From the NCBI GenBank assembly GCA_913009415.1, contig CAJVYM010000005.1, positions 1 to 47,618 on the forward strand: a DNA stretch of 47,618 nt. The letters are read 5' to 3'. Shown one piece after another: positions 1-47,618 of this stretch. The notes under the pieces are model-generated. The model made no database searches and had not been told where the DNA came from. It saw only the letters and a list, made by a program, of their open reading frames with translations. Positions within the stretch are counted from its first letter, which is position 1. Every line of letters starts with the position of its first letter. Both the position numbers and the translations under genes were made by a program. This stretch comes from an uncultured bacterium (GTDB lineage Bacteria > Bipolaricaulota > Bipolaricaulia > UBA7950 > UBA9294).

Positions 1-40
1 GGGGGGTGTAGTAAGTCCATCTTCGGTTACTACACCCCCC
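1..40. repeat. Perfect inverted repeat (14-bp arms, 12-nt loop) at the window edge
   Basis: ggggggtgtagtaa-gtccatcttcgg-ttactacacccccc; the arms are exact reverse complements. Confidence 0.9.
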
Positions 41-65
41 AAGCTACCCTAACAGTTTAGCGAGA

Positions 66-626
66 GTGAACTCCTTATCTGTACGGAATTACAGTAACAT
101 GTCTCCACGTAATGGCGAAGGTCAGGTCAAAGACGTCACCCTCAAGGTCCGAGAGGTACTGGATGCAGCTGAGAGCGAATTCCAGGACTACATGACATCC
201 ATGATTGAAGTCCTCAAAGAAGGAGTTCACTCTCCGCGAAGTCCGGAACAGAACCATCAGGTCATCATGGACACGGTGCTGGGATCGAAAGGCCTGCCTC
301 TTCCTGATACTCCGGATCTTGACTACTCAATTGTCGATACAGAGATTGTCACAAGAGATACCTACTGCTTCTGGGGGTACTCCCTATTCCAAGCAATATG
401 GCTTGAGGGCAATGGTGCAATCACTTGCAACAAGAACGATTTGGAGGATGGTCAGCTCTGTGCCTACGTGCCACTAGACGAAGAGGTCTGGGTTGTCGCG
501 GGTGACGAGAAACTGCGATCTCGGCTAGAGGAAACTCGCGACTTGCTGACGGCTGTCGGACTCGGCACGCGTGCGCAATTCCATCCAGTCACCCCAGATG
601 CGCTCACTCATGGAGAACCCACTTGA
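66..626 (+). CDS. Hypothetical protein (186 aa)
   Basis: Open ORF of acidic, soluble-looking composition; no family recognised. Confidence 0.5.
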   Translation: MNSLSVRNYSNMSPRNGEGQVKDVTLKVREVLDAAESEFQDYMTSMIEVLKEGVHSPRSPEQNHQVIMDTVLGSKGLPLPDTPDLDYSIVDTEIVTRDTYCFWGYSLFQAIWLEGNGAITCNKNDLEDGQLCAYVPLDEEVWVVAGDEKLRSRLEETRDLLTAVGLGTRAQFHPVTPDALTHGEPT

Positions 627-899
627 TGAAGATGTGGTTTTGTGCGAATCCCAAGGACATAATACCTATTTGGCTATTTAACGCTGTACGCCAAGAAAAA
701 CTCTGGGGAAAAGATAAGCCGAAAGATGCCTTGGCGAGCCTGGTGTATTGAGCGAGCGGGCGAGAGAAAACTTGTATCTCTCGCCAAGGAGTAGAGCATG
801 CCAAGAGCGGGGCATGAAGTACACGAAGAGCGGGGCGTTACGGGGTCGCGTCTTCATTCTTGGTGCTTTAAGGTCATGAAAAAGCCACGAGGTCTTTTA

Positions 900-1016
900 C
901 CCCAAGGCCCACAAGCACAAGTCGCGGAATGGGAGCAGGAGCTAAATGCGCTGGCCTATGAGTTCTACAAGCTGACGGACGATGAGATCCGCATCATTGA
1001 GGAGGAAACGAAGTGA
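900..1016 (+). pseudogene. Possible C-terminal remnant of an Eco57I-type/type II R-M methyltransferase
   Basis: Tail ELNALAYEFYKLTDDEIRIIEEETK resembles the typical C-terminal 'LVYELYGLTEEEIxIVE' motif of these enzymes; no catalytic domain upstream. Confidence 0.4.
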
Positions 1017-1264
1017 CTGCCGAACCCGAGAGGTCCAAATGTGAACTTCCGGGCATCCAGTATCCCAAGAGATGAGGAGAATAGAGTTGAGACCCGCCAC
1101 TCTTTGACATACTCTGTTGCAAAGTTGCACAATAATCATTGATGGCCACAGTGAGCGAAGTTACCCGCTCTATCGAGCCGCTGATCACTGATCAGCAAGT
1201 CATTGAGATGCTGTAGGAATCCACCTAAAGTGAGTGGAAATTACTAACAATTTATGGAGGCATA

Positions 1265-1549
1265 ATGAACGTTCAACAGAAGAAATTTCAAAAGAGCGCA
1301 ATTAGATACCTAGAGCTACCGAAAAGAGGGCTGCTGCTAAATACAAAAGACGTGCTTGCTGTATTACACATCACAGAGCGGCCTGAAGGTAGCGTTTTGG
1401 CTGAGTCATGTCTGGATCTCACAAGTGCAATAAGGGAAGCTAGCAGACACAACACTGACTTTGCTAAATGGCTTAATGAGACATTTGCTAGCTACAACCC
1501 AGAAGCATTGGTTCACCCGAGCTGCGACGACGGATGGAACTTTACTTAA
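1265..1549 (+). CDS. Hypothetical protein (94 aa)
   Basis: ORF preceded by a purine-rich ggagg at about 1255-1259. Confidence 0.45.
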   Translation: MNVQQKKFQKSAIRYLELPKRGLLLNTKDVLAVLHITERPEGSVLAESCLDLTSAIREASRHNTDFAKWLNETFASYNPEALVHPSCDDGWNFT

Positions 1550-1763
1550 GCTTTAGGGGGCCATGTCATATCAGCAAGTGAGGACTCTGGGGTCTACCAT
1601 TGTATTTTACAGGTGACGGGCATACCGTTGTCAAGTAGAATGTGTACTTGACGGGGGTGTGGCTCACGAAGTCAGCCGCCTTGTACGACCGATCGTGCTA
1701 TAATCCCGATGTATCTAATACGAGCTACTTAGCCAATGATTGGGCACAATGGAGGTCGAAGGC

Positions 1764-2474
1764 ATGCCCCAAGTCTTTAACGTCTACTGCGACGAAAGCT
1801 GCCACCTTGAACATGACCGGCAAAAGGTCATGGTATTGGGCGCTATTTGGTGCCCGTTTGAGAAGGCCAGAGAGACCGCACAGGCTATACGGGATATCAA
1901 AGAGAAACATGGACTTGGTCGGGACTTTGAGATTAAGTGGACCAAGGTCTCTCCGGGAAAGATCGATTTCTATATCGACCTGATCAATTACTTCTTTGCG
2001 GAGCCGGATCTTCACTTCCGCGCCTTGATCGTAGCCGACAAGAACAAGCTTCACCACGAGGCATACAGTCAAAGCCATGATGAATGGTACTTTAAGATGT
2101 ACTTCACCATGCTCAAAGCGATTTTTCGCCCCAACGCTTCCTATCGGATCTACCTCGATATCAAAGACACCCGGAGCGCCCCCAAGGTGAGGAAGCTTCA
2201 AGATGTGCTCTGCAACAACGCCTACGACTTCTCACGGGAGATCATTCAGAAAGTGCAGACGGTCCGCTCGCACGAGGTTGAACAGATACAACTCGCCGAT
2301 CTTCTGATCGGGGCCGTAGCCTATGCCAATCGCAATCTCTCCGGTAGCAGTGCGAAACAACGGTTGGTTGAAATCATCCGCGAACGTACCGGATACAGCC
2401 TGACTCGCTCCACACTTTACAGGGAAGATAAGCTCAACCTGTTCCTGTGGACTCCCCAGGAGCTGGATGTATGA
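1764..2474 (+). CDS. DUF3800 domain-containing protein
   Basis: N-terminal VYCDES, central DFEIKWTKVSPGKIDFYIDLINYFF and C-terminal VEQIQLADLLIGAVAYANR pattern typical of DUF3800. The ORF opens at 1740; MPQVF at 1764 is the likelier start. Confidence 0.8.
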   Translation: MPQVFNVYCDESCHLEHDRQKVMVLGAIWCPFEKARETAQAIRDIKEKHGLGRDFEIKWTKVSPGKIDFYIDLINYFFAEPDLHFRALIVADKNKLHHEAYSQSHDEWYFKMYFTMLKAIFRPNASYRIYLDIKDTRSAPKVRKLQDVLCNNAYDFSREIIQKVQTVRSHEVEQIQLADLLIGAVAYANRNLSGSSAKQRLVEIIRERTGYSLTRSTLYREDKLNLFLWTPQELDV

Positions 2475-2968
2475 CGGAAAAGCCCCGCTGGTTACCAGCA
2501 ATGCTGGATCTTATCGGTAAATCAGAGGAAGAGTGCCTTTCTATTTTGTATGAGGTATTCACGAGGGATTTTAAGAACGGTCGTCCTTCGTTTCGCGGAT
2601 TGCCGGTGTGGTGGAACCGCAGAATTCTGCCACAGCAACACTACGAAGAAGGGTTTTGGCACCTTGTCAGTAGAGAGGAACGTGATACAGTAAATCGCCG
2701 TTTAGACCTTCCTAGAGCGGAACGGTTACCTTGGTGTAAGCCCGTTCTCACCAACTCTGATGCGAATCCAATTAAGGTTTGGACCTACCTTGAGCGCAGA
2801 CACCGGTTGCGTACGTATGTTTGGCTCGAACCCTGGGACTACTGTGTTGTCCTTGAGCATCGGAATTTATCGGGAAAGCAGATTGCTTGGCTTATTACCG
2901 CGTTCCACGTCGATGGTGCATCAAGAAGAAGGAACCTACGGAGAAAGTTCGAGAGACGAGAAGGGTAA
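2471..2968 (+). CDS. Small PBECR/RelE-like putative nuclease-fold protein, coupled to the DUF3800 gene
   Basis: Start ATG overlaps the DUF3800 stop (ATGA, 2471-2474). The C-terminal 'YCVVLEHRNLSGKQIAWLITAFHVDGASRRRNLRRKFERR' resembles the C-terminus of phage Barnase-EndoU-ColicinE5/D-RelE-like nucleases. Confidence 0.45.
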   Translation: MTEKPRWLPAMLDLIGKSEEECLSILYEVFTRDFKNGRPSFRGLPVWWNRRILPQQHYEEGFWHLVSREERDTVNRRLDLPRAERLPWCKPVLTNSDANPIKVWTYLERRHRLRTYVWLEPWDYCVVLEHRNLSGKQIAWLITAFHVDGASRRRNLRRKFERREG

Positions 2969-2974
2969 AATGCA

Positions 2975-2998
2975 TTCGCCGCCCAACCGGACGGCGAA
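2975..2998. repeat. Short stem-loop just after the DUF3800 operon
   Basis: ttcgccg-cccaaccgga-cggcgaa, 7-bp perfect stem starting 7 nt after the stop at 2968; not followed by a T tract. Confidence 0.5.
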
Positions 2999-3585
2999 AG
3001 ATCTCCTTCTACACATGGCAGATGAGACTAACACTATTATAGAGACTGAAACCCATAAGTCAAGAACCAGTGCACGGACCTTCGATCTTAGGATTCTTGG
3101 ACTCAGCGGTAGGGGTAAGGCTGGAGGTGAAGCACTCTAATTCCACAAAGCCAGCCTGCCTTGCGCGACCGATCGTGCTGTTCAACCAACTGAAAGTTGC
3201 AGGTGCGCACAAAAGCAACGTTGCAGACAAGCTGCAACGCAAAACCCGCACAAAACCCGCTTTTCGTCATGTGCCGGGCCAGCTGCTATATTGAATGTCA
3301 AATCACCTCCTGGGCAGGTGAATGGCATTCTTCACCGCTGCTGTAGATAGCCACAACAGGTGCCTGGCCTTGGAGGAGCTAAACTTGTCCTGAGGTTCCG
3401 GTAGCATCCCACCGTAGGCAAATGTTATATTGCCGTGACGGTTATACCCGCGCGAAAATCGGTGATTATGGTAAACTTGGTCTGCGATGGGTGAGCAACT
3501 GGTTCAAAGAGACGCTGAGTGCCGAGGGTGAGCCGTACGTTCGATCTGACTTGATGAGGAAACCCGAAAACGCAATAATCTGGAC

Positions 3586-3883
3586 ATGAATACTGAAGAC
3601 ATAAGGAAGGCCTCATTGCCTGCGTGCCGCAAGTTCGATGTCAGGCGACTTGATGTGTTTGGCTCGACCGCTCGTGATGCCGCGAGCGGCGCAAGCGACG
3701 TTGACTTGCTGGCCGAGTTCAGGGGGATCCAGGCCGTAGTTCTGCGAGGCGGTTCTTCGGCCTTCTCCACCAACTGGAAGACACCTTAGGTTGCGAGGTC
3801 GATTTACTCACTATCGCCAGTCTCCGAAACCCATACTTCAGAGAGCGCATCTTGAAGGAGAGGATTTCCATTTATGAAGGATG
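3586..3883 (+). pseudogene. MntA-type minimal nucleotidyltransferase (antitoxin), frameshifted
   Basis: RLDVFGSTARDAASGASDVDLLAEF (GSxxR...SDxDLL) followed, in another frame, by LEDTLGCEVDLLTIASLRNPYFRERILKERISIYEG*. Confidence 0.75.
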
Positions 3884-4234
3884 ACCTTCTTGCCTACTTG
3901 GACGACATCCTTCGGTCTGGAAAGGCCATCAAGGCATTCTATCGCCGGATACACATTCGAGGATTACTCCTCTGACGAACTGCTTCGAAGCGGAGTGGAG
4001 CGGAAACTCAAGATTATTGGAGAGTCCTTGAGCAGGATCAAACGCGACGATCCCGAACTCTTGCAGTAAATCCCCGAGCACCGTGCCGTCATCTCTTTCA
4101 GAAACATCCTTGTCCACGGCTATGACACCATTGACGACCGCATTGTGTGGGGTATTATCGAAGAAGAACTCGGTTCCCTCCTTGGTACCGTGGACACACT
4201 TCTGCAGCAGAAGACGATCGAACAAGAGCATTGA
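3873..4234 (+). pseudogene. HepT-like (DUF86) toxin, frameshifted and with an in-frame stop
   Basis: MKDDLLAYLDDILRSGKAIKAF / IAGYTFEDYSSDELLRSGVERKLKIIGESLSRIKRDDPELLQ* / IPEHRAVISFRNILVHGYDTIDDRIVWGII; contains the RNxxVHGYD (RX4-6H) motif. Lesions: frameshift at about 3940 and TAA at 4067-4069. Confidence 0.75.
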
Positions 4235-4356
4235 CTCCGATAAGCAATAGCAGCATAGTGTCCATTACCTGCGGGGCATGCTCCGCGAAACGTCGCCAGC
4301 AGTATCCGCTTGCGAATGTGTGTTCAAAGAGCCATTGATGGTAAACTTGGTCTGCA

Positions 4357-4905
4357 ATGAACGAACAACTGGAGTTCATAAAGCAAATAGCAGAGCGGTT
4401 GGATGCAGCTGATATTCGGTATATGCTGACCGGTTCGATGGCGATGGCGATCTACGCAGTACCGCGCATGACACGGGATATAGACCTGGTCATCGAGTGT
4501 CACCTGGAGGATTCACCGAAGATCGCCCAGCTCTTTAAGGTTGACTGTTATGTAGATGAGGATAGCATTCGTAACGCTGTGATCAGACGATCCATGTTCA
4601 ACATCATTCACAACGAGTGGATGGTCAAGGCCGACTTCATCGTGCGCGGGGATGAAGAGTACAGGAGGTTGGAGTTCGAACGAAGGAAACGGTTCGATAT
4701 CGAAGGCACCCCAATCTGGGTTGTTGCATCAGAGGATCTCATTCTGTCCAAGCTTGAGTGGTCTAAGGGGTCAAGTTCAGCTCTCCAGCAAAGGGATGTC
4801 CAAGTGCTACTGGAAGCAGTCTCTGATCTTGATTGGAGCTATTTGGAATCATGGGCGCAGAGACTGGGAGTGAAAATCTTGCTCGAACAGGTGAAGAAGC
4901 GATGA
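4357..4905 (+). CDS. Nucleotidyltransferase, AbiEii/DUF6036-like
   Basis: YMLTGSMAMAIYAVPRMTRDIDLVI (GSxA...RxTxDIDLV) NTase motif and VVASEDLILSKLEW. Confidence 0.75.
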   Translation: MNEQLEFIKQIAERLDAADIRYMLTGSMAMAIYAVPRMTRDIDLVIECHLEDSPKIAQLFKVDCYVDEDSIRNAVIRRSMFNIIHNEWMVKADFIVRGDEEYRRLEFERRKRFDIEGTPIWVVASEDLILSKLEWSKGSSSALQQRDVQVLLEAVSDLDWSYLESWAQRLGVKILLEQVKKR

Positions 4906-5282
4906 ACGATGATCCAATAGATATCGAGGAGCGTTTTCGGAAGATGATCATGGCAAGGTCACCACAAGAGCGTCTGGCTATGGCTTGCCGGATGTTCGCT
5001 ACGGCGAAGGCTCTAGTTCGTGCTGGGATCGAGAAGGAGCACGGCTTGCTGCGCCCTGATAAGCTACGAGAACACGTCTTCCTCAGATTCTACGGGCAGG
5101 ATTTGGGGGAAGCCGAAAAGACAGCGATCCTCAATTCTTGGAAGGTGGATCGAGGGAGCAATACGCCTAACGGTTGCTCCGTGCCTGCAATAGTCAACTT
5201 GGTTAAGCAGCCTCCCCATAACGCGGCACACGGAACGTCGAGTAAGGAGGATCGGTACAAATCAGGCCTTAACAAACGTTAG
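4902..5282 (+). CDS. Small partner of the nucleotidyltransferase (putative TA partner)
   Basis: Start overlaps the previous stop (ATGA 4902-4905); MARSPQERLAMACRMFATAKALVRAGI pattern is common in small proteins next to such NTases. Confidence 0.6.
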   Translation: MNDDPIDIEERFRKMIMARSPQERLAMACRMFATAKALVRAGIEKEHGLLRPDKLREHVFLRFYGQDLGEAEKTAILNSWKVDRGSNTPNGCSVPAIVNLVKQPPHNAAHGTSSKEDRYKSGLNKR

Positions 5283-5762
5283 GTTTTGCCGATCCTTGAC
5301 CACCCCGGGAAATCGCAGGACGCGGTTGTGCATCACGACGTACACGCCGGGTGGTACGAGGCGCGCGGCGAGGAGGGATTCAGTCACGTTCTGCAGTGCG
5401 TCCGTGTCGCGGAACTTGTACGGGCGCATCGCCCCAGTCAGGATTACGGGGACTCGCAGATCGACCAGCTCACTGCTTAAGAGTTCACCGGTCTCGGCCA
5501 TCGTGTCCGTTCCGTGCAGAACGATGATGGCGTCCGATGAGGGAAGAGCCTGCCGCGTTGCAGCGAGGATGTGCTGCCGATCCTCTCGTGTCATTTCCAG
5601 CGAATCCTTGAACACGACTTGTTCGTAGCTGACATCGAGATCTGGCAAGCGCAGCCCGGCGAGCATCTCCGGGAGGATGGTGTGGTAGTTCCGAAGCGAT
5701 CCGTCACGCTCGTTGTACGTTTTCTCGATCGTGCCGCCGGTGGTAAGAATGGTGATATTCAT
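5262..5762 (-). CDS. Short asparaginase-domain protein
   Basis: N-terminal TTGGTIEK and IIVLHGTDTMAETGELL motifs; 166-aa single-domain form. Confidence 0.85.
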   Translation of the reverse strand: MNITILTTGGTIEKTYNERDGSLRNYHTILPEMLAGLRLPDLDVSYEQVVFKDSLEMTREDRQHILAATRQALPSSDAIIVLHGTDTMAETGELLSSELVDLRVPVILTGAMRPYKFRDTDALQNVTESLLAARLVPPGVYVVMHNRVLRFPGVVKDRQNLTFVKA

Positions 5763-5799
5763 CTTCGATCGGAAATTATCCCTCGTACGATAGGGCCGG

Positions 5800-6330
5800 T
5801 CAATGGAAGATCGCGATCCCTAGCAATCCTGCTGCAATGATGATGAGGACGGGGTGCACCTTGTGTCCGGCAAACAAGATGGCGAAGAATGCGGCGGCAG
5901 CGATTCCACCGGTGATAAATCCGTCGATTGAGATTGATCCGAAGGTGTAGACAGAGTAGATGATAAGTGCGATGATACCAGGGTGCAGTGCTAACTTTAC
6001 TCGGTTGAGCGCGTCTTTTGAGCGCAGGTGGGAGACGGTGAGGGTGTACCCAATCAGAAGAAGGACCCCGGGGGTGATAACGGCGAGCGACGCAAGGAGG
6101 GCGCCACCGATTCCACAGATCTTGTAACCGGTCAGCGTGGCGGAATTAATCGCGATTGAACCAGGCGTCATTTGGGCAATGGTGATGACGTCGCGCATCT
6201 GGGTAGCGGTCAACCATCCATGCATGGAGACGATCTCGTACTGGATGAGCGCGATTGTGGCAATCCCGCCACCATAGGCGCTTATCCCGATCAGGAAGAA
6301 ACTTGCGTAGAGCTGAAACAGGATCCCCAT
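5800..6330 (-). CDS. Chromate transporter family protein (half-size)
   Basis: LYASFFLIGISAYGGGIATIALIQYEIV and AQMTPGSIAINSATLTGYKICG motifs. Start taken at MGILF; the upstream ORF extension overlaps the neighbour. Confidence 0.85.
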   Translation of the reverse strand: MGILFQLYASFFLIGISAYGGGIATIALIQYEIVSMHGWLTATQMRDVITIAQMTPGSIAINSATLTGYKICGIGGALLASLAVITPGVLLLIGYTLTVSHLRSKDALNRVKLALHPGIIALIIYSVYTFGSISIDGFITGGIAAAAFFAILFAGHKVHPVLIIIAAGLLGIAIFH

Positions 6331-6355
6331 CTTGATTACCTTCCCCGTTCCTGTA

Positions 6356-6922
6356 TCATGCTTTCCCTTTTGGAAAGATGAACACGCCGACCGCTCCGGA
6401 GATGAGGATCGCCACGATCGGGTGAACCTTGAATGCGAACAGGACAACGAGGATGGCTAAAGTTAATCCAACTGTACGTAGGTTTAACGTTGTCCCGCGG
6501 CCAAACACGTACACGGCGTAAGCGATCTGCCCGGTGATCGCTGCTCCCGCCCCTTTGAAGAACGCCTGTACGATGTGCATGCTGGTAAATCGGAAGAGGA
6601 ATATGCCGATGAGCAGGATGACGATGATCGACGGGGTGATGATCCCGATTATTGCGGCGATCACACCCGGGGCGCCGCGCATGCGCAGTCCCTGCAGGAA
6701 CGCAGAATTTACGGCGATCGCGCCCGGGAAGACCGTAGACAAGGACACAATGTCGGTCAGTGCTTCCTTGTCAATCCACTTCCGCTTGGCGTAGAGTTCG
6801 TAATTCAGCACGGGTAGCATGGCAAAACCGCCGCCAAAAGTGAAGAGCCCGATCTTAAAGAAGACAAAAAAGATCCGCCACAGGGTGACACGTTCTATGC
6901 GCTGAGCGCCTCTCTCCGGCAT
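6356..6922 (-). CDS. Chromate transporter family protein (half-size)
   Basis: FFKIGLFTFGGGFAMLPVLNYEL and STVFPGAIAVNSAFLQG motifs. Confidence 0.85.
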   Translation of the reverse strand: MPERGAQRIERVTLWRIFFVFFKIGLFTFGGGFAMLPVLNYELYAKRKWIDKEALTDIVSLSTVFPGAIAVNSAFLQGLRMRGAPGVIAAIIGIITPSIIVILLIGIFLFRFTSMHIVQAFFKGAGAAITGQIAYAVYVFGRGTTLNLRTVGLTLAILVVLFAFKVHPIVAILISGAVGVFIFPKGKA

Positions 6923-7009
6923 GTACAGATCCTCCCCGACCTACCGTCCTATAAGGACATGATAATCAAGTGATGATAGGGGAAGCTTCTCTGTTCGACA
7001 ACATGCACG

Positions 7010-7789
7010 TCATGTCGCCTTGAGGATCATGTTGACGATGGCGTACACGAGAACGACCCCGAAGAGCTGACGCAACCGTCGTTTAGGGATGCGCGAACCG
7101 AGGCGTGGCCCGAGTTGTGCGCCGATGATCAGTCCGAGGATGAGCGGGATGGCCAGTTCCGGACGGAGGTCTCCTTGAACCCAGTGCTGGTAGGATCCGA
7201 TTATCGCTGATGGAATCATGACAAACAGGCTCGTCGCCACCGCCGTGACGATGTCGAGGCCGAGGAAGACAGCAAGCGCGGGGACCATCACTGTACCGCC
7301 GCCGATACCGAACATTCCCGATGCCGCTCCTGCGATAATCCCGACGATCGCCGTCGTGGCGTAGAAGCGCGTTCCGCGCACATTCCGTCCCAAGGAGAGC
7401 GGTATCTCCTTGGGTTGTTTCCCGAGGAGCATCATCCCTGCCGGATAGAGCAGGATCGCGGCAAACCCGATCTCCAACCAGCGTGCGTCGATGAACCCGC
7501 TGAGCCACGCGCCGGTCCACGCACCGACGATCGCTAGCGGCATGAGAAGAAGCCCAATACGGAAATTGATCGCGCGACGCAACCAATAGACGATAGTCCC
7601 AGAGAGGCTGGTGAACACGACCCCGGCGATGCTCGTCCCTGTAGCTTGGTGCATAGTCGGCACGAATCCTCCCAAAAGTAGGAGTGGAACCATGAAGATT
7701 CCTCCCCCAACGCCGAGGAGACTGGCGAAGCCGCCGATGGCGATCGCGGTAAAGAACAGGGTAAGAAATGTTCCTATACCTATATCCAC
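7010..7789 (-). CDS. TauE/SafE-family sulfite exporter/permease
   Basis: Glycine-rich repeats GFASLLGVGGGIFMVPLLLL and GAASGMFGIGGGTVMVPAL. Confidence 0.85.
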   Translation of the reverse strand: MDIGIGTFLTLFFTAIAIGGFASLLGVGGGIFMVPLLLLGGFVPTMHQATGTSIAGVVFTSLSGTIVYWLRRAINFRIGLLLMPLAIVGAWTGAWLSGFIDARWLEIGFAAILLYPAGMMLLGKQPKEIPLSLGRNVRGTRFYATTAIVGIIAGAASGMFGIGGGTVMVPALAVFLGLDIVTAVATSLFVMIPSAIIGSYQHWVQGDLRPELAIPLILGLIIGAQLGPRLGSRIPKRRLRQLFGVVLVYAIVNMILKAT

Positions 7790-7927
7790 AATATCACCTT
7801 TATTATCCTTACGGATATCTACTAAAAGAATGTCTGCTCTATGCTTTTAGTCTAATAATGTAAAACATCCACATCAGATTGCGGAGAGCCCGCGCTGTGT
7901 ATTCCCTGTTCTTGCGTATTTGCATAC

Positions 7928-8770
7928 TCAATTGTGCGATAAGCTGGGGGAGATGATCCCACTGATGGGAGTTACCTGCAAGCCACGAGCTCTCAGCTTC
8001 TCGATGAACGGATTAATCCCCAACGAATCACTCGCGATGTGACCGGTAACGATCAAGGTCTTCTCCTTTTCCTGATACTCCTGCGCCAAGTGTTGCGCAT
8101 CGTTTGGGCGGCAATGGATGTATACTAAGGTATCCACTCCGTGATCGAAATAGGCTTTGGCTATCGGGTATCCCCCGTTTGTCCCTGCGCCGTGAGAGAT
8201 AGCCACGCGACCGAGCCGATTGTCCGGGCTGCCGACCATCGCCTCGATCGTTGTCTTTGCATGCTGGAACTCGCCAAAGCCACTCTGAAACAGAGTGATA
8301 AGATCATGGACGGTATCTTGTTCGCTAAGTTGGCTTGCCGCGTCTGCCATTCGCTTCCTCCCGATTTCATCGAGTGGGGTGTGGATATTCATGTACGGCA
8401 TGTGAATCAGTCGAGCGATCGAAGGGGCGTGATCATAATTGCGCATCGAGTTGAGGATGCGCCGTTCGTATACGAGATTACCGATCGCGTTTCGCGCTAC
8501 ATCGATGGGAACACGAGCTGTAGCCATCTGTTGTACATGGCGTTCGAGCACAAGATGAAAGTTAACTATCGCTTCACCTCCCATGGGATGATGGGAAATA
8601 GCGAGGTCGTACCCCAAATTACGGGCGAGAATCAATTCAGTACTTCCGATGTCAATGCCGAACAGCACCCGCTCGACGGTCTTGCCGGGAAGGTAGATGG
8701 CGGTATCACCAGGGACCTCTGCTAGACCGGCCATCTCTAGAGCTAGCTCCATAATTGCATCGGTATCCAT
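7928..8770 (-). CDS. Nif3-like dinuclear metal-centre protein
   Basis: FGIDIGSTELILARNLGYDLAISHHPMGG; C-terminal LIVTGHIASDSLGINPFIEKLRARGL. Confidence 0.75.
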   Translation of the reverse strand: MDTDAIMELALEMAGLAEVPGDTAIYLPGKTVERVLFGIDIGSTELILARNLGYDLAISHHPMGGEAIVNFHLVLERHVQQMATARVPIDVARNAIGNLVYERRILNSMRNYDHAPSIARLIHMPYMNIHTPLDEIGRKRMADAASQLSEQDTVHDLITLFQSGFGEFQHAKTTIEAMVGSPDNRLGRVAISHGAGTNGGYPIAKAYFDHGVDTLVYIHCRPNDAQHLAQEYQEKEKTLIVTGHIASDSLGINPFIEKLRARGLQVTPISGIISPSLSHN

Positions 8771-8864
8771 CTGCTTGCCTCCTTAGAATATCCTTTTTCT
8801 ACTAATGTATAATTCTTATCTTACTGACCCGCATTCGTTGCCCACGAGTCATTCTGATACAACA

Positions 8865-9716
8865 TCAGTCGGACTGAAACGGATCAAGAGCATCACGGAT
8901 ACCGTCCCCCAGCAAATTGAACGATAACACCACGATCAGGATTGCCAGTCCGGGAACGAAAGCAATGTACGGGCTCGTATACAGGAAATTGCGGCCTTCA
9001 CTGATCATGACACCCCACTCTGGCATAGGGGGTTGCGCTCCGATGCCCAAGAAGCTCAGCGCAGCGGCATTGAGAATAGAAACACCTATGCGCACGGTGG
9101 CGAACACGATGATTGGCGAGACGATGTTGGGCAGAATATGCTGCAAAAGTATTCGCGAGGTCGGGGCTCCGAGTGACCGTGCAGCTAGCACATAGGTCTC
9201 CTCTTTTGCTGACAGAGTGGCCCCCCGGGTGAGGCGAGCAAACATGGGGATGGAGAAGACACTAATTGCAATTATCACATTATACAAGCCTGGGCCAAGG
9301 ATGGCGACGACTATGATCGCGATGAGTACGCCGGGAAAAGCAAGTAGGATATCCATCACCCGCATGATCAGATTGTCCAGATGCTTGAAATAACCAGCTA
9401 TGAGCCCCAGCGTCATTCCGATCAGCATACCTACACCGACAGAGACTAATCCCACCATCAACGAGATCCGTCCCCCATAGACAAGGCGGCTGGCAATATC
9501 TCTTCCGAAGCCGTCTGTCCCCAAAAGGTGCCCCGGGCTTCCCGGCGGAAGCCGGCGCTCCGACATTCTCTGCGACGCAGGATCGTAGGGGGCAATGACC
9601 TGAGCAAGGATCGCGCTAATCAATAGGATGGAGATGATACCAAGAGACACCACCGCTAATCGATCCTTGCGGAACCTCCGTATTCGTAACTGCCATAAAC
9701 TAGTGCTTTTAGTCAT
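8865..9716 (-). CDS. Dipeptide/oligopeptide ABC transporter permease (DppC type)
   Basis: HLLGTDGFGRDIASRLVYGGRISLMVG and ALSFLGIGAQPPMPEWGVMISEGRNFL. Confidence 0.9.
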   Translation of the reverse strand: MTKSTSLWQLRIRRFRKDRLAVVSLGIISILLISAILAQVIAPYDPASQRMSERRLPPGSPGHLLGTDGFGRDIASRLVYGGRISLMVGLVSVGVGMLIGMTLGLIAGYFKHLDNLIMRVMDILLAFPGVLIAIIVVAILGPGLYNVIIAISVFSIPMFARLTRGATLSAKEETYVLAARSLGAPTSRILLQHILPNIVSPIIVFATVRIGVSILNAAALSFLGIGAQPPMPEWGVMISEGRNFLYTSPYIAFVPGLAILIVVLSFNLLGDGIRDALDPFQSD

Positions 9717-10650
9717 AACGGATCCTTACATCGATCAAGCTATAGGAAACATCGACCAGCAGGTTCACGATGGCAAATGTTGCGGCAATAAGCAGAACTG
9801 AAGCCGCTAACACCGGATAGTCCCGCGTCAGTATCGATCGCAAGACCATGCGCCCAACGCCGTTTATCGCAAACACCGATTCGATGATTACCGTTCCTCC
9901 GAGAAAGATGCCCATGCGCATGCCCAAGATGGTCACTACCGGAATGGCAGCGTTGCGGAAAGCATGTTTTACAATGATCCTCCACTCGGATAGCCCTTTT
10001 GACCAAGCAGTGCGGATGTACTCTTTCCCCAACACGTCGAGCATGGAGGATCGAGTCAAGCGGAGCACCGAAGCCACCCCGAGGAACCCGAGGGAAAACG
10101 CAGGCATGATAATATCCTTGATGCCTCCCCAGCTCCAAGCAGGATGTGTAAAACCAGCCACAGGCAGCCATCGTAGCTTTATTCCAAATAAATACATGAG
10201 CATTAACCCCAACCAAAAACCAGGCATCGCTACTCCCACTAGAGCAATCGGGGTGGTGATATTATCGAGGATGGATCGCGGCCTAATCGCCGCGATCACC
10301 CCTCCACCCACGCCAAGGATAATGGTGATCAAGATACTGGCGAAAGCGAGGCGAACAGTATTTGGGTAGCGCACCAGTACCATCGAGGTTACCGAGCGTC
10401 TGGTAGTGAGGGAAATTCCCATATCCCCGTGCAGCAGTTTCCATAAGTAGCGGAAGTATTGGTTGATAACCGGCTGATCCAACCCCAGCTTATGACGGAT
10501 ATTAGCAATATCCTGTGCCGATGCCTCTGGACCGGCCAAGATGCTCGCTGGATCGCCGGGAGCGGAGTGGAGGGCGAAGAATGTCACCACGGTCACGGCA
10601 AACAGCGTTGGGATCAGGATCAAGATTCGGCGGATGAGATAAGCGGCCAT
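9709..10650 (-). CDS. Dipeptide/oligopeptide ABC transporter permease (DppB type)
   Basis: MAAYLIRRILILIPTLFAVTVVTFF; EYIRTAWSKGLSEWRIIVKHAFRNAAIPVVT. Confidence 0.9.
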   Translation of the reverse strand: MAAYLIRRILILIPTLFAVTVVTFFALHSAPGDPASILAGPEASAQDIANIRHKLGLDQPVINQYFRYLWKLLHGDMGISLTTRRSVTSMVLVRYPNTVRLAFASILITIILGVGGGVIAAIRPRSILDNITTPIALVGVAMPGFWLGLMLMYLFGIKLRWLPVAGFTHPAWSWGGIKDIIMPAFSLGFLGVASVLRLTRSSMLDVLGKEYIRTAWSKGLSEWRIIVKHAFRNAAIPVVTILGMRMGIFLGGTVIIESVFAINGVGRMVLRSILTRDYPVLAASVLLIAATFAIVNLLVDVSYSLIDVRIRYD

Positions 10651-10675
10651 TTTCTCCTCTGCAGGTTAAAAACAC

Positions 10676-10699
10676 GGGGAGGGAGCATGCTCCCTCCCC
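10676..10699 (-). terminator. 24-nt perfect palindrome between binding-protein and permease genes (attenuating or stabilising stem-loop)
   Basis: ggggagggagcatgctccctcccc; followed on the minus strand by gtgtttttaa. Confidence 0.6.
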
Positions 10700-10716
10700 T
10701 AATTGAGTCAAGGAGG

Positions 10717-12249
10717 TTATTTCTTGTACACGTCTTTTAGGATCCAGCTCTGGTTTGGATTCACGACTAGATTGTGAACGTCATTGAGGTAGGCAAGGAT
10801 GTTGAGCTGATCGTACAGCGGAACCCACGCTACATTGGTGATCAACGCAGCATTTGCCGCCTCAAGCGCGGCCAACCTAACCTTCTGGTCCACGTTTTTT
10901 CGCGCCACCATGATCAGCCTATCCGTGATCGGATTGCTGTAGAAGGCACGGTTCGCGCCCCCGATGTTGTCCGAGTCGAGGTTGGGGTAGAGGAGTTCCT
11001 CTCCGTCGGCGGTAAGATTGGTCCAACCGAGCAGGAACATGTCCTGATCTCCTTTACGGGTCGCACTGAGGAATGTTGCCCAATCGAGACCTTTGAGTTC
11101 AACTTTGATTCCGATTTTGCTTAGTTGCTCTTGGATTACCTGCGCCACCACCGGATAGTCCCCGGTAACCCCGTACCACAGGGTAGTGGTGAATCCGTCA
11201 GGATAGCCAGCGTCAGCGAGGAGCGCCTTTGCCTTCGCCGGATCGTGGTTGTACCCGAATGCTTCAGCGGTTGGGTCGTACCCAAATACCTTAGGACCGA
11301 TAATGGATTTGGATGCCGAGGCCAGCCCATCAAGAGCGGTCACGATATCCTTGCGGTCGATGGCCATGGCGATGGCCTGGCGCACCTTCAGGTTCTGGAA
11401 CACCTTCCGTTGGAAGTTAAACGACAAATAGCGGATGGGAGTTCCCAACGGAGCAACAGCGGTGACCTGGGGATCGTCCTTGAGAGTGGCGAAGAGCGGG
11501 GTAGGAATGAGATCAGTGAAGTCAATCTCTCCTGTCTGCAGGAGGCCCACACGCGTCGCTCCCTCAGGAACGATCCGGAAGATTATGCGCTTGAGCTTAG
11601 GGGCATTTCCCCAGTAGAGGTCGTTGCGCACCAAAGTGATGTGATCTCCAGGAACCCACTCTTCCAGCTTAAACGGACCAGTTCCGACCGGGTGCTGCAT
11701 TAAATTGCCGTACTTGGCCACTGCTGTTGGACTGACGATCTCGGAGTTACCGTGGGTGAGGATCGCAGGGAACGGACCAAAGGGATATTTAGTGGTGATC
11801 TTCACTGTCAAGTCGTTCACTACGTCGATCTTGTCCACCATCTTGAGCAGGCTAGCGCGCGGCGCGGCCACCTTAGGGTCAAGAAGGCGCTCGAAGGTGA
11901 ACTTTACCGCGGCGGCGTTGAACGGTGTTCCGTCGGAAAATACCACGTTCGGCCGCAGATGAATGATCCACGTCAACGCATCAGGATTCTCGTAGCTGAG
12001 CGCCAGACTTGGTTTGATCTCCATTGTATTCCAATCACGCACAAATAATGTATCGTATATTTGATCGGTAACGTTGCTTGATACGCGGTCGTTGGTGAGG
12101 ATAGGAGAGAGACCCTGCACATCGGAATCAGCACCATACACCAACGTCGATAGATCGTTGGCTAGTGTAGGAAGAGTAATCAACAACCCGGCCAACAGGA
12201 CTATCGCGGCTACTATCACCTTTTTCATTGTTATTTTCTTTACTTCCAT
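10717..12249 (-). CDS. ABC transporter substrate-binding protein, family 5 (DppA/OppA type)
   Basis: Signal peptide; LTWIIHLRPNVVFSDGTPFNAAAVKFTFERLLDP; family-5 hallmark. Confidence 0.9.
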   Translation of the reverse strand: MEVKKITMKKVIVAAIVLLAGLLITLPTLANDLSTLVYGADSDVQGLSPILTNDRVSSNVTDQIYDTLFVRDWNTMEIKPSLALSYENPDALTWIIHLRPNVVFSDGTPFNAAAVKFTFERLLDPKVAAPRASLLKMVDKIDVVNDLTVKITTKYPFGPFPAILTHGNSEIVSPTAVAKYGNLMQHPVGTGPFKLEEWVPGDHITLVRNDLYWGNAPKLKRIIFRIVPEGATRVGLLQTGEIDFTDLIPTPLFATLKDDPQVTAVAPLGTPIRYLSFNFQRKVFQNLKVRQAIAMAIDRKDIVTALDGLASASKSIIGPKVFGYDPTAEAFGYNHDPAKAKALLADAGYPDGFTTTLWYGVTGDYPVVAQVIQEQLSKIGIKVELKGLDWATFLSATRKGDQDMFLLGWTNLTADGEELLYPNLDSDNIGGANRAFYSNPITDRLIMVARKNVDQKVRLAALEAANAALITNVAWVPLYDQLNILAYLNDVHNLVVNPNQSWILKDVYKK

Positions 12250-12278
12250 AATCGTTTTCCTCCTTTACTACAAGCTTA

Positions 12279-13052
12279 CTAGCGGTTAACCATTCTTCTC
12301 TGATTGCCGCGGGTACCATTTTCGGATGATGTATCACCCCCTGACTTGTAGTCCTCGCTGAGATAGGTTTCCACATCGCGGAAGTGTTCTTCCATCTCTT
12401 TTTTTGCTGCTCTGGAATCACCGTTTCTTATTGCCCGAAAGATCCGTTCGTGGATCTTGTACGCATTTCGTCCCTGCTCGTTCTCAGTTAGGTAGCTCTT
12501 GCGCATCGCTCGTGATAGCCGATCTTCCATGGTGCGGATCAATGGAGTTATCACGCTTTCCAGGTATGAATTCTTCGCTCCCTTCACTACCCCGATATGA
12601 AAGTCAATATTGGCGTGCAAATAGGCATCATCGTCCTTTTCTTGTGTCGCTTGCTTCATTAATGAGAGAGCATCCTGCATCAGTTCCAAGTCCGCTTGTT
12701 CCGCCCTCTCCGCGGCGATCGTGGCGACAGTGCTTTCCAGAATTCGGCGTGCGTCGAGGACCTCGAAAGGACTTTCGCTCATCTCCAGAATCGCCCGCGC
12801 CTGAGCACGGGTGGATAGTGGATCGGTGCTGCGAACGTAGGTTCCATCGCCAACTCGGCTCTCCAGCAGTCCCACCATCTCCAGCGCGCACAGTGCCTCT
12901 CTTACCGAGGGCCGACTGACCCCAATTTGCTCGGCGATCATTCGCTCGGGGGGGAGCTTTTCACCGGGTTTGTAGGTGCTATCTTGGATGGAAGCGATGA
13001 TCTGTTCAGCAATCTGGACGTTGCGCTTCTTGCTCTCCAATTTCTTAAACAT
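12279..13052 (-). CDS. GntR-family (FadR subfamily) transcriptional regulator
   Basis: KLPPERMIAEQIGVSRPSVREALCALEMVGLLESRVGDGTYV wHTH plus FCD domain. Confidence 0.9.
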   Translation of the reverse strand: MFKKLESKKRNVQIAEQIIASIQDSTYKPGEKLPPERMIAEQIGVSRPSVREALCALEMVGLLESRVGDGTYVRSTDPLSTRAQARAILEMSESPFEVLDARRILESTVATIAAERAEQADLELMQDALSLMKQATQEKDDDAYLHANIDFHIGVVKGAKNSYLESVITPLIRTMEDRLSRAMRKSYLTENEQGRNAYKIHERIFRAIRNGDSRAAKKEMEEHFRDVETYLSEDYKSGGDTSSENGTRGNQRRMVNR

Positions 13053-13233
13053 GACTCCCTAGCTCCTTCTTGTTCTTGGCGCATTGGACAGGCAACCAAG
13101 CCTTATAACCATTACCATCATACCTATTCTGTAGTCCGAGGTCAAGCGATTGGATATCGTCGTTCCGGGATGTATATTTTAGAGATAAGTTTGGATGCAT
13201 AATGGAGTTAACTAAGATATATAAGGAGGAGGA

Positions 13234-13824
13234 ATGTCAATGTATATACCAACAAGAGACGAAGCATTTGCATTGTTAAGAGAGTTCAACCACTCGGACA
13301 GCCTGATCAAGCATGCCCTGTCCGTCGAAGGGGTGATGCGCTACATGGCGCGCAAGCGTGGCGAGGACGAGGAGAAGTGGGGGATCATTGGCCTCGTGCA
13401 CGATCTCGACTACGAGCGCTACCCGCAGCAACACTGCCAGAAGACGAAGGAGATCCTGGAAGAGCGCGCCTGGCCGGAGGACTACATCCGCGCCATCATG
13501 TCGCATGGTTGGGGTCTGGTCACCGACGTCGAGCCGCAACATGAGATGGAGAAGGTCCTCTACGCGATCGATGAACTGACCGGCTTGGTGACGGCTGTCG
13601 CCCTGGTGCGCCCGTCGAAGAGCGTCCTCGACATGAAGGTCAAGTCGGTCACTAAGAAATGGAAGGACAAGAGCTTCGCTGCCGGGGTAAGCCGCGATGT
13701 GATCGCAAAGGGTGCAGAAATGCTCGGAATGGACTTAAAGGACTTGTTCGAAGACGTGATTATGGGGATGCGTGAGGTGGCAACGGAGATCGGCCTTGTT
13801 GGCATTGTTGCTGATGAAGCATGA
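13234..13824 (+). CDS. HD-domain (HDIG-type) protein
   Basis: HALSVEGVMRYMA...WGIIGLVHDLDYERYP. Confidence 0.85.
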   Translation: MSMYIPTRDEAFALLREFNHSDSLIKHALSVEGVMRYMARKRGEDEEKWGIIGLVHDLDYERYPQQHCQKTKEILEERAWPEDYIRAIMSHGWGLVTDVEPQHEMEKVLYAIDELTGLVTAVALVRPSKSVLDMKVKSVTKKWKDKSFAAGVSRDVIAKGAEMLGMDLKDLFEDVIMGMREVATEIGLVGIVADEA

Positions 13825-13842
13825 TAGATAATTGAGGAAGCC

Positions 13843-15651
13843 ATGAGGAGGAATGAGATGAACGAACGTGTCTACGAGCAGGCGCGCTGGTCGCTTGCCG
13901 ACCTGATTCCAAGCGCTGATCGGCCCGAGGATATCGGAAGTGATTACCTCGATCAGCTTGAGCGCGCGGTCAGTGATCTTGAGGGTAAGCGGACGATTCT
14001 TTCGCCGGATATCACCACGGATGAGTTTGTTGCGCTCCTTACAATCGTAGAACACATCGGTTCGCTCGTGCGGCGCCTGGGGGCGTACGGGCAGCTATGG
14101 TTTGCCGAGGACACACACAATCAGGACGCGCTCTCTTTCCGCGGCCGCGTGGAGAGCGTCATCGCGGATGCGCATAATCGCGCCCTTTTCTTTGAGCTAT
14201 GGTGGAAGGGGTTGGATGACTCCGCTACCGAACAGCTCCTTTCTGCAAGTGGCGATCTATCCTACTACCTGCTCTCGCTTCGTCGCTACAAGCCATACAC
14301 CCTCTCCGAACCGGTGGAGAAGGTGATCAACATCAAGGACCTAAACGGTGTGGAGGCGCTCGTTACTCTGTACGAGATGCTGACGAGCGACTTCACGTTC
14401 AAGATCGAGGTCGATGGCGAGGTGAAGTTGCTCACCCGTTCCGAGCTGATGACCTATGCCCTCGATCCCCGCCCCGAGCTACGCGAGCGCGCGTACGTGG
14501 AGCTGTACCGCGTCTATGGCGAGAACAGCACAGTCCTCGGGCAGATCTACCAACATGTCGTGCGCAACTGGGCCGATGAGCAGGTCGGGCTGCGCGGCTT
14601 CTCCTCCCCGATCTCATCGCGCAACATGAGAAACGACGTTTCCGATGCCGCGGTCGATGTCCTTCTCGACGTGTGCCGCGACAACGTCGACATGTTCCAG
14701 GACTACTTCCGCATGAAGGCGGGATGGTTGGGGATGGAACGTCTGCGGCGCTACGATATCTACGCCCCACTGGACACATCGGAGAAGACGTATTCGTTCA
14801 ACGAGGCGATAAGCACCGTCTTCGCCAGCCTGAATGCATTCTCTCCCACCCTGGCATCGCATGCGCGTCGGGTTCTCGATGAAGGGCATCTCGATTCCGA
14901 GGTGCGCCCCGGCAAGTACGGCGGAGCCTTCTGCCATGGTGTCCTTCCCGGGATCACCCCATGGGTGCTGACAAGCTACAACGGAAAGGGCGAAGACGTC
15001 TCCACCCTGGCTCACGAGCTGGGACACGCGGTGCACGCTCTCATGGCCGCCGATCACTCGACGCTCACGTTCCACTCTTCACTCCCGCTGGCGGAGACGG
15101 CGTCCGTCTTCTCCGAGATCCTCCTTCTGGAGCATCAACTTGCGAGCGAATCCGACCTCGAACTGCGGCGTGATATGCTCGCCCGCTTTGTCGACGGGAC
15201 CTACGCCACTGTCATCAGGCAGGCCTACTTCGTCCTCTTCGAGCGCGAGGCGCACGCCCTAATCAAGGCGGGGGCGACGACTGACGCACTATCCGAGCGG
15301 TATCTAGCAAACCTAAGCGAGCAGTTTGGCGACGCCGTGGATGTGGGCGATGAATTCCGCCACGAGTGGGTCTCCATCCCGCACATCTACAGCACCCCGT
15401 TCTACTGCTACGCCTACAGCTTTGGGCAGCTCCTAGTGCTGGCGCTGTACAAGCGCTACAAGGCAGAGGGATCTGCGTTTGTTCCTAAGTTCCTCAAGAT
15501 CCTCTCCTACGGCGGCTCGAAGAGCCCACAGGAGATCTTGGCCGAGGCCGGCATCGACATCGCCTCGCCGGATTTCTGGCAGGGTGGGTTCGACGTCCTT
15601 CAAGAGATGATCGACGAGCTGGCACAACTGAAAGGATCGGAGATGTCCTAA
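13843..15651 (+). CDS. pepF: M3-family oligoendopeptidase F
   Basis: HELGHAVHALMA zinc motif; 602 aa; PepF-type architecture. Confidence 0.9.
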   Translation: MRRNEMNERVYEQARWSLADLIPSADRPEDIGSDYLDQLERAVSDLEGKRTILSPDITTDEFVALLTIVEHIGSLVRRLGAYGQLWFAEDTHNQDALSFRGRVESVIADAHNRALFFELWWKGLDDSATEQLLSASGDLSYYLLSLRRYKPYTLSEPVEKVINIKDLNGVEALVTLYEMLTSDFTFKIEVDGEVKLLTRSELMTYALDPRPELRERAYVELYRVYGENSTVLGQIYQHVVRNWADEQVGLRGFSSPISSRNMRNDVSDAAVDVLLDVCRDNVDMFQDYFRMKAGWLGMERLRRYDIYAPLDTSEKTYSFNEAISTVFASLNAFSPTLASHARRVLDEGHLDSEVRPGKYGGAFCHGVLPGITPWVLTSYNGKGEDVSTLAHELGHAVHALMAADHSTLTFHSSLPLAETASVFSEILLLEHQLASESDLELRRDMLARFVDGTYATVIRQAYFVLFEREAHALIKAGATTDALSERYLANLSEQFGDAVDVGDEFRHEWVSIPHIYSTPFYCYAYSFGQLLVLALYKRYKAEGSAFVPKFLKILSYGGSKSPQEILAEAGIDIASPDFWQGGFDVLQEMIDELAQLKGSEMS

Positions 15652-15756
15652 TCTCAGCTATTGTCGAAAAAGTTGCGCCGGTCACTAAGTGCTCAGCGCT
15701 AAGAAGGCGTTTGGAATAACTTCAAGGTGTAGTTTCGTCGCACGATCTCCCTGGAC

Positions 15757-15794
15757 TTGACAAAATGCTTGTAATGCTATAGCATTATAGCATT
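15757..15794 (+). promoter_or_regulatory. Putative hsdM promoter with overlapping palindromic operator
   Basis: TTGACA at 15757-15762; perfect palindrome AATGCTATAGCATT (15773-15786) followed by a third half-site ATAGCATT (15787-15794), just upstream of an HTH-bearing gene. Confidence 0.6.
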
Positions 15795-15811
15795 GTGTTC
15801 CAAAGGAGATC

Positions 15812-17647
15812 ATGGACGGTAGAGAAATTCCTGAGGTTCTGAGGCAACTAAGAACCAAGCTTGGACTAACTCAAGATGATCTTGCTGCCCGACTTGGCGT
15901 CGCGTTTACCACATTGAATCGTTGGGAAAACGGGCGAACCACGCCGCGCGGCAAGGCCATGCAAGCAATCAGCGAACTTGTCACAGATGTTGGCCTGGGG
16001 GAACCGACTCTCGATCTTGGAATTCCCAAGCGCCGCCGCAGGGTCTTGAGAGAAGACGTGCTCACAACAAAATCGATGGAGCAGATGCTCTGGAGCGCGG
16101 CTTGTTCGATTAGGGGCGAGAAGGATGCCCCCAAGTTCAAGGACTACATCCTACCTCTTGTCTTCATTAAGCGCCTCTCTGATGTCTTTGAGGATGAGAT
16201 TGAGCGTCTCGCCGAGACTTACGGCGACCGCAAGACAGCCCTGGAGATTATTGAAGCCGACAAGAACCTGGTTCGTTTCTACATTCCGCCCGAGGCACGG
16301 TGGCCGGTCGTTAACGGTCGTGAGCCGTTTGATTGGCCCAAAGGGCAGAAGCCAAGAACGCTTGGCGAACGGCTCACGTTGACGATGCGAACGATTGTTA
16401 GAGCCAACGCGGGAGATCGTTCCAAGGACCTCAGCGGGGTCATCGATACCGTAGACTTCAACGAAACCCGTACTGGAGAGCGAGAGATCAGCGACTCAGC
16501 ATTAGCAGGTGTGATCGAGGCACTCTCTGATCCTCGCTACCGCCTTGGGCTCTACGACGTGGAGCCGGACTTCCTCGGACGTTGCTATGAGTACCTGCTT
16601 CGAAAGTTTGCCGAGGGACAAGGACAGAGTGCTGGTGAGTTCTTCACGCCGACCGAGGTTGGCTGGATCATGGCTCACATGGTTCGGCCATCTCAAGGGG
16701 AAGAAGTCTACGACTACGCCTGTGGATCGGCCGGGTTATTGATCAAGTGTGAGCTGGCCCTTCAGGAACGCGAACTGAAGGTCAATCGTCCTCTTAAGCT
16801 TTACGGGCAAGAGATCAACGGTTCAAGCTACGCCATCGCTCGGATGAATATGGTCATTCACGACATGGAAGGCGAAATCGTGCGTGGCAACTCGATGACC
16901 AACCCGAAGTTTCGGGATTCGGATTCAAGCCTCAGAAAGTTTGACATCGTGGTCGCAAACCCCATGTGGAACCAATCCTACGATCGAGCGATCTACGAGA
17001 GCGACAATTTCGGACGGTTTGAGGAACATGGCAGTATCACATCCGGGAAAGCAGACTGGGCATGGCTTCAGCACACTATAGCCTCGCTCAAGTCTACAGG
17101 ACGAGCGGCTGTCGTTTTAGATACGGGTGCAGTCACTCGTGGCAGCGGAAGCCGGAACGAGGACAGAGAGAAGATCATCCGCAAGTGGTTTGTCGACCAT
17201 GATCTTGTAGAAGGCGTCATTCTTCTACCAGACAACCTGTTCTACAACACAAGCGCCGCTGGGATCATCATCCTGCTCAATCGGAACAAGCTTCCGCATC
17301 GCAAGGCTAAGATCGTGCTCGTGAACGCGAGCCAAGAGTTCAAGAAGGGCCGTCCGAAGAATTACATTCCGGATGACAGCATCCGCAAGATCGCTCAAGC
17401 GTTCATCAAAGGGCAGGACATAGAACGATTTGTCAAGGTTATCACCAACGAAGAAGCGATGGAGAAAGACTACAACCTCTCCCCCTCCCGCTACGTAGAC
17501 ACGAGTGAGAAGGAAATCTACCGGCCGATTCCCGAGATCCTGGATGAGCTTTGGGGCCCTGCTGGTCTTGAGAAGAAGGCCAAAGAGATCGATATCGAAC
17601 TGCGAAAAATCTTCAACAAGCTCGGTTTCGGAGAGGAACCAAAATGA
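15812..17647 (+). CDS. hsdM: Type I restriction-modification methyltransferase subunit with N-terminal XRE HTH
   Basis: LRTKLGLTQDDLAARLGVAFTTLNRWENGRTTPRGKA HTH fused to HsdM; GEFFTPTEVGWIM, DYACGSAGLLIKC and VVANPMWNQ (NPxW-type) motifs. Confidence 0.93.
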   Translation: MDGREIPEVLRQLRTKLGLTQDDLAARLGVAFTTLNRWENGRTTPRGKAMQAISELVTDVGLGEPTLDLGIPKRRRRVLREDVLTTKSMEQMLWSAACSIRGEKDAPKFKDYILPLVFIKRLSDVFEDEIERLAETYGDRKTALEIIEADKNLVRFYIPPEARWPVVNGREPFDWPKGQKPRTLGERLTLTMRTIVRANAGDRSKDLSGVIDTVDFNETRTGEREISDSALAGVIEALSDPRYRLGLYDVEPDFLGRCYEYLLRKFAEGQGQSAGEFFTPTEVGWIMAHMVRPSQGEEVYDYACGSAGLLIKCELALQERELKVNRPLKLYGQEINGSSYAIARMNMVIHDMEGEIVRGNSMTNPKFRDSDSSLRKFDIVVANPMWNQSYDRAIYESDNFGRFEEHGSITSGKADWAWLQHTIASLKSTGRAAVVLDTGAVTRGSGSRNEDREKIIRKWFVDHDLVEGVILLPDNLFYNTSAAGIIILLNRNKLPHRKAKIVLVNASQEFKKGRPKNYIPDDSIRKIAQAFIKGQDIERFVKVITNEEAMEKDYNLSPSRYVDTSEKEIYRPIPEILDELWGPAGLEKKAKEIDIELRKIFNKLGFGEEPK

Positions 17648-17665
17648 GGGAATGGATTTTGGCTG

Positions 17666-17694
17666 TTGACACCTGTAACGTCTCGTTGTATTAT
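17666..17694 (+). promoter_or_regulatory. Near-consensus sigma-70-type promoter upstream of the NYN gene
   Basis: TTGACA (17666-17671), 17-nt spacer, TATTAT (17689-17694). Confidence 0.7.
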
Positions 17695-17709
17695 AAAGTT
17701 GTAATTGCT

Positions 17710-17752
17710 CCCCGCTGGACCAGTCTCCGGACCTCTGGCGGGGTTATTCTTT
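17710..17752 (+). terminator. Stem-loop with T-rich tail in the NYN leader (attenuator-like)
   Basis: ccccgctgga...tctggcgggg (10-bp stem including two G-U pairs), then ttattcttt. Confidence 0.55.
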
Positions 17753-17771
17753 GTTCGCAGGAAGTGGCGTT

Positions 17772-18401
17772 ATGAAGGAACCCGCCTCCAAGCGCGCGAT
17801 CGCTTACATTGACGGACAGAACCTGTTCAACGCTGTTAAGGAAGCCTTCGGTTATCCCTATCCGAACTACAACATCCGACAACTAGCCGAGACCATCTGT
17901 GTCCAGCAGGGATGGGATTTGGCTGGTATTAACTTCTACACCGGGATTCCCGATCCCGACATTGATCCAAAGCGAAATCACTTCTGGATCGCGAAACTTG
18001 CTGCTATGGGGACGCGCGACATACAAACGTACTCTCGCCCACTGAGGTATTCGAACCAGCTTGTGCAGCTTCCTGACGGCACCACAACAGCAACGCTGGT
18101 TGGCAGAGAGAAAGGGATTGACGTTCGCCTAGCCCTTGACGTAGTACGCGGTGCCTTGGATAACCGGTATGACGTTGCCGTGATCTTCAGCCAGGATCAG
18201 GACCTGAGCGAAGTGGCCGATGAAATCCGTAAGATCGCCCGGAGAGATGATCGTTGGATCAAAGTGGCATGCGCTTTTCCGTTCAGTCCAACATCCCGCA
18301 ATCGCCGTGGCATCAACAGGACCGATTGGATTCGCATCGATCGCGCCACCTATGATGCCTGCCTCGATCCGAATGACTATCGAAGGAAGAAGAAGCCGTG
18401 A
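17772..18401 (+). CDS. NYN (PIN-like, LabA/DUF88) domain putative RNase
   Basis: RAIAYIDGQNLFNAVKEAFG; GIDVRLALDVVRGALDNRYDVAVIFSQDQDLSEVADEI; acidic NYN catalytic pattern. Confidence 0.85.
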   Translation: MKEPASKRAIAYIDGQNLFNAVKEAFGYPYPNYNIRQLAETICVQQGWDLAGINFYTGIPDPDIDPKRNHFWIAKLAAMGTRDIQTYSRPLRYSNQLVQLPDGTTTATLVGREKGIDVRLALDVVRGALDNRYDVAVIFSQDQDLSEVADEIRKIARRDDRWIKVACAFPFSPTSRNRRGINRTDWIRIDRATYDACLDPNDYRRKKKP

Positions 18402-18434
18402 TGAAATCCCAGAGGACGCGGAGGAAAGGGTACT

Positions 18435-19658
18435 ATGAGGCTCCTAAACGACATTTGTGAACTGCGAAGAGAAACTTGTTCGCCGCACGATAGCAATAGC
18501 GGAATCTATGTCGGTTTGGAGCACATCGATCCCGGGCAGTTCTTTCTCTCTCGTCACGGTTCTCCCACCCAGGTCCGAAGCACGAAGAGTCGCTTCTACG
18601 CTGGCGATGTGCTCTATGGTAAACTACGTCCCTATCTAGATAAGGCTGTCGTTGCAGAAACAGGGGGAATCTGCTCTACCGATATCCTGGTGCTTGAGCC
18701 CATTGAAGTACCCTCGTGGTTCCTTTGCGGTATTATTCATAGCGACGCCTTTATCGAACACGCCAAGCAGACGACCTACGGCGTCAATCATCCAAGAACT
18801 TCGTGGTCCGGAATCAAAGAGTTCGAAACGATGACATTTGCTCTCCTCGAGCAAAAGAAGATCGCGGCGGTGTTGTTGAAGATCCAGCGGGCGATTGAGA
18901 TGCAGGAGAAGATCATCCAGTCGCTCCGCGACCTCAAGAAGTCTACCATGCAGTACCTCTTCACCCACGGCCTTCGCGGCGAGAAAACCAAGATGACCAA
19001 AATCGGCGAGATCCCAGAGAGTTGGAATGTGGTACAGCTAGGTTCGATAGTAGGGATCAAGCACGGGTATGCCTTCAAGAGCCAGCACTTCACCTCAGAT
19101 GGCGAGTACATTCTCCTCACCCCTGGGAGTTTCTTCGAGGAAGGAGGCTTCCGCGACGAACCGGAGAAGCGAAAGTACTATAGTGGTGTGATTCCCGAGG
19201 GATTCGTATTGGAGGAGGGAGATCTCCTTGTGGCAATGACAGAACAGAAGAGAGGACTTCTGGGGAGCTCGTTGATTGTTCCAGAGTCAGGAAAGTACCT
19301 GCACAATCAACGGCTTGGGCTTGTACAAACGCGGGTGCAATCCAAGCTTTCAACAGGTTTCTTGTCTCATCTCTTCAACACCTCACGTATACGACAGAGA
19401 ATAGAGTTCTCTGCTACAGGCATGAAGGTCCGACATACGGCTCCCAGTCGCATCCTTGAACTCAGCATTCCTTTGCCAGCACTTGAGGAACAGAGCGATA
19501 TTGCATCAGCGATCGACGCCCTGAACTCGAAACTGTTGGCTCATGAATCCAAGAAGGCCGTCCTTCAAGACCTCTTCAAGACGACGTTGAACAAGCTAAT
19601 GACTGGCGAGATTCGGGTCAGTGATCTCGATATTGATGTGCGCGAGGTAGAGGTATGA
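18435..19658 (+). CDS. hsdS: Type I restriction-modification specificity subunit
   Basis: Two TRD halves separated by EQKKIAAVLLKIQRAIEMQEKIIQSLRDLKKSTMQYLFTHGL; second conserved helix LLAHESKKAVLQDLFKTTLNKLMTGEI. Confidence 0.92.
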   Translation: MRLLNDICELRRETCSPHDSNSGIYVGLEHIDPGQFFLSRHGSPTQVRSTKSRFYAGDVLYGKLRPYLDKAVVAETGGICSTDILVLEPIEVPSWFLCGIIHSDAFIEHAKQTTYGVNHPRTSWSGIKEFETMTFALLEQKKIAAVLLKIQRAIEMQEKIIQSLRDLKKSTMQYLFTHGLRGEKTKMTKIGEIPESWNVVQLGSIVGIKHGYAFKSQHFTSDGEYILLTPGSFFEEGGFRDEPEKRKYYSGVIPEGFVLEEGDLLVAMTEQKRGLLGSSLIVPESGKYLHNQRLGLVQTRVQSKLSTGFLSHLFNTSRIRQRIEFSATGMKVRHTAPSRILELSIPLPALEEQSDIASAIDALNSKLLAHESKKAVLQDLFKTTLNKLMTGEIRVSDLDIDVREVEV

Positions 19659-19694
19659 ACTGCATAAGGTCCAACGATACTCGGAGGGATTGCA

Positions 19695-19901
19695 ATGATG
19701 ACTGATGAGGAGGCTCGGATAGCGGCGGCAACCAAGCTTGAATGGATTGCCAGACTGGCAACAGAGACACACCAAAACCTGCCGGGTACGGCGAAAGGAA
19801 TGCACACTTTGCTTATACGGGTTGTACTCGATGTGCGGGATGCGTATGAGATGTTGAGGATAGGAAGCGCTGCTGAATGGGAGGTCCCCAATCATGATTA
19901 A
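19695..19901 (+). CDS. Small hypothetical protein (68 aa)
   Basis: Short ORF whose 3' end overlaps the AAA ATPase start by 8 nt. Confidence 0.55.
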   Translation: MMTDEEARIAAATKLEWIARLATETHQNLPGTAKGMHTLLIRVVLDVRDAYEMLRIGSAAEWEVPNHD

Positions 19902-21222
19902 ACGAGTTCGTATCCAGGGCTACAAGTCGCTGCACGACTTAGATTTGAAGCTCGGCAAGTTCTGCGTGTTGTTCGGTCCGAATGCCTCGGGGAAAAGCAA
20001 CTTCCTTGATGCGCTTCAGTTGCTGTCGGGCCTGATTAAGAGCCCGACACTGAATGATGCCTTTAAGCCCCCGTACCGCGGCGCTCCACTGGAGTCCTTT
20101 GCCTTTCCGGAAGGAGGAATGAAGGCGCTGCTGCAACAAGAGTCTGCCACAGTTCGTTTCGAGGTCGATGTTGAACTCTCCGACTCCACGATTATCAGCG
20201 TAGATCGGCTGATCCGCGAGATGCGCAAAACACGTTTGGTAAAGGAGACCGCCCAACCATACGGGGATCAGCCAAAGTCGCAGTACGTGAGAGAACGCTC
20301 CTTGCGCTACACCCTGGAAGTTGAAATCCTACCCAAGTCTGGCATTCTCCGCGTTCGAGACGAGCGGCTTTGTGCCCTCAATGGTTCAGGTGTACCAAAG
20401 GTCAGCAGGAATCCTTTCCTGGAAAAGGTAGGGCAAAAACTCCATCTGAGGATGGAGAAACAGTCCCACCCCACTTATCATGACGTAAATCTTGATCACA
20501 GCGTGTTATCGCTTTCACTGTATCCTCCTCATTACCCGCATGTCACTGCCTTCAAAAAGGAGTTGTCAAACTGGTCGTTCTTCTACTTCGAGCCACGAGA
20601 CCGGATGCGTCGATCTAGTCCCATCAAGGAAGTGCGTCATATCGGACTCATGGGTGAGGACCTCGCTGCCTTTCTCAACACACTTCGGGCTGTATCTCCA
20701 AGGCAACTGCAAGGGATTGAGAAGACCCTGCACGCGATCATTCCCTCAGTATCGGGAATTGAGGTAGAGCCAAACGACCTAGGAGAAGTGGAGCTTCGTA
20801 TTGTGGAGGGGAACACCAGTATCCCTGCAAGCGTCGTTTCAGAAGGAACTCTCCGTATCCTAGGCTTGCTGGCACTGAATGCTTCGACGGAACCTGCAAC
20901 ACTCGTCGGCTTTGAGGAACCTGAGAACGGTGTGCACCCTCGTCGAATCCGATTGATCGCAGAACTACTTAAGAGCCGCTCAGAACAGGCGGACACCCAA
21001 TTGATCGTGACGACACATTCACCAATTCTTCCGGACATGCTGTCCGATGAGGACCTGTATGTGTGCCGCAAGGCAGGTGGCAATACCGAGATCCAGCCTT
21101 TCTCTACCTGGGGAGAGCTAGCAAGAGACTCCACAATCCAGAAGGCTCTTGACGAAGAGCAACCATCGGGCGTGTCCATCCCTGTGTCGCAACGCATCCT
21201 ACGGGGAGATTTCGATGCGTAA
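19894..21222 (+). CDS. AAA family ATPase (AAA_15/AAA_21, SMC/RecF/OLD-like)
   Basis: IKRVRIQGYKSLHDLDLKLGKFCVLFGPNASGKSNFLDALQLL Walker A; LVGFEEPENGVHPRRIRLIAELL Walker B; VTTHSPILPDML H-loop. Confidence 0.92.
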   Translation: MIKRVRIQGYKSLHDLDLKLGKFCVLFGPNASGKSNFLDALQLLSGLIKSPTLNDAFKPPYRGAPLESFAFPEGGMKALLQQESATVRFEVDVELSDSTIISVDRLIREMRKTRLVKETAQPYGDQPKSQYVRERSLRYTLEVEILPKSGILRVRDERLCALNGSGVPKVSRNPFLEKVGQKLHLRMEKQSHPTYHDVNLDHSVLSLSLYPPHYPHVTAFKKELSNWSFFYFEPRDRMRRSSPIKEVRHIGLMGEDLAAFLNTLRAVSPRQLQGIEKTLHAIIPSVSGIEVEPNDLGEVELRIVEGNTSIPASVVSEGTLRILGLLALNASTEPATLVGFEEPENGVHPRRIRLIAELLKSRSEQADTQLIVTTHSPILPDMLSDEDLYVCRKAGGNTEIQPFSTWGELARDSTIQKALDEEQPSGVSIPVSQRILRGDFDA

Positions 21223-21814
21223 AACCATCATCTTTGGCGAGGACTATGGTCACGAAGTGGTCGCGAAGACCCTTTTGCTACGGATGGCCGAAGCGGAAGA
21301 TATCAGCATCGAAACAAGCGTTCGTAGTTGTCGCGGTGGCTACGGGAGAATGATGAACGAGTTACGTGAGTTCGCTGAGGAACTCAAGACTGGGAGACAC
21401 CAATTGCCCGATCTGCTGCTTGTCGCAACCGATGCAGACTGCAAAGGGATCACAGCGCGAACGCAGGAAGTGATGAGTTGCGTTCCTGAAGAGCTACATT
21501 GCTTCACATCTTGCATGATTCCTGATCCGCATGTTGAGCGATGGCTTCTCCTCGATTCACGAGCATTCAAATCCGTTCTCGGTTGTGGCTGTCAAGCACC
21601 TGATGCCAAATGCGAGCGACACCGCTACAAGAAGCTTCTCCGCGAAGCTGTTACTAACGCTGGAGTGACCCCTCAACTTGGCGGCCTCGAGTATGCAGAG
21701 GATCTTGTTCGGACCATGGACATGGATAAGGTAGCACAGTTAGATACATCGTTCAGGAAATCTGTCAGCGGGATTCGGAGCTTCCTGATGAAGTGGAGCA
21801 TGGAGGAGCGATGA
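21215..21814 (+). CDS. TOPRIM-like / DUF4276-like partner of the AAA ATPase
   Basis: IIFGEDYGHEVVAKTLLLRMAEAE ... RSCRGGYGRMMNEL ... DLLLVATDADCKG; overlaps the ATPase gene by 8 nt. Confidence 0.6.
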   Translation: MRKTIIFGEDYGHEVVAKTLLLRMAEAEDISIETSVRSCRGGYGRMMNELREFAEELKTGRHQLPDLLLVATDADCKGITARTQEVMSCVPEELHCFTSCMIPDPHVERWLLLDSRAFKSVLGCGCQAPDAKCERHRYKKLLREAVTNAGVTPQLGGLEYAEDLVRTMDMDKVAQLDTSFRKSVSGIRSFLMKWSMEER

Positions 21815-21945
21815 GTGCCTTTGGTTCCGGACAAGATACCCAGCCCCTCATCCGCCACACGGAGAAGGTCGGATGGGCGTACGTCCCGATAACAAACGCA
21901 TTGTCGCTCCAGAAAAGCGAGGGGAACCGTAGGCAGGAAGTATGA
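21811..21945 (+). pseudogene. 44-aa mini-ORF homologous to the HsdR N-terminus
   Basis: MSAFGSGQDTQPLIRHTEKVGWAYVPITNALSLQKSEGNRRQEV* aligns with MTKLGTESDTVQNPLIRYAGEVGWTYVPTSEALSLRKGVG of hsdR at 23808. Confidence 0.75.
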
Positions 21946-23735
21946 CGAGAGAAAAACAGACCAGCGATAGACTGCGGAGAGTTGTAACGCGCAAAGCCCT
22001 GCAAGTGTTGGCCGGAGGACGATACTTTGACCGGGGTGAAGTCTACTTCCTCGAAGGCCGCGTTAGGTCGTTGCAGGAGCGCAAAGGTGTCGTGCAGGCA
22101 ACAGTGAACGGTACGCGTCCGTACAAGGTGCGGATCTGGGCGGAGAAGGGAGAGCTTGTAGGCACGTGTGACTGCCCTTTGGGGCGAGGAGGGAGCTTCT
22201 GTAAGCACATTGTGGCTACCGGTCTGGCGTGGATTGACAGTCAAGCGAGGCAGACGCGCTTGCCAGACCTCGAGAAAGGAACAAAGGCCCATTCGCCTCA
22301 ACCCGACATCACATCCTCAGACATCGAGGAATGGTTACAGCAAAAGTCTTCAAAGGACCTAGTTGCAATCATCATGGACCATGCGGATGAAAACGCTGAG
22401 TTCTATGATTCCTTGAAGATGCGGGTAGCGACCGGAGCAGAGACGGTGAATACTGTTGCTTTGCGAGCGGTCATTCGTGATACCATTGATATCGATGGCT
22501 TTATTCCCTACAGCGAGACGTATACATACTCTCGCGGTGTGGATCGAATTGCCCGGCAACTCCGGGAACTGCTGAACAGCGGGGAACAGACGCCAGCCCT
22601 CACATTAACGGAATACGCTATTGAGCTTGTGGAGAAGCAACTTGAACAGATAGACGACTCCGACGGTTCGCTGGGTATGGTCATCGAAGATCTGATGGCT
22701 TTGCATCTGGATGCGTGTCGTGCCGCTAAACCCGATCCGAAATCACTGGCCGAGAAGTTGTTCGACAACGAGATCAATGATCCGTGGGGTTTTTGGAACG
22801 ATTCCTACGAACGGTACGCTGCTATTCTGAAAAAAGAGGGCAAGAAAGCGTTCCGTCAATTAGCAGAGGAGGCGTGGGAACAACTGCCTCACCTCAAGCC
22901 AGGAGAGAAGGATCCAGACTCCTATGGGCGACGATGGACCCTCACGAAGATGGTGAAGGGCTTTGCCGAGAAAGATGGCGACTTCGAGCGCGTCGTGGAG
23001 GTGATGTCCAGCGATCTGTCGGACTCGCATGACTTTCTCGCTATTGCGGAGCGGTGTCGCGAAGCGAAGAAGTACGCACTGGCGCGTGAATGGGCTGAGA
23101 AGGGCCTCGAAGCGTTCTCGGATCAACCGGATTCCCGGCTACGCAAGTTCCTTGCCGAGGAGTATGTCCGTGCAAAGCGACAGGACAAGGCTGTAACGCT
23201 TCTCTGGGAGAATTTCGTAGATCGCTCTATCCTCACCACGTATCAGGACTTGTTGAAGTACGCCGAGAAGGCTAACCAAAAGAGCCCTTGGCGAGAGAAG
23301 GCGTTGAAGTGGATTCGAGACGACCTTGCACGGAGAAGGAAAGAAGCGAAAAGGAGCCAATCCCGTTGGTCTTGGGGGCTAGTCGACCATTCGTTGTTGG
23401 TTGAAATCTTTCTATGGGAGGAGAAGTTGGCTGATGCGTGGAAGGAGGCGCAGACCGGCGGATGCTCCGATTCACTGTGGCTCAGGCTGGCAAAGGAGCG
23501 GGAGGCCGAGTACCCCGCTGATGCAGTCCCCATCTATCAGCGTCTTGTAGAGCAGGAGATCCAGAAGAAAAACAACCAATCTTATCAGGAAGCCGTCGAC
23601 ATGATTGGTCATATTCGAAAGTTGCTGTTCAAAATGGGAAAGGAAAATGAGTTTAGGCAATACCTTGCAGAAATAAAGAAACAGCATAAGCGGAAACGAA
23701 ACTTCATCGGATACCTAGCAAGGAAGGAATGGTGA
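21942..23735 (+). CDS. SWIM zinc-finger domain protein (597 aa)
   Basis: GTCDCPLGRGGSFCKHIVATGLAWI (CxC...CxH SWIM motif) followed by a long helical, repeat-like C-terminal region. Confidence 0.85.
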   Translation: MTREKQTSDRLRRVVTRKALQVLAGGRYFDRGEVYFLEGRVRSLQERKGVVQATVNGTRPYKVRIWAEKGELVGTCDCPLGRGGSFCKHIVATGLAWIDSQARQTRLPDLEKGTKAHSPQPDITSSDIEEWLQQKSSKDLVAIIMDHADENAEFYDSLKMRVATGAETVNTVALRAVIRDTIDIDGFIPYSETYTYSRGVDRIARQLRELLNSGEQTPALTLTEYAIELVEKQLEQIDDSDGSLGMVIEDLMALHLDACRAAKPDPKSLAEKLFDNEINDPWGFWNDSYERYAAILKKEGKKAFRQLAEEAWEQLPHLKPGEKDPDSYGRRWTLTKMVKGFAEKDGDFERVVEVMSSDLSDSHDFLAIAERCREAKKYALAREWAEKGLEAFSDQPDSRLRKFLAEEYVRAKRQDKAVTLLWENFVDRSILTTYQDLLKYAEKANQKSPWREKALKWIRDDLARRRKEAKRSQSRWSWGLVDHSLLVEIFLWEEKLADAWKEAQTGGCSDSLWLRLAKEREAEYPADAVPIYQRLVEQEIQKKNNQSYQEAVDMIGHIRKLLFKMGKENEFRQYLAEIKKQHKRKRNFIGYLARKEW

Positions 23736-23807
23736 CGCTGCAGATGATTGCTAGACATTCGAGTGTTTGTGGTGCCTCTTCATGTCTTCCGAGGTGAGAC
23801 AGAACAA

Positions 23808-26720
23808 ATGACCAAGCTCGGAACAGAAAGCGATACCGTGCAGAATCCCCTCATCCGCTACGCGGGCGAGGTTGGCTGGACGTACGTCCCTACGTCGGAA
23901 GCTCTTTCGTTGCGGAAAGGCGTGGGAGGAATGCTGTTCAGCCGTGTACTGGAAGAGAAGCTCATCGAACTGAATCCCGGGCTCATAACGATGGACAACG
24001 CTGGTGATGTGATCCGCGCAATCGAGTCCGTTCCCAACACGATTGAGGGGAATAAGGAAGTCCTTGCATGGCTCCGTGAAGAGCAGAGCATCTATGACCA
24101 AGACGAAAAACGGGAGAGCAACGTTAGTGTCATCGATTTTGCTCATCCCGAGCGAAACGTTTTCCAAGTAACTGATGAATGGAACTACACCAACGGCCAG
24201 GAGACCAATCGCGCGGATGTGATGTTCCTGATCAACGGGATTCCGGTCGCGATCGTAGAAACCAAGAGTGCGCAGAAGTCAAAGGGAATCGAAAAGGGGA
24301 TGACCCAGATCCGGGAGTACCACCACGAGACGCCGGAGATGCTGACCGCTCCGCAGGTATTCGACGTTACCAACCTCCTTGATTTCTACTATGGCGCAAC
24401 ATGGAACCTGGATCGGAAGAATCTGTTCAATTGGCGAGATGAGGAATCCGGGAATTACGAGAGTAAGGTCAAACACTTCTTCGGCCGCCAGAGATTCTTG
24501 ACCATGCTCAAAGAATGGGTCCTCTTCTTCTACAAGGATGATGAACTGCAGAAGACGATTCTGCGTCAGCATCAGACCCGAGCAGTAGAGAAGATCCTCA
24601 ATCGATGCGCAGACAAGGAGAAAATAACCGGCCTGATTTGGCATACTCAAGGATCTGGCAAGACGTTCACCATGATCACGGCAGCCCGGCTGATCCTTCA
24701 GGACAAGGAAACGTTCGGCAAATCGACCGTTATCCTCATGATCGACCGGAATGAATTGGAGGGGCAGCTTGCAGGCTGGGTTGAGCGATTGCTCGGCGAA
24801 ATGCGCTCGCACGATATCAAGATTGAGCAGGCCACTAGCAAGAGGCATCTGCGCGAACTCCTTGCCTCCGATTTTCGCGGGTTGATTGTCTCGATGATTC
24901 ACAAGTTCGATGGCATCTTAAATAGCATCAACACTCGTGAGAACATCTTCGTCCTAATTGACGAAGCACACAGAACAACAGGTGGCGATCTCGGCAACTA
25001 CCTCGTTGGCGCCCTCCCGAACGCCACGCTGATCGGTTTCACCGGCACACCGATCGATAAGACGGCATACGGCAAGGGAACGTTCAAGATCTTCGGCAAG
25101 GAGGATGAGCAAGGGTATCTCGACAAGTATCCCATTGTGGAGTCAATCGAAGATGGTACGACTGTCCCACTAAAATACGTCCTCGCCCCAAATGAGATCA
25201 GGGTTCCACGCCGACAGCTCGAAGAGGAATTCCTGAATCTGGCGGAGGCCGAGGGGATTAGCGACGTAGACGAGTTGAATGTGATCTTAGACCACGCGAT
25301 GCGCCTGAAGACGTTTCTCAAGTCGCGGGATCGAGTTGAGAGGGTTGCGGCATTCGTAGCGAAACACTTCCAAGAGAATATTGAACCACTCGGATATAAG
25401 GCATTTCTGGTGGCGGTGGACCGTGAGGCGTGCGCGATGTACAAGGAGGCGTTGGACAAGGTTCTCCCTCCTGAATACTCCCTTCCGATCTACACATCCG
25501 CGCAGCACGACAGCGAGAAGTACCCCCTCGTGTATCGTCATCAGGTGAGCCCGGATGCGGAGAAGAAGGCGCGTAAGCTGTTCCCAAAGCCGGATACGTT
25601 GCCAAAGATCTTCATTGTCACCGATAAGCTTCTCACCGGCTTCGATGCGTCCATTCTCTACTGCATGTACCTGGACAAACCGATGCGGGATCATGTGCTC
25701 CTCCAGGCCATCGCGCGGGTCAATCGTCCCTATGAATGGGGCGAAGAGAGCCGCAAGCCTTGCGGGCTTGTAGTCGATTTCATTGGCATCTTTGAAAAGC
25801 TTGAGAAAGCGCTGGCGTTTGATTCGGATGTTGTCAGTGGCGTCATCGAGGATCTCGATCTTCTGCTGGATAAGTTTAAGGAGATGATGAACGGCCCGGC
25901 GGAGGAATACATCGTCATGGGCAGAGAATTGCTTGATGATAGAGGGATTGAAAAGGCTATCGATGTGTTCACCGACCAAGACAAGCGGGAGACATTCTAT
26001 CGAATCTACAAGCAGATCGAAACGCTCTACGAGATCCTCTCGCCTTCGCCTGAGCTGCGGGACTTCATAGATAACTTTGGTTCTCTCTCCATCTTGTATC
26101 GGATCATCCGAAACGCCTTCAGGAAAAGGTCTGTGCTGTACAGCGATGTGGCCCGCAAGACCGGGCAATTAGTCAGGGAGATGTCCAAGAGTTATGGTCT
26201 TGATATGACACCACCGGTGATCACGCTTGACCACAACACACTTAAGGCAATCAAAGACTCTAGCATGTCAGATAACTCGAAGGTGATTAACCTGGTAAAC
26301 AGCATTCGAAAGATCGTTAGCGAAGAAGAGGATTCAAGCCCATACCTCAAGCCGATTGGCGACCGTGCCGAAGCTATCCTCGAAGCCTTCGACACCCGCC
26401 AGATCACGGCGGAAGATTCCTTGCGGAGAATCGAACTTATGATTCGAGAGATCGTGGAAGCGCGCCGTCAGCAGTCGGAGATGGGACTCAATGCTACCAC
26501 GTTCTCCCTCTATTGGGTGCTTAAGGAAGAAGGGGTAACGGAATCGGAGAGCACTGCGATGACCATCAAAGGTATCTTTGACCGGTTTCCAAATTATGCG
26601 GAGAACGCAGCTGAACTTAGGCAGCTCAAGGCAGATCTTTACAAGATGCTGCTCCCGCTGGTGGGAAAGGATCGCATGGTCCCACTGGCTGACGCGATGC
26701 TCCGTGTTGTGAGAAGGTGA
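23808..26720 (+). CDS. hsdR: Type I restriction-modification endonuclease/translocase subunit
   Basis: VAIVETKSAQK nuclease motif; TGLIWHTQGSGKTFTMI Walker A; LIDEAHRTTGGDLG; GFTGTPID; QAIARVNRPY. Start at MTKLG inside the longer ORF from 23748. Confidence 0.94.
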   Translation: MTKLGTESDTVQNPLIRYAGEVGWTYVPTSEALSLRKGVGGMLFSRVLEEKLIELNPGLITMDNAGDVIRAIESVPNTIEGNKEVLAWLREEQSIYDQDEKRESNVSVIDFAHPERNVFQVTDEWNYTNGQETNRADVMFLINGIPVAIVETKSAQKSKGIEKGMTQIREYHHETPEMLTAPQVFDVTNLLDFYYGATWNLDRKNLFNWRDEESGNYESKVKHFFGRQRFLTMLKEWVLFFYKDDELQKTILRQHQTRAVEKILNRCADKEKITGLIWHTQGSGKTFTMITAARLILQDKETFGKSTVILMIDRNELEGQLAGWVERLLGEMRSHDIKIEQATSKRHLRELLASDFRGLIVSMIHKFDGILNSINTRENIFVLIDEAHRTTGGDLGNYLVGALPNATLIGFTGTPIDKTAYGKGTFKIFGKEDEQGYLDKYPIVESIEDGTTVPLKYVLAPNEIRVPRRQLEEEFLNLAEAEGISDVDELNVILDHAMRLKTFLKSRDRVERVAAFVAKHFQENIEPLGYKAFLVAVDREACAMYKEALDKVLPPEYSLPIYTSAQHDSEKYPLVYRHQVSPDAEKKARKLFPKPDTLPKIFIVTDKLLTGFDASILYCMYLDKPMRDHVLLQAIARVNRPYEWGEESRKPCGLVVDFIGIFEKLEKALAFDSDVVSGVIEDLDLLLDKFKEMMNGPAEEYIVMGRELLDDRGIEKAIDVFTDQDKRETFYRIYKQIETLYEILSPSPELRDFIDNFGSLSILYRIIRNAFRKRSVLYSDVARKTGQLVREMSKSYGLDMTPPVITLDHNTLKAIKDSSMSDNSKVINLVNSIRKIVSEEEDSSPYLKPIGDRAEAILEAFDTRQITAEDSLRRIELMIREIVEARRQQSEMGLNATTFSLYWVLKEEGVTESESTAMTIKGIFDRFPNYAENAAELRQLKADLYKMLLPLVGKDRMVPLADAMLRVVRR

Positions 26721-26769
26721 CCAGGGAGGTGCTCCCCACTAATGCTTCTGAGAGTTATGAACATTCAAG

Positions 26770-27099
26770 TTGCTCCATAACATGACTAAGCAAGACCGTG
26801 GGTTCTCTACCAAAGATGCTTTCAAGGAAGCCGTACGTAGTTGGGCGGATAGGCTCAATACCGAACCGTCTCAAATCCGGGTGCAGAGAATGAAGCACAA
26901 GTGGGCCTCGTGCTCCCCGCGAAAAACACTGACCTTCAGCGAAAATCTTCTGGCACAACCTAAGGAATTCCAGGAGTACGTGATCGTGCATGAACTACTG
27001 CATATACGGGTTCAAAACCATGGAAAACTATTCAGAAGCTTGATGTCGGTCTACTTACCTGACTGGGAAGACCGTGCTAATCGATTAAGCACTTCTTGA
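26770..27099 (+). CDS. YgjP/DUF45-type (M48-like) metallopeptidase domain protein
   Basis: MKHKWASCSPRKTLTFSENLL and VIVHELLHIRVQNHGKLFRSLM (HELxH...H). Confidence 0.85.
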   Translation: MLHNMTKQDRGFSTKDAFKEAVRSWADRLNTEPSQIRVQRMKHKWASCSPRKTLTFSENLLAQPKEFQEYVIVHELLHIRVQNHGKLFRSLMSVYLPDWEDRANRLSTS

Positions 27100-27119
27100 C
27101 CACGAGTCTAGTACAGTAA

Positions 27120-27620
27120 TCAACGGCGATTTCGACCCCGCTCAGAGATCTCTATGCCTGATTTTCGAATGCCTACAATCCGAGCTTTAGTGATGGAGAT
27201 AAGATCAGCTGTTGCCAGACGCAGCATCGTCCCGCGCGCACCGGCGTTGATCACCACCTCCGGATGTGCAGCGACGGCACGATCGAGGAAGACGGGGAGC
27301 GGTTTCTTCGCTCCGAGAGGGCTGATCCCTCCCACCTGATAGGCGGTGATCCGCTCAGCATCACGCGGGTCTGCAGGCGTGACGCGTTTGTGGTTGCTCA
27401 CTCGCGCAAGTTTCTTTTCGCTCACGCTTCCATCGCCACTCATCAGGGCAAACAGAAACGAGCCATCGTCAGCGCGAAAGACGAGGCTCTTTATCACGAT
27501 TTCAAGCGGTAGCCCGAGCGTGTGCGCGGCATACTTTGCTCCTTTTGCCTCGTGATGGTACGTCAATATCTGGTAGGGAATACCGCTCTTGTTGAGATAT
27601 TCGATCCCTCTTGTGGTCAT
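27120..27620 (-). CDS. ybaK: YbaK-type aminoacyl-tRNA deacylase
   Basis: LTYHHEAKGAKYAAHTLGLPLEIVIKSLVFRADDGSFLFALMSGDGSVSEKKLA; GGISPLG. Confidence 0.85.
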   Translation of the reverse strand: MTTRGIEYLNKSGIPYQILTYHHEAKGAKYAAHTLGLPLEIVIKSLVFRADDGSFLFALMSGDGSVSEKKLARVSNHKRVTPADPRDAERITAYQVGGISPLGAKKPLPVFLDRAVAAHPEVVINAGARGTMLRLATADLISITKARIVGIRKSGIEISERGRNRR

Positions 27621-27665
27621 AGGATTATCTTCTGCAAACCTGCCTCATTGGAAGTCAAGGCATCT

Positions 27666-28832
27666 CTAACCACGCAGAGTGCGTTGAGCTGCACGAACTC
27701 CTGCCCCCAATTCAAACGTGTAGCCGCAGCCCTGAAGTCCGGCTTCAATGGCGCCGATCGTCGCCAGCAGATCACCCGCAGTCTCTGCTCCCATGTGTCC
27801 AATGCGGAAGTATTTTCCCTTAATATCGGGATGTAGTCCCCCAGCTAGGATCACACCTGCATCCTTAACTTTAGGAAGGAACTCTGATCCCGTGATCCCT
27901 CTCGGGTAGTAGGGGGCGGTGAGCGTTGCCGCCGCATGCGCTGAATCAGTGGGAACTTGCTCTAATCCCAGCGCCTGTATGCCTGCCTTGCACGCGGCTC
28001 CGAATCTCTTGTGACGTTCGAAGCGCGTCTCCATCCCCTCTTTCAGGATTCTCTCCAGGCTGACGTTGAGGGCGCAGATGAGGTTTACCGGAGGCGTGGC
28101 GAAGTAGCTTGCTTTCCGTGCTTCGTATGCTTCCATGATCGGGAGCCAGTTTCCCCAATCCGCATAGTAGTTGCTTACTGGTGTCTTTCTCCTGCGCCAC
28201 GTTTCAATCGCGCGGGGACTGACGATCATCAGAGCAAGCCCGGGAGGGACGCCGATCGCTTTCTGCGAGGCAGTGAGCACCACGTCGATTCCCCATTCTT
28301 CCTGGCGCAGTTCTTCACCGGCTACGGAGCAGACACCGTCAAGCACCGTCAGTGTATCGTACTTGCGTGCGATGGCGGCCAGAAATTTTGCATCGGTGCG
28401 AACCCCGGTCGACGTGTCCACGTGAGTGATTGTCATCAACTTGTATCGATGTTCCTTCAACGTCTCTTCTACTTGCTGTAAGGGAATCGTTTTCCCAAGC
28501 GGCGCTCGCAGCACGCTCACCTCAACGTGATAACGACGCAACAGATCCGCGTAACGATCGCCGAAGACGCCCGTACTTAGAACGAGGGTCTTGTCCCCCG
28601 ATTCAATCAGGTTCGCCACGGCCATCTCCAGGGCGAGCATCCCGGACCCGGATACGACAAATGGCTGCCCCGAAGGACAGAGCCACACCTCCCTCATTCT
28701 CTCGAGTGCCTGGCCGAATACCTCGATGAATTCCGGTGCAACGTGACTTGATGTAGGAGCACCAAGCGCTTGCAGCACCTCCGACTCAAACTCGATCGGT
28801 CCGGGGATCATCAGTAACGCCCTGTCTCTCAT
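27666..28832 (-). CDS. Class V aminotransferase (alanine/serine-glyoxylate aminotransferase family)
   Basis: LLMIPGPIEFESEVLQALGAPTSSHVAPEF; DVVLTASQKAIGVPPGLALM PLP-lysine region. Confidence 0.9.
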   Translation of the reverse strand: MRDRALLMIPGPIEFESEVLQALGAPTSSHVAPEFIEVFGQALERMREVWLCPSGQPFVVSGSGMLALEMAVANLIESGDKTLVLSTGVFGDRYADLLRRYHVEVSVLRAPLGKTIPLQQVEETLKEHRYKLMTITHVDTSTGVRTDAKFLAAIARKYDTLTVLDGVCSVAGEELRQEEWGIDVVLTASQKAIGVPPGLALMIVSPRAIETWRRRKTPVSNYYADWGNWLPIMEAYEARKASYFATPPVNLICALNVSLERILKEGMETRFERHKRFGAACKAGIQALGLEQVPTDSAHAAATLTAPYYPRGITGSEFLPKVKDAGVILAGGLHPDIKGKYFRIGHMGAETAGDLLATIGAIEAGLQGCGYTFELGAGVRAAQRTLRG

Positions 28833-28851
28833 CGTATCCTCCTATGCAAGC

Positions 28852-29787
28852 TTACCATGCTTTCTTGCCGCCTCGCACGTCTCCTTCCGGTAGTATCCGT
28901 GCCTGGCGCAGGATCTCACGCAGTTTCCGTGTTTTCTCATCAGATAAGGGCAGCAGCGGAGGTCGAGCCGGACCGCCGTACATCCCGAGCATGTCCAGCG
29001 CCGCCTTCACCGCAGGCACGCCCCACTTGCGGGTGACAGCGGTATTTGCCGGGATCATGCGCATCTGCATCTGGCGTGCCTGTTCCCACTTTTGGTCAAG
29101 GAAGTCTTGCCTTATCTGCAGGCACTGGGCTGGCGCGATGTTGGCCAGCGCCAGGATGCCCCCAACCGCTCCCACGGATAGAGCCGGCAGGAGAAAGCTC
29201 GCGGAACCGGCCAACACCTGAAAATCGGGGCCGGTCAGGCGCCCGATCTCCGCCATCTTGATCACGTTGCCGCCGGAATCCTTGATTCCGATGATGTTCT
29301 CGTGCTCGGCAAGCGCCGCCACCGTCTCCGCATCAAGATCGATCCCCGTGCACGATGGGATGTTGTAGAGGATGATCGGAATTGGCGAGGACTCAGCCAC
29401 CGCGTGGAAGTGCTCGCGCAGGGCGTGTTTCGTCATCAACCCACGATAGTATGACGGGGTGACCACCAGCGCCGCATCCGCTCCGATCGCGGCGGCATTC
29501 TTCGTGAGTTCAACGGTCGCTCCGGTCGATTGACAACCCGTGCCGGCGATCATCAACCTGTCTGGAAGGATGGCATCGCGGGCGATTCGAAGCACGCTCA
29601 GTCTCTCCTGTTCACTCAGAAGGACAAGTTCACCGTTGGAACCAAGGACTGCGTAACCGCGCAGCTGATACTGGTTCCATCTGCGTAAGTTCTCTGTAAG
29701 GGCTGGCGCGTAGAGCCTCCCGTCGGAATCAAATGGCGTGGGAATCGGAGGATAAATCCCAGCCAAGTCAAGCGTTTGTCTGCCCAC
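28852..29787 (-). CDS. Dihydrodipicolinate synthase/N-acetylneuraminate lyase family protein
   Basis: GIYPPIPTPFDSDGRL; LRGYAVLGSNGELVLLSEQER; IILYNIPSCTGIDL; IIGIKDSGGN. Confidence 0.9.
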   Translation of the reverse strand: MGRQTLDLAGIYPPIPTPFDSDGRLYAPALTENLRRWNQYQLRGYAVLGSNGELVLLSEQERLSVLRIARDAILPDRLMIAGTGCQSTGATVELTKNAAAIGADAALVVTPSYYRGLMTKHALREHFHAVAESSPIPIILYNIPSCTGIDLDAETVAALAEHENIIGIKDSGGNVIKMAEIGRLTGPDFQVLAGSASFLLPALSVGAVGGILALANIAPAQCLQIRQDFLDQKWEQARQMQMRMIPANTAVTRKWGVPAVKAALDMLGMYGGPARPPLLPLSDEKTRKLREILRQARILPEGDVRGGKKAW

Positions 29788-29859
29788 TACTTACCCCCTC
29801 TTGCTTCGGTCCAGGGTCAGTTATCCAACCTACAAACAGTGTGGCGATTTGCCTATCGA

Positions 29860-30711
29860 CTACGCCTGCCGATGAGAGCTACCCGAGTTTCCTTCGCGCT
29901 TTGATTCATCGCCCCAGTTCAACTTCTCCCGCAACACATGGAAGAAGGTGGGAGCGTTCGCCATCCGCACGAGCCGCGTCGGTGTGGAGGCGCGCTTTAT
30001 CGTGATCTTTGCGTCCGGCGGGAGGTCGAATGCCAAATCGCCATCGGCGTAGATGCTCACCTGTGTGTGAGTGCGCACAAGTAAGACCTCCTCTGCCGGG
30101 AAGATGGCCGGGAGGATTCCGAGCTTGTGCACCGCCAGTGGGGTTGCCAGGATGCAGGCTGCCGGGGGGACGATCACCGGTCCGCCGGCGGAGAGGTTAT
30201 ACGCGGTCGCTCCGGTCGCGGTTGATAAGATCAGCCCATCGCCGGGGTAGCTCGCCACCACGCCATCGCTCCACAGAAGCTCCAGCTCGCAGAAGCGCAG
30301 GGCAGAGGTTCCAGTAATGACGACGTCATTCAACACGGTCCCGCTACCGGCCGAAGATGAGTAGGACAGGCGCATCCTCTCCTCGATGACGAAGGAGTCA
30401 CGCAGCACCCCTTCCAGTGCGGACGTGAGCGACGGTGCCTTCACCTGCGTGAGGAAGCCGAGGCTCCCCAGGTTTGCTCCCAGGATCGGGATCACTGAGT
30501 CGGCGAAGACCGACGCGGCGCGAAGGACTGTTCCATCCCCGCCCAGAGCAACGACGAGCGCCCCCTCCGCTTCTGAGAAGCTCGGGCGGTCGGAATCGAT
30601 GAGTATCGTCTCGATTTGCTTGAGTTGTGCCCATGCCTTGAGCACAGCCAAGGTACGCAACGACCCCTCTTTGCTCGTGTTGGCGACAATGTAGATCCGG
30701 CTAATCTTCAT
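29860..30711 (-). CDS. nadK: NAD kinase
   Basis: LVVALGGDGTVLRAA (GGDGT); NLGSLGFLT; LILSTATGATAYNLSAGGPVI. Confidence 0.93.
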   Translation of the reverse strand: MKISRIYIVANTSKEGSLRTLAVLKAWAQLKQIETILIDSDRPSFSEAEGALVVALGGDGTVLRAASVFADSVIPILGANLGSLGFLTQVKAPSLTSALEGVLRDSFVIEERMRLSYSSSAGSGTVLNDVVITGTSALRFCELELLWSDGVVASYPGDGLILSTATGATAYNLSAGGPVIVPPAACILATPLAVHKLGILPAIFPAEEVLLVRTHTQVSIYADGDLAFDLPPDAKITIKRASTPTRLVRMANAPTFFHVLREKLNWGDESKREGNSGSSHRQA

Positions 30712-30732
30712 ATTCTGTCCTTGTAGTGATTA

Positions 30733-31497
30733 TCATTTTAGGGGCCGCCTCTTGACGTACTTCCAGCGGCAGGCGATCCGCTCTATCACATCTACGGCAA
30801 TATACAAAAGGAGGCCGAGGAGGGCCATGGCGACTATCCCCGCAAACGCTCTGCCCCTGCTGAAGAGCATATGCTTGTTGATGTACGATCCCAGCCCCGT
30901 TCCCAGTGCCGCGCGCGTCTCTGCGATATACAAAAAGGCGATCCCCAGCCCGATGCTTACGCGCACGCTCGTCAGGATTTGTGGAAGGGTCGCAGGCAGG
31001 ACGACGTGCCAGTACACCTGCCAGCGGGACGCCCCGGCTGAGAGGACGCTCGTTACGTATTCCTCATCGATGTTCTTCGCTGCGCCACGGGCCGAGACAA
31101 GGATCTGAAAGAAGAGGGCGAGGGCGACCATCGCTACCTTGGTCGCGCTCCCTGTGCCGAAGACAACGAACAAGAAGAGGATAAGGGCGACCTGCGGGAT
31201 GGGATAGGTGATGTAGATGATCGGGGAGAAGAAGCGATCGAGCGTTGGCTCGCGACCAGTCAATAATCCAAGGGGCATTGCCGTGGCCAGGGAGATGAGT
31301 ATTGCCAGGATGAGGCGCCACGCACTCGCCGCGAAGTTGCGCCGTAACTCGGCTGCGTTCTTCACAACCTGCGACAGAGCGTCGAACGGTCCGGGAAGGA
31401 TTGCGGCGTGGTTGATCACGTTCACTGCGATGCTCGCCATCTCCCAGGCGAAGAGGAGCGCAGCAATGCTGATCACGTAGGTGAGAACTCGTTTCAT
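30733..31497 (-). CDS. ABC transporter permease (SsuC/ThiX type)
   Basis: BPD permease with 'GASRWQVYWHVVLPATLPQILTSVRVSIGLGIAFLYIAE'. Confidence 0.9.
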   Translation of the reverse strand: MKRVLTYVISIAALLFAWEMASIAVNVINHAAILPGPFDALSQVVKNAAELRRNFAASAWRLILAILISLATAMPLGLLTGREPTLDRFFSPIIYITYPIPQVALILFLFVVFGTGSATKVAMVALALFFQILVSARGAAKNIDEEYVTSVLSAGASRWQVYWHVVLPATLPQILTSVRVSIGLGIAFLYIAETRAALGTGLGSYINKHMLFSRGRAFAGIVAMALLGLLLYIAVDVIERIACRWKYVKRRPLK

Positions 31498-32225
31498 GCT
31501 TCCAGTGCCTCCCGGAGTTGGGACATGATCCCTTGGAAATCTGTGTCCCCACGGTAGTCAAGGGAACCCATCTGTGAGTTGTCGACAATCGTGCTTATCC
31601 GCGCTGGGCGATCGGTGAACACGATGATCCGCTGCCCGAGGAAGGCAGCCTCCTCGATGTTGTGTGTCACCAGGATCATGGAGAATCCGTGTTCGTGCCA
31701 CAGGTTGAGGAACAGGTCCTGGATTTTCTCCCGCGTTAGCGTGTCTAATGATGCGAGCGGTTCGTCCATCAGCAGGACGGATGGTGAGGTTGAGAGAGCG
31801 CGCGCGATTCCCACGCGGCGTTTCATGCCTTCCGACAGCTCGGCGGGGAAACGTGTCATGACATCATCCAGCCCCAAGTGCGCAAGCACTTCGGCCGCGT
31901 TCTGCTGCGGGAACTCACCGTTCAACAACAGCGATAGATTGGCGTTCTGCCACACCGTCTTCCACGGAAGGAGTCCTGCGTTCTGCAGGATGAGGGCGAC
32001 GTCGCGGCGAGGAGTATCCACCTCTTTACCGTCTATCGTTATCTTGCCGGAACGGGGGTGAATAAGACCGGAGAGCGCAAACAACAGCGATGTCTTGCCG
32101 CATCCGGAAGGGCCAATGAGGGCCAGGCTCTTTCCCTTGTCCAGGCGAAAAGAGACATTCTCCACTGCGCGCACCGTCTGTTCGCCCTGTCCGTAGTCGA
32201 TAGTTACTGCATCTACATCAATCAT
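31494..32225 (-). CDS. ABC transporter ATP-binding protein (SsuB type)
   Basis: LIGPSGCGKTSLLFALSG; LSEGMKRRVGIARAL; VLLMDEPLASLD. Confidence 0.93.
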   Translation of the reverse strand: MIDVDAVTIDYGQGEQTVRAVENVSFRLDKGKSLALIGPSGCGKTSLLFALSGLIHPRSGKITIDGKEVDTPRRDVALILQNAGLLPWKTVWQNANLSLLLNGEFPQQNAAEVLAHLGLDDVMTRFPAELSEGMKRRVGIARALSTSPSVLLMDEPLASLDTLTREKIQDLFLNLWHEHGFSMILVTHNIEEAAFLGQRIIVFTDRPARISTIVDNSQMGSLDYRGDTDFQGIMSQLREALEA

Positions 32226-33247
32226 TTTATAAATTGATCAGTAGTTACATCCTCGTATACAGGATGTTTCCACGTATAACCGTTCTTATTCTCCCACGCA
32301 ACGACGTCCTCAAACTTCTGCTTAGAGAGCATCTCCGGGTAGGAGAAGTGCGGAACAGCGAAATCATTGAGTATACCTTTAGGAACAGCATCTTTGCCTA
32401 ATCCGGGGAAGAAGAGCGAGAGAGCAATGTTAATTCCCGTCGTTGTCAGTTCCTCGCGTGACATGTGATTGACCCTGTTTATCGCTTCTCGGTAGACGTC
32501 GTAGAACTTGGCGATAGCGTCCGGGGATTTCTCAACCACATCCCGGCGGAACACGATGACGCTTGGCAGGAGGTCGATCCCCGCAAAGTCTGACAGGTGG
32601 ACGAGCTTGCTCCCAGGCTTGATCGGGGGGTACTTGCCAAGATAAGTGATGTATGGCTCCGGCAGGACAGCGGCGTAGACTGAACCAAGGTTGAGGAACA
32701 TCGAGAGCTGCAACATGTCGTGCCAGTAGGAGTAATCCTTGTCCGGATCGACGGTATAGCCCAAGCTGGTGAGCAGGGAGTCGATCTCGTATTCGATGTC
32801 GCTCATCTGGATGATGGCGATCGATTTTAACGTGCTCCCCCTTGCCGTGCGCTTGAGGAGATCGCCGATTGAGTTGATATGAAAGTAGCTCTGCGTGAGC
32901 AGGGCGAGGCTCCCCGTTTGCGTGGGTTGGTAGGCGGTGCTCGTGATCACGACATCAGTTCCGCTGGTGATCAGCAGTATCGCGGTGGAAACGTCGCAGA
33001 TCATTCCGTCGATATCTCCCGCCATGAGGGCGAGGATGCGTGTCTGGTTGTCGCTGAGGCCAATGACATCCACGTCAAGGCCACCTTGTGCGAACATGTT
33101 CCACTCGTTGGCAAAGGCAATCGGGAGGGAGCCCATCACCGGAGGGAGACTCACGCGCAGCTTCGGCAGGGGTGCTGCTCCAACAACAACTGAGACGAAA
33201 ATGAGTACAGCAAGAGAAAGAAACACGAAGCGACGAGCTTGAATCAT
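32222..33247 (-). CDS. ABC transporter substrate-binding protein (SsuA/ThiY type)
   Basis: Signal peptide; LRVSLPPVMGSLPIAFANEWNMFAQGGLDVDVI; coupled to the ATPase by a 4-nt overlap. Confidence 0.88.
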   Translation of the reverse strand: MIQARRFVFLSLAVLIFVSVVVGAAPLPKLRVSLPPVMGSLPIAFANEWNMFAQGGLDVDVIGLSDNQTRILALMAGDIDGMICDVSTAILLITSGTDVVITSTAYQPTQTGSLALLTQSYFHINSIGDLLKRTARGSTLKSIAIIQMSDIEYEIDSLLTSLGYTVDPDKDYSYWHDMLQLSMFLNLGSVYAAVLPEPYITYLGKYPPIKPGSKLVHLSDFAGIDLLPSVIVFRRDVVEKSPDAIAKFYDVYREAINRVNHMSREELTTTGINIALSLFFPGLGKDAVPKGILNDFAVPHFSYPEMLSKQKFEDVVAWENKNGYTWKHPVYEDVTTDQFIK

Positions 33248-33366
33248 GCGCTCCTCCTTAGGTAATTGAACACAGTATTCACCGATTATACTGCGCTTGC
33301 CTCAATCGACAAATCAGAGGCGCGGAGGTGCCGCTCCATGAATGCTGCACGCGGGCTCATAAGGGC

Positions 33367-33414
33367 TCTCCGTTTTCCTCTCCCTAAGCTCGCTTAGGGA
33401 GAGGAAAACGGAGA
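33367..33414. repeat. Very strong hairpin: 23-bp perfect inverted repeat
   Basis: tctccgttttcctctccctaagc-tc-gcttagggagaggaaaacggaga. Confidence 0.9.
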
Positions 33415-33484
33415 TTTGCCGAAGTCAAATCAGCTTGTTGTTTGTACTGGCTACATGAGTCTTCTCAAGGACTGCCTGTCTCAA

Positions 33485-33505
33485 CGTCGGAGCTTGTCTC
33501 CGACG
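33485..33505. repeat. Hairpin (8-bp stem, cttgt loop)
   Basis: cgtcggag-cttgt-ctccgacg. Confidence 0.85.
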
Positions 33506-33521
33506 CTCGAAAAAAGTGTAG

Positions 33522-33570
33522 CGTCGCACCTTGCTTGCCTGTCCTTCAGGACGCAGACAGGTGTGCGACG
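33522..33570. repeat. Two-tier hairpin
   Basis: Outer cgtcgcac/gtgcgacg (33522-33529/33563-33570), inner cctgtc/gacagg (33538-33543/33556-33561). Confidence 0.8.
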
Positions 33571-33654
33571 GTACTTTCGATACAACAAAGCTCCACATGA
33601 AATTATAATGAAGACCAACTCCGCCTAAATCTTTAGGGCTTTGCTTCTCAATGC

Positions 33655-33678
33655 TTCGCAGCTTGCTGCGGTTTTTTT
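33655..33678 (+). terminator. Rho-independent terminator (+ orientation)
   Basis: cgcag-cttg-ctgcg followed by g then T7 (33672-33678). Confidence 0.8.
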
Positions 33679-33708
33679 ACTTGCAGTTACGAGCTCGTTA
33701 CCCACTCT

Positions 33709-33731
33709 AAACGGCAAGGAGCCGTTTTTTT
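33709..33731 (+). terminator. Rho-independent terminator (+ orientation)
   Basis: aaacggc-aagga-gccgttt followed directly by more T (T7 in total, 33725-33731). Confidence 0.88.
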
Positions 33732-33784
33732 GTACCATGATGGCTATTGCCTATTGACACACTGCATGCTAGGATATTAACAGG

Positions 33785-34669
33785 ATGCCAGAGAAAGAGC
33801 GGATCGGATTGGTGTTGGGAAGCGGTGGTGCCCGCGGATCGGCCCACGTGGGGGTGCTCAAGGTCCTGGAGGAGAACGGGATAAGCCCCGATGTCATTGC
33901 GGGAACGAGCATGGGAGCCGAAGTTGGCGGAGCGTACGCCGCGGGAGCAGGGCTCGACAAGATAGAGGAAGTGTGGCGCTCGACTAACTTCGCCAAAGTA
34001 TTCAAGACGCTCTTTCCGACCGTTCCTTGGGCGGGGTGGAGTTCGGGGCGTGAGGTTGTGCGCACGATCAGGACGCTTGTTGGCGACCGGACCATTGAGA
34101 GCCTCCCCATCCCGTATGCGGCGCTCGCCACCGATTTGGAGACGGGGTTGCCTTTTGCGATGACACACGGGTCTCTTGCCGATGCGATACGGGCGAGCGT
34201 CTCTGTTCCAGGGTTGTTTGTACCCGTCTGGATTGACGGGCATCTGCTGATCGACGGCGGCGTCTCCAACCCGGCCCCGGTTGATGTCGCACGCAGCCTT
34301 GGAGCAACCAAGGTAATCGCGGTCGATGTCCTTGTTCAGCCGGAGGAAGTCAAGCTCTCCGGCATCCCCGCTTCGGAGTACGGTGAACGCATTCTGGGGA
34401 TCATCAAGGGGATGGAGAGCACGCGCTTGAATCAGGAAGATCGACGCAGGTTCTACCCAAACGTCTTTTCGGTCTTGTTCCAGATGTCTACGGTCTTTCA
34501 GAAGCGCGTTAGCAACCTTCTTTTGCAGCTCAATCCCCCCGATGTTCTTATCCAACCGGTCTTCTCTCCCGATCCTCCCAGCTACAGCGATGTGAAGCAC
34601 GGAATCGAAGCGGGAGAGGAGGCGGCGCGACGTGCCCTCCCCGAGATACTCGCCCTCGTCGATCGCTAG
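33785..34669 (+). CDS. Patatin-like phospholipase (RssA/NTE family)
   Basis: LGSGGARGSAHVGVLKVLEENG oxyanion loop; GTSMGAEVGG (GxSxG); LLIDGGVSNPAPVDVARSLGA (DGG). Confidence 0.92.
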   Translation: MPEKERIGLVLGSGGARGSAHVGVLKVLEENGISPDVIAGTSMGAEVGGAYAAGAGLDKIEEVWRSTNFAKVFKTLFPTVPWAGWSSGREVVRTIRTLVGDRTIESLPIPYAALATDLETGLPFAMTHGSLADAIRASVSVPGLFVPVWIDGHLLIDGGVSNPAPVDVARSLGATKVIAVDVLVQPEEVKLSGIPASEYGERILGIIKGMESTRLNQEDRRRFYPNVFSVLFQMSTVFQKRVSNLLLQLNPPDVLIQPVFSPDPPSYSDVKHGIEAGEEAARRALPEILALVDR

Positions 34670-34684
34670 GGTTAAGGACATCCA

Positions 34685-35566
34685 ATGAAGCGCGAGATAC
34701 TCCTTCCATCTACGCTCACTCTCGGAATCATCGTCATCTCGTTCGGCGCAATCATCATAAGAATGATCAGCGGGGCGTCCGTGTTTGCGATCTCCGCATG
34801 GCGGTTGGGCGTGGCATCTGCCATCCTTCTGCCGATCAGCCTCGGAAGAGGAACACTCAAATCGATCAGCAGGGGCAACATGCTCTTAAGCGCGCTGAGT
34901 GGCCTCTTCCTTTCCATTCACTTTATTCTGTGGATCTCGTCGCTTGACTACACATCGGTCGCCAGTTCCGTGGTCCTCGTCAGCACAAGCCCCATCTTCG
35001 TAGGACTGGGAGCCCGCTTATTCATCCACGAGCCCCCTTCTCGGCTCTTGAAGATCGCGATCGCCCTTGCTGTTGGTGGCGGTGTGGTAATCGGCTGGGG
35101 GGACATGCGCCTGGGAGGGATGGCCCTGCAGGGTGATCTGCTGGCTGTCGGTGGGGCGATCATGGCGGCAGGGTATCTTCTTATCGGTCGTCGCGTGCGG
35201 CGGGAGGTTCCCCTTTCGGGGTACGCTTTTGCCACCTATGGAATGGCTACGATCATCCTGCTTGTTGTCTGCCTGGCGACGGGCCAGCCGCTTGTTGGCT
35301 TCTCGACACCAAATTACGTATGGCTGGTTCTCCTCGGCTTGGGGCCGCAGTTGGTCGGGCATACATCGCTCAACTGGGCGCTCGAATACCTGCAGGCATC
35401 GATTGTGTCTATCATCACCCTCGGCGAACCGATCGGCGCGACGATCCTCGCCTACATCATCTTCGGCGAAGCGCTTACCCTGACAAAGGCGCTGGGCGGG
35501 GCGATCATCCTCGCCGGGATCTACCTGGGGATGCGCACCGGGAACAAGGCGGTGATTGCGGACTAG
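34685..35566 (+). CDS. EamA/DMT-superfamily transporter
   Basis: Ten-TM architecture; C-terminal ASIVSIITLGEPIGATILAYIIFGEALTLTKALGGAIILAGIYLG. Confidence 0.9.
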   Translation: MKREILLPSTLTLGIIVISFGAIIIRMISGASVFAISAWRLGVASAILLPISLGRGTLKSISRGNMLLSALSGLFLSIHFILWISSLDYTSVASSVVLVSTSPIFVGLGARLFIHEPPSRLLKIAIALAVGGGVVIGWGDMRLGGMALQGDLLAVGGAIMAAGYLLIGRRVRREVPLSGYAFATYGMATIILLVVCLATGQPLVGFSTPNYVWLVLLGLGPQLVGHTSLNWALEYLQASIVSIITLGEPIGATILAYIIFGEALTLTKALGGAIILAGIYLGMRTGNKAVIAD

Positions 35567-35622
35567 GGTTGCGGAAGCAAGGATGCGTTCGGCATACTAG
35601 CGGTAGTCAACAGGAGGGGAAA

Positions 35623-36837
35623 ATGACGGGAGATAGTCTTGTTGAACATGGGAAGAAGAAGATCGATTGGGCGATGACTCACATGCCGCTCCTTGCACGT
35701 CTGCGGCGCGAGTTTACCGAGAAAAAACCACTCGCCGGACACCGCATCGGGATGAGCATTCACCTGGAAGCGAAGACGGCCTGCCTGGCGCTCCTCCTGC
35801 GGGAGGGCGGAGCACAGGTGGCTGTCACCGGGAGCAATCCCCTCTCTACACAGAACGACGTCGCTTCCGCGCTTGCCGCGGAGGGGATCACGGTGCATGC
35901 CAAACACGGTGCGAGCGATGTGGAGTACTCAGGCGACCTTCGGAGAGTCCTTGCCACAGAGCCGGACCTCATCCTCGATGATGGGGGTGACCTGGTCAAA
36001 CTGCTGCATAGCGGAGTGAAGCTTGAGATTCGCGGTGGGGGTGAGGAGACAACGACCGGGGTGCATCGCCTGCGCATCCTTGAGCGCGAGGGGAAACTCC
36101 GCTTTCCGATGTATGCCGTGAACGACGCTAAGATGAAGTACCTGTTTGACAATCGCTACGGCACCGGGCAATCTGTGTGGGACGGGATCATGCGTTCCAC
36201 AAACCTGCTCATCGCGGGGAAGAACGTGCTCGTCGCCGGCTACGGCTGGTGCGGACGGGGGATCGCCATGCGCGCCCGCGGGCTAGGCGCGCGGGTTCTC
36301 GTATCCGAGGTCGATCCGATACGCGCGGTGGAGGCGGTGATGGACGGCTTCTCCGTCGGAGCGATGGAAGAGATGATCGAGCAGGCAGATTTCCTCGTTA
36401 CCTCCACTGGATGTTCTGGTGTCGTCACAAAGAGAGCGATCGCCTGCGCCAAGGATGGCCTGGTCATGGCAAACGCCGGCCATTTCGATGTGGAGATCGA
36501 TAAGAGAGCGCTTGCCGCCCTCGCCGTAAGGCAGGAAGACGTGCGCGACGGGATCAGGCAATTCACGCTTGGGGATGGCCGCAGGCTCTACCTGCTCGGT
36601 GATGGGAGGCTGGTCAACCTCGTCCTCGGGGACGGTCATCCCGTAGAGATCATGGATATATCCTTTGCCTTGCAGGCTCTGACGCTACAGCACATCGTGA
36701 AGAGTGCCCCGCTTTCCCCCGGCGTTTATGGCGTACCTGAGAAGATTGACCAACAGATAGCGGAGATGAAGCTCGCTACCCTCGGCGTGAAGATTGACTT
36801 TCTTACGCCCGACCAGTCAGCGTACCTTGGGCGGTGA
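35623..36837 (+). CDS. ahcY: Adenosylhomocysteinase family protein
   Basis: IDWAMTHMPLLARLRREF; NRYGTGQSVWDGIMRSTNLLIAGKNVLVAGYGWCGRGIAMRARGLGARVLVSEVDP; the ORF is open from 35320 but homology begins at MTGDSL. Confidence 0.92.
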   Translation: MTGDSLVEHGKKKIDWAMTHMPLLARLRREFTEKKPLAGHRIGMSIHLEAKTACLALLLREGGAQVAVTGSNPLSTQNDVASALAAEGITVHAKHGASDVEYSGDLRRVLATEPDLILDDGGDLVKLLHSGVKLEIRGGGEETTTGVHRLRILEREGKLRFPMYAVNDAKMKYLFDNRYGTGQSVWDGIMRSTNLLIAGKNVLVAGYGWCGRGIAMRARGLGARVLVSEVDPIRAVEAVMDGFSVGAMEEMIEQADFLVTSTGCSGVVTKRAIACAKDGLVMANAGHFDVEIDKRALAALAVRQEDVRDGIRQFTLGDGRRLYLLGDGRLVNLVLGDGHPVEIMDISFALQALTLQHIVKSAPLSPGVYGVPEKIDQQIAEMKLATLGVKIDFLTPDQSAYLGR

Positions 36838-36888
36838 GGCAATGGGCCATTCCGCGCGAATGGAAGTATCTGGTACAATAAGCGAGAG

Positions 36889-38064
36889 GTGAGACGTGTG
36901 AGGAACAATTCGACAATCAGAAAGGCACTGTTACTACTGATACCGACGATCCTGCTCATAGTGGCTCTGAGCGGTGGGGGAGCGCAGCAGACGAACCCCA
37001 ATCTCTTTTCGCCGCTTCCGCAGGTCTATAAAACAATCAAGAGCTACTTCTACCAACCGGATCGAGTCAATGATCAGCAGGCGCTGTACGGGGCGCTGAA
37101 AGGGATGGTGAAGGAGCTCGATGACCCCTACAGTGAGTTCTTCGACCCAACGGATCTGAAGAACTTTGAGAGCAGTCTGGAAGGAGAGTTCAGCGGAGTG
37201 GGCATCGAGATCTCGGTCAAGGATAAGGTCCTCACCGTGATCGCTCCCCTTTCCGGGACACCGGCGGAGAAAGCGGGGATTAAGTCCGGCGACAAGATCC
37301 TTAAGATCGATGGTGAGTCGACGGAAGGGATTACCCTCTCCGAGGCGGCAATGAAGATCCGCGGAGAGATCGGCACGACCGTGACACTTACCGTGCAGCA
37401 CAAGGACGGAAAGCAGGAGGATATTCCCATCGTGCGCGGCAAGATCACCGTTGTCGCTCTGACGAGTAAGCTCGTGGATGACGGCAAGATCGGCTACATC
37501 CATTTATCGCGCTTCGATAGTAACGTCACGCTCGAGCTGGACAAGGCGCTTGCCGGTTTCGACCTCAATAAGCTGGATGGAATCATCCTCGACATGCGCA
37601 ACAACCCGGGTGGCCTCCTGTCAGCGGCCATCTCCGTCTCCAGCCGTTTTGTCGACAAGGGAGTGATCGTCTCGACGAAGAGCCGCATCTCCGGCAATCA
37701 GAACTACTACTCGAGCGGGAATAGCATCCCCGATCTGCCCCTCGCCATCCTGATCAACGGCGGCACAGCGAGCGCGGCGGAGATCACCGCCGGCGCGATC
37801 CGCGACCACGACATGGGAATCCTCATTGGCGAGCAGTCTTTCGGCAAGGGTGTGATTCAACAGTTGTTCAACTACGCTGACGGTTCCGCCCTCAAGCTAA
37901 CCATCGGCGAGTACAAAACACCAAACGGACATGTAGTGCAAAAAGTGGGCCTGACCCCGGATATCAAAGTGGCCGAGGACGGCGACCCAGTAAAGGTAGC
38001 CACCACATGGATCGAGGCACACGCCGGCAAGCTGATGCCGATATCAATAGGAAATGGTAAGTGA
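36889..38064 (+). CDS. ctpA: S41 family carboxyl-terminal processing peptidase with PDZ domain
   Basis: LDGIILDMRNNPGGLLSAAI; INGGTASAAEITAGAIRDH; GEQSFGKGVIQ; PDZ GIEISVKDKVLTVIAPLSGTPAEKAGIKSGDKIL. GTG start. Confidence 0.93.
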   Translation: MRRVRNNSTIRKALLLLIPTILLIVALSGGGAQQTNPNLFSPLPQVYKTIKSYFYQPDRVNDQQALYGALKGMVKELDDPYSEFFDPTDLKNFESSLEGEFSGVGIEISVKDKVLTVIAPLSGTPAEKAGIKSGDKILKIDGESTEGITLSEAAMKIRGEIGTTVTLTVQHKDGKQEDIPIVRGKITVVALTSKLVDDGKIGYIHLSRFDSNVTLELDKALAGFDLNKLDGIILDMRNNPGGLLSAAISVSSRFVDKGVIVSTKSRISGNQNYYSSGNSIPDLPLAILINGGTASAAEITAGAIRDHDMGILIGEQSFGKGVIQQLFNYADGSALKLTIGEYKTPNGHVVQKVGLTPDIKVAEDGDPVKVATTWIEAHAGKLMPISIGNGK

Positions 38065-39053
38065 GCATCTCCGTAATCGGTGCTGGAGGCTGGGGAACAG
38101 CGTTCTCCCGCCTCCAGGCACGCAGCGGCCGCGATGTGACGCTTTGGGCGCGGCAGCCGCGTGTGGCGGAGGCGATCGACAAGAAACGCGAGAACGTCGA
38201 TTACCTGCCAGGGATTAAGCTTCCCCACAAGCACCTACGTGTCACATCTTCGCTCTCCGAGGCGATCGCCGCAGAGACGATCGTCCTGGCCGTTCCCTCG
38301 TTTGCTATGCGAGGGATGATGGAGCAGATTGCCGCGCTAGGTAGCGAGAAAAAGGTCTACGTCAACCTTGCCAAGGGGCTTGATCGCGATTCACATCAAA
38401 CGATGTCTGAGATAATCACCGAGGCGGTCGATGCACGTGGCGTGTTCACCTTATCCGGACCGAGCCATGCCGAGGAGGTGGGGAGAGACATACCCACTGC
38501 TGTCGTCCTCGCCGGACGCGATCAGTCACTGGGAAGAGAGCTGCAAACAGCTTTTTCCACCCCTCGTTTCCGCGTCTATTCTTCGGGCGACATTCATGGA
38601 GTTGAGCTGTGCGCAGCGGTGAAGAACATCATCGCTATCGCCACCGGGATGTCCGATGGACTGGGGTTTGGAGACAATACCCGCGCGGCATTGATCACCC
38701 GCGGTCTGGCTGAGATGGTGCGCTTCGGGCGTGCGTACGCGACGAGTGAGAGGACATTCTTCGGGTTGGCTGGGCTCGGCGATCTCGTCGCCACTTGTAC
38801 AAGTAAGCACAGCCGCAACCGCTTCGTAGGCTCTCGCATCGGGAAGGGAGAATCCATCTCGCAAATCATGGCAGATATGAAGATGGTCGCCGAGGGGGTC
38901 TACGCAACAGAGATCGTCTACCTGCTCGCTCAGGAAAAGAAGATCGAGATGCCAATCACAGAGGCTGTTTATCGCATCCTGTATCGAGGGGCGGATCCGC
39001 GGGAAATGGTCGATGAGATGATGACGCGTCCGCCCAAAGATGAGGAGGCGTAG
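38061..39053 (+). CDS. gpsA: NAD(P)H-dependent glycerol-3-phosphate dehydrogenase
   Basis: ISVIGAGGWGTAFSRLQA; GLDRD; ELCAAVKNIIAIATGMSDGLGFGDNTRAALITRGLAEM. Confidence 0.95.
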   Translation: MSISVIGAGGWGTAFSRLQARSGRDVTLWARQPRVAEAIDKKRENVDYLPGIKLPHKHLRVTSSLSEAIAAETIVLAVPSFAMRGMMEQIAALGSEKKVYVNLAKGLDRDSHQTMSEIITEAVDARGVFTLSGPSHAEEVGRDIPTAVVLAGRDQSLGRELQTAFSTPRFRVYSSGDIHGVELCAAVKNIIAIATGMSDGLGFGDNTRAALITRGLAEMVRFGRAYATSERTFFGLAGLGDLVATCTSKHSRNRFVGSRIGKGESISQIMADMKMVAEGVYATEIVYLLAQEKKIEMPITEAVYRILYRGADPREMVDEMMTRPPKDEEA

Positions 39054-39061
39054 TAAGGGGC

Positions 39062-40276
39062 ATGGATTACGATGTCGTCGTGGTTGGAGGCGGACCGATC
39101 GGTGCGGTGGCAGCCAGAAGCGCCGCAGAAGTTGGTGCACGCACCCTTCTTGTTGAGAAGGGGAACGGTGAGGGAAAACCGGTGCGCTGCGCCGGCCTCG
39201 TCAGCCCGCGGGCTCTCCCCACGCTCGGCGCTTCCGGTGAAAGCGTCATCCGCCAGATCCGCGGTGGAGTCATCCATTCCCCCGTGGGGAGAAAAATAGC
39301 GTTACGTTCCGATGCGGTCAAGGGTGTCGTGATCGATCGCGTCGCGCTCAACCGCGAGCTGCTGAACCTTGCTCGTAACGCCGGAGCCATGGTGCATACC
39401 CATACTCGCGTCACTTCCGCCAGAAGAGGATCTGTATCCACCACCTCGGGCAATGACACAGAAGACATCCAAGCAGGAGTGATAATCGGCGCGGATGGCC
39501 CCCGAAGTCTAGTCGCCTCGTCATTCTCACTTTCTCCACCGAAAGAGATGCTCATCGCCAGCCAGGCGACAATCGTTGGACCTGTGAGGAGTGGTGATGA
39601 GGTCGATATCTTCTTCGGAAGATCGATCGCTCCGACGTTCTTTGCCTGGGCGATCCCGGCGCAGGAGGGGGAAATGCGCGTCGGCCTGGCCGCACCGATC
39701 GGAACGAAGACAGATGAACTCCTGTCAGGCTTTCTCATAAGGCACAAGTTCGGGCGGGAGATCAGCAGAATACAGGGGATGATCCCTATTTCACTTGCTC
39801 GTAAGACGATCGCCGATGGGGTTCTACTGGTCGGTGACGCGGCCGGTCAGGTAAAGCCATCCTCCGGTGGGGGACTGTATACAGGCGGAGTGTGCGCGCG
39901 CATCGCCGGGAAGGTCGCTGGCGGGGCGTCGCTGGCGGGAAAGACATCTGAGAGCGACCTCGCTGTGTATGAACGAGAGTTTGGAGAGGAGATCGGAAAT
40001 GAGCTTCGCTTCGGTCGGGCGGTGCACAGCATGTTGGGCGACATCGACGATACTGGGATCGATGCCCTATTTGGTGCGATCGATAGACCAGCGATCAGAA
40101 AACTGATTGCGCGTTATGGTGATATCGACTACCCCAGCCGCCTCGTTCACGCGATCGCCTCTCGCACGGACCTGTGGCCCGCTTTTCGCTCCCTCATCCC
40201 CATCCTTGGCGGAATGGAGCGGCTCTCTTCGATCGCGCATATGGCACTTGTCAGTGATAGCGATGCCTACGTATAA
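39062..40276 (+). CDS. FAD-dependent geranylgeranyl-reductase-family oxidoreductase
   Basis: YDVVVVGGGPIGAVAARSAAEVGARTLLVEKG; GVLLVGDAAGQVKPSSGGGLYTGG. Confidence 0.88.
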   Translation: MDYDVVVVGGGPIGAVAARSAAEVGARTLLVEKGNGEGKPVRCAGLVSPRALPTLGASGESVIRQIRGGVIHSPVGRKIALRSDAVKGVVIDRVALNRELLNLARNAGAMVHTHTRVTSARRGSVSTTSGNDTEDIQAGVIIGADGPRSLVASSFSLSPPKEMLIASQATIVGPVRSGDEVDIFFGRSIAPTFFAWAIPAQEGEMRVGLAAPIGTKTDELLSGFLIRHKFGREISRIQGMIPISLARKTIADGVLLVGDAAGQVKPSSGGGLYTGGVCARIAGKVAGGASLAGKTSESDLAVYEREFGEEIGNELRFGRAVHSMLGDIDDTGIDALFGAIDRPAIRKLIARYGDIDYPSRLVHAIASRTDLWPAFRSLIPILGGMERLSSIAHMALVSDSDAYV

Positions 40277-42413
40277 TAAGAGCAAGAATATGAGCAAGAA
40301 GCGACGTTCTAGCCAGCACAAACGATCGAAGGTGGAGCACTTCAAGGTGCCCTACGATCGGATCATCATCTACTTGATCGCGGCGTTCGTCTTTTCACTA
40401 CCGCTCTTCATCTGGCCAACGGTGACCGAGTACGGCTATGCAAAGACGATCTTCGCCATCGTCGGAATATCGATAATCCTCATCCTGTGGGCGGTTTCCT
40501 CTTTGGTGAAGCGCGAGTGGAAGATCCGCTTCCCGTTTCTCCTCTATCCCGTGCTTGGGCTGATCGTTGTCTCACTCCTGTCGCTTGTGAACGCCACGAA
40601 CGGTCGTGTGGTGATCCAGAGTCTGGCGCTCGTCGTCTTTTTCTTCCTGTTTTACCTTATTGTGGCAAACTTTGTAAAGCGCAAGGAAGATGTTAATCTG
40701 ATTCTCTATGCCCTTCTCGTCTCGGCCTTTCTCGCTTCCCTGTACGGCCTGTTGCAGTACCTGGGAGTGATGCGTGGCGCGCAAGGTGGACACGGACTAA
40801 ACGAGGTCATCTCTACGATGGGAAACCGCAACTACCTGGGAGGGTTCCTCGCATATATGCTACTTCCTGCGGTGATCCTGGTTGTCCGGTTGCGTTCTCG
40901 CATTCTGCGCTCCGTTGCGATCGGATTGATCTCCTTTTCCTTCGGCACGGCGCTTTTGCTGCAGCAGACGGGGATCATTGTCGGCTTGATCGCGGGGGCG
41001 AGCGCATTGGTTGTTGCCTGGGCGATCTTCCGTCCGGTCGAACCGATCAAGAGAAACAGAATCTGGTTGATCGCCCTCTTAGCGGTGCTTGCATTCACCT
41101 TCCTCGTTGAGGCTCCGGCAGGACCGCTCAATTCTGTCGTTGGACTGTCGGCGAGCAGCAGCGGCTCGTGGATCTCGCGATTATGGGCGCACAATGCCGG
41201 CAAGACCCGCTCCTGGGACTGGTGGGTCGGACTAGAGATGTTCAAGGACCATCCGCTCTTCGGCGTGGGACTGGGAAACTACAAGCTTAACTTTGTTCCG
41301 TACAAGGCGGATTTCCTTGCCACCCCGCGGGGAGCAGCGTACAACTTCTACATCCCCCGCGCGGCACAGGCACATAATGATTACGTGCAGACGATCGCCG
41401 AGATGGGGGTTCTCGGCATCATCGCCCTCCTCTCCATACTCGTGATCCTACCGCTCTTTTTCTGGATCCGTCTGCGGGGCAACACCGATGAGAGCGATCG
41501 ACTCGATCTCATTCTCCTTGGAAGCGGTGTTGTCGTGTTCCTCGTGCATGCGCTGTTCAGCTTCCCCGCACACCTGCCGGCATCATCACTCGTCCTTGTC
41601 CTTTCACTGGGGCTGGCCTCCGCCCCGGCATACGGAGAGCGTATGGTGCGGAAGGTGACGCTCTCCAAGTGGGTGCTCAAGGGGACGGTCGTTGCCGTCG
41701 TCCTGTTTGGCTTAGGGGTAAGTGTCATCGCCATGCGTGACTACAAGGCGAACATCCTCCTTGGAGAGGGGATCCGCCAGTTGCAGATGGGACAGGCAAA
41801 CATCGCTCAGGCGACCCTCAAACGCAGCATCGCGCTCGATTTTTGCCCCCGTCAGACCTACTACTACCTGGCGACGGCACAGATCAACCTGAAGGAGTAC
41901 GATCAGGCCTTGGAGAGCCTCGAAAAATGCAACAATCGTTTCGCCGACGAGTCGGTCTACCTGATGCGCGCCAATGTGGCAGTCAACCTGGGGAAGACCG
42001 ACATCGCACAGCGCGACATCGACCTGCTCCTCTCTAGCCACCCGCAATCGACCGTTGAAGCACAGGGACAGTACCTGAACGCGATGATCTCATTTCGCAA
42101 GAAGGACTACACCAAAGCGACGGCGCAGCTCGAAGAGCTGATAAAGAAGCATCCCACATTCGAACGGGCGTACATGTCCCTGGGCGATCTGTACCGCGGG
42201 CGGGGAATGGATGTCACCGCCAGAAAGTACCTGGAGAAGGCTCTCTCCATCATCAACAAGTCCCTCTCACGGGCGAACAAGAAGCTCTCCGCGGCCACAT
42301 CGATGACCGTCAGCGAGTACGGAAAACTGCATGGACAGATCAACACGCTCACGCAGGAGAAACAGGCAGTAGAAAAAGGTTTGAGCGCTCTTCCTGCGAG
42401 CACATCTCCTTGA
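40263..42413 (+). CDS. O-antigen ligase-like membrane protein with C-terminal TPR repeats
   Basis: Many TM segments; HNDYVQTIAEMGVLGIIALLSILV Wzy/WaaL-type loop; TPR-like C-terminus (YYYLATAQINLKEYDQALESLEKC). Confidence 0.85.
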   Translation: MPTYNKSKNMSKKRRSSQHKRSKVEHFKVPYDRIIIYLIAAFVFSLPLFIWPTVTEYGYAKTIFAIVGISIILILWAVSSLVKREWKIRFPFLLYPVLGLIVVSLLSLVNATNGRVVIQSLALVVFFFLFYLIVANFVKRKEDVNLILYALLVSAFLASLYGLLQYLGVMRGAQGGHGLNEVISTMGNRNYLGGFLAYMLLPAVILVVRLRSRILRSVAIGLISFSFGTALLLQQTGIIVGLIAGASALVVAWAIFRPVEPIKRNRIWLIALLAVLAFTFLVEAPAGPLNSVVGLSASSSGSWISRLWAHNAGKTRSWDWWVGLEMFKDHPLFGVGLGNYKLNFVPYKADFLATPRGAAYNFYIPRAAQAHNDYVQTIAEMGVLGIIALLSILVILPLFFWIRLRGNTDESDRLDLILLGSGVVVFLVHALFSFPAHLPASSLVLVLSLGLASAPAYGERMVRKVTLSKWVLKGTVVAVVLFGLGVSVIAMRDYKANILLGEGIRQLQMGQANIAQATLKRSIALDFCPRQTYYYLATAQINLKEYDQALESLEKCNNRFADESVYLMRANVAVNLGKTDIAQRDIDLLLSSHPQSTVEAQGQYLNAMISFRKKDYTKATAQLEELIKKHPTFERAYMSLGDLYRGRGMDVTARKYLEKALSIINKSLSRANKKLSAATSMTVSEYGKLHGQINTLTQEKQAVEKGLSALPASTSP

Positions 42414-42447
42414 AGGTAAGCGCGATCCTTCCTATACTGGGCGGGCC

Positions 42448-45024
42448 ATGGGAATCAATAGTATCAAGAAGAGCTTGGACTTTATGTTCGGGCAGACGAA
42501 CGCGCAGCAGCTAAAACGCTACGAACGTCAGTTGCAAGAGATAAACGATCTCGAAGAGGAGATCAAGAAGCTTTCCGCTGCTGAGCTGGCAGCAAAGACC
42601 GTCTCCTTCCGGAAGCTCTTGGAAGAGGGCGAGACGCGCGAAGAGATTCGCAGTGAGGCATTCGCTGTCGCTCGTGAAGCCGCGGTGAGAACAGTTGGAA
42701 TGCGCCCGTTCGACGTGCAAATCCTCGGGGCACTCGCCCTGGATGACCGCAAGATCGCCGAGATGCAGACTGGTGAGGGGAAGACCCTCGTCGCTACCCT
42801 CCCGGCGTATCTCAATGCCCTTGTGGGGAAGGTACATGTCGTCACGGTGAACGATTATCTGGCTCGTCGCGACCGCGAGTGGATGGGACCAATCTATGAG
42901 TTCCTAGGCTTGTCAGTTGGCCTGCTGCAAGAGGGAATAACGCCGGAAGAGCGGGAGGAAGCGTACGCAGCGGACATCACCTACGGGACGAACAACCAGT
43001 TTGGTTTCGACTACCTGCGCGACAACATGGTCCTCTCCATCGATCAGAAGGTGCAAAGGTCGCTTGATTACGCGATCATCGATGAGATCGATAATATTCT
43101 GATCGACGAGGCGCGAACGCCGCTGATCATTTCTGGCTCGACCGCTGAATCGATCGACAAGTACCGCAAGTTTGCCACGGTTACTCGCCGTTTCAAGAAG
43201 GACGTCGATTTTGAGATCGACGAGGAGACGAAGCGCCTCAGCCTCACCGACGAGGGGATACACAAGGGGGAACAGGCTCTTTCTATCGACAACCTCTATG
43301 CGCCGGAGAATACCGAGGCGTTGCATTACCTGGAGACCGCCCTGCGAGCGCTGCACATGTTTCAGAAAGAGCGGGACTATATCGTCAAGGATGGCCGGGT
43401 GATGATTGTCGATGCGTTCACCGGCCGGTTGATGCCCGATCGTCGCTACTCGGATGGCCTGCATCAGGCGTTGGAGGCAAAGGAAGGGATGATGGTGCAG
43501 CGCGAATCGCAGACGCTCGCTACGATCACCCTGCAGCACTACTTCCACCTGTACAAGGGGATCTGCGGCATGACGGGCACAGCAAAGACGGAGGAGGATG
43601 AGTTCAAGCAGATCTACCACCTCCCCGTCCTCGTTATACCAACCAACAAACCACTAATTCGCGAGGCGAGACCGGACGTCATCTTCCGCACCGAGAAGGC
43701 GAAGTTCCAAGCGATCGCGGATGAGATCGAAAAGCTGCACAGTACCGGCCGCCCGGTCCTCGTGGGAACGGACTCCATCGAGAAATCGGAATACCTGTCC
43801 AACCTGTTGAAAAAACGCGGCCTCGAACACACGGTACTGAACGCGAAGTACCACGAGCAAGAAGCAGAGATCATCATGAATGCGGGAGCGCGCGGAGCGA
43901 TCACCGTGGCCACGAACATGGCCGGACGAGGAACTGACATCAAGCTCGGCGAAGGTGTGGCGAAACTGGGCGGGCTGCACGTCCTCGTCTGCCAGCGTCA
44001 CGAGTCCCGCCGGATCGACAACCAGCTCCTGGGACGTGCCGGGCGCCAGGGAGACCCGGGTTCGTCACAGTTCCACCTGTCGATGGAGGATGATCTGTTA
44101 CGCATCTTCGGTGGAGACCGTATCGCCTCCGTGATGGACAGATTAGGGATGGAAGAGGGGCAAGCGATCGAGCACGAGATACTGTCAAGCGCGATCAGAA
44201 GGGCGCAGAAACGGGTCGAGGGAAGGAACTTCGACATCCGCAAGCACCTGCTGGAGTATGACCTCGTAATGGCCAAACAGCGCGAGGCGATCTACGCCTT
44301 GCGCGATCGCTTCCTCCTCCCCTCGCGTGATAAGATAGAAGAGATCTCTTCAGATGACCTCGATGACTACCTGCATGACCTGTTCAGCGAAGTCGCGGCA
44401 AACCTGACCTCTGACTACGTCGATCGTTCCCGCCCCGACGATGAATGGAACCTGGACGGCCTGGCTCGCCTCCTCTCCTCCTACCTCTCGATCAACAAGG
44501 AATCGTTAGTTGGGAAGGACGCAGACGAGCTTGAGGAGCTTGTCGTCGACGTGTTCGAGCGGGCGCTGGCGCATCAGAAGGATCGTTTTCAGGAGCGCTT
44601 CCCGCTGATCGCCCACTACATCATCCTCACCACGATCGACGAGGCGTGGCTCGCTCACCTGTACACCCTCGACGACCTCAAGGAAGGGATCGGGCTTACC
44701 GCTTATGCTGGCACTGACCCGGTCGTCGTTTTCAAGCGTGAGTCATTCGTCCTTTTCCAGGAGATGCTTGCCCGCACGGCGCAGAAGATCGTCAGCTCCC
44801 TTCTAAACCCGCACCTTACCGTGCAGGGAGAGGAGCAGCCGCAACCTGAACGTAAGATGCTCTACGTGCATGCAGGGTCTGATTCACCCAGTTCCACGAC
44901 GACGGGCCCCGCCCAGCAGGGAGGGAAGAAACCGGTGCACGCCAAGAAAACTCCAGGGCGAAACGACCCCTGCCCATGCGGATCGGGGAAGAAGTACAAG
45001 AACTGCTGCGGCAAGAACGCTTAG
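42448..45024 (+). CDS. secA: Preprotein translocase ATPase SecA
   Basis: MQTGEGKTLVATLPAYLNAL; DEIDNILIDEARTPLIISG; NMAGRGTDIKLGEGV; C-terminal zinc motif NDPCPCGSGKKYKNCCG. Confidence 0.97.
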   Translation: MGINSIKKSLDFMFGQTNAQQLKRYERQLQEINDLEEEIKKLSAAELAAKTVSFRKLLEEGETREEIRSEAFAVAREAAVRTVGMRPFDVQILGALALDDRKIAEMQTGEGKTLVATLPAYLNALVGKVHVVTVNDYLARRDREWMGPIYEFLGLSVGLLQEGITPEEREEAYAADITYGTNNQFGFDYLRDNMVLSIDQKVQRSLDYAIIDEIDNILIDEARTPLIISGSTAESIDKYRKFATVTRRFKKDVDFEIDEETKRLSLTDEGIHKGEQALSIDNLYAPENTEALHYLETALRALHMFQKERDYIVKDGRVMIVDAFTGRLMPDRRYSDGLHQALEAKEGMMVQRESQTLATITLQHYFHLYKGICGMTGTAKTEEDEFKQIYHLPVLVIPTNKPLIREARPDVIFRTEKAKFQAIADEIEKLHSTGRPVLVGTDSIEKSEYLSNLLKKRGLEHTVLNAKYHEQEAEIIMNAGARGAITVATNMAGRGTDIKLGEGVAKLGGLHVLVCQRHESRRIDNQLLGRAGRQGDPGSSQFHLSMEDDLLRIFGGDRIASVMDRLGMEEGQAIEHEILSSAIRRAQKRVEGRNFDIRKHLLEYDLVMAKQREAIYALRDRFLLPSRDKIEEISSDDLDDYLHDLFSEVAANLTSDYVDRSRPDDEWNLDGLARLLSSYLSINKESLVGKDADELEELVVDVFERALAHQKDRFQERFPLIAHYIILTTIDEAWLAHLYTLDDLKEGIGLTAYAGTDPVVVFKRESFVLFQEMLARTAQKIVSSLLNPHLTVQGEEQPQPERKMLYVHAGSDSPSSTTTGPAQQGGKKPVHAKKTPGRNDPCPCGSGKKYKNCCGKNA

Positions 45025-45806
45025 CTTGTCTCCAGCAGCAGCTCGTCATCAACGATGTGTTGCTTGCTGAACAGGTCGACCAAATCGATTACCCTCAAGG
45101 ATTTCTTCTCCTCCTCACTGAAGTCGTAGACCACCTCGCCCTTGTTCATCATAAGCAATCTGTTCCCGAGGGCGAGCGCGTGTTCCATGTTGTGCGTCAC
45201 CATGATCGTCGTCACCCCCATCCGCTCAACGAATTCTTGTGTCAGAAGAGATACCTTGGTCGCGTTGGCCGGATCGAGGGCCGCGGTGTGCTCATCGAGA
45301 AGCATGATCTCCGGCCGAGCGAGCGTAGCCATGGTCACCGTAAGTGCCTGTCTTTCTCCACCTGAGAGGAGCGAAACCGGGTCATCGAGGCGGTGTTCGA
45401 GGTCCATCCCCAACGAGAGCATCTGCTCGACCATCTCCCTGCGCGTTCGTCGCGTGATCGCCAGTCTCAGTGAGCGGTGCGCGCGTTTAGAGGCAAGGGC
45501 CAAGTTCTCGGCGATCGTCATCATCGGAGCCGTTCCCGCGAGGGGGTCCTGCGTGATCCTGCCGATCCACTGCGCCCGCCGATACGCGGGAAGGGTCGTC
45601 ACATCCCTATCCTTAACGATTACTCTACCAACGGTGGGAAGAACCGTCCCGGCGATGATGTTGAGTAGCGTTGTCTTTCCCGCTCCGTTGGAGCCGATCA
45701 CCGTTATGAAGTCTCCCCTGTCGAGCGCAAGATCGATCCCCGCCAGGGCGAGAACGATATCTCGCCCGGAGCGGAACGCCTTGCGAATGTGTTCTAGCTT
45801 CAGCAT
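45021..45806 (-). CDS. ABC transporter ATP-binding protein (COG1101-like, partner of COG4120 permease)
   Basis: VIGSNGAGKTTLLNIIAGTV; LLSGGERQALTVTMATLARPEIMLLDEHTAALDP; TIMVTHNMEHAL. Start at MLKLEHI. Confidence 0.92.
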   Translation of the reverse strand: MLKLEHIRKAFRSGRDIVLALAGIDLALDRGDFITVIGSNGAGKTTLLNIIAGTVLPTVGRVIVKDRDVTTLPAYRRAQWIGRITQDPLAGTAPMMTIAENLALASKRAHRSLRLAITRRTRREMVEQMLSLGMDLEHRLDDPVSLLSGGERQALTVTMATLARPEIMLLDEHTAALDPANATKVSLLTQEFVERMGVTTIMVTHNMEHALALGNRLLMMNKGEVVYDFSEEEKKSLRVIDLVDLFSKQHIVDDELLLETS

Positions 45807-46699
45807 GTCTTGACCCTCTTTGCCATCCGCTCGCGAAACGCGGGAATGAACAGGGCGATGATGACGATTAGCGATGTGACTAGCTTCAAGTCGCTCGCCT
45901 GGAAGCCGATCACGTACCCGTAGCGGAGGGCGAACATAACCGCCGTGCGGTAGAGAAGGGATCCAATGAGGATGCTTGTTGCCATCCACACCACCTCGCG
46001 CGAGTGGACCAACGACCCGCCGATGATCACCGCAGCCAAGCCCGTGACGATCGTCCCCACGCCCATCCCCACATCGGCAAAGCCGCTGTACTGGGCGACG
46101 AGCGCGCCGGAAAGTGCCACCAGCCCGTTGGAGAGCGCGAGCCCGGCCACCTTCATCCGCTTTGTGTTGACCCCTTGTGCGATCACCATCCGCTCGTTAT
46201 CGCCGGTTGCGCGAAGGACCAGACCGACCTCTGTCTTGAAGAAGAGGACGAGAATGAGCATCACGGCAAGCGTGACGATAGCGACAAAGACGAGCACGGA
46301 TACGTTCCCCAGTGGCTGAAATCCCCGCTTGACGATGCGAATAACCGTGTCCGTGCGCAGAAGGGAGATGTTGGGTCGGCCCATGATGCGCAGGTTTATC
46401 GAGTAGAGCATGATCATCGACAAGACACCTGCGAGAAGGTCAGTGATCCCGAGGCGCGTGTTGAGAAGTCCGGTGACAACACCGGCCAGTGCGCCCGCGG
46501 CAAAGGCGATCAGCAAGACCAAAAACGGGTCGAACCCGTATGTGACGAGGAGGGAGGAGGCGATGGCCGCCCCGGTGACGAAGCTTCCATCGACCGTCAG
46601 ATCGGGGAAGTTGAGAATGCGATACGTGATGAACACTCCCAACGCAGCGATCCCGTACAGCAACCCTTGTTCGGTTGCGTGAATGAGAATAAGAGCCAT
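45800..46699 (-). CDS. ABC transporter permease (COG4120-like)
   Basis: GLLYGIAALGVFITYRILNFPDLTVDGSFVTGAA; GRPNISLL; VVMGMGVGTIVTGLAAVIIGGSL-like tract. Confidence 0.88.
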   Translation of the reverse strand: MALILIHATEQGLLYGIAALGVFITYRILNFPDLTVDGSFVTGAAIASSLLVTYGFDPFLVLLIAFAAGALAGVVTGLLNTRLGITDLLAGVLSMIMLYSINLRIMGRPNISLLRTDTVIRIVKRGFQPLGNVSVLVFVAIVTLAVMLILVLFFKTEVGLVLRATGDNERMVIAQGVNTKRMKVAGLALSNGLVALSGALVAQYSGFADVGMGVGTIVTGLAAVIIGGSLVHSREVVWMATSILIGSLLYRTAVMFALRYGYVIGFQASDLKLVTSLIVIIALFIPAFRERMAKRVKTC

Positions 46700-46717
46700 C
46701 GCTCCTCCTGCTCTTGG

Positions 46718-47252
46718 CTACTTAGCCCGTTTCCACAGGACGCCGCCGTAGAAAATCTTGCTTGCCTTGTCGATCACCGACTGCGGAAAAGTGAGGCCAA
46801 TCTTCGCCGCGGCGTCGAGGTCCAACACCACCAGCGTCTTATTTTGGTACGTAACGGGAATCTGGTCCGGCTTCTTTCCTTTGAGCACCTGCTGAACAAC
46901 ACTTCCCGTGAGGAGCCCGTGCTGGTAGTAGTCGAATCCGGTGGCGAGGGTGACGCCGGATCCGATACTCGTTGGATCGGCTACGAGGAAGGGAATGCCT
47001 CCCTCCTCGGCCGCGCCGACGACCGAAGCGATCGCGGAGACAACCGTGTTATCCGTGGTCACGTAGATCGCGTCCACGCGGCCGATGAGAGACTGCGCCG
47101 CGACTGGGACATTGGCGCTCGTATCGGCCACTGCCTTGACGATCGTCACCCCGAGGTCCTTCGCCGCCGCTACAGCAAGGTTAGTGAGCACGACGGAATT
47201 CGCCTCGCCCGGGTTGTACACCATGCCGATCTTCTTGATCTTCGGAGATATT
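46718..47252 (-). pseudogene. ABC transporter substrate-binding protein (COG2984-like), 5'-truncated at the IS junction
   Basis: Reading frame ISPKIKKIGMVYNPGEANSVVLTNLAVAAAKDLGVTIVKAVADTSANVPVAAQSLIGRVDAIYVTTDNTVVSAI continues upstream of the annotated Met, then is lost at about 47250; no signal peptide or N-terminal lobe. Confidence 0.8.
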
Positions 47253-47618
47253 AAACCGTGCGAAATAGGCTTGACATTGTGATGTCAGTGTGATACAATG
47301 TTTTATTATGAAATGAGATGCACGCAAGCTGACTCACAAGGAATTGACTGAATTGAGGAAACGGGGGGGTAGCCAGCGTCCAAGCGGGGGAGAGCCCAGA
47401 AGTCGTTGCGCGTGTGTTCGGCATTTCCCGCATGACCATCTACAACTGGTTGGCGCTCTATCGGCGCGGGAGATGGCCTGCCCTTGATGCTAAGAAGCGT
47501 GGTGGACGCCCACCGAAGTTGGATGCCAAGGCCATACGCTGGGTGTACGACACCGTGACAATGAAGAATCCGTTGCAGCTCAGATTCCCATTTGCTCTCT
47601 GGACGTGTGCCCTGCTGG
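47250..47618 (+). mobile_element. IS630-family insertion sequence, 5' part (runs off window)
   Basis: Reads LTHKELTELRKRG / VASVQAGESPEVVARVFGISRMTIYNWLALYRRGRWPALDAKKRGGRPPKLDAKAIRWVYDTVTMKNPLQLRFPFALWTCALL, typical of an IS630 N-terminal HTH plus linker. Confidence 0.8.

Follow-up and report, generated by a model that had tools for sequence, protein, structure and literature searches.

Overlapping genes in a type I restriction island of an uncultured Bipolaricaulota bacterium: probably two stacked candidate defence modules and two gene remnants

Introduction

Do five genes that overlap at every junction encode one functional unit, or can such a block be put together from unrelated pieces? 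The question is raised by positions 19695-23735 of the window (the whole 47,618-nt contig CAJVYM010000005.1 that was analysed), for which the initial annotation, made from the letters alone, proposed a translationally coupled cassette of a 68-aa ORF, an AAA ATPase, a TOPRIM-like protein, an HsdR fragment and a SWIM protein. The five ORFs and their four overlaps were recovered at exactly the coordinates first given. They fill the space between hsdS and hsdR (slot 2) of a type I restriction island with the order hsdM-NYN-hsdS-[slot]-hsdR-ygjP, the features of which are:

15812..17647, + strand, HsdM (N6 methylase) with an N-terminal HTH_3 domain, backbone (N6_Mtase 4.4e-89, HsdM_N 4e-20, HTH_3 1.2e-13)
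17751..18401, + strand, NYN-domain protein, slot-1 cargo, PADLOC HEC-09 (NYN 1.4e-9, HEC-09 1.1e-14)
18435..19658, + strand, HsdS specificity subunit (Methylase_S 8.3e-16), its stop codon being the left edge of slot 2
19695..19901, + strand, 68-aa ORF, putative N-terminal stub of a slot-2 cargo protein of ~270-290 aa, the C-terminal 23S_rRNA_IVP-like region lost
19894..21222, + strand, AAA_21/OLD-type ATPase, HEC-01A-like and also related to MAD3, AriA and AbiLi, with Walker A (GPNASGKS), Walker B (EEPENGVHP) and the THS motif intact
21215..21814, + strand, DUF4276/HEC-01B-like protein, TOPRIM-like partner of the ATPase, with conserved E9, E14, D73 and PDPHxExW in the alignment
21811..21945, + strand, hsdR' stub, ~40 codons from the 5' end of a diverged hsdR, open over 44 codons, with ATGA at both ends
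21942..23735, + strand, SWIM zinc-finger and DUF6880 protein, second cargo module (PADLOC candidate PDC-S62 5.4e-59, DUF6880 5.2e-17)
23808..26720, + strand, HsdR (TIGR00348 1e-134, over the cut-off)
26770..27099, + strand, YgjP/SprT-like metallopeptidase, downstream backbone (PF01863 1.9e-30), found 3' of hsdR in most related loci

The 68-aa ORF and the ATPase gene share 8 nt (19894-19901), as do the ATPase gene and the TOPRIM-like gene (21215-21222, the latter starting at ATG 21215); the mini-ORF is joined to the TOPRIM-like gene (21811-21814) and to the SWIM gene (21942-21945) by ATGA. The comparisons described below suggest that these five overlapping genes are very probably not one machine, consisting instead of two separate catalogued candidate phage-defence modules and two gene remnants.

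Cargo exchange between hsdS and hsdR

In this island hsdM, hsdS and hsdR are intact, and the genes embedded between them are unrelated and vary among related loci. Across 59 non-redundant related HsdR loci, mostly from metagenome assemblies, slot 2 ranges in size from 0 to 6 kb, and its cargo includes a kinase, a YhcG nuclease, Schlafen-AlbA_2, RhuM-Fic, a KAP NTPase, DUF3800 and NYN proteins. The proposal of a single functional unit is not borne out by this comparison, in which other cargo, or no cargo at all, occupies the slot; the set and order of the five genes recur in none of the 58 other non-redundant hsdR loci and in none of the five AAA/TOPRIM-like loci. Genes of this operon family are often joined through a short stop/start overlap (the hsdR start lies within ATGA, GTGA or TTGA in 27 of 46 related loci, and hsdS and hsdR overlap directly in several loci with an empty slot), and overlaps are therefore not special to the five-ORF block. 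The backbone and slot-1 cargo have close counterparts in locus L009 (HsdM 89% and NYN-domain protein 87% identical). HsdR relatives on plasmids amounted to a single distant match, and the Pseudomonadota sample returned a single match, the centre genome itself.

The same island is found in a genome of the same genus (G002), where it likewise lies between PepF and YbaK at the same chromosomal site, with 82-84% DNA identity and collinear flanks; in a second (G001) the island is absent and PepF directly abuts YbaK. DNA homology between the window and G002 ends at 19658, the hsdS stop, and resumes at 23820, so that the right edge of slot 2 lies 12 nt inside hsdR, the start of which was placed at ATG 23808 and not at the upstream TTG 23748. 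Slot 2 of G002 holds a CBASS pair, a patatin (CapV-like) phospholipase and a DncV-type cyclase. This alignment shows that, compared with the G002 island, the slot content was exchanged in its entirety, providing a clean within-genus case in which the defence cargo of an island is replaced with breakpoints at gene borders and collinear surroundings.

Two modules and two remnants

The AAA assignment of 19894-21222 was confirmed (AAA_21, E=2.8e-32), and the protein matches HEC-01A (PADLOC PDLC04184) over residues 1-387 with E=5.9e-55, as well as the PDB profiles of the OLD-family nuclease 6p74, PtuA and AriA. Its partner matches HEC-01B (PDLC04196, E=1.8e-6) and, weakly and under the cut-off, DUF4276 (E=0.008). 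The label TOPRIM-like is plausible but indirect, since it comes through these weak matches, which are firmer in relatives: five of six family members match both DUF4276 (best 1.5e-10) and HEC-01B. Compared with the catalytic E and DxD of a TOPRIM domain, the alignment has E9 and D73 invariant and, as the third acidic residue, D in the window protein and N in all five relatives. The AlphaFold model of this protein alone has a pLDDT of 37, too low for use, searches for solved relatives of it and of the SWIM protein gave spurious or very weak matches only, and none of its homologues were found on plasmids or viral contigs. In all five outside relatives the AAA gene lies immediately 5' of the TOPRIM-like gene, with the 8-nt overlap repeated in four of them, and neither SWIM nor HsdR is found near any of these pairs. 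The overlapping pair recognized in the initial annotation is thus conserved, and by gene order it is a real two-gene unit, an HEC-01-like candidate in PADLOC terms. A second locus with this pair in the hsdS-hsdR slot was not found among the related loci.

The SWIM call also held (PF04434, E=6e-4; motif CDC...FCKH intact), and the protein aligns at full length with the single PDC-S62 model (protein 14-592, profile 8-558 of 566). Full-length relatives in Paraburkholderia and Streptomyces occur without the AAA/TOPRIM-like pair, and no such pair was found beside SWIM relatives sought in the phylum and on plasmids. Gene order in homologous loci, which had been put forward as a check on the cassette, therefore speaks against the SWIM protein as a partner: the pair lacks SWIM in five of five outside loci, and SWIM occurs without the pair elsewhere.

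The two small ORFs, counted at first within the unit, both appear to be remnants. The 68-aa ORF aligns over 48-49 residues (41-48% identity) with the N-terminal part of two proteins encoded between hsdS and hsdR in other loci (L048:8630-9508 and L049:7250-8071), and L011:700-1704 is a third member of the family. The mini-ORF had been read as an HsdR fragment, correctly so, as it matches the HsdR N-terminus over 40 aligned residues (E about 1e-10). A recent tandem duplication of the 5' end of the window's own hsdR was ruled out, since the mini-ORF shares only 50% identity with the N-terminus of the HsdR in the window and is closer to L041 HsdR (55%).

Slot-borne HsdR N-terminal fragments occur in the window, L013 (14 residues beside masked bases), L026, L069 (a damaged locus), L071 and L078 (the last two perhaps not independent, their DUF3800 genes being 79% identical), and HsdS C-terminal fragments occur in L019 and also in L026, where an in-frame fusion links the hsdR 5' stub with the 3' end of hsdS. 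The HsdR fragments always begin at the HsdR N-terminus; segments from inside HsdR were not found in the slots of related loci. As judged by these matches, the stubs correspond to slot-boundary genes only. Recurring boundary stubs together with the lack of internal HsdR segments suggest that cargo is stacked through staggered joints, and the joining of the second module most likely left the "HsdR fragment" as its scar.

Proposed origin and function

In all likelihood, the block would represent exchangeable slot-2 cargo in which a HEC-01-kind pair and a PDC-S62-kind SWIM gene stand in series as independent modules: an earlier hsdR would have left its 5' stub between the two modules, and an earlier cargo gene would have left its own ahead of the first. 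The second module may have been brought by a staggered joint between two island alleles (hsdS-AAA-TOPRIM-hsdR5' and SWIM-hsdR), as reconstructed from the end products. Short overlaps would persist because joints that keep ribosomes running into the next gene are retained in this operon. By analogy with OLD/PARIS/AbiL-type systems, the ATPase would sense an infection-related nucleic acid or protein and then activate the TOPRIM-like protein as a nuclease. The zinc finger of the SWIM protein is probably a binding site for DNA or protein. One operon would then provide layered defences, made up of restriction and the embedded modules.

A broader and tentative proposal, somewhat less likely than not, is that type I islands gather modules serially through staggered inter-allele joints, each of which leaves a still-translated hsdR 5' or hsdS 3' stub coupling the modules, so that stubs would give the order of acquisition and the module borders genome-wide. 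The parts and the slot are already known; the record of stubs may be new. Beyond correcting the tempting reading of overlapping genes as one machine, boundary stubs would offer a simple computable marker for the border between successive embedded defence modules, relevant to "guilt-by-embedding" searches, which may wrongly merge stacked modules into one system.

Alternative explanations

A single co-evolved, translationally coupled system of five ORFs, with SWIM as the third subunit of an AAA/TOPRIM-like complex, would account for the uniform orientation and the overlap at every junction, and terminator-like sites in the region show no excess over chance. It is nevertheless very improbable, given that overlapping joints are usual in this operon, that two of the supposed components are leftovers of other genes, and that the pair and SWIM relatives occur apart. 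A weaker form of coupling, in which the hsdR' stub is kept as a translated leader along which ribosomes pass from the TOPRIM-like gene on to the start of the SWIM gene, is possible if somewhat doubtful. The open frame bounded by ATGA is consistent with it, as is the overlap of the stub end with the start of the next cargo gene in L071 and L078 (ATGA; GTGAGTGA); however, the cases are few, two of them probably a single event, and survivorship of any joint permitting downstream expression would give the same picture. Such a leader is compatible with serial stacking of independent modules and not opposed to it.

The position of the SWIM gene directly 5' of hsdR, together with a second SWIM relative adjoining hsdM on the opposite strand in L026, could instead suggest an accessory of the restriction enzyme, such as a DNA-binding modulator of HsdR, and not a separate module. 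This appears unlikely, as the gene is absent from nearly all sampled related hsdR loci and full-length relatives lie away from hsd genes. Least probable of all is a metagenome-assembly artefact fusing two island alleles at the stub. Although the window belongs to an assembly in 180 contigs, and metagenome assemblies supplied most of the comparison loci, both flanks are collinear with G002, the stub has ATGA at either end, and unrelated loci contain similar boundary stubs. Assembly chimeras, moreover, form where two sequences are identical and not as staggered joints between different genes. Stacking of two modules by a staggered joint is accordingly the preferred reading.

Relation to known systems

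The window pair resembles HEC-01 (Hma-embedded candidate 1, an AAA ATPase and a DUF4276-type protein) in its two adjacent genes and differs in its location inside a type I restriction operon and in its divergent partner. The SWIM protein shows no structural difference from PDC-S62, a single-gene phage-defence candidate, but here it comes after a second module and an hsdR stub in the stack. The likeness to PARIS, AbiL, OLD and Gabija suggested in the initial annotation stands for the general ATPase/TOPRIM logic: the ATPase belongs to the same superfamily (AriA 3.2e-32, AbiLi 9e-27, GajA and Old ~1e-17 to 1e-16), and the window also has a putative TOPRIM-type partner. Assignment to a particular system fails: the partner matches neither AriB (DUF4435 TOPRIM), which excludes PARIS, nor AbiLii, which excludes AbiL, and for Gabija/OLD the ATPase and partner are separate, unfused ORFs, GajB is absent and HsdR is the only helicase gene. 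The window resembles MADS in its methylase and specificity genes, among which an AAA ATPase is embedded (MAD3, 1.2e-44), and in having a mad4-like gene as a neighbour; HsdR is intact and the MADS kinase was not found, and membership was ruled out by bit scores that for every MADS model fall far short of the cut-off (NCBIfam: MAD2 52.5/720, MAD3 153/420, MAD5 26.6/400).

The hsdS-hsdR site has already been described as a defence hotspot, and as a potential recombination hotspot by the authors of the work on the RptR/DarTG2 island of enteropathogenic E. coli (PMC12255303), in which the word "scar" does not appear. That island likewise has defence genes between hsdS and hsdR and a downstream Zn metallopeptidase (PMC12255303). 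Its cargo is a toxin-antitoxin pair, unlike that of the window, and it encodes a separate RptR repressor, whereas in the window an HTH domain is carried on HsdM (PMC12255303).

Exchangeable cargo of the restriction operon

The five overlapping ORFs at 19695-23735 and their four overlaps exist exactly where the initial annotation placed them, and its domain assignments also held: the AAA gene encodes an AAA_21 ATPase, the mini-ORF an HsdR N-terminal fragment, and the SWIM gene a SWIM protein, to which the domain search adds DUF6880. The TOPRIM-like product is DUF4276-like, a weak match when taken alone in the domain search. This block fills the hsdS-hsdR gap (slot 2) of a type I restriction operon, a setting that the initial annotation left out of account. 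The gene order is as follows.

15812-17647, HsdM with HTH domain
17751-18401, NYN protein (candidate defence model HEC-09), in the hsdM-hsdS gap (slot 1)
18435-19658, HsdS
19695-23735, five-ORF block
23808-26720, HsdR, start ATG 23808
26770-27099, YgjP-type metallopeptidase

An alternative HsdR start, TTG 23748, would add 20 residues (23748-23807), an extension without support from relatives; ATG 23808 is probably the true start.

A search with the HsdR protein yielded 42 related loci, to which genome searches added others. The hsdM-hsdS-hsdR-ygjP backbone recurs among them, with an hsdS-hsdR gap that ranges from nothing to 6 kb and whose cargo includes patatin plus CD-NTase (CBASS), Ser/Thr kinase, YhcG nuclease, Schlafen-AlbA_2, RhuM-Fic, KAP NTPase, BRO, NYN, and DUF3800 genes; some cargo families are common to both gaps. 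The window's AAA, TOPRIM-like, or SWIM gene was found in the hsdS-hsdR gap of no other related locus. The block is swappable cargo; earlier work (PMC12255303) called this gap a potential hotspot for recombination of defence systems. Either gap can hold a YhcG-type nuclease (PDC-S02) or RhuM-related proteins (PDC-S23 in L016), as seen in comparison loci L014, L010, L012, and L048 and in L016, L018, and L041; cargo can therefore move between slots.

In the same-genus genome G002 (contig C48, which also has locus L009), the same island occupies the corresponding site between PepF and YbaK; in G001, of the same genus, PepF adjoins YbaK and the island is absent. DNA identity between the window and G002 is 82-84% across flanks and backbone. 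Diverged stretches inside hsdS aside, homology ends at the hsdS stop codon (19658) and restarts at 23820, 12 nt inside hsdR, and slot 2 of G002 holds a CBASS pair. These observations are read most simply as a wholesale exchange of the block, separate from its surroundings, since the window's lineage diverged from G002.

Within hsdS, the window and G002 have diverged in two internal stretches (18408-18851 and 19031-19544) while the ends were conserved, indicating a specificity change within the same island. The NYN protein is kept in G002 at 87% identity while slot 2 was swapped; thus, the tempo of evolution differs between the two gaps. In L009 (7364-9527), overlapping ORFs for a CBASS-type patatin and a DncV-like cyclase separate hsdS from hsdR in the same-genus island, and the same pair occurs in L010, from another phylum.

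Separate modules within the block

The AAA/TOPRIM-like pair forms an independent unit. In all five TOPRIM-like relatives outside the window (L055/L056 from the same class; L096-L099 from the phylum of genome G103), an AAA gene lies directly upstream, 35-49% identical, and the 8-nt overlap is present in four. The ATPase, of the OLD/PtuA/AriA superfamily, has intact Walker motifs. Its partner's family matches HEC-01B and DUF4276, with E9, E14, D73, and PDPHxExW invariant in the alignment, suggesting a catalytic site. All five relatives, however, carry N at the third acidic position expected of TOPRIM, and TOPRIM remains a good guess for this protein.

The SWIM gene, in contrast to its proposed role as a partner in one unit with this pair, is a separate module: neither SWIM nor HsdR occurs near the pair in any of the five outside relatives, and full-length SWIM relatives in Paraburkholderia and Streptomyces lack both AAA/TOPRIM and hsd genes. 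The protein matches PADLOC model PDC-S62 over its full length. One SWIM relative adjoins hsdM on the opposite strand in L026; SWIM can therefore be carried along with islands of this kind, but not with the AAA/TOPRIM pair. Both modules are already known candidates, the PADLOC HEC and PDC candidates resting on embedded defence genes, and a defence role of the block modules is likewise a candidate one.

Remnants at cargo boundaries

The two small ORFs both represent gene remnants. In L048 and L049, this gap is occupied by a ~270-290-aa protein whose N-terminal part the 68-aa ORF matches (41-48% over 48-49 residues), with a third member in L011; the 68-aa ORF has lost the remainder. The mini-ORF matches HsdR N-termini across 38-40 residues and derives from a diverged hsdR; its identity of 50% to the window's own HsdR versus 55% to that of L041 eliminates a recent copy of the neighbouring gene.

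To survey such stubs, each locus's own HsdR, HsdS, and HsdM were tiled in 60-residue windows and searched against its own gaps (59 non-redundant loci, about 3,900 tiles). Slot-2 HsdR matches begin in the first tile only (window, L013, L026, L069, L071, and L078); those of L026 and L069 alone extend further, into the second tile and to about residue 100, respectively. HsdS matches in slot 2 comprise only the C-terminal end (L019 and L026; L039 has one under a looser test). The exceptions comprised hsdM matching itself in loci with no located hsdS, low-complexity repeats in L043, and first-gap HsdS matches in L033 and L092. Between two cargo groups, L026 carries at 6514-6762 an hsdR 5′ stub (52 codons) that runs in frame into an hsdS 3′ end (~32 codons), exactly the product expected of a staggered joint between two alleles. 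The window, L071, and L078 each retain an open stub with a stop that overlaps the start of the next cargo gene. The independent cases are counted here as three to five: L013 has a short stub adjoining masked bases, the L069 locus is broken, and L071 and L078, with DUF3800 proteins 79% identical, may represent one event. Stubs as stacking records were not described in the literature searched; because the key preprint on embedded defences lay outside it, their newness is a lead rather than a priority claim.

Proposed mechanism and putative regulatory sites

Modules were probably acquired serially by staggered joints, with selection favouring joints that let translation continue. From family knowledge, the ATPase is predicted to gate the TOPRIM-like nuclease upon phage infection, and SWIM-DUF6880 would act apart, probably via nucleic-acid or protein binding.

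Upstream of hsdM (15757-15800), a promoter-like TTGACA-17 nt-TAGCAT overlaps the palindrome/repeat GCTATAGCATTATAGCAT, a likely operator through which HsdM's HTH domain would mediate autoregulation, a role comparable to that of the sites of RptR, the repressor of the enteropathogenic E. coli RptR/DarTG2 island (PMC12255303). Between hsdM and the NYN gene (17666-17694), a strong promoter-like match (TTGACA-17-TATTAT, 11/12, in a scan whose promoter-like total was not above chance) may drive NYN-hsdS and slot-2 cargo apart from hsdM.
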